In this document: in pieces, positions 1 to 64,000 of the stretch | Layout of the letters: every line of letters begins with the position of its first letter | Position numbering within the stretch: position 1 is the stretch's first letter | Origin: Flavobacterium aestivum | GTDB lineage: Bacteria; Bacteroidota; Bacteroidia; Flavobacteriales; Flavobacteriaceae | Assembly: GCF_026870175.2 (NCBI RefSeq) | Contig: NZ_CP113977.2 | Span: 3,596,001 to 3,660,000 of the forward strand | Direction: 5' to 3' | DNA length: 64,000 nucleotides | Program-made: the position numbers and the translations under genes | The notes under the pieces: model-generated | Seen by the model: the letters and a program-made list of their open reading frames with translations, nothing else | Told to the model about the DNA's origin: nothing | Databases searched by the model: none

Positions 1-560
1 GTAATAATTGACTCTTCGAATTCAAGCCATTCTCTCCAACGTTTTTCTACATCTATCCCAACACCATATTTTCGGGCATAAGTGATAAAAGTAGTATAAT
101 GTCCTGCCTCACTTTCCATCAAGTCACGGTAAAATTTAGCCAACTCCTCATCTTGAATATTTTCGGAAAGTACTTTGAAACGCTCACAGCTTCTGGCTTC
201 AATCATAGCTGAAAACAACAATCGTTCTACCAAACCTGAAACACGGCTTCCGTTACCGCTTTTTTTCATGTACAAATACAATTCATTTACATAATCGTCT
301 TTGCGTTCACGACCTAGCTTTAAACCACGTTTGATGATAATATTATGTACTTGTTCAAAATGATCGATTTCTTCTTTGGCCAAAGCCAATAAATCCTTTA
401 CTAAATCCTGATGCTCTGAATTATTAGTGATTATTGTAATAGCGTTGGTAGCTGCTTTTTGTTCGCACCAAGCGTGATCAGTAAGAATTTCTTCGATGTT
501 TTTTTCAACAATATTTACCCATCTAGGATCAGTTGGCAATTGTAATCGTAATACTCCCAT
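1..560 (-). CDS. miaE: tRNA-(ms2io6A)-hydroxylase MiaE, 3' part cut by window edge
   Basis: The reverse strand reads from an ATG at 560 for 186 codons and leaves the window without a stop. The protein opens MGVLRLQLPTDPRW and is mostly helical with spaced Glu and His residues (EEIDHFEQVH, ESEAGHY), the ligands of a ferritin-like di-iron centre. MiaE hydroxylates the isopentenyl group of ms2i6A37 in tRNA. The gene for the enzyme that installs that isopentenyl group, miaA, lies about 60 kb away at 59947. About 190 to 200 residues is normal for the family, so only a short C-terminal piece is missing. Family call is from recognition of the sequence. Confidence 0.85.
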   Translation of the reverse strand, partial: MGVLRLQLPTDPRWVNIVEKNIEEILTDHAWCEQKAATNAITIITNNSEHQDLVKDLLALAKEEIDHFEQVHNIIIKRGLKLGRERKDDYVNELYLYMKKSGNGSRVSGLVERLLFSAMIEARSCERFKVLSENIQDEELAKFYRDLMESEAGHYTTFITYARKYGVGIDVEKRWREWLEFEESII

Positions 561-569
561 TTTTTTTTA

Positions 570-690
570 AGTCTAAAAGTTAAAAAGTCATAAAGTCAAA
601 AGTCGTCATAAAAACGAAAGTCGAAAGTCAAAACTAAGGCAGAATAAAATTCCAATCCAAAACTTTCGACTTTCGACTTTAAAAACTTTA
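570..690. repeat. Intergenic inverted repeat between miaE and glyA
   Basis: The gap is built from variants of AAAGTC. A perfect 14-base arm, CGAAAGTCGAAAGT at 615-628, is matched by its reverse complement at 662-675. It can fold into a hairpin in the RNA of either strand and lies downstream of glyA, so it may act in transcript ending or stability. There is no clean T tract. Confidence 0.6.
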
Positions 691-699
691 AACAAAAAT

Positions 700-1974
700 T
701 TAATAAACAAAGATTGCTCTTTCGCTCATCATTTCGTTTACTTCATTGGCTACTTCTTCAATGATATCTTCGTTAGTATGATTTGTTAAAACCTTATCAA
801 TCATAGCAACAATTGTTTCCATATCTTCTTCAACAAGACCACGAGTGGTAATTGCCGGAGTTCCGATACGAATACCTGAAGTTACAAATGGAGATTTATC
901 ATCAAATGGAACCATGTTTTTATTTACAGTGATTTCAGCTTTTACCAAAGCATTTTCTGCCTCTTTACCTGAAATTCCTTTATTTCTAAGGTCAATTAAC
1001 ATCATATGATTGTCAGTTCCTCCAGAAATAATGTTATATCCTCTTTTTACAAAAGCTGCTGCCATTGCCTTAGCATTTTTTTGTAATTGCATAGCATATG
1101 TAAAGAACTCATCTTGTAATGCCTCACCAAAAGCTACCGCTTTAGCAGCAATAATGTGCATTAATGGTCCACCTTGATTTCCTGGGAAAACAGCAAGATC
1201 TAATAATGTTGACATCATTCTGATTTCTCCTTTTGGTGTAGTTAATCCCCAAGGATTTTCAAAATCTTTACCCATTAAGATCAAACCTCCACGAGGTCCA
1301 CGTAATGTTTTGTGAGTTGTAGTTGTTACAATATGACAATGAGGAATTGGATCATTCATCAATCCTTTGGCAATTAAACCAGCAGGGTGAGAAATATCAG
1401 CCATTAATATAGCTCCTACACTATCAGCAATTACTCTAAAACGCTCAAAATCCATATCACGTGAATAAGCCGAAGCTCCTGCGATGATTAATTTTGGCTG
1501 CTCTCTAGTAGCAATTTCTTGAATTTTATCATAGTTCAAAAGACCTGTTTCTTGATCTACACCATAAAAAACCGGATTGTATAAACGTCCAGAAAAGTTT
1601 ACTGGTGAACCATGAGTTAAGTGTCCTCCGTGTGATAAATCAAAACCTAAGATTTTATCTCCTGGTTTCAAACATGTAAAAAATACTGCTGTATTAGCTT
1701 GTGAACCAGAGTGAGGCTGTACATTCGCGTAAGCAGCACCAAATAATTCTTTAGCTCTATCTATAGCAATTTGTTCTACTACATCTACTACTTCACAACC
1801 TCCGTAGTATCTTTTGCCTGGGTATCCCTCGGCATATTTATTAGTTAAAACAGACCCGGCTGCCTCCATTACTTCGTCACTTACAAAGTTTTCAGAAGCG
1901 ATAAGTTCTAATCCGTGTATTTGTCTGTCTTGTTCCTCAATAATGAGGTCAAAAATTTGTTCGTCGCGTTGCAT
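700..1974 (-). CDS. glyA: Serine hydroxymethyltransferase
   Basis: PLP enzyme that interconverts serine and glycine and charges tetrahydrofolate with a one-carbon unit. The start is placed at the ATG at 1974, giving 424 residues and the usual N-terminus ([10 protein letters not shown]). An upstream in-frame ATG at 2010 would add 12 unrelated residues and would run into a promoter-like box at 2000-2007. The active-site segment [11 protein letters not shown] carries the PLP lysine at about residue 222, and LIASENF near residue 25 and YPGKRYYGG near 51 are family blocks. Complete, housekeeping, and transcribed away from fahA. Confidence 0.97.
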
Positions 1975-1999
1975 TTCTTTGATTTTCGTTAATTTCCCG

Positions 2000-2007
2000 C
2001 AAAAATA
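2000..2007 (-). promoter_or_regulatory. Candidate -7 box for glyA
   Basis: On the reverse strand this reads TATTTTTG, a match to the Bacteroidota -7 consensus TAnnTTTG, 25 bases ahead of the glyA ATG. No TTG was found at the expected -33 distance, so this is half a promoter only. Confidence 0.4.
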
Positions 2008-2017
2008 CAAAAAAACG

Positions 2018-2048
2018 TTTGTTTAACTCTTAGATTATAATATATTTG
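2018..2048 (+). promoter_or_regulatory. Promoter for fahA
   Basis: TTTG at 2018-2021, a spacer of 19 bases, then TATATTTG at 2041-2048. Both boxes and the spacing fit the Bacteroidota housekeeping promoter (TTG, 17 to 23 bases, TAnnTTTG). The fahA ATG follows 34 bases later. Confidence 0.7.
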
Positions 2049-2082
2049 ACAAGTAATTTTCAACAAAACAATTAACATTATC

Positions 2083-3366
2083 ATGCCAATAACAGCCAAC
2101 GATCCCAGTAGAAAGTCATGGTTAGAAGTGCTGCCTGACAGCGACTTCCCCATTCAGAATATTCCTTTTGGAGTTTTTCTTACCAAAGAAAATATCGTCA
2201 CAGTAGGTACTAGAATTGGAGATTCTGCAATCGATTTAGGAGCATTACAGCAATTAAACTATTTTGAGGGCATCGAATTGACTGACGATATGTTCATGCA
2301 GGATACTTTGAACGATTTTATATCCGATGGTCAAAAAACATGGCGATTGGTACGAAATAGAATAGCCGATATTTTTGATGAAGTTAATCCCGAATTAAGA
2401 GACAATCCCAAACATAGAGATATAGTAATTTTTAAAATGGAAGATGTAGAAATGCAACTTCCTGTATTAATAGGCGATTATACCGATTTCTATTCCAGTA
2501 AAGAACACGCAACTAACGTAGGTAAAATGTTCCGCGACCCGGAAAACGCATTATTACCAAACTGGTTACACATTCCGGTTGGCTACCACGGAAGAAGCTC
2601 TACTATTATTCCTTCTGGAATTCCCGTACACAGACCTATGGGACAAACCTTACCAAATGGAGAAAACACTCCTGTATTTGGTCCTTCAAGATCTGTAGAT
2701 TTTGAACTGGAAACAGCATTTATCACAACAGATGTCAATATTATGGGAGAAAACATTCCTATTGGCGAAACCGAAGCTTATATTTTTGGAATGGTCTTGC
2801 TAAACGACTGGAGTGCCCGTGACATTCAAAAATGGGAATATGTACCACTAGGCCCGTTTTTGGCAAAAAACTTTGGTTCAACAATTTCTCCTTGGATAGT
2901 TACTCTTGATGCTTTAGAACCTTTTAGAACCAAAGGGCCAAAACAAGAACCAGTACCTTTCCCATACTTACAACAAAAAGGAAAACACTCATTCGATATT
3001 AATCTTGAAGTAGCAATTGCTCCAGAAAATGCTGAACCAACTGTTGTTTCCAGAACTAATTTCAAATACATGTACTGGACAATGAGCCAACAACTGACTC
3101 ACCATACATCAAACGGCTGTCGTGTAAACTCAGGAGACATGATGGGTTCCGGAACAATTTCCGGTCCTACTCCAGACAGCTACGGATCTATGCTGGAATT
3201 GACTTGGGGAGGAAAAAATCCTATACAATTAAGTGACGGTACCGAACGTAAATTCATAAATGATGGAGACACTGTAATCATCAAAGGATATAGCCAAAAC
3301 GGACAAGTTCGTATTGGTTTTGGAGAAGCGTCAAGTAAATTGCTTCCTCCTTTTATAAAACAATAA
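2083..3366 (+). CDS. fahA: Fumarylacetoacetase
   Basis: Last step of phenylalanine and tyrosine breakdown: hydrolyses 4-fumarylacetoacetate to fumarate and acetoacetate. 427 residues, the normal length for the two-domain enzyme. Seen in the sequence: HATNVGKMFRD with the catalytic His at about residue 142, metal ligands Asp135 (GDYTDF), Glu208 and Glu210 (FELET) and Asp242 (NDWSARD), and the conserved GYHGR segment. It stands alone with its own promoter and a terminator; no other tyrosine catabolism gene is visible here. Confidence 0.95.
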   Translation: MPITANDPSRKSWLEVLPDSDFPIQNIPFGVFLTKENIVTVGTRIGDSAIDLGALQQLNYFEGIELTDDMFMQDTLNDFISDGQKTWRLVRNRIADIFDEVNPELRDNPKHRDIVIFKMEDVEMQLPVLIGDYTDFYSSKEHATNVGKMFRDPENALLPNWLHIPVGYHGRSSTIIPSGIPVHRPMGQTLPNGENTPVFGPSRSVDFELETAFITTDVNIMGENIPIGETEAYIFGMVLLNDWSARDIQKWEYVPLGPFLAKNFGSTISPWIVTLDALEPFRTKGPKQEPVPFPYLQQKGKHSFDINLEVAIAPENAEPTVVSRTNFKYMYWTMSQQLTHHTSNGCRVNSGDMMGSGTISGPTPDSYGSMLELTWGGKNPIQLSDGTERKFINDGDTVIIKGYSQNGQVRIGFGEASSKLLPPFIKQ

Positions 3367-3442
3367 TTTCTCAATAGTGATTAACGAAAAGCAATTAGCT
3401 ACCTACTCAATAATCACAAAACAATAAAAAAACTCTTATACA

Positions 3443-3474
3443 AACCGACAATTTTAGAGTTGTCGGTTTTTTTT
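3443..3474 (+). terminator. Intrinsic terminator after fahA
   Basis: Perfect 9-bp stem AACCGACAA / TTGTCGGTT with an 8-base loop, followed by a run of eight T. Lies 77 bases past the fahA stop codon. Confidence 0.9.
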
Positions 3475-3510
3475 ATGAAAAATTTTAAGCGTAATCCCCT
3501 AGAGGAATAG

Positions 3511-3518
3511 TAAGTTTG
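3511..3518 (+). promoter_or_regulatory. Candidate -7 box for the 3570 lipoprotein
   Basis: TAAGTTTG matches TAnnTTTG and sits 52 bases before the ATG. No clear -33 TTG was found, so this is a weak call. Confidence 0.4.
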
Positions 3519-3569
3519 CAAAAATATTTTTAAGCTTAAGATCGATATAATTCATTTCCCCCAAAAAAC

Positions 3570-4754
3570 ATGAAAAAAATTACTTTTATAATTGCATTCT
3601 TTATCCTCCTTACCTCCTGCGGAGTAAAACAAACCAAAAACAACCTAAGTTCTGGAAATTATGATGCCGCTATTGACATAGCTGTTTCTAATTTGCGTTC
3701 CAACAAAGACAAAAAAGGAAAACAAGATTACATCTATTTGCTTGAAGAAGCTTTCGCCAAAGCCAAAGAAAGAGATTTAAATACTATCGCTTTTTTAAAC
3801 AAAGAGAACAACCCAAGTAATTTAGAGAAAATATACAATACGTATTTATCACTAAATGACCGTCAAGAAAAAATCAAGCCTTTGCTTCCGCTAAAATTAA
3901 TCAAAGAAGAAAGAAATGCTATTTTCCCTTTCGACAATTATGATAGCGAAATCATCAGCAGTAAAAACAACCTATCCAATTATTTATATGCTAATGCGAA
4001 AGCCTTGATGCTTACCAAAAACAAAATGAATTATCGCAGAGTTTATGATGACTTAGCTTATTTGGATAAAATAAATCCAAATTATAAAGATGTCACAAAA
4101 ATCATGAATGAAGCACAGTATAAAGGAACCGATTTTGTGATTGTATATACCAAAAACGAAACCAATATGGTAATTCCGACACAACTTCAAAATGATTTAT
4201 TGGATTTCAAAAGCTATAAACTGAATGACAAATGGACTGTTTATCATAGTGCTAAACAAAAAGACATTTACTATGATTACGGAATGCTTATCAATTTTAG
4301 ATCTATATCTATATCTCCTGAACAAATAAAAGAAAGAGAATTCATAAAAGAACGCCAAATAGTTGATGGGCAAAAAAAGCAACTCGATTCTAACGGAAGA
4401 GTAGTTCTGGATAGACAAGGGAAACCAGTTATGGTAGACAATCTAGTCAATGCAACTGTAAGTATTTATGAAATCAGACAATTCAAATCGTGTCAAATCA
4501 CCGCCAAAGTAGATTACATTGATAACAAAACCAACCAATCAATCGAATCTTTCCCAATAACAAGTGAATTTGTTTTTGAAAATATCTATTCGACATACAA
4601 AGGAGACCGTCGTGCTGCCGATGATAATTATTATGCCTATTTTGATAAGAAAGTAGCTCCATTTCCAACCAGCGAACAAATGGTTTACGACACCGGTGAG
4701 GATTTGAAAGCCAAAATTAATTCGGTTATTACCCGAAACCAGTTTAGAAAATAA
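3570..4754 (+). CDS. Lipoprotein of unknown function
   Basis: 394 residues beginning with a lipoprotein signal: a short KK-rich start, hydrophobic core, then TSCG with the lipid-attachment Cys at about residue 17. The next 90 residues (NLSSGNYDAAIDIAVSNL, then an EEAFAKAKERD helix) read like tetratricopeptide-type helices. The C-terminal half is beta-rich. No catalytic motif was recognised. Probably faces the periplasm on a membrane. It is convergent with the gene at 4872 and separated from it by a 45-bp palindrome. Confidence 0.85.
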   Translation: MKKITFIIAFFILLTSCGVKQTKNNLSSGNYDAAIDIAVSNLRSNKDKKGKQDYIYLLEEAFAKAKERDLNTIAFLNKENNPSNLEKIYNTYLSLNDRQEKIKPLLPLKLIKEERNAIFPFDNYDSEIISSKNNLSNYLYANAKALMLTKNKMNYRRVYDDLAYLDKINPNYKDVTKIMNEAQYKGTDFVIVYTKNETNMVIPTQLQNDLLDFKSYKLNDKWTVYHSAKQKDIYYDYGMLINFRSISISPEQIKEREFIKERQIVDGQKKQLDSNGRVVLDRQGKPVMVDNLVNATVSIYEIRQFKSCQITAKVDYIDNKTNQSIESFPITSEFVFENIYSTYKGDRRAADDNYYAYFDKKVAPFPTSEQMVYDTGEDLKAKINSVITRNQFRK

Positions 4755-4780
4755 GGCTCTTAATATTATCAAAACAATAA

Positions 4781-4825
4781 GAACAGCCCAATTGTAATGA
4801 CAGTGTCGCTACAATTGGGCTGTTC
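4781..4825. terminator. 45-bp palindrome between convergent genes
   Basis: Arms GAACAGCCCAATTGTA (4781-4796) and TACAATTGGGCTGTTC (4810-4825) are perfect complements over 16 bases, and the middle contains a second small palindrome, GACAGTGTC. The position between the ends of two convergent genes suggests a two-way terminator, although no T tract follows on the + side. Confidence 0.65.
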
Positions 4826-4871
4826 TATAATTAGTAAGCAAACTATATATTTACCGAAATTTTTCTCTCAT

Positions 4872-5306
4872 TTAGTTATACATATCTGGTGTCAACACAA
4901 TCTTAAAAAGCTCTTTTTGATTACTGTCCATATAGTTATAAATCACGGTAGAATTATTATCTCTAAAGGCTTCAAGACTCGGATTTGTTTTAGAACCAGC
5001 CATTATTTCTTTTTCAACCGACTTTTTTAAATCCTCAACCTTAATACTTTCTTTTTGAACCCGCACCAAAGTAAAATCATATTGAACAGTATTATGTGGC
5101 AATGTATTTACACTCTCCATACGGATATCATTGCTAATCATCATCGGGCAAGCTTTGTTGTAATTTTCAACCAATGCTGTGAGCTCTTTCCCCACTGATT
5201 TATTTTTTGAATAATAATATTGCGCCACACTGACCAAAGCCACAACAACAACGATTTTAACTATTTTTCGAATAAGCAGTTTCCTATTTATTTGTTTTCC
5301 TTCCAT
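4872..5306 (-). CDS. Small membrane-anchored protein of unknown function
   Basis: 144 residues. A basic N-terminus (KQINRKLLIRK) is followed by one hydrophobic segment (about residues 14-28, IVKIVVVVALVSVAQYYY) and a soluble, probably extracytoplasmic domain with no recognised motif. First of three short reverse-strand genes (with 5404 and 6423) that have no assigned role. Confidence 0.7.
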   Translation of the reverse strand: MEGKQINRKLLIRKIVKIVVVVALVSVAQYYYSKNKSVGKELTALVENYNKACPMMISNDIRMESVNTLPHNTVQYDFTLVRVQKESIKVEDLKKSVEKEIMAGSKTNPSLEAFRDNNSTVIYNYMDSNQKELFKIVLTPDMYN

Positions 5307-5403
5307 TTTTAATAGATCTTTTGTTTTTACTTACAAACATTATTACAAACTTCTTTACACTTACAGAACCCGAGACAAGCTCAAATCATTAAGAGAAACC
5401 ATT

Positions 5404-6237
5404 TTAATCTAAATATCTTTGAATCTCTTCTTTATCATTATCATTCGGCAACAAATAAACTATAATTGGTCTTTTGCCCTTTCTATACAACAAACATTGT
5501 ACATTAAAATTATTGATTTGTTTTTTAGTATCAATCGTGATCTTCTTACCATTTTCAATTTCAAAAGTCAAATATCTCTTTTTCGAATAAAAAGGCTTTA
5601 CTCCCAATTCTTCAAAATATTTACTTAACTCATTAGAATAATAACTCCAATCATCCATAGCCGCAAAATAGTTTTCCGCCTCAACAGAATTTTCATCTTT
5701 AAACGATTTTGTTTCTGGACTAAAAATTACAAGCTTCGTCGTTGTTACAATTTCAGTTTCATTAGGAACTTCTTTTTTAGGCGAAGTAAATGACACAACT
5801 TGCAATTCATTGTTTATATCAACACCTTTCAAAATTTTCCAATCCATGCCAACCCTACCATTTTCATCAAAAAATGCTAAAGTATCACCCTGATCCCCAA
5901 TCACATAATTATCATAATCTTTGTACTTCCCGTAAGTTTTGGTTTGCAATAATTCTCCAACAAAATCTCCATCAGTATCAAATCGGGCCGCACCTTTTAC
6001 ATCTCCATTTTTCATATACAAAATAGAGCCTCCGTTTGCGACAAATAAATGATTTACTTCTTTCTTTTTCTTCTCGATTTCTTCTTTTGTTAATTTGCCT
6101 TTCTTTAAGGAAGAAGATTTAATAGCATCGGCCAACGAAACATTCTCAGATTGCTTATTTTCAGTTTGATCAGATTTATTTTCTTTGCATGAAATCAAAG
6201 ATAAAATACAAATAGTTATTAGTATTGTTTTTTTCAT
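5404..6237 (-). CDS. Lipoprotein of unknown function
   Basis: 277 residues with a lipoprotein signal (MKKTILITICILSLISCKE, Cys at residue 17), then a charged linker rich in Lys, Glu and Asn. A central stretch (ANGGSILYMKNGDVKGAARFDTDG) looks like beta strands. No function is recognised. It is 97 bases upstream of the 4872 gene on the same strand, so the two may share a transcript. Confidence 0.8.
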   Translation of the reverse strand: MKKTILITICILSLISCKENKSDQTENKQSENVSLADAIKSSSLKKGKLTKEEIEKKKKEVNHLFVANGGSILYMKNGDVKGAARFDTDGDFVGELLQTKTYGKYKDYDNYVIGDQGDTLAFFDENGRVGMDWKILKGVDINNELQVVSFTSPKKEVPNETEIVTTTKLVIFSPETKSFKDENSVEAENYFAAMDDWSYYSNELSKYFEELGVKPFYSKKRYLTFEIENGKKITIDTKKQINNFNVQCLLYRKGKRPIIVYLLPNDNDKEEIQRYLD

Positions 6238-6422
6238 ATTTGGTTTACCACATTTATTACACTCAATGTCTGTCTATCTAGCAAGCTACAAATTTTGGAG
6301 ACTTTTTGTCTTTCTTTATTAATTATTAAAAGCTATAAATGTAATAAAAGTCCCCTAACATTTCATTAAAACATCCAGAAACAGATATTTTAGAAAGCCA
6401 TTTTTTAAATATTGCAAAAATT

Positions 6423-6746
6423 CTAATCTATCCATTCCATAAAAGCAAAATATAACCAGATTAAAATAAAAACAACTGGTAAAAATAATACCATTCCAAA
6501 GTTTGAATTTCTTTTGAATATTTCATTTTTCTTATGCTTAAAAAAGGAATCAATTAGCAAATACAAACTCCAAACTATATAAAAAGCAAACATCCAAACT
6601 GCTATCGCAAGTCCATCTCCTGTACCGCACCTCCTATTCGGATCTAACATTGATAATCCAACAGGAATTGAAATCATCAAGCAAAATATCAAAATTGCAA
6701 TCCTCTTTATACAGTGTTTTAAAATGCTTTTATCGATTTCCATCAT
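6423..6746 (-). CDS. Small integral membrane protein, unknown
   Basis: 107 residues with three hydrophobic stretches (about residues 14-32, 47-67 and 86-103) separated by short charged loops, including CGTGDG between the first two. No family recognised. Coding potential is judged from length, hydrophobic pattern and an ATG start. Confidence 0.6.
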   Translation of the reverse strand: MMEIDKSILKHCIKRIAILIFCLMISIPVGLSMLDPNRRCGTGDGLAIAVWMFAFYIVWSLYLLIDSFFKHKKNEIFKRNSNFGMVLFLPVVFILIWLYFAFMEWID

Positions 6747-6924
6747 TACAGATTATTAAGCCGTTTTTTAATTATTAAAATGACATTTTATTTTTATTAT
6801 CAACTATGATATAACTAGAATATTCCTACCCATAGCTCAAACAAAAATCATAAAATCTTTTAGAAAAACAAAACATCTTCTATTTTCTTAAAAGCTTTAT
6901 GCACACATAAACAATAGAAACTAG

Positions 6925-7077
6925 TCAACGAAATAACAAAACCATTACTAGAAAAAGCAATAACAATAATCCAAAATAGCTCTTTTTTTCATATAAAGAT
7001 TGTTCCCAAATGATTTCGAAAATCGATTTTAATTCAAAATCAGTATCTTCACTCTTAAAAAAGAAAAAATTATCCAA
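6925..7077 (-). CDS. Possible 50-residue tail-anchored protein with TTG start
   Basis: The reading frame is open much further upstream, but that part is poly-A/T translation. From a TTG at 7077 it encodes about 50 residues: an acidic stretch (KSEDTDFELK), an amphipathic segment with Trp, and a C-terminal hydrophobic helix of about 14 residues ending in Arg. A TATTTTTG-like box lies upstream on this strand. It may equally be chance. Confidence 0.3.
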   Translation of the reverse strand: MDNFFFFKSEDTDFELKSIFEIIWEQSLYEKKSYFGLLLLLFLVMVLLFR

Positions 7078-7166
7078 AAAACAGCCATAAAAACAGTAAA
7101 TTTTCTTTTTAACCACAAAAATATCTTGATTTGTTAAAAATTTGACTTTTGCAAAAAAATATAACG

Positions 7167-7194
7167 TTTGGTTGAAAAAATATTTGTAGCTTTG
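7167..7194 (+). promoter_or_regulatory. Promoter at the head of the arginine/proline cluster
   Basis: TTTG at 7167-7170, 16 bases, then TAGCTTTG at 7187-7194, close to the Bacteroidota consensus. The next ATG, that of the leader ORF, begins only 6 bases past the -7 box, so the transcript would have almost no 5' untranslated region. Confidence 0.65.
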
Positions 7195-7199
7195 CGCCA

Positions 7200-7280
7200 A
7201 TGAAAAATACAGGAACATATATAACTATTATCTCTCGGATAATCACACCTACCACTTCTCCCGAAGTACGGATGCTATAA
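7200..7280 (+). CDS. Putative leader peptide, Thr/Ile-rich, with two CGG codons
   Basis: A 26-codon ORF starts 6 bases past a good promoter and 245 bases ahead of the first arginine-cluster gene. It has 6 Thr and 5 Ile in 26 residues (for example TYITIISRIITPTT) and two Arg codons, both CGG, while AGA and CGT dominate nearby genes. Short ORFs rich in the end-product amino acid, placed between promoter and operon, are the hallmark of ribosome-mediated attenuation. A 5-bp hairpin (GCTAT, 4-base loop, ATAGC) overlaps its stop codon. The amino-acid content points to threonine/isoleucine rather than arginine, which does not fit the genes below. Function is inferred. Confidence 0.5.
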   Translation: MKNTGTYITIISRIITPTTSPEVRML

Positions 7281-7524
7281 CTATAGCTTCCAAAGTGTAT
7301 TTAGTAATATATTTATTCATTTCCATATTTTATCGTTTTGAAATTATTTCCATTTTTATTTGGATTAATACATCCAAAAAATAACACCAAACAATTTTTA
7401 TCTATCTACAATTCAATATATTGGACTATTCTTCCTTGTATTTATCTTATATTTGATAGTACAAAACCAGAACATTTCAAACTTGATTGTAGTGCATTTT
7501 TTAACCTAAAACACAACCTTTGAA
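7281..7524 (+). promoter_or_regulatory. Leader region between leader ORF and GNAT gene
   Basis: No convincing gene. A perfect hairpin TTTGGAT, 6-base loop, ATCCAAA lies at about 7361-7380, but no T tract follows on the + strand, so it is not a standard terminator. An ORF of 61 codons here (7338-7523) has no recognisable features. The length and the leader ORF upstream are consistent with an attenuator region. Confidence 0.4.
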
Positions 7525-8151
7525 ATGAATATTTCTATTGTAGTAACTCAGGAAGAACATTATAAGTATGCGCAAGAAATATGCGATACGATAGAATCAT
7601 CTGCCCTATTGAGAGGTACTGGAATTGCTAAAAGAACACCAGAATACATCCAGGAAAAGATGAAAAAAGGAGATGCTGTAATTGCCCTTAATAACGGAAT
7701 TTTTGCTGGTTTTTGTTATATCGAAAGTTGGCAACACGGTCAGTTTGTGGCACACTCTGGTTTAATCGTACATCCGGATTATAGAAATTTAGGATTAGCG
7801 AAACAAATAAAATCTTTTGTATTTGACTATTCGTTGCAAAAATATCCTGAGGCTAAAGTATTCGGAATCACTACAGGCCTTGCGGTAATGAAAATCAATT
7901 CGGATTTAGGATACAAACCAGTTCCGTTTTCGGAATTGACTACAGATCCTAGTTTTTGGAAAGGATGTCAAACCTGTACCAACTATGAAATCTTAAAAAG
8001 CAAAGAAAATAAATTGTGTTTGTGTACAGGTATGCTTTTTGATCCAAAAGAAAAACCAAAAGATCCACCCAAACATCCATTTAACGTAAAAATCCTAAAC
8101 AGATTGAAAGCCATAAAACAAGCACTGTTTTTGAAAAAAGAAGAAAAATAA
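7525..8151 (+). CDS. GNAT-family N-acyltransferase at the head of the arginine cluster
   Basis: 208 residues. The acyl-CoA binding motif of the GNAT fold is present: VHPDYRNLGLAKQI at about residues 82-95, following a strand (HSGLIV). Its place directly before argG suggests it makes the N-acylglutamate that starts arginine synthesis, which would be N-succinylglutamate in this phylum. The C-terminal third holds four cysteines in a CxxC and CxC pair (about 148, 151, 165, 167), an unusual possible zinc site. E. coli-type ArgA has an extra kinase-like domain that is absent here. Substrate is inferred from context only. Confidence 0.75.
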   Translation: MNISIVVTQEEHYKYAQEICDTIESSALLRGTGIAKRTPEYIQEKMKKGDAVIALNNGIFAGFCYIESWQHGQFVAHSGLIVHPDYRNLGLAKQIKSFVFDYSLQKYPEAKVFGITTGLAVMKINSDLGYKPVPFSELTTDPSFWKGCQTCTNYEILKSKENKLCLCTGMLFDPKEKPKDPPKHPFNVKILNRLKAIKQALFLKKEEK

Positions 8152-8275
8152 GGATTTCAATTGCATTCTTAACAAAAGAGAACAAATCAACACAACCAAT
8201 ATAACACAACCCTTTTTTTATAGAAAAACAATCATTAACGAAAGAGATCTTTAGAAAAGGAAAAAACATAACAAC

Positions 8276-9469
8276 ATGAAAAAAGTAGTATTAGCATATA
8301 GCGGAGGATTGGACACATCATATTGTCTTAAATATTTAAAAAATGAAAAAGGATATGAAGTTCATACCGTATTAATCAACACTGGTGGTTTTGACGATGC
8401 CGAACTAAAAGCAATCGAAGACAGAGCTTATGAGCTAGGAAGTGCCAAACATGCCAATCTAACTATCCTTGATAAATATTATGATAAAGCAATTAAATAT
8501 CTGATTTACGGAAACGTATTAAAAAACAATACCTATCCTCTATCTGTAAGCGCTGAACGTGTTTTTCAGGCAATCGAAGCTATAAAATACGCTAAATCTG
8601 TTGGTGCCCAAGCAATTGCTCACGGAAGTACTGGTGCAGGAAATGATCAAATCCGTTTTGATTTAATTTTCCAAACCATCGCTCCGGAAATAGAAATCAT
8701 CACCCCTATCAGAGACTTAAAACTTTCAAGACAAGAAGAAGTTGCGTATTTACAAGCAAATGGCGTAGAATACTCTTGGGAAAAAGCACAATACTCCATT
8801 AACAAAGGATTATGGGGAACAAGTGTTGGAGGAAAAGAAACTTTGACTTCCGGACAACCTCTACCTAGTGAAGCGTATCCTTCGCAATTGCAAAAAGAAG
8901 GTGAAGAAAAAGTAACATTAGAATTCCTTAAAGGTGAATTGGTAGCCGTAAACGGAAAAGCCGACAAACCTTCAAACAATATTGTGGTTTTAGAAAAATT
9001 AGCCAGTGCCTATGCCATCGGAAGAGATATTCACGTGGGTGACACAATTATCGGAATCAAAGGAAGAGTTGGTTTTGAGGCCGCTGCTCCTTTAATCATC
9101 ATTAAAGCACATCATTTATTAGAGAAACACACTCTAGGAAAATGGCAACAATACTGGAAAGAGCAACTAGGAAACTGGTACGGAATGTTATTCCACGAAG
9201 GTCAGTTCTTAGATCCGGTAATGCGTAACATAGAAACATTCTTAGAAGACACCCAAAAAACCGTGAACGGAATCGTAACTGTTTCTTTGAAACCATACCA
9301 CTTTTCATTAGACGGAATTGAATCCAAAAACGACTTGATGAACACAGCTTTTGGACAATACGGAGAAATGAACAACGCTTGGACATCAGAAGATGCTAAA
9401 GGATTCATCAAAATTTTAGGGAATGCCCAAAACATATTTTCATCCGTAAATCAAGAAAGCTATGATTAA
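8276..9469 (+). CDS. argG: Argininosuccinate synthase
   Basis: Joins citrulline and aspartate with ATP to give argininosuccinate. 397 residues, normal for the bacterial type. The ATP-pyrophosphatase P-loop SGGLDTS is at residues 9-15, with HGSTGAGNDQIRFD near residue 118 and the YSINKGLWG segment near 175. The stop codon overlaps the argC start by 8 bases, so the two are translated from one message. Confidence 0.97.
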   Translation: MKKVVLAYSGGLDTSYCLKYLKNEKGYEVHTVLINTGGFDDAELKAIEDRAYELGSAKHANLTILDKYYDKAIKYLIYGNVLKNNTYPLSVSAERVFQAIEAIKYAKSVGAQAIAHGSTGAGNDQIRFDLIFQTIAPEIEIITPIRDLKLSRQEEVAYLQANGVEYSWEKAQYSINKGLWGTSVGGKETLTSGQPLPSEAYPSQLQKEGEEKVTLEFLKGELVAVNGKADKPSNNIVVLEKLASAYAIGRDIHVGDTIIGIKGRVGFEAAAPLIIIKAHHLLEKHTLGKWQQYWKEQLGNWYGMLFHEGQFLDPVMRNIETFLEDTQKTVNGIVTVSLKPYHFSLDGIESKNDLMNTAFGQYGEMNNAWTSEDAKGFIKILGNAQNIFSSVNQESYD

Positions 9470-10439
9470 TGTTGGAATAATAGGCGGATCGGGCTATACG
9501 GCGGGAGAACTCATCAGAATATTGATGTTTCATCCCAATGCCAAACTCGATTTTGTTTACAGCACCACCAATGCCGGAAAACCGCTTTCGGTAGCGCATC
9601 ACGATTTGTTGGGCGATATCGAAATGAATTTTACTGACACGGTAAACCCTAACGTAAATGTGGTTTTCCTGTGCTTAGGACATGGAAAATCGAAATCATT
9701 TTTGACAGAAAATCAATTTGCGAGCCATACCAAAATCATCGATTTAGGAAATGATTTCAGATTAAACAAAGACGAAGTTTTTGAAGGTAAAAAATTCATT
9801 TATGGCTTACCGGAATTGAATAAAGTGGCTATTAAAAACGCTCAGTTCATAGCCAATCCAGGATGTTTTGCTACCGCAATTCAATTGGCTTTATTGCCAT
9901 TGGCAGAAGCCAAATTATTGAAAGATGATGTACACATCAATGCAACAACCGGAAGCACAGGAGCTGGAGTAAGCCTTTCGGAAACATCACATTTTAGTTG
10001 GAGAAACAACAACATGTCGCATTACAAGGCATTTGATCACCAGCATTTGGGTGAAATTTCAGAAAGTTTACACCAATTACAGACTGATTACAAAAACGAA
10101 TTGCTTTTCATTCCGAACAGAGGAGATTTTCCAAGAGGAATTTTTGCCACATTATACACCACTTGCAACGAAAGCTTGGAAGATATTGTAGCCAAATACG
10201 AAGCATTCTATAAAAACCAGCCTTTTGTAACCATTACTACAGCTGGTATCAACATGAAACAAGTGGTTCAAACGAATAAATGCATCATTAGTTTAATAAA
10301 AAAAGGGAACCGGATCTTGATCACCTCGGTGATCGATAACTTAGTCAAAGGAGCCTCGGGTCAAGCCATCCAAAACATGAATTTAATGTTTGGACTGGAA
10401 GAAACCACAGGATTGCATTTGAAACCAAGCGGATTCTAA
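9462..10439 (+). CDS. argC: N-acyl-gamma-glutamyl-phosphate reductase
   Basis: Reduces N-acyl-glutamyl phosphate to the semialdehyde with NADPH. 325 residues. N-terminal Rossmann motif GIIGGSGYTAGEL, and catalytic Cys135 in ANPGCFATAI; His at about 189 (YKAFDHQH) fits the second active-site residue. In Bacteroidota with an ArgF' type carbamoyltransferase the acyl group is expected to be succinyl. Overlaps argG by 8 bases. Confidence 0.95.
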   Translation: MINVGIIGGSGYTAGELIRILMFHPNAKLDFVYSTTNAGKPLSVAHHDLLGDIEMNFTDTVNPNVNVVFLCLGHGKSKSFLTENQFASHTKIIDLGNDFRLNKDEVFEGKKFIYGLPELNKVAIKNAQFIANPGCFATAIQLALLPLAEAKLLKDDVHINATTGSTGAGVSLSETSHFSWRNNNMSHYKAFDHQHLGEISESLHQLQTDYKNELLFIPNRGDFPRGIFATLYTTCNESLEDIVAKYEAFYKNQPFVTITTAGINMKQVVQTNKCIISLIKKGNRILITSVIDNLVKGASGQAIQNMNLMFGLEETTGLHLKPSGF

Positions 10440-10449
10440 AAACAATTAA

Positions 10450-10544
10450 AAAAATTGAAGAATTTAATAATTGAAAAATTATTGAGATTCTAAAAGATAA
10501 ATACAGTTTAGGAAAGACATAAATCTTTAAATTCTTCAATTTTT
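10450..10544. repeat. Operon-junction inverted repeat argC/argD
   Basis: An 18-base perfect inverted repeat, AAAAATTGAAGAATTTAA at 10450-10467 and its complement at 10527-10544, with a 59-base interior. It fills most of the 126-base gap and leaves the downstream ATG free. No T tract suited to termination in the middle of the operon. Confidence 0.6.
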
Positions 10545-10565
10545 AAATCATTAAATAATTAAAAA

Positions 10566-11705
10566 ATGAACTTATTTGACGTTTACCCGTTATACGACAT
10601 CACTCCTGTAAAAGCATTGGATTGCACCATTACAGATAAAAACGGAGTGGAATATTTAGATTTATACAGTGGTCACGGAGTAATCTCCATAGGACACACA
10701 CAGCCTGATTATGTAGCCAAATTGAAAAACCAATTAGATAATCTCGGGTTTTATTCAAATGCCATACAAAATCCATTACAGGTGGAATTGGCTGAGAAAT
10801 TAGGAAAGCTTTCAGGATGCGAGGAATACAGCTTATTCTTATGCAGTTCCGGAGCCGAAGCTAATGAAAATGCATTGAAACTGGCCTCTTTCCACAACGG
10901 AAAATCAAGAGTGATTGCTTTTGACAACTCATTCCACGGAAGAACATCGGCAGCTGTTGCCGTAACAGACAACAAAAAAATTGTCGCTCCAATCAATGCA
11001 CAGCAAGTCGTTACTTTCTTGCCTTTGAACAACCTTGATTTGGTAGAAGCCGAATTAAAGAAAGGAGATGTTACTGCGGTAATTATTGAAGGAATTCAAG
11101 GTGTTGGAGGATTGGATGAAGGAACATCTGAATTTTTTCAAGGATTAGAGAAACTTTGTAAACAATACGAAGTGGTTTTGATTTTGGATGAAGTACAATC
11201 CGGATACGGAAGAAGCGGAAAGTTTTTCGCCTTTCAACACCACAATATCAAACCAGATATTATTACGCTTGCCAAAGGAATGGGGAACGGTTTCCCTATT
11301 GGCGGAATTTTAATTGCTCCAAAATTCACCGCTAGCCACGGATTGCTAGGAACAACCTTTGGAGGTAGTCACCTTTCCTGTGCCGCTGGAATTGCTGTTT
11401 TGGATGTAATCGAAAAGCAAAAACTAATTGATAACGTAAATGACGTTTATGCATATTTCCTTGAAGCTATCAAACAAGTTCCTGAAGTAGTCAAAGTAAA
11501 AGGAAAAGGATTGATGCTGGGTGTAGAATTTGATTTTGAAATAGGTGCTTTACGCAAAAAACTAATTGTAGAAAAATTGATTTTCACAGGAAGTGCCAAC
11601 AACAAGAATCTATTGAGAATCCTTCCACCTTTGACAATCAAAAAGGAAGCCATCGATGCATTCATAGTTGCCTTGAAAGAAAGCTTAGCTGAATTGAAAG
11701 CTTAG
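10566..11705 (+). CDS. argD: N-acylornithine aminotransferase (class III, PLP)
   Basis: Transfers an amino group from glutamate to N-acyl-glutamate semialdehyde to give N-acylornithine. 379 residues. PLP lysine at about residue 237 in TLAKGMGNG, the PLP-pyridine Asp at 208 in LDEVQSGYGR, and SSGAEANENALK at about 94-105. Context in the arg cluster separates it from related ornithine or succinylornithine catabolic aminotransferases. The natural substrate here is probably the succinylated form. Confidence 0.9.
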   Translation: MNLFDVYPLYDITPVKALDCTITDKNGVEYLDLYSGHGVISIGHTQPDYVAKLKNQLDNLGFYSNAIQNPLQVELAEKLGKLSGCEEYSLFLCSSGAEANENALKLASFHNGKSRVIAFDNSFHGRTSAAVAVTDNKKIVAPINAQQVVTFLPLNNLDLVEAELKKGDVTAVIIEGIQGVGGLDEGTSEFFQGLEKLCKQYEVVLILDEVQSGYGRSGKFFAFQHHNIKPDIITLAKGMGNGFPIGGILIAPKFTASHGLLGTTFGGSHLSCAAGIAVLDVIEKQKLIDNVNDVYAYFLEAIKQVPEVVKVKGKGLMLGVEFDFEIGALRKKLIVEKLIFTGSANNKNLLRILPPLTIKKEAIDAFIVALKESLAELKA

Positions 11706-11748
11706 TTGTTTTATTCTTAAATCTAACCTCTAAAATCTAAAATAGATT

Positions 11749-12945
11749 ATGAGCCATTTATTACCCATACAAAAAAGAAATGCAGTTCTGAATCGAATGG
11801 CAGATTTGCTCGAACAAGAAAGAACCAACATCAAAAAAACCAATCAGGAAGACCTTGAAAACTACAAAGGCGATGATTTGGCGATGGAGAAACGCTTGCT
11901 TGTAGACGATGCTAAAATTGACGGGATGATACTTTCATTACGCCAATTGTTTGCCCAAGAAGACCCCGTAGGTCAGCAACGCTTTCATTTTGTACACGAT
12001 AATGGCATCAAGATAACCAACAAAACTGCAGCTTTCGGAACGATATTAATCATTTACGAATCAAGACCAGACGTAACAGTTGAAGCAGGTGGTATCGCTT
12101 TCAAATCGGGGAATAAAATCCTTTTGAAAGGTGGTAAAGAATCCCTTCGCTCCAACTTAAAAATTGTAAGCCTTTGGCACCAAGCTTTAGCCGACAATGA
12201 TGTGAACACTAATTGGGTGGATTATCTAAATTACGACAGAAACGAAACTCAAGCTTTTCTTGAAAAACCAACACAAAAAGTAGATTTAATAGTTCCTCGT
12301 GGTGGCGAAAATCTAATTGCATTTGTCAAAAAACACGCTACTTGCCCTGTAATTGTCAGCGGTCGTGGCAATAATTTTGTGTATGTCGACAAGGAAGCCG
12401 ATTTAGATCAAGCCCTTTCTGTTATTATCAATGGTAAAACATCTAATATATCGGTTTGTAATGCTTTGGACAAAGTTCTTATCGACACGAATTTACCGGA
12501 TTGGGAGGCTTTCGCCAAAAAAGTAGTTACTGAATTACAACAAAGAAACGTAACAGTTTTGGGAGATGAAACCGTTTCAAGAACAGTAAACGTTCCCCAA
12601 ATAGAATCGGATTTGGTTTGGTACGAAGAGTTTTTAGATTATAAAATCGTAATCGGAACCATTAATTCTAATACAGAAGCGATTGAAAAAATAAACAAAT
12701 ATTGTGGCGGGCATTCGGCTTCCATAATTACAAAAAATGATGCTGTTGCCCAAGAATTTATGGAAAACGTAGATGCGGCAGCCGTGTATCAAAATGCCTC
12801 TACCCGATTCACAGATGGTGGTCAATTTGGTTTAGGAGGAGAATTAGCAATCAGCACCGACAAACTACACCAACGCGGCCCAATAGGATTACAACATTTG
12901 GTAACCAATAAATGGTATGTATACGGTGATGGACAAATCAGGTAA
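11749..12945 (+). CDS. proA: Glutamate-5-semialdehyde dehydrogenase
   Basis: Second step of proline synthesis: reduces glutamyl-5-phosphate to glutamate-5-semialdehyde. 398 residues of the aldehyde dehydrogenase fold; catalytic Cys at about residue 237 in TSNISVCNALDKV, with IYESRPDVT near 102 and GRGNNFVYVD near 205 as ProA blocks. It precedes proB, which is the reverse of the proBA order common elsewhere, and both are embedded in the arginine cluster. Confidence 0.95.
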   Translation: MSHLLPIQKRNAVLNRMADLLEQERTNIKKTNQEDLENYKGDDLAMEKRLLVDDAKIDGMILSLRQLFAQEDPVGQQRFHFVHDNGIKITNKTAAFGTILIIYESRPDVTVEAGGIAFKSGNKILLKGGKESLRSNLKIVSLWHQALADNDVNTNWVDYLNYDRNETQAFLEKPTQKVDLIVPRGGENLIAFVKKHATCPVIVSGRGNNFVYVDKEADLDQALSVIINGKTSNISVCNALDKVLIDTNLPDWEAFAKKVVTELQQRNVTVLGDETVSRTVNVPQIESDLVWYEEFLDYKIVIGTINSNTEAIEKINKYCGGHSASIITKNDAVAQEFMENVDAAAVYQNASTRFTDGGQFGLGGELAISTDKLHQRGPIGLQHLVTNKWYVYGDGQIR

Positions 12946-12953
12946 AAATTTTA

Positions 12954-13035
12954 AGATTGAAGGATTGAAAGATTAAAAAATTAAAGCAACCCAAATTTTT
13001 AAATAATTAAATCTTTCAATTTTTAAATAATTAAA
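12954..13035. repeat. Operon-junction inverted repeat proA/proB
   Basis: ATTGAAAGATT at 12964-12974 is complementary to AATCTTTCAAT at 13010-13020, inside a gap made of AT-rich words such as TTTTTAAATAATTAAA. Same style as the argC/argD junction but a different sequence. Confidence 0.55.
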
Positions 13036-13037
13036 AA

Positions 13038-13799
13038 ATGACAAAAAAAAGAATATTACTAAAGCTAGGCAGTAACACCTTAACTAAAGAAACCAATCAT
13101 ATTTCCAGAGGAAAGATTGAGGATATTGGGATGCAAATTGCCTCTTTGCAGGACAAATATGAGTTTATCATTGTTAGCTCAGGAGCGATTGCTGCGGCCA
13201 AACAATTTGTAAAACTGGAAAATCAAGACGAAGATGTTTTTGTAAAACAAGCTTTGGCATCAATTGGTCAACCCCATTTGATGCGGATTTACCATGAGAA
13301 CTTTAGTGATTTAGGCCTACTTACTTCACAGTGTTTGTTGTCATATTCTGATTTTGAAAAACAACAATCCAAAGTCAATATTGTAAATACCATCAATGTA
13401 TTGGTCAAAAATAGTTATATCCCGATCATCAATGAAAACGACACTGTGGCTACAGATGAGATTAAATTTGGTGATAACGATAAATTGGCGGCATTGACAG
13501 CTGTACTATTAAACGTTGATATTTTGATAATTGCCACCAATACCAATGGTATTTACACCAAATCATCAATTAACGATGAAGTGCCGGAAACGATAGAATT
13601 AGTGACTGATTTATCGCTGTTGCAAAAAGAAATTGGGGACAAAAAATCATCACACGGAACCGGTGGCATGCAATCCAAAATTGATTCATCAGCCATCGCC
13701 AAAGAAGCGAACATCGAAACCTGGATTGTAAACGGACTCGAAGATAATTTTATGCTGAAAGCTTTGAGTAATGAAATTGCTTTTACAAAGATTTTATAA
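13038..13799 (+). CDS. proB: Glutamate 5-kinase, short form without PUA domain
   Basis: First step of proline synthesis: phosphorylates the gamma carboxyl of glutamate. 253 residues, the amino-acid kinase domain only; E. coli ProB has about 110 more residues forming a PUA domain. Motifs: KLGSNTLT at the N-terminus, SSGAIAAAK near 48-55, NENDTV at 132-137, FGDNDKLAA at 144-152 and GTGGM at 207-211. Feedback by proline resides in the kinase domain, so regulation may be kept. Confidence 0.93.
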   Translation: MTKKRILLKLGSNTLTKETNHISRGKIEDIGMQIASLQDKYEFIIVSSGAIAAAKQFVKLENQDEDVFVKQALASIGQPHLMRIYHENFSDLGLLTSQCLLSYSDFEKQQSKVNIVNTINVLVKNSYIPIINENDTVATDEIKFGDNDKLAALTAVLLNVDILIIATNTNGIYTKSSINDEVPETIELVTDLSLLQKEIGDKKSSHGTGGMQSKIDSSAIAKEANIETWIVNGLEDNFMLKALSNEIAFTKIL

Positions 13800-13806
13800 T
13801 TATGGT

Positions 13807-13985
13807 ACGCTGATGAGACGGGTTTGCTAAGGCAAAAACACTGATAAAAACTGATTTTTTTTAAACTCATTGGGTTAAGACATTAAGAAAGAACTGAACT
13901 TTTTATAGATTTACTAAGATTATGTTGAAAATAACACGGATGATTCTGATTTACTAAAACGTAAACACAGATAAAAACTAATTTT
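13807..13985. repeat. Left repeat pair flanking the GxxExxY gene
   Basis: Two diverged copies of one unit: 13807-13862 (ACGCTGATGAGACGGG and on, ending in a T run) and 13935-13985 (starting CACGGATGATTCTG). Both contain GATTTnCTAAnnC followed by AACACnGATAAAAACTnATTTT. The first copy also matches, in reverse complement, the repeats at 14409-14557 on the other side of the GxxExxY gene, so the gene sits between inverted repeat arms. Confidence 0.7.
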
Positions 13986-13990
13986 AAAAT

Positions 13991-14392
13991 ATGGGATTAT
14001 TACACCAAGAATTAACAGATGTTATTATCAAAACCTTTTATGAAGTTTATAATGAATTAGGTTATGGATTTTTAGAAAAAGTGTATCAAAATTCCCTGTA
14101 TTTAGAATTAAAAAATAAAGGTTATAAAGTTGAAGCTCAAAAGAGAATTAGCGTTTACTATAAAGGAACCGAAGTTGGCGAATACTTTGCTGACTTAATA
14201 GTCGAGAATACTATCATACTCGAACTAAAAGCAGCCGATTGTATTATAAAGGATTTTGAAAACCAAATTTTAAATTATTTAAGAGCAACAGATTGTGAAG
14301 TAGGATTGCTTTTAAACTTTGGAAAAAAACCTGAATTTAAAAGAAAAATATATGAAAACAACCGTAAAACAAGAAAACAAAAAACTGTTTAA
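13991..14392 (+). CDS. GxxExxY family protein, PD-(D/E)XK nuclease-like
   Basis: 133 residues. The signature G-x-x-E-x-x-Y is at residues 26-32 (GFLEKVY). Further on, Asp68 (YFADLIV) and Glu78-Leu-Lys80 (ILELKA) form the D...ExK pattern of a PD-(D/E)XK nuclease core. Family members are common in Bacteroidota; their function is not established. It interrupts the arginine cluster between proB and argF' and is flanked on both sides by copies of one repeat family in opposite orientation, so it looks inserted. The ATG lies 5 bases after the left repeat. Confidence 0.88.
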   Translation: MGLLHQELTDVIIKTFYEVYNELGYGFLEKVYQNSLYLELKNKGYKVEAQKRISVYYKGTEVGEYFADLIVENTIILELKAADCIIKDFENQILNYLRATDCEVGLLLNFGKKPEFKRKIYENNRKTRKQKTV

Positions 14393-14408
14393 CCGGCATA
14401 AATTATAA

Positions 14409-14557
14409 GCAAAAGAAAAAATCCGTGCTTTATCTATGTCTTCGCTTTAGCGAATCAGTTTAATCAGCGTCAAATCATAAATAGCAAAAAGAAAATAAGT
14501 GCTTTATCCGTGACTTCCTCTTAACGAATCCATACGATAAGCATCAAATCATAAGTA
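14409..14557. repeat. Right repeat pair flanking the GxxExxY gene
   Basis: Two imperfect tandem units, 14409-14483 and 14484-14557, each beginning GCAAAA(A)GAAAA, containing GTGCTTTATC, and ending ATCAGCGTCAAATCATAA or AAGCATCAAATCATAA. The reverse complement of the first (GACGCTGATTAAACTGATTC, then GCTAAAGCGAAGACATAGATAAAGCACGGATTTTTT in two parts) aligns with the left copy at 13807. Confidence 0.7.
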
Positions 14558-14579
14558 TTCATACTAAAAAACAAGAACT

Positions 14580-15527
14580 ATGAACTACACCTCAATAAAA
14601 GAAATAGACTCACTCCAAAAATGGGTGAAACAAGCCATAAAAATCAAAAAAAATCCGCTAAAAAATAAGAAACTGGGAAAAAACAAAACCTTGGGAATGT
14701 TGTTTTTCAATTCGAGTTTAAGAACCCGTTTGAGCACCCAAAAAGCGGCTTTGAACTTAGGCATGAACGTGATGGTCATGAACTTTGGCAGCGAAGGTTG
14801 GACACTCGAGTTTGAAGACGGAACCGTTATGAACCAAGGCGCTTCGGAACACATCAAAGAAGCTGCCGAAGTAGTTTCACAATACTGCGATATTATTGCC
14901 ATAAGAGCATTTGCAGGATTAGTAGATAAAGAAAAAGACAATGCCGAAACTGTAATGAACGGCTTCTTGAAATATGCCACTGTGCCAATTCTTAATATGG
15001 AAAGCGCAACAGGACATCCGTTGCAATCCCTTGCAGATGCCATTACAATGGAAGAAAACAAAACTCAACACAGACCAAAAGTCGTACTGTCATGGGCTCC
15101 ACATCCAAGAGCCTTGCCTCAAGCGGTACCCAATTCTTTTGTAGAAATGATGCAATTACAAACCGAAATGGATTTTGTGATTACACATCCGGAAGGCTAC
15201 GAATTGAATCCTGAAATCACCAAGAATTCCAAAATCGAATACGATCAGGACAAAGCATTTGAAAACGCCGATTTCATTTATGCCAAAAACTGGAGTAATT
15301 ATAAAGAATACGGTAAAATCACCAATACCGATCCAAATTGGACCATCACAGCCGATAAAATGAAACTGACAAACAATGCCAAATTCATGCATTGTTTGCC
15401 AGTAAGACGCAACGTAATTGTGACTGATGAAGTAATCGACAGCGAAAACTCGATTGTAATACAGCAAGCCAATAACAGAACGTATTCGGCACAATTAGTT
15501 TTGCAGAAAATATTAAAAAGGCTCTAA
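14580..15527 (+). CDS. argF': N-succinylornithine carbamoyltransferase-type enzyme (ArgF')
   Basis: Carbamoylates an N-acylated ornithine to N-acylcitrulline. 315 residues of the aspartate/ornithine carbamoyltransferase fold: carbamoyl-phosphate loop SLRTR at 46-50, HPLQSLAD at 146-153, and HCLPVRR at 271-277. The HCLPVRR and KNWSNY segments and the GWTLEFEDGTVMNQG region resemble the Bacteroides succinylornithine enzyme more than classical ArgF. Use of the acylated route also explains why argE sits after it. Acetyl versus succinyl cannot be settled by eye. Confidence 0.87.
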   Translation: MNYTSIKEIDSLQKWVKQAIKIKKNPLKNKKLGKNKTLGMLFFNSSLRTRLSTQKAALNLGMNVMVMNFGSEGWTLEFEDGTVMNQGASEHIKEAAEVVSQYCDIIAIRAFAGLVDKEKDNAETVMNGFLKYATVPILNMESATGHPLQSLADAITMEENKTQHRPKVVLSWAPHPRALPQAVPNSFVEMMQLQTEMDFVITHPEGYELNPEITKNSKIEYDQDKAFENADFIYAKNWSNYKEYGKITNTDPNWTITADKMKLTNNAKFMHCLPVRRNVIVTDEVIDSENSIVIQQANNRTYSAQLVLQKILKRL

Positions 15528-15529
15528 AT

Positions 15530-15602
15530 TTCTAAGATTCGAAGATACTAAGTTTTTTACTTGTTATCTTAGAAACTTAGGGACTTAGTAATTCAGAAAT
15601 TT
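15530..15602. repeat. Operon-junction imperfect palindrome argF'/argB
   Basis: The gap is made of AAATTTCTAAGATTC at the left and a matching AATTCAGAAATTT at the right, with CTAAG words between in both orientations (ACTAAGTT, AACTTAG, ACTTAGTAA). Imperfect stem-loop of the same kind as at other junctions of the cluster. Confidence 0.5.
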
Positions 15603-15609
15603 AAAAGAA

Positions 15610-16386
15610 ATGAATAAACTATCTATCATAAAAATTGGTGGCAACATCATCGATAATCCAACAGAGTTAGAACAGTTCTTAACTGATTTTTCTAAAATTG
15701 AAGGCCACAAAGTACTTGTTCATGGAGGCGGAAAATCGGCAACCAAAATGGCACAGAGTATTGGGCTGGTACCTCAAATGATTGATGGACGCCGTATTAC
15801 CGATGCCCCGATGCTCGATGTGGTAGTAATGATTTATGCAGGTGAAATCAATAAAAATGTGGTTGCTCAATTGCAGGCTAATGGCACCAATGCCGTAGGA
15901 TTTTCGGGTGCCGATGGTAATTTGATTCTCTCAACAAAACGCAACCACCCAACGATAGATTATGGTTTTGTGGGCGATGTACAAAAAGTGAATACTCCTT
16001 TATTGGAAACATTACTAAATAGCGGAATAACACCTGTTTTTTGTGCCATTACACACGATGGACAGGGACAATTACTAAATACTAATGCTGATACTATTGC
16101 TAGCGAACTAGCCATTGCATTATCCCATGTATTTGAAGTTACGTTGACTTATTGTTTCGAAAAACCGGGCGTTTTGTACGATGCAGATGATGACAGTTCG
16201 GTAATAGAACAAATCAACCATCAATTATATACCAAATTAAAAGCTGAAAAAGCAATACATTCGGGAATGATCCCTAAATTGGACAACTGTTTCAATAGCC
16301 TTTCAAAAGGTGTTCAAAAAATAAAAATTGGACATCACAGAATGTTACAAAATGCTAGTGTTATCCATACAAGCATTGAATTATAA
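15610..16386 (+). CDS. argB: N-acylglutamate kinase
   Basis: Phosphorylates the N-acylated glutamate, second step of arginine synthesis. 258 residues, standard length. KIGGNIID at 8-15, HGGGKSATK at 38-46, and SGMIPKLDN near the C-terminus (K of the gamma-phosphate site) are clear amino-acid kinase motifs. No N-terminal helix extension of the arginine-inhibited hexameric type is seen, so feedback by arginine at this enzyme is less likely. Confidence 0.93.
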   Translation: MNKLSIIKIGGNIIDNPTELEQFLTDFSKIEGHKVLVHGGGKSATKMAQSIGLVPQMIDGRRITDAPMLDVVVMIYAGEINKNVVAQLQANGTNAVGFSGADGNLILSTKRNHPTIDYGFVGDVQKVNTPLLETLLNSGITPVFCAITHDGQGQLLNTNADTIASELAIALSHVFEVTLTYCFEKPGVLYDADDDSSVIEQINHQLYTKLKAEKAIHSGMIPKLDNCFNSLSKGVQKIKIGHHRMLQNASVIHTSIEL

Positions 16387-16396
16387 AAATACTAAC

Positions 16397-16428
16397 AGAT
16401 CTAACAGGTTTTAAAATCTGTCAGATCT
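16397..16428. repeat. Operon-junction palindrome argB/argE
   Basis: Abutting 16-base arms, AGATCTAACAGGTTTT (16397-16412) and AAAATCTGTCAGATCT (16413-16428), pair at 14 of 16 positions. A palindrome of this wording (cTGTtAGATCTG, AACCTGT) is one of several AT-rich hairpins at junctions of this cluster. Confidence 0.65.
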
Positions 16429-16440
16429 CAGGAAAAAAAT

Positions 16441-17508
16441 ATGAAGAACATAGAGACCCTAACACAAGAAGCCATCGCGTTATTAAAATCTCTGATTGAA
16501 ACCCCTTCGTTTTCGAGTGAAGAAGATCAAACAGCTCTTTTAATCGAAGATTGGTTCCGTCAAAACAACATTCCGTTCGAGAGGGAAAACAATAATATCT
16601 GGGCTTTCAATCAATATTTTGATAAATCCAAACCGACACTATTGCTCAACTCCCATCACGATACCGTAAAACCTAACCAAGGTTACACCAACGACCCGTT
16701 TAAAGCCATCGAAAAAGAGGGTAAATTATACGGATTAGGCAGCAATGATGCGGGAGGTTGTTTGGTTTCCCTTTTGGCCACTTTTGTTCATTTTTATGCC
16801 AAAGAAAATTTACCATATAATATAGTAATGGCAGCAACGGCCGAAGAAGAAAGTAGCGGTAAACAAGGACTTAACAGCGTTTTAAAACATTTACCAGAGT
16901 TAGATTGCGCCATCGTGGGTGAGCCTACCTTGATGCAATTGGCAGTAGCCGAGAAAGGTCTGCTAGTACTCGATGTTGTTGTAAAAGGAACAGCTAGTCA
17001 CGCAGCACACCAAAATACTGACAATCCCATTTACAATGCTATGCCAGTTATACAATGGTTCAATAGTTATCAATTCGAAAGAGTATCAGAGGTTTTAGGG
17101 CCAGTAAAGATGACTGTAACCCAAATAAACGCTGGAAAACAACACAACGTAGTTCCAGCCGAATGTCATTTGGTGGTCGATATTCGTGTGAATGATTGTT
17201 ATAGCAATGTCGAAATTTTAGAAACTGTAAGACAGCATTTAACAGCTCAAATCACACCACGCTCAATGCACTTAAACGCCTCGTCCATTCCAGTTTCACA
17301 CGGATTAGTACAAGCCGGAATAGCATTGGGAAGAACAACTTATGGCTCGCCTACCCTTTCGGATCAGTCGGTTTTAAGTTGTCAATCATTAAAATTAGGA
17401 CCAGGAGAAACACTCCGGTCACATTCAGCAGACGAATTTATATACATCAACGAAATAGAAGAAGGAATCCAATTGTACATCAAAATACTGGGAGACTTCT
17501 TGAATTGA
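16441..17508 (+). CDS. argE: M20 family deacylase, N-acylcitrulline/N-acylornithine deacylase
   Basis: Removes the acyl group, here probably from N-succinylcitrulline made by ArgF', to give citrulline for ArgG. 355 residues. Two-zinc site: His72-x-Asp74 (SHHDTV), Asp103 (GSNDAGG), Glu135-Glu136 (AATAEEESSG) and Glu157 (VGEPT), with a dimerisation domain in the middle (GTASHAAH). Shorter than E. coli ArgE (383). The name argE follows the family and the cluster; substrate is inferred. Confidence 0.88.
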   Translation: MKNIETLTQEAIALLKSLIETPSFSSEEDQTALLIEDWFRQNNIPFERENNNIWAFNQYFDKSKPTLLLNSHHDTVKPNQGYTNDPFKAIEKEGKLYGLGSNDAGGCLVSLLATFVHFYAKENLPYNIVMAATAEEESSGKQGLNSVLKHLPELDCAIVGEPTLMQLAVAEKGLLVLDVVVKGTASHAAHQNTDNPIYNAMPVIQWFNSYQFERVSEVLGPVKMTVTQINAGKQHNVVPAECHLVVDIRVNDCYSNVEILETVRQHLTAQITPRSMHLNASSIPVSHGLVQAGIALGRTTYGSPTLSDQSVLSCQSLKLGPGETLRSHSADEFIYINEIEEGIQLYIKILGDFLN

Positions 17509-17662
17509 TAGATTGTTGGACTACTTGGATTATTCGATCATTCGATTATTGGATTACTTAGATTTAAACCTATAAAATAGTATACTCTAAAAAATCCAAA
17601 AGTCTAAAAATCCAACAATCTAAAAATCCAACAATCTAACAGTCTAACAATCTAAAAATCCA
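17509..17662. repeat. Operon-junction repeat cluster argE/argH
   Basis: Left half has words like GATTATTGGATTACTTAGATT; right half has five tandem variants of AATCTAAAAATCCAAC (about 17590-17660). The two halves are roughly inverse, so the gap can fold on itself. The longest junction spacer in the cluster. Confidence 0.6.
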
Positions 17663-17665
17663 ATT

Positions 17666-18946
17666 ATGAAACTTTGGGAAAAAGGAATACCAACCGACAA
17701 ACAAATTGAACATTTTACGGTAGGAAATGACAGGGAACTTGATTTGGTTTTGGCCAAATATGATGCCTTAGGCTCCATTGCCCACGCCAAAATGTTAGGG
17801 CAAATAGGTTTATTGACTAATGCTGAAACCGAATCTTTGGTCGTAGCCTTGAACGAAATCATACAAGACATCGCGAACGGGAATTTCGAAATCGAAGACA
17901 GCTTTGAAGACGTACATTCTAAAATTGAATATTTGCTAACAGTAAAACTTGGCGATGCCGGAAAAAAAATCCACACCGCACGTTCTAGAAACGATCAGGT
18001 TTTAGTCGATGTGAACTTATACTTGAAAGATGAAGTCAAAGAACTGAAAGAACAGGTAAAAACACTTTTTGATTTAATGATGGAATCGGCAGAAAAACAC
18101 CAAAATGTGCTATTGCCAGGTTACACTCATCTTCAAATTGCAATGCCTTCCTCTTTCGGGATGTGGTTTTCTGCCTATGCAGAAAGTCTTATAGACGACA
18201 TCACAATGCTAAATGCCGCTTTGAAAATAGTGGATCAAAATCCGCTGGGCTCAGCTGCAGGTTACGGAAGCTCATTCCCTATCAACCGAACATTTACAAC
18301 TCAGGAATTAGGTTTTGAAACCTTAAAATTCAACGCAGTTGCGGCACAAATGAGCCGTGGAAAATCGGAAAAGACAGTAGCTTTTGCCATGAGCAGTATA
18401 GCAGCTACACTTTCTAAATTCTCAATGGATGTGTGTTTGTACATGAGTCAAAATTTTGATTTTATAGGCTTGCCATCTCACTTAACCACAGGTTCCAGCA
18501 TTATGCCACACAAGAAAAACCCGGATGTTTTTGAGCTGATTCGTGGTAAATGCAATAAGATTCAAGCCTTACCGTATGAAATCACTTTAATTACCAACAA
18601 TCTGCCAAGCGGCTACCACAGGGATTTACAACTCTTGAAAGAAGGATTGTTTCCAGCCATACAAAACTTGAAAGCCTGTTTGGATATCGCTATTTTCTCT
18701 ATCAAAGACATCACGGTAAAAGACAATATTTTAAATGACCCAAAATACAATTATCTGTTTACAGTAGATACACTAAACGAAATGGTTGTAGCTGGAATGC
18801 CATTTAGAGATGCCTACAAAGCCGTTGCTGAGCAATTGGAAAACGGAACATATCAATCTCCAAAAGAAACCAAACATACACATGAAGGAAGCATTAATAA
18901 CCTTTGTCTAGCAGCAATAAAGGATAAAATGAAGAGTACCTATTAA
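17666..18946 (+). CDS. argH: Argininosuccinate lyase
   Basis: Splits argininosuccinate into arginine and fumarate, the last step. 426 residues of the fumarase/aspartase superfamily. Signature SSIMPHKKNPD at 277-287 contains the catalytic Ser; HTARSRNDQV near 103 and YTHLQIAMPSS near 153 are the other two conserved regions. Last gene of the cluster, followed by a terminator. Confidence 0.96.
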   Translation: MKLWEKGIPTDKQIEHFTVGNDRELDLVLAKYDALGSIAHAKMLGQIGLLTNAETESLVVALNEIIQDIANGNFEIEDSFEDVHSKIEYLLTVKLGDAGKKIHTARSRNDQVLVDVNLYLKDEVKELKEQVKTLFDLMMESAEKHQNVLLPGYTHLQIAMPSSFGMWFSAYAESLIDDITMLNAALKIVDQNPLGSAAGYGSSFPINRTFTTQELGFETLKFNAVAAQMSRGKSEKTVAFAMSSIAATLSKFSMDVCLYMSQNFDFIGLPSHLTTGSSIMPHKKNPDVFELIRGKCNKIQALPYEITLITNNLPSGYHRDLQLLKEGLFPAIQNLKACLDIAIFSIKDITVKDNILNDPKYNYLFTVDTLNEMVVAGMPFRDAYKAVAEQLENGTYQSPKETKHTHEGSINNLCLAAIKDKMKSTY

Positions 18947-18967
18947 TTCAAAAATCAATTAAGCAAG

Positions 18968-19002
18968 AAAAATCCATAAAATACATTTATGGATTTTTTT
19001 TT
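18968..19002 (+). terminator. Terminator of the arginine/proline cluster
   Basis: 13-bp perfect stem AAAAATCCATAAA / TTTATGGATTTTT with a 5-base loop, and a run of nine T at its 3' side. 22 bases past argH. Confidence 0.92.
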
Positions 19003-19135
19003 GTAACCTATTCTACCTTAAACCATTATTAAATAGCTAAAATCAATCATAAAAAAATCAATTATTTTAGCTAATAAAAATAGTATGCACGCATAGTTTT
19101 ACGTATTTTCACAAAAAATTAAAAAAAAAAATACC

Positions 19136-19699
19136 ATGAAATTAACACAAAAAATTACTTTACTATTATTTATTAGTTCTACACTATTTATCAGCTGTTC
19201 AAAAGACGATACAACTGCAACGGACAATACAACCATAAAAACCTTTAAAGATGTTACCTTTTCATTAGACCAATCAGAAGGATATGATGCAGGACTATAT
19301 TTTTCGACTGAATTAGGAAAATCATACAAAACAAAACAAATTGACGCTGCAATTCTACCAAAAATTGACATTGAATTTTATAGCAGCAGTGATAAATTAA
19401 ATTATTTCACCAGTCCAAATGATGGCGACTACGGTCTAAAAAATGCAACACTTTCATTATTCATTAATACCCAGAAAGACTTATTGACAATTGAGCAATT
19501 CAACAAAATCGAAAAAGGTTCAGATTTTGACGCTCTTAAAATAGATACAGATGATGACGACTCTTTTCCAGATAGTCAAATGCCAAATGTAGTATTGTTC
19601 AAAAATGCGGCTGGCAAAAAAGGGGCCATTTACATTAAATCGGTACACAGAGTTGGCTATGATCCTAGAATCGTAGTAGATATCAAAGTCCAAAAATAA
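19136..19699 (+). CDS. Lipoprotein of unknown function
   Basis: 187 residues with a lipoprotein signal ending FISCSKDD (Cys at about residue 21). The Ser-Lys-Asp-Asp after the Cys is usual for Bacteroidota lipoproteins. The mature part is beta-rich with an acidic patch (DTDDDDSFPD) near residue 140 that could bind calcium. Monocistronic, between two strong terminators. No family recognised. Confidence 0.82.
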   Translation: MKLTQKITLLLFISSTLFISCSKDDTTATDNTTIKTFKDVTFSLDQSEGYDAGLYFSTELGKSYKTKQIDAAILPKIDIEFYSSSDKLNYFTSPNDGDYGLKNATLSLFINTQKDLLTIEQFNKIEKGSDFDALKIDTDDDDSFPDSQMPNVVLFKNAAGKKGAIYIKSVHRVGYDPRIVVDIKVQK

Positions 19700-19723
19700 A
19701 ATACCAAACAATCCTATTGACTA

Positions 19724-19758
19724 AACCAATTTTTCAGAACTGAAAAATTGGTTTTTTT
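19724..19758 (+). terminator. Terminator after the 19136 lipoprotein
   Basis: 14-bp perfect stem AACCAATTTTTCAG / CTGAAAAATTGGTT with a 2-base loop and seven T at the end. Confidence 0.92.
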
Positions 19759-19869
19759 ATGCCTTATAATATACAATTGGAAACACTCACAAATGAGGAT
19801 CTATCCCTTAATTTATCCCTTTTCTAAAGAAGTATTTTTTCCAATTATTAATTAGTACAAAAAAAACTA

Positions 19870-19877
19870 TATATTTG
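19870..19877 (+). promoter_or_regulatory. Candidate -7 box for the DUF2157 pair
   Basis: TATATTTG, 22 bases before the ATG at 19900. No -33 TTG in the right place. Confidence 0.4.
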
Positions 19878-19899
19878 AGAAATATCTTAAATATATAGC

Positions 19900-20901
19900 A
19901 TGACGAATTTCGAGGAACAAGCAACTCAAACGCTTTTTGAAAAAAATCACATTACAGAAGAACAATTTGGAGCCATTCGGGAGTACCGAGGTTTGAATTT
20001 GTTTTCAGTTCACAACGAACTGAAATTATTACTATACCTTTCGATGTTAATGTTTACATCGGGGATTGGTATATTAATTTATCAAAACATAGACACAATT
20101 GGACATACTGCACTACTTGGATTATTGCTTTTAGTAACGTTAACTTGTTTTTATTTTTGTTTCAAAAAACATGAGGGCTTCAAAAAAGAAGAAGTACTAT
20201 TCTCCAATCCGCTTTATGATTACTTAGTACTTACAGCGGTTATACTGAGCTGTACATTTGTGGGATATTTGCAATTTCAATACCAAACTTTTGGAACCCA
20301 TTACGGATTGGCCACTTTGGTACCAACTGTTATCAGTCTTTTTTGTGCTTATTATTTTGACAATAAAAGTGTTTTATCCATAGGAATCACAGGGATGGCG
20401 GCTTATTTGGGACTCTCAGTAGATCCAAAACAAGTGTTTGAAAACGAAATGTTTGACAATCCCTATTTAAGTTATATTGGTTTAGCATTTGGATTGGTTT
20501 TGTTACTTTGGGCCTTGTATGCAATCAAAATCAATTTGAAAAAGCACTTCAATCTCGTTTATCTTACTTTCTCGTTGCATTTGGTTAGTTTAGCCTGTAT
20601 TGTAAATTTATTTGAAGATTACTATTGGTTACCTTTTGGAATAGTTTTAGGAATTACTGCCTACTACTTTTATAATTTAAGCTTTCAAATCAAGTCTATA
20701 TCTCTATTTATTTTTACTATTCTATACGGATATATAGGAATAAACATCTTATTTGTAAGAGTTATAGAATTAATAAAATTTGATGACCTATTCTTTTTAT
20801 TCATTTTCACCACTCCTTTTTATTTTATTGGTTCCATACTTGGATTTATAAAATTGATTAAACACTTCAACAAAAACACGACTGATGATAGTATACGATA
20901 A
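19900..20901 (+). CDS. DUF2157-type polytopic membrane protein
   Basis: 333 residues. A short cytoplasmic N-terminus with an EQFGAIREYRGL helix, typical of the DUF2157 start, is followed by roughly nine or ten hydrophobic segments from residue 45 to 325. No enzymatic motif. Its stop codon lies 17 bases inside the next gene, which has a similar plan, so the pair is translationally coupled and probably forms one complex. Function unknown. Confidence 0.8.
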   Translation: MTNFEEQATQTLFEKNHITEEQFGAIREYRGLNLFSVHNELKLLLYLSMLMFTSGIGILIYQNIDTIGHTALLGLLLLVTLTCFYFCFKKHEGFKKEEVLFSNPLYDYLVLTAVILSCTFVGYLQFQYQTFGTHYGLATLVPTVISLFCAYYFDNKSVLSIGITGMAAYLGLSVDPKQVFENEMFDNPYLSYIGLAFGLVLLLWALYAIKINLKKHFNLVYLTFSLHLVSLACIVNLFEDYYWLPFGIVLGITAYYFYNLSFQIKSISLFIFTILYGYIGINILFVRVIELIKFDDLFFLFIFTTPFYFIGSILGFIKLIKHFNKNTTDDSIR

Positions 20902-22072
20902 AACACTTTTAGACAACACATATATAGATGAAGAAGCCAATCGATTGAAGGAATCAGGCTTCATTAGTCAAGAACAATATAAAAGCATTCAAATTCAAAT
21001 ACCAAAGCTTAAAAGCCAAAAGAACATCTTCATCCAAATTCTTTTTTTCATTCTGGGCTTTATGTTGTATTCTTCTATTTGTGGAGTGCTATCGTTATTT
21101 GCGCTGAGTATTATAGACGATGCATATTTATTTTTCATCTATCTCTTTACTATAATTGGTTTTGGAGCCAAAGAGTTTATGTCAAGAGAAATGAAATATT
21201 TTGGTTTTGGCCTGGACGATGCTTTTATTGTGGGTGCCATATTAGCATTACTGATTGGAGTTGGTCTCACCTTTGAAAAAAATTATGATCCAGACTTTTT
21301 AGTTATCATAATAGTTATGGCAATCGTATCAAGTTTCTCCTATTTGCGATACCTCAATCTCCCATTAGCTCTACTCGCCTGTCTAGGAATAACAGGAAGT
21401 CTAGCTTACATTACATTCGAATATTTAATAATCGGGAAATCTATATTACCGTTTGTACTGCTTTTATTCTCTGGAGTTTGTTATTTCATTTTGAAAAAAA
21501 AGTTCCAAAGCTTAACTTCTCCCTATTATTACAAGGGATTAAAATTAGCTAAAGGCTACAGTTTAATTTTATTCTATCTCTCAGGAAATTATTATGTGGT
21601 AAGGGAATTAAATTACGGCCTATCAGGAGAATATTTTTATGATGGTGTAAGTCCTGAAATACCTTTTGCCATATTCTTTTGGGCTTTTACATTCATAGTT
21701 CCGGCAGTATACCTTGTATTCTCTTTGAAAAATAAAGATAGAATGATGCTATGGATAGGCTTTCTGGCACTTTGCTTTGCCTTTTTTACCTTTAGAATGT
21801 ATCATCATGTTTTACCGCCGGAAGTTGGCTTAACCATTGGAGGTTTGGTTGTATTTGCCTTTACTTATTTTGCCATAAAAAAGACAAAACATAAAGAAAA
21901 AGGAGTCACGTTCAAAGCTGATCGCTTTACCAATCCAAATGCTTTTGCCAATTTACAAACACTTATAGTCGCTTCGCAATTCGGACTTAAACCCGAAGCA
22001 AAAGTTGAGGAATCTCCAATGGAATTTGGCGGTGGTGGATTTAGTGGTGGAGGCTCAGGAGGAGAATTTTAA
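20885..22072 (+). CDS. Polytopic membrane protein with Gly-rich C-terminus, partner of 19900
   Basis: 395 residues. N-terminal soluble helix pair (EEANRLKESGFISQEQYKSI, like that of DUF2157), about ten membrane segments, a soluble tail from about residue 335 and a glycine-rich end (FGGGGFSGGGSGG). Such Gly-rich ends also occur in membrane proteins of the TPM/YgcG kind. It overlaps the preceding gene by 17 bases. Likely a paralogue-like partner; function unknown. Confidence 0.78.
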   Translation: MIVYDKTLLDNTYIDEEANRLKESGFISQEQYKSIQIQIPKLKSQKNIFIQILFFILGFMLYSSICGVLSLFALSIIDDAYLFFIYLFTIIGFGAKEFMSREMKYFGFGLDDAFIVGAILALLIGVGLTFEKNYDPDFLVIIIVMAIVSSFSYLRYLNLPLALLACLGITGSLAYITFEYLIIGKSILPFVLLLFSGVCYFILKKKFQSLTSPYYYKGLKLAKGYSLILFYLSGNYYVVRELNYGLSGEYFYDGVSPEIPFAIFFWAFTFIVPAVYLVFSLKNKDRMMLWIGFLALCFAFFTFRMYHHVLPPEVGLTIGGLVVFAFTYFAIKKTKHKEKGVTFKADRFTNPNAFANLQTLIVASQFGLKPEAKVEESPMEFGGGGFSGGGSGGEF

Positions 22073-22092
22073 AATCACACCAAACTATTTTT

Positions 22093-22150
22093 AGCAAAGA
22101 TGCTAATCACAAAGTTTAAAATATTTTACTTTGTGATTAGCGTCTTTACT
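22093..22150. terminator. Two-way terminator hairpin
   Basis: Long near-perfect inverted repeat: AGCAAAGATGCTAATCACAA and on at 22093-22115, matched at 22128-22150 with two mismatches, T tract after it on the + side. It lies between the convergent genes 20885 and ytxJ. Confidence 0.8.
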
Positions 22151-22199
22151 TTTTATATAAAACTCAATTTAACGAAAAGAATTATTCAGACTAATTAAC

Positions 22200-22589
22200 T
22201 TACAGTCTCTCCGCCAAATCCTTCGCATCAATATCACTATGCGAAGCATCATAAACTGATTTACCGTTTTTAATCAATAACACTTGTGGAGATTGGTGCA
22301 TCACTTGAAAACGATTTGCGATTTCATTGGAAACCTCACGGTATTCCAGCAAATCCAAAAAATAGGTATCAGTAGTATCAGCAGAATCAAACTCATTTTC
22401 AAATTGTCTCAAAGCCATTCTACTCACGCTGCAACGGGTGCTATGCTTAAAAATCGATACCGGTTTTTCATTTGATAGTGCAATAATTTCATTCAACTGA
22501 TTTAAATCTGTTAATGGAATCCAATTGATTTTACTAACTGCTGTTTTCTTTTCTTCAGAACTACCAAATAGGGAATTAAATATACTCAT
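22200..22589 (-). CDS. ytxJ: YtxJ-like bacillithiol-system redox protein (monothiol thioredoxin fold)
   Basis: 129 residues of thioredoxin-like fold. A single active-site Cys53 lies in HSTRCSVSRMA, and the cis-proline loop is QSPQVLL near residue 100. YtxJ proteins are proposed to remove bacillithiol from proteins (bacilliredoxin-like). Bacteroidota often make bacillithiol, which fits. No bshA, bshB or bshC is seen in this window. Confidence 0.85.
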   Translation of the reverse strand: MSIFNSLFGSSEEKKTAVSKINWIPLTDLNQLNEIIALSNEKPVSIFKHSTRCSVSRMALRQFENEFDSADTTDTYFLDLLEYREVSNEIANRFQVMHQSPQVLLIKNGKSVYDASHSDIDAKDLAERL

Positions 22590-22696
22590 TTTGTCGTTTT
22601 TTATGTCATTTTGTCTTTAAAAAGCTATAAAAACATAGCTAAAACCGTCAAATTGTCCATGATTTTACTATGGAACACCATTTGAAGATTATTTTG

Positions 22697-22723
22697 CAAA
22701 GTTAGCTTTTAGTGATTAGCCAA
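22697..22723 (-). promoter_or_regulatory. Candidate promoter for ytxJ
   Basis: Read on the reverse strand: TTG at 22723-22721, 16 bases, then TAACTTTG at 22704-22697. Spacing is one base under the usual range. The ytxJ start is about 107 bases further on. Confidence 0.4.
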
Positions 22724-22851
22724 TAGCCATTTGGCACTAGTTTTTTGAATAAAAAACAAAACAATATAGAAACCTATAGATTCGTGAATAATAACTACCA
22801 AATATCTATTGCCTTTTCACTAACAATTAATAACTCAAAAAATAAAAAACC

Positions 22852-25458
22852 ATGAACATAAATAAATTTACCATTAAATCACAGGAAGCTATACAGCTTT
22901 CGCAGCAACTGGTTCAGAGTTTGGGTCAGCAACAAATTGAGAACGAACACATTTTTAAAGCTATTTTTGAAGTAGATGAGAATGTAGCTCCGTTTATTTT
23001 GAAAAAACTCAATGTCAATGTACCATTGTTTTTACAAATTTTAGACAGTACAATTCAAAGTTTTCCAAGAGTTAGCGGAGGCGAAATACAGCTTTCCAGA
23101 GCAGCCAGCTCTGCATTGAACGAAGCGGAAATCATTGCAAAAAAAATGAATGACGAATACGTTTCAATAGAGCATTTAATACTTGCCATATTCGATTCTA
23201 AAAGCAAAGTAGCCCAAATCCTAAAAGACCAAGGTGTAACCGGAAAAGGACTCAAAGCAGCCATAGACGAATTACGAAAAGGCGAACGTGTAACCTCAGC
23301 CTCAGCCGAAGAAACTTATAATTCTTTGAACAAATACGCCAAAAACCTCAACGAATTGGCCAGAACCGGAAAACTCGATCCAGTAATTGGTCGTGACGAG
23401 GAAATTAGACGCGTACTGCAAATCCTTACCCGAAGAACCAAAAACAACCCAATGCTAGTGGGAGAACCTGGAGTGGGTAAAACCGCTATTGCCGAAGGTC
23501 TCGCACACCGTATTGTAGATGGCGATGTGCCTGATAACCTAAAAGACAAAATCGTATTTTCTCTTGATATGGGAGCCCTAATTGCTGGTGCCAAATACAA
23601 AGGGGAATTCGAGGAACGATTAAAATCAGTAGTCAAAGAAGTTATTGCTGCCGAAGGAGACATCGTATTATTCATTGACGAAATTCACACGCTTGTAGGT
23701 GCAGGTGGTGGCGAAGGTGCAATGGATGCAGCTAATATTTTGAAACCAGCTTTGGCTCGTGGAGAATTGAGAGCCATAGGTGCAACGACTTTAGACGAAT
23801 ACCAAAAATATTTTGAAAAAGACAAAGCCCTTGAACGTCGTTTCCAAAAAATCATCATCGAAGAACCAGATATCGAAAGTGCGATTTCAATCCTAAGAGG
23901 AATCAAGGAAAAATACGAAACACACCATAAAGTACAAATCAAGGACGACGCTATCATTGCAGCCGTAACACTATCGCAACGTTACATTTCCAATCGTTTC
24001 TTACCAGACAAAGCCATCGACTTAATGGACGAAGCGGCTTCTAAACTCCGTATGGAAATCAACTCCAAACCCGAGGAATTGGATGTTTTGGATAGAAAAA
24101 TCATGCAATTGGAAATCGAAATTGAAGCCATCAAACGCGAAAAAGACGAAAGCAAACTCAAAGTATTGGGATTGGAATTAGCCAATCTTAAAGAAGAGCG
24201 AAACGTGATTTACGCCAAATGGAAATCCGAAAAAGAAGTTGCCGATAATATTCAGGAAGTAAAAACCGAAATTGAAAATTTCAAATACGAGGCCGAACGT
24301 GCCGAACGTGATGGCGATTACGGTAAAGTAGCCGAAATTCGTTACGGAAAAATCAAGGAAGCTCAAGAACGATTAGATGTTTTTCAGAAACAATTAGCCG
24401 AAAATCAATCGGGAACTTCCTTAATAAAAGAGGAAGTAACCCGTGAAGACATTGCCGAAGTGGTGGCCAAATGGACAGGAATTCCTGTGATGAAAATGCT
24501 ACAGGGAGAAAAAGAAAAACTATTGCATCTTGAACAAGAATTGCACAAACGCGTTGTAGGTCAAGAAGAAGCCATCGAAGCTGTGAGCGACGCCGTACGT
24601 CGAAGCCGTGCAGGATTGCAGGATATGAAAAAACCAATTGGTACCTTCCTATTCCTTGGATCAACCGGAGTGGGAAAAACCGAATTAGCCAAAGCGCTAG
24701 CCGAATATCTTTTTGATGATGAGAATGCCATGACCCGAATTGACATGAGCGAATACCAAGAGCGCCACAGCGTGAGCCGTTTGGTGGGAGCGCCTCCAGG
24801 ATACATAGGTTATGAAGAAGGAGGTCAATTGACCGAAGCCGTACGAAGAAAACCTTATTCTGTTATTTTGCTCGACGAGATAGAGAAAGCCCATCCGGAC
24901 ACTTTCAATATCTTGTTGCAAGTACTCGATGAAGGACGTTTGACGGACAACAAAGGACGCTTGGCCGATTTTAAGAACACCATAATCATCATGACTTCCA
25001 ACATGGGAAGCCAAATTATACAGGATAAATTTGAGAATCTAAAAACAGGGGTCGAAGCAGCCACCGAATTGGCAAAAATAGAAGTAATGGGATTATTGAT
25101 GCAAACGGTACGTCCGGAATTCATCAACCGTATAGACGAGATAGTTATGTTCCGTCCGCTTACCTCAGCCAATATCGCCAGAATTGTGAGCTTACAACTC
25201 CATAACGTCACTCAAATGCTGGCTCAGCAAGGCATCTCGATAGACGCTACGCCGGAAGCCATAGCCTATCTGTCTGAGAAAGGTTATGATCCGCAATTTG
25301 GAGCTCGTCCCGTAAAAAGAGTAATTCAAAAAGAAGTCCTAAACCAACTCTCTAAAGAAATACTCGCAGGAAAAATTATTGCCGATAGCATAATCCTGCT
25401 CGATGAATTTGATGGGCAACTGGTTTTTAGAAACCAAACGGAGTTGACACACGAGTAA
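22852..25458 (+). CDS. clpB: ATP-dependent disaggregase ClpB
   Basis: 868 residues. N-terminal Clp repeat domain to about 145, first AAA+ module with Walker A GEPGVGKT near 203 and Walker [10 protein letters not shown] near 275, the coiled-coil M domain about 400-525 ([16 protein letters not shown] and [10 protein letters not shown] regions), second module with [12 protein letters not shown] near 605 and [13 protein letters not shown] near 675. With DnaK it rescues aggregated proteins after heat stress. ClpP-binding loop is not expected. Monocistronic; no HrcA or sigma-32 site was recognised. Confidence 0.97.
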
Positions 25459-25515
25459 ATAAACCCTCAGTTCGAGTGTCACGCTTTTTTGCGTGATGTA
25501 TCGAGAACAAATCTT

Positions 25516-25553
25516 AAAAAACTGCAAAGTGACAACGCTTTGCAGTTTTTTTT
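25516..25553 (+). terminator. Terminator after clpB
   Basis: Stem AAAAACTGCAAAG / CTTTGCAGTTTTT, 8-base loop, eight T. A nearly identical copy lies at 27143. Confidence 0.92.
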
Positions 25554-26129
25554 ATTTTCCAAAGTCATAATACGCATTTGTAATCCGAGTTCATTCCAAT
25601 GCCTTGTCTATATGCTTTTTTATCTTATTATTCATAGTAATAATTGCTCATTTACTGTTTTCATAACTTTTTAACAACTGGTAACAAATCAGTTATAAAA
25701 ACAATCTGTTATTGTCTTGTGTAAACAATATATATAAATGTAGTATTTTTACAAATAAGAATAATAGCTCTTTTTTGTTTTATAATAAAAATAATACAAA
25801 ATAAAACAAAAGTAATTGCGTTTCAATTTTATGTATGATCTCGAAAAACAATTTTTGAGACAATCGGTCTGATTGTGTCAGACCATTACAAGTTGGCAGA
25901 AAATTTACTCAATCTACCAAGTAGAATTGGCGTTCGAAAGTCAAAAAATAATTGGTATTGGCAAATTAATATCACATCTCTTAAATAATCATGAGTATTT
26001 TAAAGAAGTATATTAATTTCACAAAGTAAAGGATGCCAAGGGCGGAACAAATCTAACTAAAAACATTTGTACCTAAAGTTTTCGTCCTTAAAATGGCAAA
26101 TATTTTGCAAAGGGAAATATAATAAAATT
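25554..26129. other. Non-coding stretch before the 26130 lipoprotein
   Basis: No gene is supported. A perfect hairpin GGTCTGA, 5-base loop, TCAGACC lies at 25866-25884. The rest is AT-rich without a consensus promoter. The DNA between the two matching terminators (25516 and 27143) includes this stretch and one lipoprotein gene. Confidence 0.5.
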
Positions 26130-26975
26130 ATGAAAAAGTTAAAAAGTTCTTTAAAAATTGGTTTAATTGGCATATTCTGTAGTATATTCTTTCTAGCTTG
26201 TACAAAAGATGACACTCAAGTACAAGAAACCAAAAGTATAGATAAAACAATGTCCAATAAAGGTATAAGCAAAGTTACAAACAAAACATTATCTACCAAT
26301 AAAATAGCTCCTACTGCACAATTAGTTCAAACTATTTGTGATATTACTGGTCCAACAGTAACATCAACTGGCGTAGCTGTCGTAGCAGCTGGCTCTACCG
26401 CAAGTTATAGCTATACAAATAATACAGGTTCAGCAAGTAATATTGTTTGGACACTGACCCCAAGCCCAGCTGGAAGTGCTACTTATGTTGCTAATGGAGC
26501 TAACATAACTATAACTTACCTAGCAAATTTTGCAAGTGGTACTTTAACCGCAGCTGGTTCGGGTGGAACAGCACAAACTTGTAATACTGTATTAAATATA
26601 ACCAACTCAGGTAGTGGAGCCAATTGTAGTTGTACTCCAGTTATGACAATGTCATACATCTGCAGAGGAAGTTCTTCAACAAGTTTAGGAGGCTTCGTAA
26701 GTCTTAAATCTCCAACGAATTGTCAAGTAGATTGGAGTACAGTTGAAAAAATTGATCTTGATTTAAGCGGAGCAGTAATTTTCGAATTTGATTCCCCTTT
26801 AAGCGGATTAAACAATGGAACATTATATCCACCCTTCATTCCTGATCCAAGCGGTTTAATTGTAAATGAATTCTATTACCAAGGTTGTTTGCCAAGTGTA
26901 TCTTGCAAAGCAAAGATTTACTTCAATAATGGTTGCCCTGCGAAAAGCCTAACCGTAACAGCAGTAGGTGGCTAA
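26130..26975 (+). CDS. Lipoprotein with Ig-like domain and Cys-rich C-terminus
   Basis: 281 residues from the ATG at 26130; an earlier in-frame ATG at 26067 is less likely because only the later one gives a signal peptide (MKKLKSSLKIGLIGIFCSI, then FLACTKDD with lipobox Cys). Residues about 75-150 are Thr/Ser/Ala-rich with alternating strands (IVWTLTPSPAG), like a PKD or Ig-like repeat. The C-terminal half has about ten Cys (CSCTPVMTMSYICRG), suggesting disulfides outside the cell. Function unknown. Ends 168 bases before a copy of the clpB terminator. Confidence 0.78.
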   Translation: MKKLKSSLKIGLIGIFCSIFFLACTKDDTQVQETKSIDKTMSNKGISKVTNKTLSTNKIAPTAQLVQTICDITGPTVTSTGVAVVAAGSTASYSYTNNTGSASNIVWTLTPSPAGSATYVANGANITITYLANFASGTLTAAGSGGTAQTCNTVLNITNSGSGANCSCTPVMTMSYICRGSSSTSLGGFVSLKSPTNCQVDWSTVEKIDLDLSGAVIFEFDSPLSGLNNGTLYPPFIPDPSGLIVNEFYYQGCLPSVSCKAKIYFNNGCPAKSLTVTAVGG

Positions 26976-27142
26976 TAAATAAAATCCTTCGATGACAAAT
27001 ATTTTTACAACTAAAACATAATTGAGAGAAGTACAAAGTAAAATTAGACCAACAAGTCTTGACTATGAATTAGTATTTAAAAATCCTAGGAATATAATTT
27101 ACACAGCCTCACAGCTACAAATAACATCTTTTTATAAACTTT

Positions 27143-27178
27143 AAAAACTGCAAAGTAACAACGCTTTGCAGTTTTTTG
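27143..27178 (+). terminator. Terminator, near-identical copy of the clpB one
   Basis: AAAAACTGCAAAG, 8-base loop, CTTTGCAGTTTTTT. Differs from 25516-25553 by one base in the loop and by the length of the T tract; similarity continues a few bases outward (TTAAAAA before). Confidence 0.88.
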
Positions 27179-27183
27179 TTTTT

Positions 27184-27295
27184 AGGAGCAAAGACATTGG
27201 TGTTTGCATCAACAGTAGTCCCGCTGTCATTCCAATCTTTTTAATCTCGTCCCAAAAGCCGAGATTAAAAAGGATTTTCCCTTCCATCGGGGCTA
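27184..27295. repeat. Interspersed intergenic element, copy 1
   Basis: 112 bases beginning AGGAGC and ending CCATCGGGGCTA. The middle holds a 13-base perfect inverted repeat CTTTTTAATCTCG (27237-27249) / CGAGATTAAAAAG (27260-27272). A second copy at 59795-59936 shares TTTAGGAGC at the start, TCC(A/C)GCTGT inside, and TTTTC..T.CCATC.GGGCTA at the end. The wording is like an element I recall from many Flavobacterium genomes; that memory is unchecked. Confidence 0.65.
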
Positions 27296-27394
27296 GACAA
27301 GAACTACATTAATTAACAATCCTATTAATTTGAAAAGCAGTAAACAAATGAAATACTAATTTTATTATTTAGTAAGAATATTTCAATACATTTG

Positions 27395-27418
27395 ATAATA
27401 ATAATAATAATAATAATA
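27395..27418. repeat. ATA trinucleotide microsatellite, 8 units
   Basis: Eight tandem ATA units, outside any gene, 114 bases before the 27532 gene. Possible slippage site; no function seen. Confidence 0.85.
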
Positions 27419-27431
27419 CAAAACAAAACTT

Positions 27432-27500
27432 TACCAATATACCCAATTTTGGGTGTATACTCGTTACAAAGTAGCGACTATACACAAGCTGGCGGATATT
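27432..27500. repeat. Left edge of the cassette-like region, degenerate palindromes
   Basis: Contains ATACCCAATTTTGGG (a near-perfect palindrome with GTAT) and GTGTATA at 27454-27460 matched by TATACAC at 27480-27486. It ends AAGCTGGCGGATATTTTCG, resembling the ends of later elements (GGACGTTGGTGGCAAGTTTACC, GAACGTTAGCGGTAATTTTGC), so it may be a decayed first site. The next ATG is 32 bases on. Confidence 0.4.
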
Positions 27501-27531
27501 TTCGAGAAACAGAATAAACAAATAACACAGA

Positions 27532-28218
27532 ATGAAGACATCAGAAGTAAAAGAGCAAATAATAATATCTTTATATTTTAACATTCCGCTTTCTCTAATC
27601 ACTTATATAACGACAAATAATTTATTAATTTCATTAATTGTTTTTTTATTGACAACGTTTTTTATAATAACAGCTGGATTACTAACCACAAAACTGGGAT
27701 ATAAAAGACATTTCGAAATAACTGAAAGTGAAGGTTTTAAAAAATTAATTTCTCTTGGTTTTAGAATAGAAAAAGTTAATGATTATGTTGGCTTAAATGG
27801 AGTTTACAGAAATTATTTATTTGATATTTACTACGATTGGCTAACGGTTTCAAATAATAGAAATAGCAAAGCATTAGTCTTAAATATTTATTTTAATCCC
27901 CCAACCTTAAATAATAATAAAACAGACCATAAACGTTTAAAGGAAATATCTGAAAAGTATATAACGTCTCGTTGGAGTTTGATTCCGAAAACTTACTGTT
28001 ACCGTTGGAGAGAAGGAAATATAATGATGAATAATTCAATTGGACTTAAAAACCCCAATTATGAATTCATTTCTCAAAAAATGGACGAATTAATTGAAAT
28101 ATTAAAGACTGAAAAATTGCAACCAATTGAAAGAGAGAAAGTAATTGAAATGAGAAAAATTACTGAATTTGCTCATATACCAGAAATCGCAGTTTACTAC
28201 AAAAAAAACATCCGCTAA
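27532..28218 (+). CDS. Membrane-anchored protein of unknown function, first cassette-like gene
   Basis: 228 residues. Two hydrophobic segments near the N-terminus (about 10-30 and 32-52) form a hairpin, followed by a soluble domain with many Lys and aromatic residues (KRHFEITESEGFKKLISLGF). No family recognised. The TAA stop codon is itself part of the left core of the palindromic element that follows (CGCTAAC), an arrangement seen with integron cassettes. Confidence 0.7.
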   Translation: MKTSEVKEQIIISLYFNIPLSLITYITTNNLLISLIVFLLTTFFIITAGLLTTKLGYKRHFEITESEGFKKLISLGFRIEKVNDYVGLNGVYRNYLFDIYYDWLTVSNNRNSKALVLNIYFNPPTLNNNKTDHKRLKEISEKYITSRWSLIPKTYCYRWREGNIMMNNSIGLKNPNYEFISQKMDELIEILKTEKLQPIEREKVIEMRKITEFAHIPEIAVYYKKNIR

Positions 28219-28373
28219 CAGCTACTACAACGGATTTGGGCAATAGGCTTAATAGAAAGATGGTTTTGCATTTAGGATGATTTGCTTCGCCTGTTCGCTA
28301 TCGCTCGGGTGGCAAATCCGAAGAATGGGCTTAATTTAGTCCCAAACCCGCTGTAGTACCTGAACGTTAGCGG
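28212..28373. repeat. attC-like palindromic element A
   Basis: 162 bases. Left arm CCGCTAAC, then AGCTACTACAACGGATTTGG; right arm ends CTGTAGTACCTGAACG and GTTAGCGG. The reverse complement of the right arm repeats the left with a 4-base extra stretch (GTTC), giving 8 plus about 18 of 20 paired bases with bulges, the asymmetric hairpin plan of attC sites. Core of the loop at 28279-28318 begins GATTTGCTTCGCC and ends GGCAAATC, and is nearly identical in elements B and C. Confidence 0.6.
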
Positions 28374-28414
28374 TAATTTTGCAAAATCGACATAAAAATT
28401 GACACAACATACAA

Positions 28415-29320
28415 ATGAAGATATTAAATAGTTTATTGATTTTATTTTTGACAATTAATAGTTACGCTCAAAATCTAAATTTTCGCAAGGCAATTCTAAA
28501 AAGTGATTTAATTATTGTGAGTGATGACTTTGCTTTTGACACAATTCGTGTAAATGATTTTACAAATACCTCATTCGTCAAAATAAAAAAAGTTGACACT
28601 ATTCTAAAAAATAATCTTTCTTTATTACCAAAAACCATAACGTTAAGAAAATATCAAGATAATGAAGATTATTATTCTGACCTAATAACAAATGGAGGAG
28701 GCTGTGTTTTGGCACCTAAATGTGGAAATAATTGGGCATCTTACTTTAATGTTTTTTTTATTAAGAAAAATGGGAAGGAATATCAGTCTTTTTTAATTCT
28801 TCAAGAATTAGAATTAGAAGCCTATCAAAAAATAATCGCCGAAGTAAGAACAATTTCAAGGTTAGAATATTTAAAAAATGACAACGAACGGTTTCATAAA
28901 ACATTAGATTGGTTTATAGAAAATGGATTTGCGCCAGATATTGATTTTATAGACTATTACAAACAAAAAGGCATAATAACCGACACAATTCAATATTCCG
29001 AACAGCAATATAAGAACGCTTTACAACAATTTCAAAAAGGGAAAGAAGAACTTTTACCAATTGTTAAAGAAAAGTATTTTTATGAAATAAAGACACACTA
29101 CACTCAAAAAATGCAAGTTTTAATAGACAAAGAAAAATTGGAATTCAAAGATTATTTAGAGTTTGATAAATCAGTTTCAATTTTGACGAATAATTTTAAT
29201 GACGATTATGAATCGGGAAATTATATATTGAATAACTCATTAACTTCTGATAAATTTGATGACTATGATAAAAAAAATATAATGAGATATTTATTAAAAA
29301 TAGTAACCGAATGGAAATAA
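28415..29320 (+). CDS. Secreted protein of unknown function, cassette-like gene
   Basis: 301 residues with a cleavable signal peptide (MKILNSLLILFLTINSYAQ). The mature part starts with strands (SDLIIVSDDFAFDTIRV), has two Cys close together (GGGCVLAPKCGN) near residue 100 and a helical, Lys/Glu/Gln-rich C-terminal half. No family recognised. It begins 42 bases after element A and stops 8 bases before element B. Confidence 0.7.
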   Translation: MKILNSLLILFLTINSYAQNLNFRKAILKSDLIIVSDDFAFDTIRVNDFTNTSFVKIKKVDTILKNNLSLLPKTITLRKYQDNEDYYSDLITNGGGCVLAPKCGNNWASYFNVFFIKKNGKEYQSFLILQELELEAYQKIIAEVRTISRLEYLKNDNERFHKTLDWFIENGFAPDIDFIDYYKQKGIITDTIQYSEQQYKNALQQFQKGKEELLPIVKEKYFYEIKTHYTQKMQVLIDKEKLEFKDYLEFDKSVSILTNNFNDDYESGNYILNNSLTSDKFDDYDKKNIMRYLLKIVTEWK

Positions 29321-29328
29321 AAACAACA

Positions 29329-29486
29329 GCTAACAGGTACTACAACGGATTTGGGTATTTGGCTTAATGAAAAGATAGTTTTCTATTTGTAATTTGCTTC
29401 GCCTGTTCGCTATCGCTCGGGTGACAAATCCAAAGAATGGGCTTAATTCAGTCCAAAACCCACTGTAGTAGCTGGACGTTGGTGGC
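29329..29486. repeat. attC-like palindromic element B
   Basis: 158 bases from GCTAACAGGTACTACAACGG to CTGGACGTTGGTGGC. Same plan and wording as element A, with a central stretch (29394-29433) differing from A by two or three bases. Left core GCTAAC, right core GTTGGTG. Confidence 0.6.
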
Positions 29487-29529
29487 AAGTTTACCGAAAA
29501 TCGCAGAAAATAGAAATTAATAAAAATAT

Positions 29530-30357
29530 ATGATTGCATTATACATAAATTGGGATTTTGACTCTGAAATAATAAACATTTATGGTTTTCCATTAAAATA
29601 TTACGGACTTTTATTTGCTTGTGGTTTACTTTTAAGTATGTACATTCTAAAAGGAATTTTTAGAAGAGAAAACTTAAAAGATAGTGCGCACGAAGCATTG
29701 TTCATTTACGGAATAGTTGGAATTTTTGTTGGAGCGAGATTAGGGCATTGTTTATTTTATGATTTTGATTACTATTCAAAAAATCTATTAGAAATTATTT
29801 TACCTATTAAGAAAACTCTAAATGGAGAATACAAATTTATTGGCTTTGCGGGTTTAGCAAGTCACGGAGGTACAGTTGGGTTGATTATTTCACTTTATCT
29901 ATATTCAAAAAAATACGAAATAAAATATCTTAAAATACTTGATTTAATTGCAATTGTTGCGCCATTGGGAGCAACATTTATAAGGCTTGCGAACTTAATG
30001 AACTCTGAAATGATTGGTAATCCGACTACAATGCCTTGGGCATTTATTTTTAGTCGTATTGACAATATACCAAGACATCCAGCCCAGCTTTACGAAGCTA
30101 TTTCGTATTTAATAATTTTCATTATAGTTTTCACTATTTACAAAACTAAAAACATAAAGCTAGGAAATGGTTTTTTGTTTGGTTTAACAATAATTTTAAT
30201 TTTCACAATGAGAATTTTAATTGAGTTTGTAAAAATAAATCAAGTGGAATTTGAAAATGGAATGAAATTAAATATGGGACAAATATTGAGTATTCCATTT
30301 ATAATAATCGGAATATATTTTATGGGAAAGAATTTAATGAGAAAAGAAACTAAATAA
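29530..30357 (+). CDS. lgt: Prolipoprotein diacylglyceryl transferase paralogue, cassette-like gene
   Basis: 275 residues with about seven membrane segments. Lgt motifs are present: YYGLLFACG, GARLGHCLFYD near 68-78, ASHGG with His112 (like His103 of E. coli), the signature IRLANLMNSEMIG with Arg152, Asn155, Asn158 and Glu160, and RHPAQLYEA at 182-190. Lgt transfers diacylglycerol from phosphatidylglycerol to the Cys of prolipoproteins in the inner membrane. All key residues look intact. As Lgt is normally a single housekeeping gene, one inside a cassette-like array is likely an extra copy, although nothing in this window rules out it being the only one. Confidence 0.85.
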   Translation: MIALYINWDFDSEIINIYGFPLKYYGLLFACGLLLSMYILKGIFRRENLKDSAHEALFIYGIVGIFVGARLGHCLFYDFDYYSKNLLEIILPIKKTLNGEYKFIGFAGLASHGGTVGLIISLYLYSKKYEIKYLKILDLIAIVAPLGATFIRLANLMNSEMIGNPTTMPWAFIFSRIDNIPRHPAQLYEAISYLIIFIIVFTIYKTKNIKLGNGFLFGLTIILIFTMRILIEFVKINQVEFENGMKLNMGQILSIPFIIIGIYFMGKNLMRKETK

Positions 30358-30365
30358 AAATCCTT

Positions 30366-30525
30366 ATACTAACATCGACTACAACGAATTTGAGCAATTG
30401 GCTTAATGGAAAAATAGTTTTGTATTTGAGTGATTTGCTTCGCCTGTTCGCTATCGCTCGGGTGGCAAATCCGAAGAATGAGCTTAATTTAGTCCCAAAC
30501 CTAATGTAGCGCCAGAACGTCAGGC
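30366..30525. repeat. attC-like palindromic element C
   Basis: 160 bases from TACTAACATCGACTACAACG to CCAGAACGTCAGGC. Central stretch 30432-30471 is identical to that of element A over its 40 bases. Right core GTCAGGC is the most diverged of the three. Starts 9 bases after the lgt-like stop codon. Confidence 0.6.
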
Positions 30526-30595
30526 TGCGTCACCAGAAATTTCACTAAAAAAACAATTTAAAAAAAATAAAATAAATTGCTAAATTATTTTTATT

Positions 30596-30613
30596 TAGTT
30601 GATACAACAACTA
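30596..30613. promoter_or_regulatory. Candidate MarR operator
   Basis: TAGTTGATACAACAACTA: perfect 6-base arms TAGTTG / CAACTA with 6 bases between, 38 bases before the MarR start. MarR proteins commonly bind such short palindromes ahead of their own gene. Inferred. Confidence 0.5.
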
Positions 30614-30650
30614 TATTCGTATCAATTATATTCACATTAACTAATTTAAT

Positions 30651-31088
30651 ATGAAAAAAAGCAATCCAACAGGAACTGTTCTTTATACAATTGAGCAAAC
30701 AATAAAAGAGTATAGAAAAATTTCACAGAAAAACATAGGGAAAATTGTAAAGGATATAACAGTGGACCAATGTCTATTATTGATTGTGCTTAATAAAAAT
30801 TCTAATTATTCTCAAAAGGAAATAGCTGAATTGATTTTCAAAGACAATACTTCAATTACTAGAATTATTGAACTAATGGTAAAAAAAGAGTATCTGACAA
30901 GAAAAATAAACGAAATAGACAGAAGAAAATTTAACCTTGAAATAACGGAAAAAGGAAAAAAAACAATTGAATTGTTAACACCTGTCATAAACAAAAACAG
31001 GCAAGATGCTCTTAAAGGATTATCAGAAAATGAAATTGAATTATTGGATAAAATACTAATTAAAATACTTTCAAACTGTAAAAAATAA
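30651..31088 (+). CDS. MarR-family transcriptional regulator
   Basis: 145 residues. Winged helix-turn-helix: SQKEIAELIFKDNTSITRII at about residues 58-77 is the recognition region, followed by the wing DRRKFNLEITEKGKKTIE. The DRR and the ITEKG pattern are typical of MarR. Its stop codon is one base before the start of the serine hydrolase, so the two are co-translated and the regulator probably controls it, together with itself, through the palindrome at 30596. Ligand unknown. Confidence 0.9.
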   Translation: MKKSNPTGTVLYTIEQTIKEYRKISQKNIGKIVKDITVDQCLLLIVLNKNSNYSQKEIAELIFKDNTSITRIIELMVKKEYLTRKINEIDRRKFNLEITEKGKKTIELLTPVINKNRQDALKGLSENEIELLDKILIKILSNCKK

Positions 31089-31089
31089 A

Positions 31090-32418
31090 ATGAAAAAAAC
31101 ACATCAAATAACTAAATCGAGACTATTTTTAATAGTCATTCTTCTTCCAACAATAATTTTTGGGCAAAAAAACATATCAACTTATCTTGAAAAATACATG
31201 CAGGCACAAGTTGACTTGAATAATTTTAGTGGAACAGTTATTGTCTTAAAAAATGGTTCTGTATTATTAAAAAAGGCTTATGGTTTTGCAGATTATGAAT
31301 GGAATATTAAAAATACAATTGATACAAAATTTCAGTTGGCTTCTGTCACTAAACAATTTACGGCTACTGCAATTCTTCAATTAGTAGAAAAGAGAAAACT
31401 CTCGCTTAATGATAAGCTTAGTCAGTTCTTTCCAGATTATCCAAAAGCAGATAGCGTCACAATTCACATGTTATTATCACATTCTTCAGGCCTTGCAATG
31501 GGTTTTAAAGAAATAGCAACAAGTAGTATATCTGCTGATTCAGCATACAATGAAATTAAAAAAATGCCTTATGAATTTTCGCCAGGCACAAAAACGGCAT
31601 ACAGCAATATTGGTTATTATTTATTAGCAAAAATTATAGAAAAAGTTTCAGGAGAAAAGTACGCCGATTATTTAAACAAACATATATTTGAAAAAGTGGG
31701 AATGAAAAACTCTGGAGTGATTACCAACGAAATCCTGATTCCTAAAAAGGCTAAAAATTATATTTTAGAAGATAATAAATACATAAACAACCCTTATATA
31801 AATTGGAAAATCAATATTGGACATGATGGAGTCTATTCTACCGTTGAAGATTTAGCCTTATGGGATAAAGCACTTTATGGAACAACAATTTTGTCCGCAA
31901 AAATGAAAAAACTAATGTTTACGCCCTATAGTAAAGAAAATTGGGGTTATGGTTTTATCATTAATCCATTTTATAATCATGGGCATCAACTTATTGCTCA
32001 TGACGGTGGTTTTTTTGGAGCAATGACCTCACTCAACCGATTTACAGATGATAACCTTTTTGTAACAGTACTTTCTAATAACGAATCATCTTCATATATA
32101 ATTGCTTATGGGCTTTCTGCAATTGCCTTACAAATGGAGGTAGAACTTCCATACAAGCATTATCAAACTAAAATAGACAATTCCATTTATGATAAATATA
32201 CAGGCAAGTATGGAGAAATTGAAATAATCAAAATTGGAGAAAAAATATATTATAACAATTCAGAAATGGAACTTTTGCCTGAATCACAAACAAAATTTTT
32301 TAGAGCCGACAATAATGACCGGACAATAGAATTTATACAAGACAAATCAGGTGTTTACAATTCAATAATTTTGACAAAAGGAGGCGTAAAAGAAATTGTA
32401 ATGAAAAATAATCAATAA
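31090..32418 (+). CDS. Secreted serine hydrolase, class C beta-lactamase/DD-peptidase family
   Basis: 442 residues with a signal peptide (to about residue 25, FGQ). Catalytic motifs: Ser85-x-x-Lys88 (SVTK), Tyr171-Ser-Asn173 and HDGG near residue 300 in the place of KTG. This places it in Pfam beta-lactamase, whose members include class C beta-lactamases, DD-carboxypeptidases and esterases. HDGG rather than KTG, and a C-terminal lipocalin-like extra domain of about 90 residues (KYTGKYGEIEIIKIGEKIYY), point to an esterase or peptidase more than to a true beta-lactamase. Starts one base after marR. Confidence 0.88.
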   Translation: MKKTHQITKSRLFLIVILLPTIIFGQKNISTYLEKYMQAQVDLNNFSGTVIVLKNGSVLLKKAYGFADYEWNIKNTIDTKFQLASVTKQFTATAILQLVEKRKLSLNDKLSQFFPDYPKADSVTIHMLLSHSSGLAMGFKEIATSSISADSAYNEIKKMPYEFSPGTKTAYSNIGYYLLAKIIEKVSGEKYADYLNKHIFEKVGMKNSGVITNEILIPKKAKNYILEDNKYINNPYINWKINIGHDGVYSTVEDLALWDKALYGTTILSAKMKKLMFTPYSKENWGYGFIINPFYNHGHQLIAHDGGFFGAMTSLNRFTDDNLFVTVLSNNESSSYIIAYGLSAIALQMEVELPYKHYQTKIDNSIYDKYTGKYGEIEIIKIGEKIYYNNSEMELLPESQTKFFRADNNDRTIEFIQDKSGVYNSIILTKGGVKEIVMKNNQ

Positions 32419-32427
32419 AAAGCACGA

Positions 32428-32550
32428 ACCGCTAACAGCGGTTAGGCGCAATAGCTACTATCTATTCCGCCGGAAACCTAACGGTTTCCAGAAATCTTTC
32501 ATCCCCAATCGCGCGGATTTGCAATCCGTGCTCGCAACGATGAGCCATTA
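32428..32550. repeat. Compound palindromic region D after the serine hydrolase
   Basis: Begins ACCGCTAACAGCGGTTAGGC, in which GCTAAC and GTTAGGC, the latter a perfect GTTRRRY core, lie back to back. Then GGAAACC/GGTTTCC with a 4-base loop (32472-32489) and CGGATT/AATCCG with a 3-base loop (32514-32528). Starts 10 bases after the stop codon. It is not a copy of A-C but has the same position and core words. Confidence 0.55.
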
Positions 32551-32558
32551 TACAAGAT

Positions 32559-32596
32559 AAAAAGCTACAAGAAAATATTTTTGTAGCTTTTTTTAT
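32559..32596 (+). terminator. Terminator after the marR-hydrolase unit
   Basis: 12-bp stem AAAAAGCTACAA / TTGTAGCTTTTT, 10-base loop, T-rich tail. Confidence 0.88.
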
Positions 32597-32789
32597 TTTT
32601 ATAAAGGATAATAATCAATTTTTGTAAGTACGAATACAATTGTTACACGCTCTCGCCAAGTCGGATTGGCTCCAACTTTTCTGCTCTCTGAATTTAATAA
32701 TTTTGTTTTGTCAACTTTTTATATGACAAAGTTTTCAAGAAATTGTATGACATTTGATTCGAGACGCGAGATAAATTAAAAAAAACTGC
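32597..32789. promoter_or_regulatory. Region before symE with an operator-like inverted repeat
   Basis: Contains TTTGTCA (32707-32713) and TGACAAA (32724-32730), a perfect 7-base inverted repeat with 10 bases between, 60 bases before the SymE start, and GCCAA/TTGGC near 32655. SymE genes are controlled in E. coli by LexA and an antisense RNA; the LexA box there is different. No consensus -7 box was found. Confidence 0.4.
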
Positions 32790-32984
32790 ATGACAATGAC
32801 AAATTCAAGGAAACTCAAAATTCATTCAAAATATCAAGCAAGGACTTACGGATCAACAACTATTCCCGAAATTAGGCTTGAAGGCAAATGGCTTGACAAA
32901 CTTGGTTTCAAGGAAGGACAAATGGTAAACATAGAACAAAAGAAAAATAAATTGACAATTACTATTGACAATGGACAGAGATAG
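32790..32984 (+). CDS. symE: SymE-like toxin (SpoVT/AbrB fold)
   Basis: 64 residues. RKLKIHSKYQAR at the N-terminus, IPEIRLEGKWLDKLGF near 24-40 and the C-terminal MVNIEQKKNKLTITID strand pair are the SymE family pattern. In E. coli SymE is an SOS-induced RNA-cleaving or DNA-compacting toxin repressed by the antisense RNA SymR. An antisense transcript would have to be looked for over the first part of this gene; none can be seen by eye. There is no neighbouring protein antitoxin. Confidence 0.8.
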   Translation: MTMTNSRKLKIHSKYQARTYGSTTIPEIRLEGKWLDKLGFKEGQMVNIEQKKNKLTITIDNGQR

Positions 32985-33141
32985 CTTCTTCCAATAGTAC
33001 AATTTGGCACTATTCCTGCAATTGAATAAAATCCCGTTTTATTTTCATAAAAGGTTATCTTAGCAAGATAAAAACGTCTCAAAAACCGCTACTGCATCAA
33101 GCCGTAAAAGAGTTAATAGCAATTCAAACAATTACGAATAA

Positions 33142-33609
33142 ATGAAATGGTTTAAAAGAATATTAATATGTATCTTAATAATAATTTTTCTTTTTTTCGC
33201 TTTCTATAAGCCTAAGAGAATTAATTTAGAAGGCAATTGGAAAACTAAGGAGATTGTTTTAAATGGCAAGAAAATTTATCCCGATACTTTATCCAACTTT
33301 ATAGATTTTGGACCAGAAATTATAATTAATGGTTGGACAAAATCAATTTCCATTCCAATATACAGAAATAACTTACCTGTCAGTATACAATACTCAGAAA
33401 AAATAAAGGAACATTACACAGTAAAATTATTCTCTAATGAAAAATCATTAAATGGAAATTTTGACTTAATTATTGATACATTAGATACTGGTCCACAATC
33501 ATATATAGTAGACGTAAAATTAAAATCAAATAAAACATTAATACATTTCCAAAAACAAGTAATTATTCCACCTTGGAAACCTGAATTCCCGAAAAGAGGT
33601 CAAGTATAA
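33142..33609 (+). CDS. Membrane-anchored protein of unknown function
   Basis: 155 residues. A basic start, one hydrophobic segment (about residues 6-23, ILICILIIIFLFFAFY) and a beta-rich outer domain (INLEGNWKTKEIVLNGKKIYP), which resembles a lipocalin-like start where LEGNWK is a strand. No family recognised. Ends 11 bases before a core-like word CCAGTAAC. Confidence 0.65.
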   Translation: MKWFKRILICILIIIFLFFAFYKPKRINLEGNWKTKEIVLNGKKIYPDTLSNFIDFGPEIIINGWTKSISIPIYRNNLPVSIQYSEKIKEHYTVKLFSNEKSLNGNFDLIIDTLDTGPQSYIVDVKLKSNKTLIHFQKQVIIPPWKPEFPKRGQV

Positions 33610-33614
33610 TTTTT

Positions 33615-33830
33615 ACACAGCCAGTAACAGTGCCTTGGCTCAATAGCTGGTTGCTTATTCAACTTAAAGTTTTTTCATCAGTTGGACATTTCAAATTAAG
33701 AAATGCAAATCTTGACAATGAACAAATATTTAAATTACAAACACTCAACAAATTGTAGTTTCTAAACATAAAAGCTAATGGCGGACGATATGTTAGCCAC
33801 TTAATGACCGAAAAAAAATAACAACTGGTA
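33615..33830. repeat. Candidate attC-like region E
   Basis: Starts CAGCCAGTAACAGTGCC just after the stop codon at 33609 and ends near TATGTTAGCCACTTAATG (GTTAGCC at 33792-33798). Arms are not obviously complementary over a long distance, so this is a weak, diverged match to the cassette-end plan. The next ATG is 55 bases later. Confidence 0.35.
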
Positions 33831-33852
33831 ACAAGAGTGACAAGCTTAAATC

Positions 33853-34350
33853 ATGATAACAACGCATCGACAATTTATCGGAAGAATAAATTCACGTACA
33901 AGATATCAATATATTTTGATGACTGTTTTTTTTGAAAATTTTGTTTTCTTTTTCCTTTTAGGTACAAATAAAACTTTTGCAATAATCTCTATATTAATTT
34001 CTGTAGCCATTGTATTTTATTGCCTTTTAAAAATTGATCTTGATGACAATATTTTGATGTTTAACGACGAAGGTATTTTTCTTAAGAAAAAGGATAAAAA
34101 GGAATTATTTTACTACTGTGATGTTCGTGAATATATATTATATAAAGATTTTTGTCGCCTAATAATCAATGAAAAAAAAATTGACCATGTTTTAGATACA
34201 TTAGATGGAAAAAATTTCACTATTGAAACATTTGCTGAGTTTATGTTTTCCAAAAATAAATCAATTAAAATATTACATCGACAGTCGAATTTTGAAACGT
34301 ACAAATATTTTAGAAATGGGGATCAAATTCGAAAAGTACTTATTAATTAA
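33853..34350 (+). CDS. Small membrane protein of unknown function
   Basis: 165 residues. Two hydrophobic segments (about 22-37 and 40-58) followed by a soluble region of about 100 residues with many aromatic and Lys residues, which reads like a PH-type beta fold (NILMFNDEGIFLKKKDKKEL). No family recognised. Confidence 0.6.
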   Translation: MITTHRQFIGRINSRTRYQYILMTVFFENFVFFFLLGTNKTFAIISILISVAIVFYCLLKIDLDDNILMFNDEGIFLKKKDKKELFYYCDVREYILYKDFCRLIINEKKIDHVLDTLDGKNFTIETFAEFMFSKNKSIKILHRQSNFETYKYFRNGDQIRKVLIN

Positions 34351-34360
34351 TCCAAATCAA

Positions 34361-34498
34361 CCGCCAATACACTCTAAGCGCCAGTAGGAACATAAGAATT
34401 AAGCGTCATACTTTTTCTTCACTTAAAAACTATTAACTTATCGATAAAACCCAGTCTCGCTTGAGTTACACTGAGCATCTAACAAGGGAACGTTAGTG
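34361..34498. repeat. Candidate attC-like region F
   Basis: Begins CCGCCAATACACTCTAAGCG 10 bases after the stop codon at 34350 and ends GGAACGTTAGTG followed by ACAATTTAC, close to the ends of A (GAACGTTAGCGGTAATTTTG) and B. Next ATG 34 bases later. Arms are less complementary than in A-C. Confidence 0.45.
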
Positions 34499-34532
34499 AC
34501 AATTTACAACAATCAAAATAAAATAAACATAA

Positions 34533-35120
34533 ATGAAAAAAACAATTTACTTTACAAGCTTACTCTTAATTACCATTTCTACAATTAAAAGCCAAACAAT
34601 TGAGAGAATTGGATTGAAAGGTCCAATTAATTTTAACAAAACTGAATTTAATCTTGCTTGGTCAGAGAAACCAAATGACAACTATTATATCCAAGAATAT
34701 TTACCAAAAAATGAAACCGTAGAGAAATTCAATGAACTCATAACTGTAAATCTATTTGTTTTAGACGTTAGTGTTGAAAATGCTATTCATCAAAAAGTGA
34801 GTGAACTTACGAAAAGAAAAGAAACTGACAAAGTATGTAATTTCAGTGTTATAAATAGCCCTGATGGTGAAGAAAGTATCCTTGATTGCTTGCTCAGTTC
34901 TAACAAAAATGATGAGCTCGATATTGTAGAATTTATAATTTATAGATACAAACAAATCGAACTAGACAACCATAAAAAAGCATTACTTGTTTATTCATAT
35001 TCAAAAAGAAGTTATGGGAATAAGATAACCAAGTTTCTCCAAAACTTAGCTACAGAAAGAGAAAACTTACTGAATGTGATGATTTCAACAAAAATACCTG
35101 AAACAAAAATTAAAGAATAA
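34533..35120 (+). CDS. Secreted protein of unknown function
   Basis: 195 residues with a signal peptide (MKKTIYFTSLLLITISTIKS, then Q). The mature part is mixed alpha/beta with two Cys (KVCNFSVI and ILDCLL). No family recognised by eye. Last of the cassette-like unknowns. Confidence 0.65.
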   Translation: MKKTIYFTSLLLITISTIKSQTIERIGLKGPINFNKTEFNLAWSEKPNDNYYIQEYLPKNETVEKFNELITVNLFVLDVSVENAIHQKVSELTKRKETDKVCNFSVINSPDGEESILDCLLSSNKNDELDIVEFIIYRYKQIELDNHKKALLVYSYSKRSYGNKITKFLQNLATERENLLNVMISTKIPETKIKE

Positions 35121-35129
35121 AAAAACAGA

Positions 35130-35205
35130 CACTAACTGTCGTTTGATGCAATTACAAAAATAGAAGCACATCAAAAGTAATAATATCTCCAAACTACAGA
35201 ACGTC
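35130..35205. repeat. Candidate right edge of the cassette-like region
   Basis: Starts ACACTAACTGTCG 10 bases after the stop codon at 35120 and ends CTACAGAACGTCTCCCC before the AraC gene. The words CTACAGAACGTC resemble the end of element C (GCCAGAACGTC). Only 75 bases long, so it may be a fragment. Confidence 0.4.
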
Positions 35206-35245
35206 TCCCCTATTAAACAGCAATACATTCAATTGACACATAAAA

Positions 35246-36070
35246 ATGATAGAAAACAAAGATACATATACCAACTTTAGAATAGCAGTTCCTACAGAGT
35301 ATGAAGACGTTTTTTCTCATTTCTATTATGCTGAAAACATTTCATCTGACACAGTATTCAAAACATTGTTGCCTTCTTTTCAAACCATTTTGATATTTAA
35401 TTTTGGAGCAAAATCCATACTTCACTCTAAAAACAATACTGAAATAATTATTGATAAATGCCTTGTGTTAGGACCTATAAAACAGGCCTTTGATTATTCT
35501 TTGCCGCCAAATTCCCAAATTTTGGTGGCAAATTTTAAAGATGATGCTTTTTACCGTTTTTTCGGTAACGCATCGGTTGCTGAACATTTGCCTATAAATC
35601 CAGACGATTTATTAGATGAAAATTGTTTTACCGCTTTGTGGACAGAACTAAACAAAAGTAATGATATAAACCATCGTGTAGATTATATACTTGAGTTTTG
35701 CAAGCCTTACTTAAAACACCGAAATATAATTGCTGAAAAGTTAGCAAACTTTAATGATGCAAACTTAAACCCTATTAAATCAGTAGCAAGCCAACAAAAC
35801 CAAACCGAAAGAAATATCCAACTCAATCATAAGAAACATTTAGGATACTCCTCCAAAGAAATCAATCGCTATCAACGATTTTTGAAAGCCATTAAACTTA
35901 TTCAAGACATTGCTTCGACATCCACTAAAATTGACTGGTTCGAAATCATAAACAAATGCGGCTATTACGACCAAAGTCAACTCATTCATGATTTTAAATA
36001 CTACATCAAAATGAGTCCTACGAAGTATCTAAAATTTCAACAAGAAATTTGTATTGCAAACGCTGAATAA
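35246..36070 (+). CDS. AraC-family transcriptional regulator
   Basis: 274 residues: an N-terminal sensing domain (to about 170) and a C-terminal pair of helix-turn-helix motifs. The second motif is recognisable (CGYYDQSQLIHDFKYYIKMS, then PTKYLKFQ), as in many AraC proteins. Followed by an NAD(P)H oxidoreductase with a short inverted repeat in between, which is a plausible target. Confidence 0.9.
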   Translation: MIENKDTYTNFRIAVPTEYEDVFSHFYYAENISSDTVFKTLLPSFQTILIFNFGAKSILHSKNNTEIIIDKCLVLGPIKQAFDYSLPPNSQILVANFKDDAFYRFFGNASVAEHLPINPDDLLDENCFTALWTELNKSNDINHRVDYILEFCKPYLKHRNIIAEKLANFNDANLNPIKSVASQQNQTERNIQLNHKKHLGYSSKEINRYQRFLKAIKLIQDIASTSTKIDWFEIINKCGYYDQSQLIHDFKYYIKMSPTKYLKFQQEICIANAE

Positions 36071-36113
36071 ACCCGATTTCGTTTTCATACAATTTTAGCG
36101 GACCCTGTGATTC

Positions 36114-36145
36114 TACTTTTGTCCTGTAACATTAAAAAATAGGAC
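36114..36145 (+). promoter_or_regulatory. Promoter box and inverted repeat before the oxidoreductase
   Basis: TACTTTTG at 36114-36121 fits the -7 box. It overlaps GTCCT (36121-36125), which pairs with AGGAC at 36141-36145, right before the ATG at 36147. Possible AraC or repressor site; inferred. Confidence 0.45.
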
Positions 36146-36146
36146 A

Positions 36147-36722
36147 ATGAAACATTTAATAATTTATGCTCACCCAAATGATGGAAGTTTAAACCATCAC
36201 CTAATGCAAACTGCTGTAGAAAGTTTTCAAAACAAAAATCACGAAATTGAAGTAAGAGATTTGTATCAACTCAATTTTAATCCAACACTTACATTGGATG
36301 ACATGAAAGGGCAGCGAATGGGAAAAGTTGCAGACGATGTAAAACAAGAACAAGATTATATTTCGTGGGCAGACCATATCACTTTCATCTACCCTATCTG
36401 GTGGACAGGAATGCCAGCAATAATGAAAGGATTTATTGATCGCGTTTTTAGCTATGGTTTTGCATATCGTTATGATCAGGGCGTTCAAAAAGGTTTACTT
36501 ACTGGTAAACAAACCACTATTATCAACACTCACGGAAAATCTCAAGCCGAATACGAAAGTATTGGAATGAACAAGGCTCTTTCTTTAATATCTGATAAGG
36601 GTATTTTCTCATATTGCGGGCTTGAAATCAATCAGCATTTCTTTTTTGACAAAGCGGACAAAGCCAATTCAGAGGCAATTGAAGAATGGACAAGCCAAAT
36701 AAAAACTCTTTTTTCAAAATAA
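36147..36722 (+). CDS. NAD(P)H-dependent flavin oxidoreductase, flavodoxin-like fold
   Basis: 191 residues. Flavodoxin-fold quinone reductase of the NQO1/KefF/MdaB kind: HPNDGSLNHHL near the start for the flavin phosphate, then WADHITFIYPIWWTGMPAIMKGFIDRVFSYGFAY near 70-105 in two parts. Likely a cytoplasmic quinone or drug reductase. The upstream AraC gene is the likely regulator. Confidence 0.9.
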   Translation: MKHLIIYAHPNDGSLNHHLMQTAVESFQNKNHEIEVRDLYQLNFNPTLTLDDMKGQRMGKVADDVKQEQDYISWADHITFIYPIWWTGMPAIMKGFIDRVFSYGFAYRYDQGVQKGLLTGKQTTIINTHGKSQAEYESIGMNKALSLISDKGIFSYCGLEINQHFFFDKADKANSEAIEEWTSQIKTLFSK

Positions 36723-36748
36723 TATCTATTTTCTAAACTTCAATAATC

Positions 36749-36898
36749 ATGGAACAGACAACAAAAACACAATTCAACAAATCGGTTTACAACCCAATAC
36801 TTTTCAAGAGCTATAAAGTAGCAAAGAAAATACTGAAATACAGTATCTATGTGACTGTAGTATACTTTGCATATGAAGGCTTTATGGCGTGGAAATAA
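36749..36898 (+). CDS. Small single-span membrane protein, 49 residues
   Basis: ORF of 49 codons from ATG, 26 bases after the oxidoreductase and on the same strand. A charged N-terminal half (KTQFNKSVYNPILFKSYK) is followed by a hydrophobic segment (YSIYVTVVYFAYEGF) and ends MAWK. Codon use is like the neighbours. No family recognised. Confidence 0.55.
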   Translation: MEQTTKTQFNKSVYNPILFKSYKVAKKILKYSIYVTVVYFAYEGFMAWK

Positions 36899-36932
36899 TA
36901 CCCTAACAAGGGAATAATATAAACACAATCAA

Positions 36933-36961
36933 AGTCTTTGCGAGGTACGAAGCAATCTCAC
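36933..36961. repeat. Intergenic word found widely in bacterial genomes
   Basis: GTCTTTGCGAGGTACGAAGC followed by AATCTCAC. A very similar word, GTCATTGCGAGGAACGAAGC, is scattered through many genomes, including Bacteroidota, as I recall it; this was not checked. Single copy in this window. Confidence 0.5.
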
Positions 36962-37001
36962 TATCAAAAACAAACCCAGCATACAATCAAAACAAGGCAT
37001 A

Positions 37002-37032
37002 AAAAAACACAAACTACCGTTTGTGTTTTTTT
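37002..37032 (+). terminator. Terminator after the 36749 gene
   Basis: Stem AAAACACAAAC / GTTTGTGTTTT with a 4-base loop and T tract; lies between convergent genes. Confidence 0.85.
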
Positions 37033-37045
37033 GTAAAATGAAATA

Positions 37046-37076
37046 TGAACTATGATTCAAAAAAAATCATAGTTCA
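37046..37076. terminator. Hairpin at the 3' end of the haem-motif lipoprotein gene
   Basis: TGAACTATGATT (37046-37057) and AATCATAGTTCA (37065-37076) form a perfect 12-bp stem, directly next to the stop codon of the reverse-strand gene at 37083. Confidence 0.65.
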
Positions 37077-37082
37077 ATTCAA

Positions 37083-38525
37083 TTATTTCCTTTTTAGATT
37101 TAGACGCAACTGAAATTGCTTCATGATTTCATCAACATGTCTTTGTTTGATTTCTTTTCTGCTTAATCCATTCAGACTTTGTACATATCCAGTAAAAACA
37201 TGGCTAATAAAAAGTGGCGAAACATTTTTTTCTGAATAAGTATTATGACACGAAAGGCAATTAACAAGATTGCTCACAGTATTGGCATGTATAGAAGATG
37301 GTTTTCCAAATCCTACCTGAACATAGGTCTCCATAGTAATATTGTAGGCTGCAACGGATCCTCTTGTTAGTTTTTTAGGCTCAGAATCTGATAAATTATA
37401 GCTTAAAGAATCTAATAAGGCTGCCTGTTGTTTGGTACCTACATATCCTTCGGTATTGATCCATAGTGAACCATTGTAGAAATAATTATTCCAAACTCCT
37501 TTCAGTTGTTTCTTAACACTTGCATTGATCATGCGAATGTTATCGAAGTTCTCAGAACCATTTTGACTGGTTTCCATATAAACCTGTACATCAGAAGATC
37601 CTTTCATTTGTTTTTCAACAGGAACACCATATTTGTAAACAGAGAAAACGTCTGTATAAATACCATTTTTTGAAGTTATGTTCTTAACCGTTGCAGTGCT
37701 ACTTTTATTAAAGAAAGGATAATCGACCGTGCTAGTCACTGGTGCATCTGTTGTTGGTGTAGCCTTAGCCCAATCATAAGCAGGTGCAAGATTTTCATGT
37801 TCAAATGTAGCCCATACAAATTCAGGGTGATTCTCTACAACTCCAACCACGTGCATTCCCAAAAGTGCTACTCTAGTTTTTACCCCATTGATTTCTCCAT
37901 TAGTAATAAAATAAGAAGTAGAATCTTTAAGAACACTTGCATTTATCCAAGAGGTTTTAAGTTCTAATGAACCTACAGGAAAAGTTACATCCTTTAGTTT
38001 AGTAGGATCACTTTTTGCTATTGGTCCATACTTTAGCATTGTTGCATAAAGTAGTTTATCCATGAATATTGAGTAATAAACCGTAGTGGATGGTGGGACA
38101 CCTGATGGATAATTAGGTGTTTTTAAAATATCTACAGTAGAACTGGCTTGAGCAGTATCTGTCAAAACAATTCCTTTAGTTTTATCTAATTTTTGACCAG
38201 ACGAATTCACCTGAATTAGTTCATCCATAAACAACGGGTGCCCTTTTACATCATTAGTTAAATAAAGAAACTTTTGCCAAGACCATTGATGAAAGTCGCA
38301 ATTAGTTACCGTTTCATTATTTGCAAATGCGCTTGTTGGCCCTTCATTTGGCGGAGGGGTTTTTCGGGTATTGTTTACCATCGTAAACCAATCCGCTGGA
38401 GCTAAACACTCAGTAGGTTTGGTACCAGAATAATCAGCATTTTTTTCACCCTCTTTTGTCTCTTTTTTGCAAGCACATAATGAAATTAGTGCAATCAAAA
38501 GCAATAATTTTTTTGTCGTTTTCAT
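37083..38525 (-). CDS. Lipoprotein with a c-type haem motif
   Basis: 480 residues with lipoprotein signal (MKKLLLLIALISLCACKK in altered order; Cys near 18). A single CxxCH haem site (NCLSCHNTYSE) lies near residue 427, in the C-terminal fifth. Before it are long beta-rich stretches with no recognised domain. It may be an electron-transfer or oxidoreductase component at the membrane. Monocistronic; flanked by terminators. Confidence 0.78.
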   Translation of the reverse strand: MKTTKKLLLLIALISLCACKKETKEGEKNADYSGTKPTECLAPADWFTMVNNTRKTPPPNEGPTSAFANNETVTNCDFHQWSWQKFLYLTNDVKGHPLFMDELIQVNSSGQKLDKTKGIVLTDTAQASSTVDILKTPNYPSGVPPSTTVYYSIFMDKLLYATMLKYGPIAKSDPTKLKDVTFPVGSLELKTSWINASVLKDSTSYFITNGEINGVKTRVALLGMHVVGVVENHPEFVWATFEHENLAPAYDWAKATPTTDAPVTSTVDYPFFNKSSTATVKNITSKNGIYTDVFSVYKYGVPVEKQMKGSSDVQVYMETSQNGSENFDNIRMINASVKKQLKGVWNNYFYNGSLWINTEGYVGTKQQAALLDSLSYNLSDSEPKKLTRGSVAAYNITMETYVQVGFGKPSSIHANTVSNLVNCLSCHNTYSEKNVSPLFISHVFTGYVQSLNGLSRKEIKQRHVDEIMKQFQLRLNLKRK

Positions 38526-38942
38526 TTTTGGTTTTGTTAGTTAGATTTTAAGGTTAACTCTATTAAAACATGAAAATAAGCATTCAATAAAATACAATTT
38601 TAAAAAATGCATTAAAACTTACATATTTAGGTACAAGATAAAGAAAAATCTGTACAAAACAACATTACAAATCATAAATATCAGAAAATCAACCTAATCC
38701 TCATAACCTCATCTGTAAGATTCAACCAAATATTATTATTCCCACCGTTTTCTTTAACAAGTAATTACTAACTGGAAATAAGAATTTAAAAATCAATTTT
38801 TCTTTATCTTTGAAATACTAACCCATAAACTATAATTATAATATTGATTTTGACAAAAAACTTGCATGATTAAATACCAAAAATAAAAAGCAAACTAACG
38901 AAGGGAAATATATACAACCAGTAACAAATAAATTTTACATCT
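38526..38942. promoter_or_regulatory. Non-coding stretch with a candidate promoter for the DUF4199 gene
   Basis: TATCTTTG at 38805-38812 is a good -7 box on the + strand, leaving a 130-base untranslated leader. No gene and no clear -33 box are seen. The rest is AT-rich. Confidence 0.4.
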
Positions 38943-39437
38943 ATGAAAAACAACATCTTCAAAAACGGAATTTTTGGCGGTATAATTGCTGCAATAGTCA
39001 TGTCCTCGATGGTATTTTATATGAAAAACAATCCTGGACAAGAACCCAATTCAATTATAGGTTTTACCTGTATGCTTTTGGCATTTGTTTCCATAATAAT
39101 AGGTATCAAACAAGAACGTAGTACAAATAACGGTACAATCACCTTTGGGAGAGCATTCTTTACAGGCTTGAAAATTTCATTCGTTATATCAACAATATAT
39201 GTTTTGACCTGGCTTGTTATTTATTATAACTTTTTCCCTGATTTTATGGAAAAATATAGTGAAATGGTCATAAAAAACACCCCATCCGAAGAGCTAGCCA
39301 CAAAAACTGTTGAAATAAACCAAATGAAAGAATGGTATAAAAATCCATTGATGATAATTTTGCTGACTTATTTGGAAATTTTTCCTCTAGGAATTCTAAT
39401 TTCATTAATAGCTGCTTTATTTTTAAAGAAAAAATAA
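38943..39437 (+). CDS. DUF4199 membrane protein
   Basis: 164 residues with four membrane segments (about 8-26, 38-54, 76-96 and 138-160). The layout, the FGRAFFTGLKIS segment near 68 and the ending in KKK fit DUF4199, a family of Bacteroidota of unknown function. Confidence 0.82.
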   Translation: MKNNIFKNGIFGGIIAAIVMSSMVFYMKNNPGQEPNSIIGFTCMLLAFVSIIIGIKQERSTNNGTITFGRAFFTGLKISFVISTIYVLTWLVIYYNFFPDFMEKYSEMVIKNTPSEELATKTVEINQMKEWYKNPLMIILLTYLEIFPLGILISLIAALFLKKK

Positions 39438-39639
39438 TTCTACTGAACTCCAACATTAAAATTAAGAATACTTGTTCTCATTGGGACCAGACGAGAAATT
39501 TAGTCTTTCTAAACACTAACTTTATAAAAAAATGCAATCAAAAAAGTAGTAGTTTCGCATAAATAAGTAATCAAAATATGCAGATTGAATTTTGGAAACA
39601 ATACCAAAATCAATACTCTCTTTAAAAAAACAAATTAGA

Positions 39640-40509
39640 ATGGCATCAGGTTTTTTCGTACTATTAGATGATATAGCAGCAATTATGGATGATGTTGCGG
39701 CAATGAGCAAAATTGCAGCAAAAAAAACAGCAGGTATTTTAGGTGATGATTTAGCCGTAAATGCCGAAAAAGCTTCGGGGTTTATTTCCTCAAGAGAAAT
39801 TCCGGTATTATGGGCAATTGCAAAAGGTTCCTTTATCAATAAACTAATTATTTTGCCAATAGCTTTTTTACTAAGCGCTTTTTTTCCTTTGGCAATTATA
39901 ATAATCTTAGTACTTGGAGGGCTTTTTCTGGCTTATGAAGGTGCCGAAAAAGTATACGAATATTTTTTCCCTCACTCCCATTCAAAAGCCGAAACCACAA
40001 TGGTCACTTTAACAGAAACCGAAATCTTGACTCTTGAAAAAGAAAAAATAAAATCAGCTATAGTTACTGATTTTATTTTATCGGTAGAGATAGTAATTAT
40101 TGCTCTGGGAACAGTAATTGGCCAGCCTATCCTATCACAAATTGTTGTTGTTTCCTTTATTGCATTAATAGCAACCATTGGTGTGTATGGCATTGTAGCC
40201 ATTATTGTAAGAATGGATGAAATGGGTTTTAAGCTTATTGAATTAAGTAGTAACGAACGTAGTATATCTAAAACTATTGGAAACCTGCTGGTACAAGCGT
40301 TACCAAAAGTCATAAAGAGCTTAGCCGTTATTGGTACAATCGCATTAATTCTTGTAGCAGGTGGGATATTTGTACATAATATTGATTTCTTACATCATAT
40401 ATTACCTCAACTTCCTTCTACAGTAAAAGAATTTGGTATTGGGCTAATAATTGGGGGAATTGTTCTTGCTATTGTAAACCTATTCAAAAAGATAATTGTA
40501 AAAAAGTAA
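39640..40509 (+). CDS. DUF808 (YedI-like) membrane protein
   Basis: 289 residues from the ATG at 39640, giving the standard start MASGFFVLLDDIAAIMDDVA; an upstream in-frame start at 39592 would add 16 unrelated residues. About six hydrophobic segments; ASGFFVLLDD and KTAGILGDDLAV are the DUF808 blocks. Function is not known. Confidence 0.88.
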   Translation: MASGFFVLLDDIAAIMDDVAAMSKIAAKKTAGILGDDLAVNAEKASGFISSREIPVLWAIAKGSFINKLIILPIAFLLSAFFPLAIIIILVLGGLFLAYEGAEKVYEYFFPHSHSKAETTMVTLTETEILTLEKEKIKSAIVTDFILSVEIVIIALGTVIGQPILSQIVVVSFIALIATIGVYGIVAIIVRMDEMGFKLIELSSNERSISKTIGNLLVQALPKVIKSLAVIGTIALILVAGGIFVHNIDFLHHILPQLPSTVKEFGIGLIIGGIVLAIVNLFKKIIVKK

Positions 40510-40571
40510 AAAACACAAATAAACTATACAAAAAAAACATATAACCTCAACAACTAACCAATAATAAACCA

Positions 40572-41222
40572 ATGAGTACAAACACAACCGAATCCAATAA
40601 TTTAAGCGTATACGGAATTGACATCTCAAAATACCAAGGAAATGAGATCAATCAGCTTAACAAACAAACTGACCCACTCACTTTTGTAATCTGTAAAGCC
40701 ACAGAAGGTGTTACGTATACTGATCCTGATTTCAGCACAAATTGGTCAACAATACATTCAAAAGGGTACGTAAGAGGTGCCTATCATTTTTATCATTGTG
40801 ACGATAGTCCTGAGCAACAAGTAGAACATTATCTAACGGTTATAGGAACGCTTTCAGCTACTGACTTCCCTCCTATTGTAGATTTTGAAGAACTCAGCAT
40901 CGATCAAGGAATCAATAAAGCAAGCATTCAACCCAATTTATTGCAATTCCTAACTCTTTTGGAACAAAAAACAGGGAGGAAACCACTTTTATATACTGAT
41001 AATAATACTGCAAACACCTATCTGACTGATACTGCTTTTGCTAATTATAATTTATGGATAGCCGATTACAATTCGACCTTAACATTACCTACTGTTTGGG
41101 AATCCAAAACTTGGACTTTTTGGCAAAAAACAGAAAACTATAGTCTTCACGAGAATACCAATGATTATGATCTTTTCAATGGTGATAACGCTGCTTTTAT
41201 CAAATTCATTCAATCCAGTTAG
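40572..41222 (+). CDS. GH25-family lysozyme without signal peptide
   Basis: 216 residues of glycoside hydrolase family 25 (muramidase). GIDISKYQG near 15 has the first catalytic Asp region, ATEGVTYTDPDF, YHFYH near 76, and VDFEE near 106 with the second acidic pair. Cleaves peptidoglycan between MurNAc and GlcNAc. There is no signal peptide, so export needs another route, or it acts after lysis; it sits 62 bases after the DUF808 gene. Confidence 0.9.
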   Translation: MSTNTTESNNLSVYGIDISKYQGNEINQLNKQTDPLTFVICKATEGVTYTDPDFSTNWSTIHSKGYVRGAYHFYHCDDSPEQQVEHYLTVIGTLSATDFPPIVDFEELSIDQGINKASIQPNLLQFLTLLEQKTGRKPLLYTDNNTANTYLTDTAFANYNLWIADYNSTLTLPTVWESKTWTFWQKTENYSLHENTNDYDLFNGDNAAFIKFIQSS

Positions 41223-41302
41223 GTTAAAATAAATATTTTCGGAAGATCAAAAATATTCATTTCACCCGTGATGAATAGCATTCTTTCGAAAATTTTTATT
41301 TT

Positions 41303-43060
41303 TTACACCACCATTTTACGTTCACCAATCTGTTGTCTCCACATGGCGTAATACAGTCCTTTCTCGTCCAATAAATCGTAGTGTTTTCCTTGTTCAATAA
41401 CTCTACCTTGTTCTAATACATATATTCTGTCAGCATGCATAATGGTAGACAAACGATGGGCTATTAATACCGTAATTTGGTCTTGCTTAGATGATATGCT
41501 TCGAATGGTTTGTGTGATTTCTTCTTCTGTAATAGAGTCAAGAGCCGAGGTTGCTTCATCAAATAACAGTAATCTTGGATTTCTTAACAGTGCTCTTGCA
41601 ATAGATAATCGCTGTTTTTCTCCGCCCGATACTTTAATACCACCTTCACCAATAGTGGTATTCAACCCATTTTCGGCACGCGCCAATAAATTTTGACAGG
41701 CAGATTTTTGCAATACATCATTTATTTCTTCATCAGTTGCATCAGGCTTTACAAACAATAAATTGTCTTTTATAGTTCCTGAGAACAATTGCGAATCTTG
41801 GGTCACAAACCCTAATTGTTGTCTCAATTCGGTTATATCAATGTCTTTGGCATTTATATTATTGTAAAAAATAGCGCCATCTTCGGGAGTATATAACCCA
41901 ACCAACATTTTCACCAAAGTTGTTTTACCACTTCCTGATGGTCCAACAAAAGCAATTGTTTCTCCAGCTTTGGCCTCAAAAGAGATTCCTTTTACAGCAT
42001 AACCAGTGGCTGTTTGATGTTTGAAAGAAATGTTAGAAAACCTTAAATCATTGATAGAGCCAATTGTTTTGGGATGCATTGGTTTCTCCTCACGTTTGGC
42101 ATTCATCAAATCACTAAAATTATCCATCGAAACTTTTGTTTCATTATAAGTTGCTATAACATTCCCCAGTTCTTGCAAAGGATTAAACAAAAAGAAAGAG
42201 AAAAATAGCAACGTAATCAAATCACCAGGCTTAATGATTCCTTGAAAAATAAACATGTATAATGCAAAGACTAAACTTGTTCTCATAAAATGAACCGTTG
42301 TCCCTTGAACAAAACTCAAAGAACGAATAAATCGTACTTTCTTTAGCTCTAATCCTAATATTTTTATAGTCGTACTGTTCAAGCGATTCACTTCCTGCTC
42401 AGTTAATCCTAAACTTTTCACTAACTCAATATTGCGCAACGATTCGGTTGTTGCACCAGCCAAAGCAGTTGTTTCCAAAAGAATTTCCTTAGATACTTTT
42501 TTGATTTTGGTGCCCAAAAATGAACTGATAAAAGCAATAACAGGAACTGTTGCCAAAATAATTGGGCCAAGTAACCAATGGATATTAATGGCATACCCCA
42601 TCACAAATACAATTCCGATAAGCGTTTGAAAAACTAACGAAATGGCCAAGGTGATGAACTTTTCGCAATCTATTTTTACTTTCTGAAGTCTCCCTAAGGT
42701 TTCACCGCTTCGTTGATCTTCAAAATCCTGAAAAGGCAATTCAAGTGCTTTCTGAATACCATCAGTATACATTTTAGCCCCTGTTCGTTGAATGATAATG
42801 TTGGTAAAGTAATCTTGGAAATTTTTAGCTATTCTTGACATCATTGCGGCTCCTAAAGATAAAGCCAACCAGCCCGAAACTGCTTTGATAAAATCGGATA
42901 AATTATTCTTGAAACTTGCCACCCCAACACCACATTGGTTCAACAATTTCCCAATAATAATAGAGTCGCATAAAGAAAAACATTGGTTAATTGCTGCTAA
43001 AAATAGAGCCAAAAATAATAAAGTTTTGTGCTCTTTAATATAGGTATATAGTATTTTCAT
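41303..43060 (-). CDS. ABC transporter, fused permease and ATPase
   Basis: 585 residues: a six-helix membrane domain to about 310, then the ATPase domain with Walker A GPSGSGKTTLV near 370, signature VSGGEKQRLS near 480 and Walker B LLLFDEATSALD near 500, and the H-loop AHRLST. MsbA/multidrug exporter half-transporter that would work as a homodimer. Substrate unknown. Monocistronic. Confidence 0.94.
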   Translation of the reverse strand: MKILYTYIKEHKTLLFLALFLAAINQCFSLCDSIIIGKLLNQCGVGVASFKNNLSDFIKAVSGWLALSLGAAMMSRIAKNFQDYFTNIIIQRTGAKMYTDGIQKALELPFQDFEDQRSGETLGRLQKVKIDCEKFITLAISLVFQTLIGIVFVMGYAINIHWLLGPIILATVPVIAFISSFLGTKIKKVSKEILLETTALAGATTESLRNIELVKSLGLTEQEVNRLNSTTIKILGLELKKVRFIRSLSFVQGTTVHFMRTSLVFALYMFIFQGIIKPGDLITLLFFSFFLFNPLQELGNVIATYNETKVSMDNFSDLMNAKREEKPMHPKTIGSINDLRFSNISFKHQTATGYAVKGISFEAKAGETIAFVGPSGSGKTTLVKMLVGLYTPEDGAIFYNNINAKDIDITELRQQLGFVTQDSQLFSGTIKDNLLFVKPDATDEEINDVLQKSACQNLLARAENGLNTTIGEGGIKVSGGEKQRLSIARALLRNPRLLLFDEATSALDSITEEEITQTIRSISSKQDQITVLIAHRLSTIMHADRIYVLEQGRVIEQGKHYDLLDEKGLYYAMWRQQIGERKMVV

Positions 43061-43413
43061 ATGTTGGTATTTACTGCTTTTTATTGCTCATATGTAATTT
43101 GCATATCATCATTGGTGTTTACATACCAATTATATGTTCATGCACTTTCCATTGTTGTTTTTAAAAATTTGAATTACAAAACTACAACTATTGAATTCAA
43201 ATAAATAGAGTTGATCACAATAATAACATACAAAAAAATCTTAAATTTTATTGTGCGATAATTACTGATTCCCTCATATATCAGCATTTTAAAGAATCTA
43301 CAAAATTCTGTTTTTCAGAAAATTAATACCCAAAAATCCTATTTAACATTTTAAAAAAGCAACCATATTCCTATTTAGGTATCTATTTATATATAACAAA
43401 AAACAATTTTATT
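43061..43413. other. Divergent intergenic stretch
   Basis: 353 bases between the ABC transporter and the 43414 lipoprotein. A TAGTTTTG box on the reverse strand at 43184-43177 could serve the ABC gene but lacks a spaced TTG. Nothing else was recognised. Confidence 0.4.
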
Positions 43414-43827
43414 ATGAAAAAATTTAAATTACAATCTATTCTATTCGTGTTTTTCGCAGCAACAGTTTTAACTTCCTGTAACAAAGATGATGATTCTCCA
43501 AGTACTCCGGAACTTATCACAAAAAATACTTTTGTAACTGATGTAAATGGACCTACTACAGGAAAAGTAGACGAAACCATCACTCTAAACGTTCTCTTCA
43601 CTGTAGATAATAGCTGCGGAGATTTCAATAAATTTATCGATGTCACAATAGACAAAGAAAAAGGCTTACAAGTACAAGCCAAATATCCATCAGCAATTTG
43701 CGACAAAAGAGTACCAGAACCAAAAACTACAACATATAAATTCAAATCATCTACTAAAGGAAGCTATCAGGTAAAATTTAGAAAATCTGAAACTGAATTT
43801 AAAACGCACACCATCGTCATCAATTAA
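43414..43827 (+). CDS. Small lipoprotein of unknown function
   Basis: 137 residues with a lipoprotein signal (VLTSCNKDDD, Cys near 22). The remainder is one beta-rich domain with two Cys (NSCGDFN and AICDKR) and regular strands, like an immunoglobulin-type or bacterial outer-surface fold. No family recognised. Confidence 0.8.
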   Translation: MKKFKLQSILFVFFAATVLTSCNKDDDSPSTPELITKNTFVTDVNGPTTGKVDETITLNVLFTVDNSCGDFNKFIDVTIDKEKGLQVQAKYPSAICDKRVPEPKTTTYKFKSSTKGSYQVKFRKSETEFKTHTIVIN

Positions 43828-43984
43828 CAAATTTTAAAAACAAAAAGAATAACCTTTTTGCATTATTTAAACTTTTGTACTGTTATCTAAGAAACCGTTT
43901 TATTCTTAATTTCATTCAATTCTAATAATAATTTACGAACGAAATATTTATAAAACGGTTTATCCTACTCTTTATAAAAATAAC

Positions 43985-43992
43985 TATTTTTG
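43985..43992 (+). promoter_or_regulatory. Candidate -7 box for the aguBA pair
   Basis: TATTTTTG, 18 bases before the AguB ATG. No spaced TTG found. Confidence 0.45.
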
Positions 43993-44010
43993 CAGTCTAA
44001 ATTTTTTACC

Positions 44011-44898
44011 ATGTCAAAGAAGAAATACAAAATAGCGGTTATTCAATTGAATCTTAATGATGTCGCCGAAAACAACCTGAAAAAATGTTTGAGTTGGGTG
44101 CGAGATGCCGCCAATCAAGGTGCCGAAGTTATTTCACTACCTGAATTATACAGCAGTCATTATTTTTGTCAAAGTGAAGATGTCGACAATTTTGCTTTAG
44201 CAGAACCTTTGTATAGCACATCATTTATTGCTTTTAGCGCTTTAGCAAAAGAATTAGGTGTCGTAATCATTGTTCCTTTCTTCGAAAAAAGAATGGCAGG
44301 AATTTATCATAATAGTGCTTATATCATCAATACAGATGGAACAGAAGCAGGATTATACCGCAAAATGCATATTCCAGACGATCCTCATTTTTATGAAAAA
44401 TTCTATTTTACTCCAGGTGATATAGGATTCAAAGCCTTCCCTACCGAAAAAGGAAAAATAGGAACTTTAATTTGTTGGGATCAATGGTATCCGGAAGCAG
44501 CTCGATTAACTGCTTTACAAGGTGCTGATGTGTTGTTTTACCCAACAGCAATTGGGTGGCATCCTCTTGAAAAAGAAGAATATGGCGAAAACCAACACGG
44601 TGCATGGATGAACGTAATGAAAGGTCATGCTGTGGCAAATGGTGTTTATGTAGCTGCCGCAAACAGAATTGGTTTAGAACAATATATTGAAGGAACTGCT
44701 GGAATTCAGTTTTGGGGATCATCATTTATTGCTGGACCTCAAGGTGAAATTTTGGCGCAAGCCTCACATGATAAAGAGGAAATCTTAATTGCTGAAGTAG
44801 ACTTGGATTTACAGGAAAATGTACGTCAGAACTGGCCTTTCTTCAGAGACAGAAGAGTTGATGCTTTCGGAGATATTACCAAAAGAGCAATCGACTAA
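44011..44898 (+). CDS. aguB: N-carbamoylputrescine amidase
   Basis: Converts N-carbamoylputrescine to putrescine, CO2 and ammonia, second step of the agmatine route. 295 residues from the ATG at 44011 (MSKKKYKIAVIQ); an earlier frame start at 43990 would lie in the promoter box. Nitrilase-family triad: Glu45 (LPELYS), Lys118 (YRKMHIPDD) and Cys155 (LICWDQWYPEAAR). aguA follows after 2 bases, so the two act together. Confidence 0.95.
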   Translation: MSKKKYKIAVIQLNLNDVAENNLKKCLSWVRDAANQGAEVISLPELYSSHYFCQSEDVDNFALAEPLYSTSFIAFSALAKELGVVIIVPFFEKRMAGIYHNSAYIINTDGTEAGLYRKMHIPDDPHFYEKFYFTPGDIGFKAFPTEKGKIGTLICWDQWYPEAARLTALQGADVLFYPTAIGWHPLEKEEYGENQHGAWMNVMKGHAVANGVYVAAANRIGLEQYIEGTAGIQFWGSSFIAGPQGEILAQASHDKEEILIAEVDLDLQENVRQNWPFFRDRRVDAFGDITKRAID

Positions 44899-44900
44899 TC

Positions 44901-45941
44901 ATGAGTACAAACAACAGAAGATTCCCAGCAGAATGGGAAAAACAACAAGGTATTTTATTGTGTTTTCCGCATAACGGGAAAGATTGGCCTGGAAAATATG
45001 AAGCTATACAATGGGCTTTTGTAGAATTCATCAAAAAAGTAGCCACTTACGAGATCGTTTTTTTGGTAGTTGCCGATGAAAACCAAAAAGCGAAAGTAAA
45101 TGAAATGCTAGAAATGGCACATGTAAAAATTAGCAATGTTTCATTTATCATTCAGAAAACCAATCGCAGTTGGATGCGTGACTCTGGACCAATCATTGTA
45201 AAAAATGGTACCACAAGAGAAGCATTGAATTTTAACTTTAACGGTTGGGCCAAGTACAAAAACATCAATTTAGACAAACACATCCCTGCAAAAGTAGGTG
45301 AATCTCTAAATATTCCTGTTACACAAGTAATGTACAAAGGAAAACCTGTTATTGTAGAAGGCGGTGCTATTGATGTAAACGGAAAAGGAACATTACTAAC
45401 ATCAGAAGAATGCTTGATGCATCCTGATATTCAGGTAAGGAATCCTAATTTCACCAAAGAAGATTACGAAGCCGTTTTCAAAGAATATCTTGGAGTAACC
45501 AATGTGATTTGGTTAGGCGACGGAATTGAAGGCGATGATACTCACGGACACATCGATGATTTATGCCGATTTGTAAATGAAGACACAATTGTTACCATAA
45601 TCGAATTAGATCCAAACGACAGCAACTACAAACCGTTACAAGATAACTTGAAACGATTGCAAAATGCTAAACTAGAAAACGGAAAATCACCAATTATTGT
45701 AGCATTACCAATGCCAAAACGCATAGATTTTGATGGCTTACGTTTACCTGCCAGTTATGCTAATTTCTTAATATTAAACAACTGTGTTTTGGTTCCGACG
45801 TTTAATGACGCCAATGACAGAAATGCATTAAATATTTTGGCAGAATGCTTCCCTGATAGAGAAATTATCGGGATAAGTGCCATAGATTTAATTTGGGGAT
45901 TTGGGACCTTACATTGCTTGAGCCAACAAATTCCAGAATAA
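44901..45941 (+). CDS. aguA: Agmatine deiminase
   Basis: Hydrolyses agmatine to N-carbamoylputrescine and ammonia. 346 residues of the guanidino-group-modifying fold: WMRDSGPI near 91, the GDDTHGHIDD segment with the catalytic His and Asp near 213, and the nucleophile Cys339 in GTLHCLSQQ. With aguB it makes putrescine; an arginine decarboxylase to supply agmatine is not visible here. Confidence 0.96.
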   Translation: MSTNNRRFPAEWEKQQGILLCFPHNGKDWPGKYEAIQWAFVEFIKKVATYEIVFLVVADENQKAKVNEMLEMAHVKISNVSFIIQKTNRSWMRDSGPIIVKNGTTREALNFNFNGWAKYKNINLDKHIPAKVGESLNIPVTQVMYKGKPVIVEGGAIDVNGKGTLLTSEECLMHPDIQVRNPNFTKEDYEAVFKEYLGVTNVIWLGDGIEGDDTHGHIDDLCRFVNEDTIVTIIELDPNDSNYKPLQDNLKRLQNAKLENGKSPIIVALPMPKRIDFDGLRLPASYANFLILNNCVLVPTFNDANDRNALNILAECFPDREIIGISAIDLIWGFGTLHCLSQQIPE

Positions 45942-46017
45942 ATTATCGTTATTGTATATTTTTAAAATGCAAATCTATTTATATAGCATTTCAAATTCAT
46001 AGATAACATTAAACCAT

Positions 46018-46053
46018 AAAAAAAGACTTGTAGAAAACTACAAGTCTTTTTTT
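46018..46053. terminator. Two-way terminator after aguA
   Basis: AAAGACTTGTAG / CTACAAGTCTTT stem extended by A and T runs to 16 bp, 4-base loop. Lies between aguA and the convergent M1 peptidase. Confidence 0.92.
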
Positions 46054-46067
46054 ATCCTCAAACAAAA

Positions 46068-48332
46068 TTAATCTCTTGCGAAAGGAATTTTTTGATCGCC
46101 TTCAATAACCATATCAAATCCAGTTTTGGCTTCATTAAATTGAAATTTAACTCCTGCTTCTTTAGATTCAAATACATCTTGAGAAACAAACGTTAACCCA
46201 AACTTAGGATAATCAGTGATCTCGGCAAATAAAGTACTATTTTTTTCGGTAATTACAATTTTCAATGGAGCTACTTTCGTAGAGTATTTACCAATATAAC
46301 TATCTAAAATTATTTCTTTCTCTATTACACCTTTCTCTGAAGTCCAAGTATTATTGCTTTCATTAGAATCTGGAAAAGCATGTTCTGGATCAAGAACAAT
46401 ACTAGCTATTTCTTCAGTAGTATTTACTTTGAATGACCAATCAACATTTTTTTGCCAAACTTCAACCGGTAATTTAACTCTGGTAACTTTTCCGCTTTTT
46501 GTTTTCACATCCAAAACGACTGGCATCGCCATTTTCTCAAAGTTTTCAATATTAATTATTACACCTTGTGCAGGATCATTTTTTACATATTTAATAGAAT
46601 TAATTCCTTGGTCTAAACGCCAGTTATTTATAAACCAACCTCTCCAGAACCAACCTAAATCTTCTCCAGCCACATTCTCCATGGTTCTAAAAAAATCATC
46701 AGGAGATGGGTGTTTAAAAGCCCAACGCTCAGTATAAGTTCTAAAAGCTGTATCAAAACGTTCTTGTCCTAACACTTGCTCTCTTAAAATTTGCAATCCT
46801 GAACTTGGTTTGTAATAACATAAAAGACCAATATTTCTTTCTTTCATGTTATCTGGAGAACTCATAACGGTTTCTACTTTTGGATTGGTAAAATACTCCG
46901 CATTTTGATGAAAATCTGTTGGTTTCTTTTTAAACTCACCATTATTGAATTCAGCTGAACTTACTGAATTAATAAAAGTATTAAATCCTTCATCCATCCA
47001 AGCAAATAAACGCTCGTTAGACCCTACAATCATAGGAAACCAACCATGACCAAACTCATGATCTGTAACTCCCCATAAATCTTCTCCTTTAGATTGCCAT
47101 CCGCAAAAAACAATTCCAGGGTATTCCATTCCTCCTTCATTTCCGGCTACATTTGTAGCAACTGGATAAGGATATTCAAACCATTTTTTAGAATAATGCT
47201 CAATAGCTGCCTTAGTATATTCTGTAGCACGATCCCAAGCATCTTTTCCTACGCTTTCTACTGGATAAGCAGATAAAGCCAATGATTTTTTACCACTTGG
47301 CAAATTAATTCTGGCTCCATCTAATATAAATGCTGAAGATGATGCCCAAGAAAGATCACGTGAATTTTTTATTCTAAAGTGCCATGTTTTCTCAGAAGTA
47401 CTTCCAGATTTTGCAGCAGCATTTACCTCATCAGCAGTACGAATCATAACTGTTTTTTCACTTTGTGCAGCTTGTGCAATTCTTTTTTGCTCAGCTGCCG
47501 TATAAACTGCAGTTGGATTTAATAATTCTCCTGAACTCACTACAACATGATTAGAAGGAACTGTGATATTAAAATCAAAATCACCATATTCAAGATAAAA
47601 CTCTGATGCTCCAATATATGGATTGATATTCCAACCTCTTAAATCATCATACACACACATACGAGGGTACCATTGTGCAATGGTGAAAATTTTCCCGTTT
47701 TTAGTATCCAAAACCCCCATTCTGTCCGAACCTTCTTTTGGAGAAATGAATGAAAAATCAATTTTTATTTTCACTACTCCACCTTTAGATTTCAACTCAT
47801 CTGGAAGAAAAACTTGCATTCTGGTATCAGAAATAACATATTTTGCTTCAGTTTCAACCGTTTTTCCTCTATTAGTAGAAACAACTTTTACTGACTTTAT
47901 TTTATATCCTCCATCAAATACTTCGCCTTGAGCTCCATTACGACTTCCTTTTAAAGGTACAATTGCATTTCCTCTAGAATCTGATTTGAAAAAATTTTGA
48001 TCCAATGACATCCAAACAAAAGACATTTTATCAAAACTATTATTGGTATAGGTCACAATTTCTGACCCAATAATTTCATTTGTTTTTTCATTTAATCTGG
48101 CTGTCAATTTATAATCAGCTCTGTTTTGCCAATATTCATGACCTGGTGCACCATTAGCAGATCGTGTAGAGGAACCATTATTTGCATAAAATATAGGTCC
48201 AAACGCATCTTGATAGCTATACTTTGATACAGGTGCAGGAGTTGCAGCATTTGATGTTTCTTGTGCCCATGAAGTAGCACTTCCAACAAGTAAAGCCAGT
48301 TGCAAAATGGCTCCGAAACGGGTGTTTTTCAT
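46068..48332 (-). CDS. M1-family metallo-aminopeptidase, secreted
   Basis: 754 residues with a signal peptide (ending SWAQE). Zinc motif HEFGH near residue 427, with the second Glu in [10 protein letters not shown] about 20 residues on, and the upstream [10 protein letters not shown] that corresponds to GAMEN of the family. Probably a periplasmic or outer-membrane peptidase. The C-terminal region after about 600 is beta-rich and lacks a recognised sorting domain. Confidence 0.92.
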
Positions 48333-48488
48333 ATTTTTCTTTTTTTTAAATCACAAATTAATGGAAAAAAAAATGAATTTTCCACATGAAATTAAGAATA
48401 TGATTAGAATTTAGCATTATTTCTACAACTTAATTAAAATATAAAATATCTTTACAATATGCTATAAATACAATAAACAGATATTATT

Positions 48489-49340
48489 TTGATTACAACT
48501 CTATCAAACTCAATTCTTACCGCACAAATAAAACATATAGGAGCTGAATTATGTTCCCTAAAAGACAATTCCAATACGGAATACATTTGGAGTGGAAACC
48601 CTGAATTTTGGGGTAAACACTCCCCTATTTTGTTTCCAATTGTTGGCACACTAAAAAACAATTCCTATCAATATAAAGACACTGAATATCATTTATCCAG
48701 ACATGGATTTGCTCGTGAAATGAACTTTGAATTGATTGACAAACAAGAAAACAGTGCTACTTTTTCTTTAATTTCATCTGATGAAACTTTGAAAAAATAT
48801 CCGTTTGATTTTGAATTGCGTATAATTTATACTTTAGAGAATAAATCTTTAAAAATTGAATACAAAGTCATCAACAAGGGAGTATCAAAAATGCCATTTT
48901 CAATTGGAGCACATCCTGCATTTGACTTACCCGGAAATTTTGAAAATTACAGCCTTGAATTTGAGAATGATGAGCCTTTGACACTTTCCCTCTTGGAAGA
49001 TGGTCTAATTTCAAATATTACCGAGCAAATACAATTAGATAAAAAACAATTGCATTTAAATCGTAAGCTATTCGAAAAGGATACTTTGATTATCAAACAA
49101 ATTCAATCAAAATCGATTACAATTTTAAGAAATTCAAATCCAATTTTAAAAGTTAGCTACAAAGATTTCCCCGATTTAGGAATTTGGACACCCCAAAATG
49201 CGCCTTTTATATGTATTGAACCATGGTTTGGCTATTCAGACACCACCAATACATTTGGAGATCTTTTTGAAAAAGAAAGTATACAAATATTAGAAGCCAA
49301 TGCAACTTTTCAATCGGCTTTCAATATTGAAATCTTATAA
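48489..49340 (+). CDS. Aldose 1-epimerase family (LacX-like) protein, TTG start
   Basis: 283 residues; the frame opens with TTG at 48489, and the first residues (MITTLSNSILTAQIKHIGAE) fit the family start, so the TTG is chosen. GAELCSLKD and EYIWSGNPEFWGKHSPILFP are family blocks, with His (SRHGFAR) near 77 and GAHPAF near 141. The superfamily equilibrates the anomers of sugars; some members are 6-phosphohexose mutarotases. Confidence 0.87.
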   Translation: MITTLSNSILTAQIKHIGAELCSLKDNSNTEYIWSGNPEFWGKHSPILFPIVGTLKNNSYQYKDTEYHLSRHGFAREMNFELIDKQENSATFSLISSDETLKKYPFDFELRIIYTLENKSLKIEYKVINKGVSKMPFSIGAHPAFDLPGNFENYSLEFENDEPLTLSLLEDGLISNITEQIQLDKKQLHLNRKLFEKDTLIIKQIQSKSITILRNSNPILKVSYKDFPDLGIWTPQNAPFICIEPWFGYSDTTNTFGDLFEKESIQILEANATFQSAFNIEIL

Positions 49341-49408
49341 CCAATGAAAACAGTACCTTTATATTGAACTAAAACTCATATAACTGAAGTTCGTAAATAA
49401 AAGAAACT

Positions 49409-50350
49409 ATGCGTAATTTACCGCTTCTGTCATTGCTCATTCTCTCAACATCGGGCTGTTCTGATTTTAAAATAGTCCCTGACTATGTATTTAATTCTTT
49501 AAAAAAGAAAGAATTATACATTAAATCATACGACAATACATTAAAATTATGGGATGTACCGTTTGAAGAGATAGACGTAAAGACAAATTATGGTATTGCA
49601 CACGTTATTGTCTGTGGCCCAAAATCAGGTGAACCATTGGTTTTATTTCATGGTACAGATGCCAGTTCGACCATGTGGTTTCCGAATGTAACAGAATTAA
49701 GCAAAGGAAACCGAGTTTATGCCATTGACTTCCCTTTAGAAGCTGGAAAGTCACTTTCAAACAGGAGAAAATTAAGCAACAAACAAGCTGCTGCATTTTA
49801 TAATGAGGTTTTTAAACATTTTCAAATGGAAGACATTAATTTATTGGGCATATCAAGAGGCGGATGGATGGCAACCTATTTAGCCTTACAACCCAATATC
49901 CCAGTCAAAAGAATAATCTTATTGAGCCCTGCACAAACCTTTGGAAGAGTTGCGAATTTAGGGAAAGTCCTTACTGGAATTAATATTAAAATATTTCCAA
50001 GCCTAAAAAGTACAAATAGATTTTTTAACGCCTTTTCCTATTATCCGGAAAAAATTGACAGTGTTTTCAAAAATCAGCTTTATCTTGCTTACAAATATGG
50101 TAACAGCAAACCTCGTCTATTGAATATGTCACTATTTTCTAAAAAAGAATTAAAATCACTAAAAATGCCCGTACTCGTTTTGATAGGCGATCATGATATT
50201 GTTAATAAAGAAAAAATATTTGTCAAAGTGCACAAATACATTCCCAATGCAGAGACTGCAGTTATCAAAAACTCCGGACACTTTATGTCTATTGACCAAT
50301 CTGAAATTATAAATAAAAAAATTGTCGAATTTTTAAACAATAGCAAATAA
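49409..50350 (+). CDS. Alpha/beta hydrolase lipoprotein
   Basis: 313 residues with a lipoprotein-like signal (STSGCSDF, Cys near 17). Hydrolase triad: nucleophile in GISRGGWMA (Ser near 150), Asp in GDHDIV near 258 and His in NSGHFMS near 290; oxyanion block LFHGTDASS near 87. Substrate unknown. Its stop codon overlaps the next start by one base (TAATG). Confidence 0.85.
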   Translation: MRNLPLLSLLILSTSGCSDFKIVPDYVFNSLKKKELYIKSYDNTLKLWDVPFEEIDVKTNYGIAHVIVCGPKSGEPLVLFHGTDASSTMWFPNVTELSKGNRVYAIDFPLEAGKSLSNRRKLSNKQAAAFYNEVFKHFQMEDINLLGISRGGWMATYLALQPNIPVKRIILLSPAQTFGRVANLGKVLTGINIKIFPSLKSTNRFFNAFSYYPEKIDSVFKNQLYLAYKYGNSKPRLLNMSLFSKKELKSLKMPVLVLIGDHDIVNKEKIFVKVHKYIPNAETAVIKNSGHFMSIDQSEIINKKIVEFLNNSK

Positions 50351-50898
50351 TGTTAGAAATAAACTTTACCCCTTTTCCGAATCTTGAAACCGAGCGTTTA
50401 TTGTTGAAACAAGTAACCGCTGATGATGTTGATGACATTTTTGAATTGCGATCTAATAAAGAAGTCATGAAATACATCCCGAGACCATTGCTTCAAAACA
50501 AAGAAGAAGCCTTGGAACTTATTGCTATGTTAAATGACAAAATAGAAAACAACATTGGAATTAACTGGGGAATACAACTGAAAAATGATCCAAAAATCAT
50601 TGGTATTATTGGGCATTACAGAATTAAACCCGAGCACTATAGAGCCGAAGTAGGTTACATGCTATTACCTGAATATAATGGAAAAGGAATTATATCCGAA
50701 GCTTTGCAAAAAGTAGTTGAATATGGTTTCAAAGATATGCAACTCCATTCTATAGAAGCAGTTTTAGACCCTAAAAACGCTGGATCAGAAAAAGTTCTAT
50801 TGAAAAATGGTTTTGTAAAAGAAGCACATTTAGTAGAAAATGAATACTATGATGGACGTTTTCTAGATACCTTAATATACTCCGTTTTGAACAAATAG
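50350..50898 (+). CDS. GNAT acetyltransferase, RimJ/RimL type
   Basis: 182 residues. Starts PNLETERLLLKQV near residue 7-19, typical of the RimJ/RimL (acetyltransferase 3) group, and continues with EVGYMLLPEYNGKGIISEAL near 98 and the ILDPKNAGSEKVLLKNGF-like region. Probably acetylates the N-terminus of a protein or a small amine. Starts on the stop codon of the hydrolase gene. Confidence 0.9.
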   Translation: MLEINFTPFPNLETERLLLKQVTADDVDDIFELRSNKEVMKYIPRPLLQNKEEALELIAMLNDKIENNIGINWGIQLKNDPKIIGIIGHYRIKPEHYRAEVGYMLLPEYNGKGIISEALQKVVEYGFKDMQLHSIEAVLDPKNAGSEKVLLKNGFVKEAHLVENEYYDGRFLDTLIYSVLNK

Positions 50899-51050
50899 TG
50901 CCCTAATAATCAGTTGAAAAAATTACTTACCACACTTATATAGTTCTCGGAAACGAATGTCATAGCCCAGATGGAAACAAATATCCTTTTATGCCGGTGT
51001 TCGGCATAAAAGATATTGTGTACAGCTGGATTAAGCTCCTAGCTATTGGT

Positions 51051-51275
51051 TTACATTTTCTGAATGGTCTTTATATACAATTCTTCAACTTGTTTTCTGG
51101 CCCAATCTGTTTTACGCAAGAAGGTAAGACTGGATTTTATGCTCGGATTTATATTGAAACATTTGATTTTAATCAATTCCCCTAAGGTATCAAATCCATA
51201 GTAAGCTACTAACGTTTCCAGAATTTTTTGAAGTGTAACTCCATGAAGCGGGTCTTTTGATTGCTGCTTTTCCAT
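51051..51275 (-). CDS. VF530 family (DUF2132) DNA-binding protein
   Basis: 74 residues, all of the family length. DPLHGVTLQKILETLVAYYG and LRKTDWARKQVEELY are the conserved helices. VF530 proteins are small helical putative DNA-binding proteins. Transcribed divergently from smpB from a promoter that shares the CAATTG box; the ATG lies only 4 bases past its -7 box, so the mRNA is nearly leaderless. Confidence 0.88.
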   Translation of the reverse strand: MEKQQSKDPLHGVTLQKILETLVAYYGFDTLGELIKIKCFNINPSIKSSLTFLRKTDWARKQVEELYIKTIQKM

Positions 51276-51279
51276 CCGG

Positions 51280-51338
51280 CAAATTTATAGCATTTTATCA
51301 AAAACAATTGGTCTTTCATTAATTAGTTCCTAAATTTG
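51280..51338. promoter_or_regulatory. Divergent promoters of VF530 and smpB sharing one -33 palindrome
   Basis: CAATTG at 51305-51310 supplies the TTG box in both directions. Toward VF530 (reverse): TTG at 51307-51305, 17 bases, TAAATTTG at 51287-51280, 4 bases, ATG. Toward smpB: TTG at 51308-51310, 20 bases, TAAATTTG at 51331-51338, 7 bases, ATG. Both mRNAs would be nearly leaderless. Confidence 0.75.
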
Positions 51339-51345
51339 CCCAACT

Positions 51346-51798
51346 ATGCAAAAAACTGTCAACATACTCAATAAAAGAGCCCGATTCGACTATGAAATCC
51401 TTGAAACCTATACCGCAGGTATTGTTTTAGTGGGAACCGAAATAAAATCTATTCGATTAGGAAAAGCCAACATAACCGAAAGTTTTTGTGAATTTAGCGG
51501 TAATGAACTTTTTGCCATCAATACTTATATAGAGGAATATTCTTTTGGAAATCAATTCAATCATAAAGCCCGTAGCGAACGTAAATTACTTTTGAATAAA
51601 AGGGAATTGAAGGGATTACTAAGAAGTGTTCAAGCCAAGGGACTTACTATCGTCCCTCTAAAATTATTCACTAATGAAAAGGGATTGGCCAAACTACAAA
51701 TTGGACTTTGTAAAGGTAAAAAAACTTATGATAAAAGAGAGTCCTTGAAAGAACAGGACACCAAAAGAGATTTAGATAGAATAAAGAAAGCTTTTTAA
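51346..51798 (+). CDS. smpB: SsrA-binding protein SmpB
   Basis: 150 residues. Binds tmRNA and brings it to stalled ribosomes for trans-translation. [20 protein letters not shown] near 9-28, GTEIKSIR, and the basic C-terminal tail ([18 protein letters not shown]) that reaches into the mRNA channel are present. Complete; nearly leaderless start. Confidence 0.96.
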
Positions 51799-51899
51799 AT
51801 AATCTTTAATGCTTTTTGATTAAATTTCAATAAGATACCGTAGATTTTTGTCAAAATTATAATTACTTTTACTACAGTAAAACAAAAAAACGGAAAATT

Positions 51900-52568
51900 A
51901 TGAAAAACATTTTTATCGCATTAATTTGTGTTTGCCTTACAAGTTGTGGAAGTAATACATCAATTGTTTCTAGTTGGAGAGACCCAAATGCAACTCTTGC
52001 AAGTGAAAACTTCAAAAAAGTAATAGTTGTAGCTTTAGCTAAAGACGAAAGTACCAGAAGGTCTACAGAAAATAGAATTGCTTCTATTAATCCTTCGGTA
52101 CTAAATCCTTCTTACAATTATTTAAATCAAGCAAATTTAAATCTTACACAAGAACAAAAATTAAGCATTCTTCAAACTGAAGGCTTTGACGGGGCAATTA
52201 CAATGCGTTTCATAAGAGCCGATAAAGAAACTCAATATGTCCCAGGAACAAGCACTTATTATGGTGGAATGGGATATCCTGGAATGGGATATGGCTATGT
52301 AGGCGGATATGGCATGGGTTATGGTGCTGGATTTGGAGGATGGTACGGTGCTTACGCTCCTGCATACTACACTCCGGGGTACTACCAAGAAAACACATAT
52401 TACTATATAGAAACTAATATTTTTGACTTAAAAAACAATAAATTAGTTTGGAGTGCTACTACAAAATCTTTGGATGTATCTGATATCAGTGCCACTGTTG
52501 ACGAAATCATGCAAGCTTGTGTGAATCAGATGAGAGCTGATGGATATATGCCTCCTAAAACAAAATAA
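51900..52568 (+). CDS. Lipoprotein with Gly/Tyr-rich region
   Basis: 222 residues with a lipoprotein signal (LTSCGSNTS, Cys near 16). The N-terminal half has strands of the DUF4136 kind (SSWRDPN, FKKVIVVAL). Residues about 119-160 are Gly, Tyr and Met/Pro rich (YYGGMGYPGMGYGYVGGYG), then the fold resumes (NTYYYIETNIFDLKNNKLVW). Could be an adhesive or a surface lipoprotein; function unknown. Confidence 0.8.
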   Translation: MKNIFIALICVCLTSCGSNTSIVSSWRDPNATLASENFKKVIVVALAKDESTRRSTENRIASINPSVLNPSYNYLNQANLNLTQEQKLSILQTEGFDGAITMRFIRADKETQYVPGTSTYYGGMGYPGMGYGYVGGYGMGYGAGFGGWYGAYAPAYYTPGYYQENTYYYIETNIFDLKNNKLVWSATTKSLDVSDISATVDEIMQACVNQMRADGYMPPKTK

Positions 52569-52600
52569 CATAATCCTCATAAAGAGATTTATATAAATTA

Positions 52601-52636
52601 AAAAGCAATACTAAAATTATTTAGTATTGCTTTTTT
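52601..52636 (+). terminator. Terminator after the 51900 lipoprotein
   Basis: 14-bp stem AAAGCAATACTAAA / TTTAGTATTGCTTT with a short loop and T tract. Confidence 0.9.
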
Positions 52637-52675
52637 CATTCAAATTGAAATAATAATACCTAAAAAGATATGCTT

Positions 52676-53314
52676 TTATAAACCGAAAAATCTACTGAAA
52701 AAACCTTTCTTTTCTTCCTCTTCGGTTCCTTTAACAACTGCATCATGTTGTATTTGTTGCAATTCCTCAGTTTTTTGATTTTCGATCATTAATTTAGTAA
52801 CCAACTCAACATAACTAAGCCCTTCCTCTTCTAAAAAGCCAATCAAGTATTTTTCACTTGCATCAACACCACTCGCTTGTTCAATCTGTAAAAGCTTTTT
52901 ATACAAAGGCTCAATATGCTTTGTTATCACCTCTTCCGGAACCGCTTTTCTTCTGGCTATATAATTAACTATATTACCATTTTCGTCTCTAGAATACTCA
53001 AAATTGGTAATCACCCAATAATACCTTCCGGATTTTGCTAAATTTTTTACAATTCCATGAAACTGATTTCCCTTTTGAATATTCTCCCAAAGCACCTTAA
53101 ATATAACCTTTGGCATATCCGGATGTCTAACAATATTATGGGGCTGAGCCATTAATTCATAATCCTCATAACCACAAACATCTACAAAAACTTCATTTGC
53201 GTACTCGATGGTACCATACAAATCCGTTTTACTCATAATTGTTTTCGTTTTATCCCATGACACCTCTTTATCAATAGGGATTGGTCTTTTGATCATTTCT
53301 TTCACTTCGTTCAT
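52676..53314 (-). CDS. Aer-like PAS-domain protein
   Basis: 212 residues. The PAS domain starts near 25 (TIMSKTDLYGTIEYANEVF), with the Aer-type FAD motif PHNIVRHPDMPK near 60-71 and RYYWVITNFEY near 97. The rest is a helical tail with KGTEEEEKKGFFSRFFGL. Aer senses the redox state via FAD; here no methyl-accepting domain is attached, so the output partner is unknown. Confidence 0.85.
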   Translation of the reverse strand: MNEVKEMIKRPIPIDKEVSWDKTKTIMSKTDLYGTIEYANEVFVDVCGYEDYELMAQPHNIVRHPDMPKVIFKVLWENIQKGNQFHGIVKNLAKSGRYYWVITNFEYSRDENGNIVNYIARRKAVPEEVITKHIEPLYKKLLQIEQASGVDASEKYLIGFLEEEGLSYVELVTKLMIENQKTEELQQIQHDAVVKGTEEEEKKGFFSRFFGL

Positions 53315-53508
53315 ACCTTTTTATTAAACATTTAATTCTATTACAAGTATTTTACTTACGAATACTTGACGAAACAAATTTAAAACCTCCTTTTTGTTAA
53401 AAATATGATAATAGTCAGTTTTGTAAATATTATCAGAATTTAGCTGCTTATTATTAAAATACGGTTGCTGTATTCCAATATAATAGTATTTACTTTAAAG
53501 CTATGACA

Positions 53509-53540
53509 TAAAAAAACCATTCTATAGAATGAATGGTTTT
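53509..53540 (-). terminator. Terminator for pcm
   Basis: On the reverse strand AAAACCATTC, 8-base loop, GAATGGTTTT then a T run at 53516-53510. Lies 24 bases beyond the pcm stop codon at 53564. Confidence 0.8.
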
Positions 53541-53563
53541 AAAAAATTAGATTAGAAAATAAA

Positions 53564-54205
53564 TTAATTCTTGTCTTCTAATAAAGGAACGAAACGAAAT
53601 TCTCCAAACTCATGCTTTTCAAATTGAGTTTCATTTATACGTATTAACAATGTCATGATTTGAACATCTTCTCCTAACGGAATGACGAGTCTTCCTCCTA
53701 TTTTGAGTTGTGCCATTAATGGTTGTGGAATTATAGGAGCACCGGCAGTAACAATTATACTATCAAATGGAGCGTAACCAGGTAAACCCTTATAACCATC
53801 TCCAAAAGAAATATGTTGCGGACGAATTCCTAGTTTTGGTAATAAAGCCGAAGTTTGTTTAAACAATTCTTTTTGTCGCTCAACACTATAAACTTTAGCA
53901 CCCATCATACACAAAACAGCTGTTTGATAACCAGAGCCAGTACCAATTTCTAGTACTTTATGACCTTTACTAACCTCTAATAATTGGGATTGAAAAGCAA
54001 CAGTATAAGGCTGGGAAATAGTTTGGCCAGCTCCAATAGGAAATGCTTTGTCTTGGTATGCGAAATCTGCAAAACTTGAGTTCAAAAACAAATGTCTCGG
54101 AATTTTTTTTATGGCTTCTAAAACGTTCTTGTCTGTAATTCCTTTTTGTTGTAAGACACTTACTAATTGATTACGAAGTCCTTGATGTTTGGCGGTATCT
54201 TTCAA
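53564..54205 (-). CDS. pcm: Protein-L-isoaspartate O-methyltransferase
   Basis: Repairs damaged isoaspartyl residues by SAM-dependent methylation. Best start is TTG at 54205, giving 213 residues beginning with the family-like KDTAKHQGLRNQLV. The open frame goes back to 54256, but that stretch carries the promoter boxes. SAM motif EIGTGSGYQTAVL near 87, VTAGAP near 154. Divergent from the Gfo/Idh gene. Confidence 0.92.
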   Translation of the reverse strand: MKDTAKHQGLRNQLVSVLQQKGITDKNVLEAIKKIPRHLFLNSSFADFAYQDKAFPIGAGQTISQPYTVAFQSQLLEVSKGHKVLEIGTGSGYQTAVLCMMGAKVYSVERQKELFKQTSALLPKLGIRPQHISFGDGYKGLPGYAPFDSIIVTAGAPIIPQPLMAQLKIGGRLVIPLGEDVQIMTLLIRINETQFEKHEFGEFRFVPLLEDKN

Positions 54206-54227
54206 AGTTTTGGGTTTTATAAAAAGG

Positions 54228-54256
54228 CAAAAATAGAAAACAAATTCAAATTCCAA
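54228..54256 (-). promoter_or_regulatory. Promoter of pcm
   Basis: On the reverse strand: TTG at 54256-54254, 18 bases, TATTTTTG at 54235-54228, then 22 bases to the TTG start at 54205. It supports the shorter protein. Confidence 0.65.
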
Positions 54257-54338
54257 TTTAAAAAAAACTTCAATTTTTACTGAGTCCGTTTCATACTTAA
54301 AGGTTAAAATTTAGACTCGATAGTTATCCGCATAAAAA

Positions 54339-54368
54339 TTGGAATTTCTTATTTTATTACTATTTTTG
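54339..54368 (+). promoter_or_regulatory. Promoter of the Gfo/Idh gene
   Basis: TTG at 54339-54341, 19 bases, TATTTTTG at 54361-54368, then 16 bases to the ATG at 54385. Full match to the Bacteroidota consensus. Confidence 0.75.
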
Positions 54369-54384
54369 TAGAAACATCATTATT

Positions 54385-55350
54385 ATGCTGAAAATTGGAG
54401 TATTGGGTGCAGGGCATCTAGGTAAAATACATTTGCGTTTATTACAACAATCCGAAAAGTATGAATTAGTTGGTTTTTATGACCCCAATCAAGAAAATGC
54501 CGAAAAAATATCGAAAGAATTTGGTTACAAACATTTTAATACAATTGCAACTCTAATTCATGCAGTTGACGTAATTGATATTGTAACTCCAACACTTTCC
54601 CACTATAAATGTGCCAAAGTTGCTATTAAATCCGGTAAACACGTTTTTATAGAAAAACCTATTTCTAATACAGTTGAAGAGGCTGAAGAAATCATTGCTC
54701 TTGCCAAAGAATATAATGTAAAAGGACAAGTTGGACATGTAGAAAGATTCAATCCTGCCTTTATCGCTACCAAAAACATGATTGAAAATCCCATGTTTAT
54801 AGAAACCCATCGATTGGCAGAGTTTAATCCACGTGGTACAGATGTCCCAGTAGTTTTAGACTTGATGATTCATGACATCGATGCTATTTTAAGCGTAGTA
54901 AATTCTAAAGTAAAAAACATCAATGCAAGCGGTGTATCTGTTATAAGTGAAACTCCAGATATTGCCAATGCAAGAATTGAATTCGAAAACGGTTGTGTAG
55001 CCAACTTAACCGCGAGCCGAATTTCTATGAAAAACATGCGCAAGTCGCGATTTTTTCAAAAAGATGCCTACATTTCTGTTGACTTTCTAGAAAAAAAATG
55101 TGAAGTAGTTAAAATGAAAGATGCTCCAGAAGTACCTGGTGATTTTGACATGATTTTACAAAATGCCGAAGGAGTAAAAAAACAGATTTACTTCTCTAAT
55201 CCAGATGTTGAACAAAATAATGCTATTCTGGACGAACTAGAATCGTTTGCTGATGCTATCAATAACGATACTACACCTGTAGTAACTTTAGAACAAGCAA
55301 CAGATGCATTAAGAGTGGCATACCAAATTATAGATTGCTTTAAAAAATAA
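54385..55350 (+). CDS. Gfo/Idh/MocA-family oxidoreductase
   Basis: 321 residues. N-terminal Rossmann domain with GVLGAGHLGKIHLRLL, VIDIVTPTLSHYKCA near 59 and EKPISNTVEEAE near 88; second domain near 120-230 with a D-x-x-x-HD-like LMIHDIDAILS. An NAD(P)-dependent sugar or cyclitol dehydrogenase. The substrate is unknown. Confidence 0.93.
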   Translation: MLKIGVLGAGHLGKIHLRLLQQSEKYELVGFYDPNQENAEKISKEFGYKHFNTIATLIHAVDVIDIVTPTLSHYKCAKVAIKSGKHVFIEKPISNTVEEAEEIIALAKEYNVKGQVGHVERFNPAFIATKNMIENPMFIETHRLAEFNPRGTDVPVVLDLMIHDIDAILSVVNSKVKNINASGVSVISETPDIANARIEFENGCVANLTASRISMKNMRKSRFFQKDAYISVDFLEKKCEVVKMKDAPEVPGDFDMILQNAEGVKKQIYFSNPDVEQNNAILDELESFADAINNDTTPVVTLEQATDALRVAYQIIDCFKK

Positions 55351-55372
55351 ATAACTCAATAAATCAAATTAA

Positions 55373-55434
55373 AAGTTTAAAGTTTAAAGTCCACAATTCG
55401 TCTTTAAATTTTAAACTTTTTTAACTTTAAAAAA
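55373..55434. repeat. Junction inverted repeat before hbd
   Basis: AAAGTTTAAAGTTTAAAG at the left pairs loosely with CTTTAAATTTTAAACTTTTTT and TTAACTTT at the right; same AT-rich style as the arginine-cluster junctions. Confidence 0.5.
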
Positions 55435-55442
55435 TAATAAAA

Positions 55443-56330
55443 ATGAAAATTATTGCTGTAATTGGTGCTGGGACTATGGGTAATGGAATTGCACATACCT
55501 TTGCACAAAGTGGATTTACTGTTAAATTAATCGATATCTCCGAGAAGTCATTAGACAAAGGAATGGCAACCATAGCAGCCAATTTAGATCGAATGGTTTC
55601 TAAAGGAACCATAACCGAAGAAGAAAAGACAAAAACTATTACAAATATCATTACCTATACAGACATTAAGGATGGTGTAACAGGTGTAGATTTAGTAGTA
55701 GAAGCTGCTACTGAAAATGTAGATTTAAAACTCAACATCTTCAAGCAATTAAACGAAGCTTGTTCGCACAACACCATTTTAGCAACTAATACCTCATCAA
55801 TTTCCATTACACAAATTGGTGCAGTAGTAGCTCATCCGGAACGTGTAATTGGAATGCACTTTATGAACCCTGTGCCTATCATGAAACTTGTAGAAATCAT
55901 TCGCGGTTACAATACCAGTGATGAAGTTACTAACATTATCATGGCTTTATCCGAAAAATTAGGAAAAACACCAGTTGAAGTAAACGATTATCCAGGATTT
56001 GTTGCCAATAGAATTTTAATGCCAATGATTAACGAGGCAATTGAAACTTTATATAACAAAGTAGCTGGTGTTTATGAGATTGACACTGTTATGAAATTAG
56101 GAATGGGACACCCAATGGGACCTTTACAACTAGCAGATTTTATTGGTCTTGATGTATGTCTTGCTATCTTAAATGTGATGTACGATGGTTTCAAAAATCC
56201 AAAATATGCACCTTGTCCTTTATTGGTAAACATGGTGAGAGCAGGAAAATTAGGTGTAAAATCAGGTGAAGGTTTTTACGATTATAGCGAAAGTAAAAAA
56301 GCTGAAAAAATTTCAAAACAGTTTATTTAA
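55443..56330 (+). CDS. hbd: 3-hydroxybutyryl-CoA dehydrogenase
   Basis: Oxidises (S)-3-hydroxyacyl-CoA with NAD in fatty-acid or butyrate-type metabolism. 295 residues, the two-domain short form. GAGTMGNGIAHTFAQSG near 8-24 for NAD, VEAATENVDLK near 87, the active-site His and Glu in HFMNPVPIMKLVE near 139-151, and NDYPGFVANRILMPMINEA near 183. Free-standing, not fused to enoyl-CoA hydratase. Confidence 0.94.
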   Translation: MKIIAVIGAGTMGNGIAHTFAQSGFTVKLIDISEKSLDKGMATIAANLDRMVSKGTITEEEKTKTITNIITYTDIKDGVTGVDLVVEAATENVDLKLNIFKQLNEACSHNTILATNTSSISITQIGAVVAHPERVIGMHFMNPVPIMKLVEIIRGYNTSDEVTNIIMALSEKLGKTPVEVNDYPGFVANRILMPMINEAIETLYNKVAGVYEIDTVMKLGMGHPMGPLQLADFIGLDVCLAILNVMYDGFKNPKYAPCPLLVNMVRAGKLGVKSGEGFYDYSESKKAEKISKQFI

Positions 56331-56346
56331 AAAGCTGTGGTTTTCG

Positions 56347-56387
56347 GTCACAGATTTTAACCTAATTGATGAATTAAAATCTGTGAC
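56347..56387. repeat. Hairpin between hbd and DUF1015
   Basis: GTCACAGATTTTAA (56347-56360) and TTAAAATCTGTGAC (56374-56387): 14-base perfect stem, 13-base loop, no T tract after. Confidence 0.75.
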
Positions 56388-56408
56388 TAAAACTAAAAAC
56401 AAAATAGA

Positions 56409-57629
56409 ATGGCAAAAATAGTACCTTTTAAAGCAGTTAGACCCACACGCGATAAAGTGTGTCTTGTAACATGTCGTTCGTATGAGGAATACATAAATGC
56501 TGAATTGGCCGCACAATTGGATTTTAATCCATTATCATTTTTGCATATTTTAAAACCAGCCTATTCGAATCAAAATACAGTTTCTTATGAAAAGCGATAC
56601 AAACTGGTATCCCAAAAATATCAGGAATTCAAAAAAGAGCTTATTTTAATCAAAGATAAAAAGCCATCTATTTACATCCATAAGATTGTCACCAAAACAC
56701 ATTCATTCACAGGAATAATAGTTGGCACAAGTATAGAAGATTATCGCAACAATATAATCAAGAAACACGAAGATACACTAGCATTTAGAGTTCGATTGTT
56801 AAAAGAATACATGAATTATTCGGAGTTCAATACAGAACCCGTTCTAATGACCTATCCTGATAACAAAACTATTGAAAATTGGATTTACAACTGTACCCAA
56901 AAACTAGCTGATTTTGAATTCTCTACTACAAAAAAAGAGATTCATTATTTATGGAAAATTGATGATGAACTAGAAATCAATTGGATACAAGGTATTTTTG
57001 AAAAAATAAAAAATCTATATATCGCGGACGGTCACCACAGATCCGAAGCCTCTAAATTATTATCCGAAGAGAATAAAGATCCGGAAAACACAGCAAAAGA
57101 CTACTTGCTAAGTTATTTAATTTCAGAAAACAACATCAAAATATACGAATTCAATCGACTCATAAAAGATTTGAACGGATTATCCAAAGAGGATTTTCTC
57201 CAGAAGTTAAATGAGACCTTCATTGTCGAAATCAAAAATCAACAGCCATTTCAGCCAATTGAAAAACATCAATTTGGAATGTATCTTGACCATGAATTCT
57301 ATAGTCTGATTTTGAAACCAGAATATTGTATTTTTGAAACTGCTTTAGATTCTTTAGATACACAAATTCTTTATTCAAAAGTACTATTGCCTCTTTTAAA
57401 CATTCAAGATCTTCGAAATGATGAGCGAATTGAATATATATCCGGTAAACAATCTATACTCGAAGTAAAACGAAAAATAGATGAAGAAGAATTCGAAATA
57501 GGATTCATTATGTTCCCTTCCAATATTCAGGAAATAAAAGATTTAGCTGACGCTAATCTCGTTATGCCACCAAAAAGTACTTATATAGAACCCAAATTCA
57601 GAAATGGATTAGTGATTTATGAACTTTAA
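56409..57629 (+). CDS. DUF1015 family protein
   Basis: 406 residues. AKIVPFKAVRPTRDKVCLVTC at the N-terminus in part, ADGHHRSEASKLL near 210 (His-His pair), and MPPKSTYIEPKFRNGLVIYE at the end are the family marks. HHR may bind phosphate or metal. Function not established in the family, although it often lies by serine or one-carbon genes; here it precedes YggS. Confidence 0.88.
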   Translation: MAKIVPFKAVRPTRDKVCLVTCRSYEEYINAELAAQLDFNPLSFLHILKPAYSNQNTVSYEKRYKLVSQKYQEFKKELILIKDKKPSIYIHKIVTKTHSFTGIIVGTSIEDYRNNIIKKHEDTLAFRVRLLKEYMNYSEFNTEPVLMTYPDNKTIENWIYNCTQKLADFEFSTTKKEIHYLWKIDDELEINWIQGIFEKIKNLYIADGHHRSEASKLLSEENKDPENTAKDYLLSYLISENNIKIYEFNRLIKDLNGLSKEDFLQKLNETFIVEIKNQQPFQPIEKHQFGMYLDHEFYSLILKPEYCIFETALDSLDTQILYSKVLLPLLNIQDLRNDERIEYISGKQSILEVKRKIDEEEFEIGFIMFPSNIQEIKDLADANLVMPPKSTYIEPKFRNGLVIYEL

Positions 57630-57645
57630 ATTAAAAGATTTAAAA

Positions 57646-58305
57646 ATGTCAATAGCTACAAATTTACAGACTATAAAATCAACACTCCCAGACCACGTGA
57701 CCTTAGTCGCTGTGTCCAAAACAAAACCCGTTTCTGATTTGATGCAAGCCTATGATGCAGGCCAACGCATTTTTGGTGAAAACAAAATTCAGGAAATGGT
57801 CGATAAATGGGAACAAATGCCCAAAGATATCGAATGGCATATGATTGGACATGTACAGACCAATAAAGTCAAATACATGGCTCCTTTCGTAAATTTGGTT
57901 CATGGAGTAGACAGCCTTAAATTATTAGAAGAAATCAATAAGCAAGCCTTAAAAAACGATCGGGTTATTAATTGCTTACTCCAGATACATATAGCCGAAG
58001 AAGAAACAAAATTTGGACTTGATGAAGAAGAACTTAACACTCTCTTATCCTCCGATTCTTTTCTAAAAATGAAAAATATTCGAATTGTAGGCTTAATGGG
58101 AATGGCGACTTTTACAGACAATCAAAACCAGATCAAGAAAGAATTCACGCATTTAAAATCTATTTTTGACAATCATAAAAATCTAAATTCTGAGAATTGC
58201 AATCTAAAAATTCTTTCCATGGGAATGTCTGGCGATTACCAATTGGCAATTGCATGCGGCAGTACAATGGTTCGGATTGGAAGTAGTATCTTTGGAGGGC
58301 GATAA
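57646..58305 (+). CDS. YggS-type PLP homeostasis protein
   Basis: 219 residues from the ATG at 57646 (MSIATNLQT); an in-frame ATG at 57619 overlaps the DUF1015 gene. TIM-barrel alanine-racemase-like fold: PLP lysine near 25 in VAVSKTKP, FGENKIQE near 46, HMIGHVQTNK near 67 and MGMSGDY near the end. Binds PLP and helps keep its level balanced (PLPBP/YggS). Confidence 0.93.
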   Translation: MSIATNLQTIKSTLPDHVTLVAVSKTKPVSDLMQAYDAGQRIFGENKIQEMVDKWEQMPKDIEWHMIGHVQTNKVKYMAPFVNLVHGVDSLKLLEEINKQALKNDRVINCLLQIHIAEEETKFGLDEEELNTLLSSDSFLKMKNIRIVGLMGMATFTDNQNQIKKEFTHLKSIFDNHKNLNSENCNLKILSMGMSGDYQLAIACGSTMVRIGSSIFGGR

Positions 58306-58398
58306 TTTGATTTTTTGATCTCAGATTTAGCGACTGAACACTAAAAAAACGTAAAGATGTACTGCAGTACGTCACAACAAAAAACTGAATACTGAATT

Positions 58399-59760
58399 TT
58401 GTACGCAATACTCGACATAGAAACCACAGGAGGACAATTCAACGAAGAAGGAATAACGGAAATTGCAATCTATAAATTTGATGGACACGAAATTGTAGAT
58501 CAGTTTATTAGTTTAATCAACCCAGAAATTCCCATTCAGCCATTTGTTGTCAAACTTACTGGTATAAATAACGAAATGCTTCGTGGAGCTCCAAAGTTTT
58601 TTGAAGTAGCCAAACGTATCATTGAGATGACCACAGATTGCGTTCTTGTTGCTCATAATGCCGCTTTTGATTACAGAATCCTTCGCACCGAGTTTCGTCG
58701 TTTAGGGTATGATTTCAATATAAAAACCCTTTGTACGGTAGAATTATCACAACGTTTACTACCAGAACAGCCTTCACACAGTCTAGGAAAACTGGTAAGA
58801 GCACTAGGTATCCCAATGGCAGACAGACACAGAGCTAGCGGAGATGCTATGGCTACGGTAAAACTATTCAAAATGCTTTTAGACAAAGATCTCGAAAAAA
58901 CAATTGTAAAAGAGCTCATTAAGTTTGAAGTCATCAAAGGTATTCCAACAAAATTATTAGACATAGTAGAAAGCTTACCATCCAAAACAGGGATTTATTA
59001 CATACATCGGGAAGATGGTACAATTATCTTTATTGGTCAAAGCAAAAACATAAAAAAAAGGGTCAATCAACACTTTACAGGAATCACGAGAAGTGCCAAG
59101 AAAATCCAATCCGAAGTATTTACCGTAACCTATGAAGAAACAGGAAGTGAATTGATTGCCTTACTAAAAGAATCCGAAGAAATTAAAAAAAATCGCCCTA
59201 TTTACAACCGAATGGCGCGCAAAAACAAGTTCTCTTGGGCTATTTATACCGAAAAAGACAAAAATGGCTATTTGAATTTAAAACTTCAAAAAGCAGATGG
59301 TCGTAAAAAAGAAATCACTGCATTTGTAAACCAGCAAGAAGCAAAGGCAGCGCTTAACCGCATTACAACAAACTATCAACTTTGTCCAAAATTAACTGGA
59401 CTTTCGGATTCAAAAAAAGCCTGTGCACAATTTGCAATCAATGAATGCGATGGTGCTTGCATAGACAAAATAACTCCTGAAGAATACAACTCAAGAGTTC
59501 AGGTTTTTATTGACAAAAATCTTTTTGAAAATAAAAGCATGATCATCATTGACAAAGGCCGAAAAACAGGAGAATACAGTGCAATATTAATCGAAAAAGG
59601 AATATACAAAGGGTATGCATTTTATGATTTAAATTATCAAATTCACACCCCCGAAATACTAAAAAATATCCTGATTCCAATGCCCAACAATAAAGACACG
59701 AGATCATACATTCAAGGTTATTTAAAAAAACATAGAGTCCTAAAAATTATTAATTTTTAA
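58399..59760 (+). CDS. Exonuclease (DnaQ-like) fused to GIY-YIG nuclease, TTG start
   Basis: 453 residues. N-terminal DEDD exonuclease: DIETTGG with Asp6 and Glu8, NAAFDYRIL near 96-104 and HRASGDAMA near 143. A GIY-YIG domain follows from about 195 (TGIYYIHREDGTIIFIGQSK), as in UvrC. The start is the TTG at 58399, giving MYAILDIETTGG; no other start codon gives the exonuclease motif intact. It may act in repair like the Cho/UvrC proteins with proofreading-type exonuclease. Confidence 0.88.
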   Translation: MYAILDIETTGGQFNEEGITEIAIYKFDGHEIVDQFISLINPEIPIQPFVVKLTGINNEMLRGAPKFFEVAKRIIEMTTDCVLVAHNAAFDYRILRTEFRRLGYDFNIKTLCTVELSQRLLPEQPSHSLGKLVRALGIPMADRHRASGDAMATVKLFKMLLDKDLEKTIVKELIKFEVIKGIPTKLLDIVESLPSKTGIYYIHREDGTIIFIGQSKNIKKRVNQHFTGITRSAKKIQSEVFTVTYEETGSELIALLKESEEIKKNRPIYNRMARKNKFSWAIYTEKDKNGYLNLKLQKADGRKKEITAFVNQQEAKAALNRITTNYQLCPKLTGLSDSKKACAQFAINECDGACIDKITPEEYNSRVQVFIDKNLFENKSMIIIDKGRKTGEYSAILIEKGIYKGYAFYDLNYQIHTPEILKNILIPMPNNKDTRSYIQGYLKKHRVLKIINF

Positions 59761-59794
59761 TTGAAAGATTCAACACCAATAAGCAAATAATTTA

Positions 59795-59936
59795 GGAGCC
59801 AATCCAGCTGTACACTACAACTCCTCATTATTCCAGTCGTTTTTCTAAGGCGCAAAAGGAGCTTCTTTCAGTTGCTCTTTTACACCAAGAAAAACTAACT
59901 AAAATAATTCCGGGGTTTTCGTTACCATCTGGGCTA
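59795..59936. repeat. Interspersed intergenic element, copy 2
   Basis: 142 bases starting GGAGCCAATCCAGCTGT and ending GTTACCATCTGGGCTA, between the exonuclease and miaA. Shares its start (TTTAGGAGC), the inner TCCAGCTGT and the ending with copy 1 at 27184-27295, but has a different centre. No ORF. Confidence 0.6.
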
Positions 59937-59946
59937 AAAAAAGAAA

Positions 59947-60891
59947 ATGAAGTATTTAATTACCATCGTCGGACCTACAGCCATAGGAAAAACTGCCTTA
60001 AGTATAAACCTGGCCAATCACTATAATTGTGAAATTGTTTCCTGTGACAGCCGACAGTTTTTTAAGGAAATGACCATTGGTACAGCAGTTCCTAATCCAA
60101 AAGAATTGGCAGCAGCAACACATCATTTTATTCAAAATAAATCAATTTTTGATAACTATACCGTAGGTGATTTCGAAAAAGAGGCATTGTCAAAAATAGA
60201 AGAATTGTTCCAAAATAATGATTACGTAGTTCTCGTTGGAGGTTCCGGATTGTATGTAGATGCTATTTTAAAAGGCTTTGATGAATTTCCAACTATAGAT
60301 CCTTCTGTTAGAGAAAATGTAAATTCAAGTTACAAAGAATCAGGAATCGAGTACTTGCAACAACAACTGGCAACATTAGATCCTGAATATTACAAAACAA
60401 TAACATCCGAAAACCCACAAACTCTACAAAATCCACAACGTATGATGCGTTTTGTAGAAGTTTGCATTGGTTCCGGTAAACCTTATTCATCATTTTTAAA
60501 TCAAGAAAAAAACAACCGCAACTTTACCCCAATAATCATAGGATTAGAAGCAGAAAGAAGCGTTATTTATGATCGAATAAACCAACGGGTAGACATCATG
60601 CTCAATGAAGGGCTTTTATCAGAAGCCGAAAAACTATACCCAAACAAAGAACTAAATGCATTACAAACCGTAGGTTATAGAGAATTGTTTAGCTATTTTG
60701 ATGGAGAATTTACGCTACCCTTTGCTATAGAAGAAATCAAAAAAAATACCAGAAGATTTTCTAAGCGCCAACTCACTTGGTTCAAACGAAAAGAAAACAC
60801 TCAATGGTTTGACTATCTAACAGACAGAGCAGAAATTATAAAATATATAGAAACTCAATCCCAGTCTAAAATCAACAATCATAAATCATAA
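59947..60891 (+). CDS. miaA: tRNA dimethylallyltransferase MiaA
   Basis: Adds the isopentenyl group to A37 of tRNAs reading UNN codons, the group later hydroxylated by MiaE (at 1-560). 314 residues. P-loop GPTAIGKT at 9-16, SCDSRQFF near 35 with the Asp-Ser-Arg of the active site, VGGSGLYV near 99, and the C-terminal TRRFSKRQLTWFKR near 274. The start follows element copy 2 by 10 bases. Confidence 0.96.
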   Translation: MKYLITIVGPTAIGKTALSINLANHYNCEIVSCDSRQFFKEMTIGTAVPNPKELAAATHHFIQNKSIFDNYTVGDFEKEALSKIEELFQNNDYVVLVGGSGLYVDAILKGFDEFPTIDPSVRENVNSSYKESGIEYLQQQLATLDPEYYKTITSENPQTLQNPQRMMRFVEVCIGSGKPYSSFLNQEKNNRNFTPIIIGLEAERSVIYDRINQRVDIMLNEGLLSEAEKLYPNKELNALQTVGYRELFSYFDGEFTLPFAIEEIKKNTRRFSKRQLTWFKRKENTQWFDYLTDRAEIIKYIETQSQSKINNHKS

Positions 60892-60897
60892 AACCCT

Positions 60898-61638
60898 ATG
60901 CCAATAGATCCAAATTTCACGTCCATATTTAGCAAAGATTGGGAAATCAATTTTACTCAATGTGCTCCAAACGGTTATTTAAAATATGCAGATTTATGCA
61001 ATTTGCTACAGCTAACTGCTGCAGCACATTCAGAAGTAGGTGGTATCAGCTTTTCCGATATGCAAGAATTTGATCAAGCATGGGTTTTGAGTAGAATGCG
61101 CGTAGAAGTTACTGAACTACCAAAATGGAGAGACATTGTTACTGTAAAAACTTGGATCAATTCCTTAGAAAATTCTCGTTCTGTAAGAGCACTGGAAATG
61201 CATGTCAACGGAAAGAAGATAGTAGGATCTGAAACATTTTGGGCTGTTTTTAACACCAAAATGCGTAGACCGGAACCATTAGCACTGCCCTACTCTCATT
61301 TTGAATTATATCCAGAAAATAAAGCTACTGAATTGGGTTTCTCAAAAATAAATATAACTCACGAAAAAGAGATGGTATTTGAGAGAACCGTATTTTTATC
61401 TGATTTAGATATTGTCAACCATGCCAATAATGTAAAATACCTAGAATGGTGTTTGGATCTGGTAGATGAAAAGAAAATCCTATCCAAAGAAATTAAAAGT
61501 TTCGAGATGAATTTCTTAAAGGAATTGTCCCTTAAGGACAGGGTAACAATACATGAATGCATAAATGATAAAGATGTCATTTTTAGCATTACCAAGGATG
61601 ACAAAACGAGTTTTGCATTACAACTCAATTGGAAATAA
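60898..61638 (+). CDS. Acyl-ACP thioesterase
   Basis: 246 residues of the FatA/FatB-like fold (two hot-dog domains). Seen: DWEINFTQCAPNGYLKYADL near 14-33, WVLSRMRVEV near 62 and LSDLDIVNHANNVKYLEWCLD near 163-183 with the Asn-His pair of the family. It would release fatty acids from ACP. Six bases after miaA, so co-transcribed. Confidence 0.88.
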   Translation: MPIDPNFTSIFSKDWEINFTQCAPNGYLKYADLCNLLQLTAAAHSEVGGISFSDMQEFDQAWVLSRMRVEVTELPKWRDIVTVKTWINSLENSRSVRALEMHVNGKKIVGSETFWAVFNTKMRRPEPLALPYSHFELYPENKATELGFSKINITHEKEMVFERTVFLSDLDIVNHANNVKYLEWCLDLVDEKKILSKEIKSFEMNFLKELSLKDRVTIHECINDKDVIFSITKDDKTSFALQLNWK

Positions 61639-61670
61639 AAAAAAGCTTCGAAATCAATCGAAGCTTTTTT
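61639..61670. terminator. Two-way terminator after the thioesterase
   Basis: AAAAAAGCTTCGA / TCGAAGCTTTTTT, 13-bp stem with a 6-base loop, starting right after the stop codon. Serves the convergent response regulator as well. Confidence 0.92.
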
Positions 61671-61679
61671 ATTTATAAG

Positions 61680-62387
61680 CTATTTGTTTTTTATAACTAA
61701 TCTAAAACCTTCACCGTGAATGTTCAAAATTTCAACATCCTCATCCTGTTTTAAGTATTTTCTAAGTTTGGCGATGTAAACATCCATACTTCTAGAAGTA
61801 AAATAATTATCATCTCTCCAAATTTTAGTCAAAGCTAATTCTCTAGGCATTAAGTCATTTTCATGAAGAATTAGCATTTTAAGCAATTCGTTTTCCTTTG
61901 GAGATAACTTAATAGGTTCTCCACCGCTAAATGTCAAGAAACGCAATTTTGAATTAAGGTGAAATTTACCAATATTAAATTCAAATTGAACCGCTTCTGT
62001 TTTTACATCAGACGATTTTCTCTGAATGATGGCATTAATTTTCATTAATAATACCTCAGAATCAAAAGGTTTATTCAAATAATCATCAGCACCTGCCTTG
62101 TAACCTTTTAATACATCCTCCTTCATCGTTTTTGCAGTAAGGAAAATTATAGGCACTTCATTATTTTTCTCTCTAATTTCTTTAGCTAGGGTATATCCAT
62201 CTTTATATGGCATCATAACATCAAGAATACACAAATCGTAAGTATCTTTCTTGAATTTTTCAAAACCTTCCATACCATTTTTAGCTAATACGACTTCAAA
62301 ATCATTTAGCATTAAATAATCTTTTAGTACGGCACCAAAATTAAGGTCATCTTCAACTAACAGTATTTTTTTATTCGCGTTTTCCAT
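61680..62387 (-). CDS. OmpR-type response regulator, RprY-like
   Basis: 235 residues. Receiver domain with acidic pair Asp13-Asp14 (VEDDLNF), phosphorylation site Asp56 (CILDVMMPYKDG), Thr84 and Lys106 (NKPFDS). C-terminal winged-helix DNA-binding domain with LSPKENELLKML near 161 and TSRSMDVYIAKLRKYL near 196. Resembles RprY of Bacteroides. Preceded by its kinase 3 bases upstream on the same strand. Confidence 0.94.
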   Translation of the reverse strand: MENANKKILLVEDDLNFGAVLKDYLMLNDFEVVLAKNGMEGFEKFKKDTYDLCILDVMMPYKDGYTLAKEIREKNNEVPIIFLTAKTMKEDVLKGYKAGADDYLNKPFDSEVLLMKINAIIQRKSSDVKTEAVQFEFNIGKFHLNSKLRFLTFSGGEPIKLSPKENELLKMLILHENDLMPRELALTKIWRDDNYFTSRSMDVYIAKLRKYLKQDEDVEILNIHGEGFRLVIKNK

Positions 62388-62390
62388 ATT

Positions 62391-63974
62391 TTAATTTATT
62401 AATGGTAATTTTATAATGAAGGTACTTCCTTTTCCCTTTTCACTTTCTACATATACTTGACCATTGTGGTCATCTACAATTCTTTTTACATAAGCAAGTC
62501 CTAATCCATGTCCTTTTACATTATGTATATCCCCTGTATGCTCTCTGTAAAACTTCTCAAAAACTCTTTTCTGGGCAATCTTACTCATACCAACCCCATT
62601 ATCCTTTATTTTTATAATAACCATATCTTTGATATTCTCGGTATAAATATCAATTTTAGGAACATCTGGAGAGTATTTTATGGCATTTTCTAAAATATTT
62701 ACTATTACGTTTGTAAAATGCACATCATTTAGTAACGCTGTTTTTCTCAAAGCTCCAAAATGAAGGTTAACACTACCATTTCTATCTTCCAGAATCAAAT
62801 TAACATGTTCTATTGCGTCATTTATAATTTCCTCTACATTTGTAGATTCCTTTATTATGTTTAATTCTTTCTTCTCCAGCTTAGAAATTCGCAATACATT
62901 TTCTACTTGAGCATGCATCCTTTTATTTTCATCCCGAATCATATCGAGATACTTAAATACTTTTTCCCTATCTTCTATAATTTTAGGATTTCGAATAGCA
63001 TCCAAAGCTAAATTTATAGTTGCAATCGGTGTTTTAAACTCATGCGTCATATTATTGATAAAATCCGTCTTAATCTCCGAAATTTGTCTTTGACGTATCA
63101 ACTGATTTAGGGCACTTGTATAAGCTATTATTATAATTAACGTAAATATGATAGATAATATCGTAATACTCACCAACTCAGATAATAGAAACTTCTTTTT
63201 ATGAGGAAAAGTTACCAGTAACTTATACTTTTCATTTCCTTCATTATCTGTAAAAATTGGAATCGAATACGTAGCTTCTTTATCGTATTTGAAATTATCT
63301 GATTTTACTTTAGTTTGTATTCCATTACTTAAAATTCCAAATTCAAACTTGGTTTTTACACCATATTCTTCCAACTCTTTTTTAAGCAAATCTCTTAATA
63401 CCTCTTTTGAAATTCTTTCTTGAATGGGCATGGCTGAGGCAATGTCCTTAAAGAAAATTTCAAACTGCGCATTGTCTAAAACATCTAGATTTCCTGATTT
63501 TTCAATTTTAACATCCGGTATCAAACTCTGTTGTAAACCAGAATTATCTAACTTATTATTATTATAAACTTCAGTAACTCTTTTTGAATTAAAATTTTTG
63601 AAATTTTCGGTATCAAATTTTTTATCAAATAATCCAGAGGGTAATTTAAAATCTTCAGAAATTACAAGATTCGAATAAATGATGGTTTGATTAGTCTTTG
63701 GATTTTTCTGAACATAATAAAACTCTAATAAATCATCCCTCTTAGGAATTTTACCTGTACTGTCTTTATAATGATTGTATTTATCATAAAAACTATAGGC
63801 TTCTCTATTTTGAAGCTTCTCAGCAACATTACCAATTACTTGCTTAACGTGATACTTAAACTGCTCATCATTATTCTTAAATGAACTATTAAACCAATAT
63901 ACTTGAACAAGTATAATCCCGATCAAGGACAAACTCATTAACAATACAAGTAATCTAAAAAATAACTTATTCAT
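62391..63974 (-). CDS. Sensor histidine kinase, RprX-like
   Basis: 527 residues. Two membrane spans (about 7-27 and 265-285, SILSIIFTLIIIIAYTSAL) enclose a periplasmic domain of about 240 residues. H-box FINNMTHEFKTPIATINLAL with phospho-His near 312, N box NILENAIKYSPD near 428, then GVGMSKIAQKRVFEKFYRE and GHGLGLAYVKRIV. Partner of the regulator at 61680; RprX-RprY pair of Bacteroidota by resemblance. A -7-like box TAATTTTG lies at 63987-63980 ahead of it; any -33 is outside the window. Confidence 0.93.
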   Translation of the reverse strand: MNKLFFRLLVLLMSLSLIGIILVQVYWFNSSFKNNDEQFKYHVKQVIGNVAEKLQNREAYSFYDKYNHYKDSTGKIPKRDDLLEFYYVQKNPKTNQTIIYSNLVISEDFKLPSGLFDKKFDTENFKNFNSKRVTEVYNNNKLDNSGLQQSLIPDVKIEKSGNLDVLDNAQFEIFFKDIASAMPIQERISKEVLRDLLKKELEEYGVKTKFEFGILSNGIQTKVKSDNFKYDKEATYSIPIFTDNEGNEKYKLLVTFPHKKKFLLSELVSITILSIIFTLIIIIAYTSALNQLIRQRQISEIKTDFINNMTHEFKTPIATINLALDAIRNPKIIEDREKVFKYLDMIRDENKRMHAQVENVLRISKLEKKELNIIKESTNVEEIINDAIEHVNLILEDRNGSVNLHFGALRKTALLNDVHFTNVIVNILENAIKYSPDVPKIDIYTENIKDMVIIKIKDNGVGMSKIAQKRVFEKFYREHTGDIHNVKGHGLGLAYVKRIVDDHNGQVYVESEKGKGSTFIIKLPLIN

Positions 63975-64000
63975 TTAAGCAAAATTAATATTTTAACAAT

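What the first reader, a model, noticed from the sequence alone, without database searches (positions are those of the whole stretch)
27432..35210. Cassette-like array: unrelated genes in one direction, each ended by an attC-like palindrome
Nine genes with nothing in common in function all face one way, and from 28.2 to 35.2 kb nearly every stop codon is followed within 8 to 13 bases by a core-like word (GCTAAC or a variant). Each site ends with ACGTTAGCG or a variant, and the next ATG lies about 32 to 55 bases on (125 for MarR). Elements A, B and C (28212, 29329, 30366) are 158 to 162 bp imperfect hairpins with bulges and a shared 40-base centre. This is the layout of integron gene cassettes, or a flavobacterial system that works in a similar way. 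No integrase is in the window, so it would be a cluster lacking the integrase or a new cassette type. Against: core words fit RYYYAAC/GTTRRRY only loosely (GTTAGGC in D fits fully), and E and F have weak arms.
Basis: partly seen in the sequence, partly recalled or inferred. Interest (0 to 1): 0.88.

Follow-up and report, generated by a model that had tools for sequence, protein, structure and literature searches.

The report
Flavobacterial integron with an unusual integrase
This stretch is an old, partly decayed cassette array of a gene-capture system of Flavobacterium that is built like an integron but pairs with a recombinase lacking the part that defines integron integrases, so a whole group of bacteria seems to swap genes with a little-noticed version of the integron.

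Summary
Window 27387-35210 is a decayed cassette array: a promoter-like word and an attI-like site (ends at 27488; 40.7 bits, best site outside it -0.9), sites A, B, C, a half site D and degenerate E-G. The genome has further arrays of the same sites. The bases after GTT at a cassette's start pair with those before AAC in its own 3' site: 126 of 157 intervals reach 6/7, against 7 of 157 within one site, the mark of a circular cassette cut at G/TT. Of 62 shared cassettes in new contexts, 21 begin exactly at GTT and 4 within 15 nt; some sit at attC in one genome and attI in another. In relatives a ~347-aa tyrosine recombinase lies just upstream of promoter and attI (31 of 35 held-out tails; no true control). 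It lacks the ~42-residue insertion that defines IntI; its wider family is in 30 of 170 Bacteroidota genera sampled. The genome keeps a probable remnant at another array. Cores rarely fit GTTRRRY/RYYYAAC. No recombination was tested.

The parts
27387..27394 (+). promoter-like TACATTTG (Bacteroidetes TAnnTTTG type, recalled), as found just after the integrase stop in relatives
   Evidence: alignment; TAnnTTTG-like word in 30 of 35 integrase tails against 23 of 247 other ORF tails, two of which are integrase tails themselves
27429..27491 (+). attI-like element (stretch scored by the PWM), junction G/CT at 27488/27489, G/TT elsewhere
   Evidence: PWM of 32 attI rows, window not among them: 40.7 bits; 15.4 on the other strand within the element, best outside it -0.9
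27532..28218 (+). cassette 1 gene, 228 aa, no Pfam family
   Evidence: R''/R' 6 of 7
28212..28374 (+). attC-like site A (type 1)
   Evidence: 204.9 bits with model R1, of whose 20 training sites it is one
28415..29320 (+). cassette 2 gene, 301 aa, no Pfam family
   Evidence: R''/R' 5 of 7
29327..29486 (+). attC-like site B (type 1)
   Evidence: 170.7 bits, a training site
29530..30357 (+). cassette 3 gene, Lgt (PF01790)
   Evidence: 85-88% nt relatives in three other genomes in other contexts; R''/R' only 3 of 7 here
30366..30527 (+). attC-like site C (type 1), right core GTC
   Evidence: 171.5 bits, a training site
30651..31088 (+). MarR family regulator gene of cassette 4
31090..32418 (+). 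serine hydrolase gene (Pfam Beta-lactamase, PF00144) of cassette 4; R''/R' 2 of 7
32428..32556 (+). site D, type-2 attC-like site with only its left half
   Evidence: by eye against the L031 site behind gene 9210-9827
33142..33609 (+). gene, 155 aa, no Pfam family
33620..33800 (+). site E, degenerate (AAC at 33626, GTT at 33792)
33853..34350 (+). gene, 165 aa, no Pfam family
34356..34500 (+). site F, degenerate left core, right core GTTAGTGAC at 34492
34533..35120 (+). cassette gene, 195 aa, no Pfam family
   Evidence: R''/R' 5 of 7
35128..35210 (+). site G, degenerate (AAC at 35134, GTC near 35203)

Best explanation
The window holds the remains of an integron of a Bacteroidota type. A Pc-like promoter and an attI-like site (27387-27488) are followed by gene cassettes, each one gene (or a pair) plus a 3' hairpin site. 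In relatives with the enzyme, a ~347-aa tyrosine recombinase is encoded just upstream and reads towards promoter and attI. Proposed working: the recombinase reads the folded bottom strand of the hairpin, joins it to attI at the G/TT of the GTTR core, and so inserts a circular cassette next to the promoter; excision between two hairpins frees the circle. Shown here by sequence: the layout, the circular-cassette signature, shared cassettes that begin at GTT, cassettes at attC in one genome and attI in another, and the recombinase at array heads. Inferred: that this recombinase does the cutting, that the folded bottom strand is the substrate, and that the promoter drives the first cassettes. The window array has no integrase and its last sites are decaying; the genome keeps a probable integrase remnant at another array.
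For: R''/R' across the gene: of 157 intervals of at most 1200 bp, 126 reach 6/7 (mean 6.15); same site 7 of 157 (mean 3.20); shuffled mean 2.85, highest of 2000 shuffles 3.15. Shared cassettes: of 62 pairs with unrelated upstream sequence, 21 alignments start exactly at GTT and 4 within 15 nt; for the 23 pairs (14 linked groups) that start within 15 nt and cover 90%, identity is 0.96/0.91/0.96 at G,T,T and 0.17-0.61 over the nine bases before. attC in one genome, attI in another: 96.8% (G091 and Flavobacterium sp. 245), 93.2% (own genome and G004); 100% within G109. Array-head recombinase: 18 of 38 integrase sources have type-1 matches; 47 of 52 matches are on its strand and downstream, the other 5 are weak echoes of the same palindromes (some sources overlap). 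attI: 31 of 35 held-out integrase tails score over 15, no true control over 0.5. Bottom-strand arms fold better in 319 of 330 sites. 262 of 296 sites follow a same-strand open frame, 97 of 296 an opposite one. L342 (39% identity) heads an array with another hairpin and the same gene-linked pairing, by eye. Own-genome remnant at the L031 array head, best E 6e-5 over nine loci.
Against: 37 of the 62 shared-cassette pairs begin 17 nt or more inside the cassette, so the GTT boundary holds for part of the pairs only. In 150 genus genomes type-1 sites and the close integrase are not associated: both 35, sites only 57, integrase only 18, neither 40, Fisher p 0.48; lineage-specific hairpins and integrase loss could explain it but were not shown. 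No A-B-C against A-C difference among 271 cassettes in held loci. 31 of 157 intervals fall below 6/7; in the window 4 of 5 do. The attI model finds no attI at the L031 array. No recombination was observed.
Confidence: 0.86

Rival explanations
1. Classical integron: the arrays are mobilised by an ordinary IntI, absent here or supplied from other cells, and the array-head recombinase is a bystander.
For: The layout and the cassette signature are those of integrons. Reviews list integrons in Bacteroidota (PMC8618304, passage).
Against: No IntI at E<=1e-40 in 299 family genomes (the tool's own controls did not ring, but four true IntI score 469-491 bits). attI follows the recombinase gene in 31 of 35 held-out tails. 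Cores fit GTTRRRY in 24 and RYYYAAC in 32 of 330 sites.
Confidence: 0.07
2. Interspersed hairpin repeats (REP- or MITE-like) that settle behind genes as terminators or RNA ends, with no cassette movement.
For: Type-1 sites are near-identical and the central ~30 bp also lies alone in the genome (e.g. G000:C1:671365-671396). Median distance stop to AAC is 13 nt, fit for a terminator.
Against: Repeat insertion does not explain why the flank before a gene pairs with the flank after it, or the attI next to a recombinase. No Rfam match at the sites of six own-genome loci.
Confidence: 0.03
3. Xer-type modules: XerC/XerD of the host act on dif-like sites and shuffle the genes.
For: The own genome has XerD (334 bits, over its cut-off) and XerC (283 bits, under its 335); each of ten array genomes has a top PF00589 match in an open frame of 303-322 aa, which fits XerD, not further checked.
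Against: Bases after GTTR vary, unlike a fixed dif site (recalled); a dedicated recombinase with its own attI heads arrays.
Confidence: 0.04

Closest known systems
Integrons (IntI / attI / attC), sedentary chromosomal type and CALIN
   Same: Array of single-gene units in one direction, hairpin at each 3' end, start at GTT, circular-cassette complementarity, attI with promoter beside the integrase, hairpins alike within a genome, integrase-less clusters.
   Different: Integrase lacks the IntI additional domain: 182-211 bits against a 265-bit cut-off, in two pieces; it reads in the direction of the cassettes; core is GTTR/YAAC, rarely GTTRRRY/RYYYAAC; own N-terminal domain.
Archaeal Xer recombinases (XerA) and NCBIfam NF040815 (site-specific tyrosine recombinase/integron integrase)
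   Same: Best solved-structure relatives are archaeal Xer 4a8e and XerA 5hxy, aligned in one piece; NF040815 scores 203-231 for four members against a cut-off of 220; NCBI gives several members that name.
   Different: XerA resolves chromosome dimers and has no cassette array (recalled); the array integrases carry a ~70-residue N-terminal domain without a match in the Pfam copy searched.
Homology-independent integration of aph(3')-IVb in Riemerella anatipestifer (PMC13148043, section 11 read)
   Same: A gene with 27 bp before it and 140 bp of attC-like stem-loop after it integrates together at one place without flanking homology, in another genus that a held paper places in Flavobacteriaceae (abstract in the listing); the authors call the mechanism not yet fully elucidated.
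   Different: Whether that species has this integrase, or an attI at the insertion place, was not tested here.

Membership tests
Integron (as a system) | tandem one-gene cassettes in one direction, each with a 3' recombination hairpin | tested here: met
   L031, G109 and L342 arrays; 262 of 296 sites behind a same-strand open frame; partly decayed in the window
Integron (as a system) | circular cassette: R'' at the cassette start pairs with R' of its own attC | tested here: met
   126 of 157 at 6/7 or more against 7 of 157 within a site; the window's own five intervals 6, 5, 3, 2, 5 of 7
Integron (as a system) | recombination point at G/TT | tested here: met
   21 of 62 shared-cassette pairs start exactly at GTT, 4 within 15 nt, 37 further inside; identity profile of 23 selected pairs
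Integron (as a system) | attI and promoter beside the integrase gene | tested here: met
   in relatives: attI in 31 of 35 held-out tails, promoter word in 30 of 35; in the window attI and promoter without integrase
Integron (as a system) | integrase of the IntI family with the additional domain (TIGR02249 at 265 bits or more) | tested here: not met
   198-211 bits for four members, 182 for L342; 50 residues where 10 of 10 IntI have 92
Integron (as a system) | attC core boxes RYYYAAC and GTTRRRY | tested here: not met
   32 and 24 of 330 type-1 sites, both in 5
Integron (as a system) | recombination of the folded bottom strand of attC | tested here: inconclusive
   bottom-strand arms more stable in 319 of 330 sites, whole sites 252 of 330; no assay
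Xer recombinases (XerC, XerD) | groups with XerC or XerD in a tree | tested here: not met
   38 new rows on one side, 88/86; with IntI against XerC/XerD 99/96 (unrooted, no XerA rows, long branches flagged)
Rfam RNA families | match above gathering score at the sites | tested here: not met
   six own-genome loci, 101004 bases: only LSU and 5S rRNA, tRNA and two Flavo-1, none at a site (the window itself was not given)

The most novel reading that the evidence does not exclude
A second integron system, spread through Bacteroidota and on plasmids, in which a recombinase without the domain held to be essential for attC recombination reads folded hairpins, perhaps with its own N-terminal domain. 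Its specificity words in attI and its hairpin arms change from lineage to lineage, and it would account for the homology-independent gene uptake reported in Riemerella.
Probability: 0.5. Interest if true: 0.93.

Novelty: new variant of a known kind. Interest (0 to 1): 0.87.

Why it matters
Complete integrons are reported as rare in Bacteroidetes (PMC9024848 passage: earlier only In0, then one complete one in Salinibacter ruber). One hairpin model matches 92 of 150 Flavobacterium-genus genomes, 54 of them with three or more matches, which suggests that search models for IntI and canonical attC pass over a common gene-capture system. An integrase without the additional domain would test directly what that domain is for. 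It offers a checkable mechanism for a published open question, the homology-independent integration of a gene with a 3' stem-loop (PMC13148043, section 11).

Tried and rejected
Tried without result: TIGR02249 over 299 family genomes, 0 at E<=1e-40. Site A against 72,556 plasmid records by blastn, no match, although the integrase is on two Chryseobacterium plasmids. Co-occurrence of type-1 sites with the close integrase, not significant. A-B-C against A-C arrays, none among 271 cassettes; 36 families with several members, 3 with different neighbour pairs. RNAalifold on the site alignment: 14 pairs, -1.61 kcal/mol; the shuffle control of my named structure was not significant. Foldseek of the N-terminal domain: nothing at E<=0.001; SMARCAL1 HARP at E 0.89 is a bare lead. 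The full AlphaFold model has pTM 0.51, so domain placement is unsafe.

Limits and dropped rows: the genome searches score a capped number of candidates per genome (19, 14, 5, 2), so their counts are lower bounds and saw only the best places. In one search both strands of the palindromes were counted; redone with one orientation, where copies of one cassette in several genomes may both count unless their first 60 nt are identical. The attI-end pattern was written after seeing the tails, and 2 of its 247 control tails are integrase tails themselves (found); therefore scores held-out tails with a matrix trained on the other half. In one search two rows (rel_L317, Fint_L294) were wrong ORFs; L317 and the row L252 were left out and L294 was put in the right frame; L317 also stands among the 16 relatives. 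Of 336 sites, 330 passed the length filter and 330 the one. Considered and rejected: the ~320-aa recombinases repeated in G139 as the integrase; I take them for an IS91-linked type, from recall and from the neighbouring pair annotated in L345.

Literature: full-text searches showed me no paper on Flavobacterium integrons; only open-licence papers are held, and searches listed 20 of 25, 25 of 161 and 20 of 149. Seen as passages: PMC8618304, PMC9668308, PMC9024848, PMC8565304, PMC2426708, PMC8138268, PMC8352920, PMC9338424; section 11 and passages of PMC13148043; all others as listings.
Full report
Where it lies. The window is bases 3596001-3660000 of a single-contig 4.58-Mb genome.

The sites. 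A, B and C are one family. The own genome has 44 listed blastn places, and the largest cluster, L031, has small genes on one strand from 15276 down to 4652 with a hairpin behind nearly every one. A second type begins CTAACAGCGGTTTTGC; site D of the window looks like the left half of such a site. A covariance model of 20 type-1 sites matches 92 of 150 genus genomes at E<=0.001, with at most 19 candidates scored per genome, and G109 holds a long array at 3676-3689 kb.

The key test. In an integron the cassette is a circle opened at G/TT, so the bases just after GTT at the start of a cassette must pair with the bases before AAC in the site at its end, while the two ends of one site in an array come from different cassettes (recalled from integron biology). 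In 157 intervals of at most 1200 bp, 126 have at least 6 of 7 complementary; within the same site only 7 of 157; shuffled pairs average 2.85 of 7 and never pass 3.15 in 2000 shuffles. With all 200 intervals up to 3000 bp it is 136 against 10; some of those skip a type-2 site. In the window's own five intervals the counts are 6, 5, 3, 2 and 5 of 7, as expected of a decaying array.

The boundary. Without any filter on the start, 62 pairs of shared cassettes have unrelated sequence upstream: 21 alignments start exactly at GTT, 4 within 15 nt, and 37 further inside the cassette. For the 23 pairs (14 linked groups) that start within 15 nt and cover 90%, identity is 0.96, 0.91 and 0.96 at G, T and T and drops at once before the G. 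The same cassette sits behind an attC in G091 and behind an attI in Flavobacterium sp. 245 (96.8%); behind an attC in the window's own genome (L032) and an attI in G004 (93.2%). The Lgt gene of the window occurs at 85-88% in three other genomes in other contexts; in G007 it is a lone cassette whose two ends pair 10 of 10, read by eye. No match outside the own genome in the 150 is longer than about 1.8 kb of the 14.1-kb query, with two candidates scored per genome. The MarR-hydrolase pair occurs in G103 and G008 without hairpins that I could see, so it may have been captured from ordinary chromosome.

The recombinase. PF00589 in ten array genomes showed tyrosine recombinases at some array heads. 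P0001 from G109 (347 aa) has a relative at E<=1e-100 in 53 of 150 genus genomes by my count of the list, some of them partial or broken, and at E<=1e-50 in 83 of 150. Over Bacteroidota, 57 of 395 genomes and 30 of 170 genera match at E<=1e-70; many of these align only from about residue 65-76 on, so the N-terminal domain is not shared by all. The window's genome has no match at E<=1e-50; pieces of a probable degraded C-terminal end lie at the head of the L031 array (nine loci searched). Behind the stop codon lies a promoter-like TATATTTG, then an element ending TATATACAAG, after which the sequence diverges into different first genes. A matrix trained on half of the tails scores over 15 in 31 of 35 held-out tails; among 247 other ORF tails only two score that high, and both are integrase tails that had slipped into the control. 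Within the element an ~8-bp word that varies between lineages recurs inverted (12 of 32 with at most one mismatch, shuffled mean 2.1, maximum 6) and, more weakly, directly (7 of 32, mean 1.7, maximum 6). The same element in the window scores 40.7 bits at 27488. Of the other eight own-genome loci scanned, L032 (12037), L033 (10590) and L034 (4239 and 11838) have one or more; L031 has none by this measure.

Is it IntI? Four true IntI proteins score 469-491 bits with TIGR02249 in one stretch; four new ones score 198-211 and the distant L342 182, in two stretches. In the alignment the 10 IntI have 92 residues between two catalytic-domain anchors; 22 of 23 close members have 50 (the odd one a wrong ORF) and 16 relatives 44-50 (one of them, L317, a wrong ORF); XerD 57 and XerC 55. 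PMC8138268 (passage) calls this insertion essential for integron function though not fully conserved in its subgroup; PMC2426708 (passage) used it to select IntI. In a tree of 60 rows the new family is one side of a branch (88/86), IntI another (100/100), and the two together stand against XerC/XerD (99/96). So a shared ancestor with IntI is possible; the tree is unrooted, holds no XerA and flags long branches. R204, H294, R297, H320 and Y329 are invariant in 25 aligned members (roles recalled). The N-terminal ~70 residues are conserved in 17 fragments, match no family of the Pfam copy searched (two proteins) and are predicted as strand-strand-helix-strand-strand-helix. The protein database lists a further domain, PF22823, for most homologues; my scan did not return it, and I do not know where it matches.

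Strands. By reading, the top strand has A.C mismatches in its arms where the bottom strand has G.T wobbles. With DNA parameters the bottom-strand arms fold better in 319 of 330 sites (mean -16.7 against -12.2 kcal/mol), whole sites in 252 of 330. This is what a bottom-strand substrate would need; it is not proof.

Breadth. A distant member in the same genus (L342, 39% identity) heads an array with its own hairpin type and the same gene-linked pairing, and another genus (L335) shows a third hairpin type; other loci of the same call (for example L331, L334, L336, L337) showed no clear array next to the gene (by eye). Two Chryseobacterium plasmids carry the integrase, one followed by several and one by a single small gene on its strand before transposon genes.

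Prior knowledge. NCBI already names several members site-specific tyrosine recombinase/integron integrase, and reviews list Bacteroidota among integron carriers, so the idea of integrons there is not new. Complete ones were reported only rarely, and the 11 taxon attC models of PMC8352920 include no Bacteroidota (passage). I found no description of this system in the searches listed. PMC13148043 (section 11) reports uptake of one gene with 27 bp before and 140 bp of attC-like stem-loop after it, without homology, in Riemerella; that fits the unit seen here, but the link is untested.

Verdict. The window array is a decaying, integrase-less array of a flavobacterial integron. It works like an integron by the sequence tests run; by two defining features, the IntI domain and the core boxes, it is not a member of the classical family.

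Noticed in passing
window 29530-30357: An Lgt (prolipoprotein diacylglyceryl transferase) gene lies here as a cassette gene and recurs in other contexts in G007, G045 and G112.
   Followed up: partly
window 25510-25557 and 27136-27183: Two 48-nt, 90% alike inverted repeats, terminator-like by eye, flank the gene 26067-26975.
   Followed up: no
L031 15675-15752 (+): A Flavo-1 RNA (Rfam RF01705) overlaps, on the other strand, the stretch with the integrase remnant at the head of the largest array; another is in L036.
   Followed up: no
G000:C1:671365-671396, 3477548-3477576, 4326645-4326681, 1083506-1083538: The ~30-bp centre of the type-1 hairpin also occurs alone.
   Followed up: no
L034 4239 and 11838, L032 12037, L033 10590: The genome has several attI-like places without an intact integrase; one search found none at E<=1e-50 in the genome.
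   Followed up: partly
G139:C1:997351-1018478: Six ~320-aa recombinase copies 3-4 kb apart, perhaps an IS91-linked element, end beside an integrase relative.
   Followed up: no
L344 18765-20081: A group II intron reverse transcriptase gene sits among the genes behind the plasmid integrase of a Chryseobacterium.
   Followed up: no
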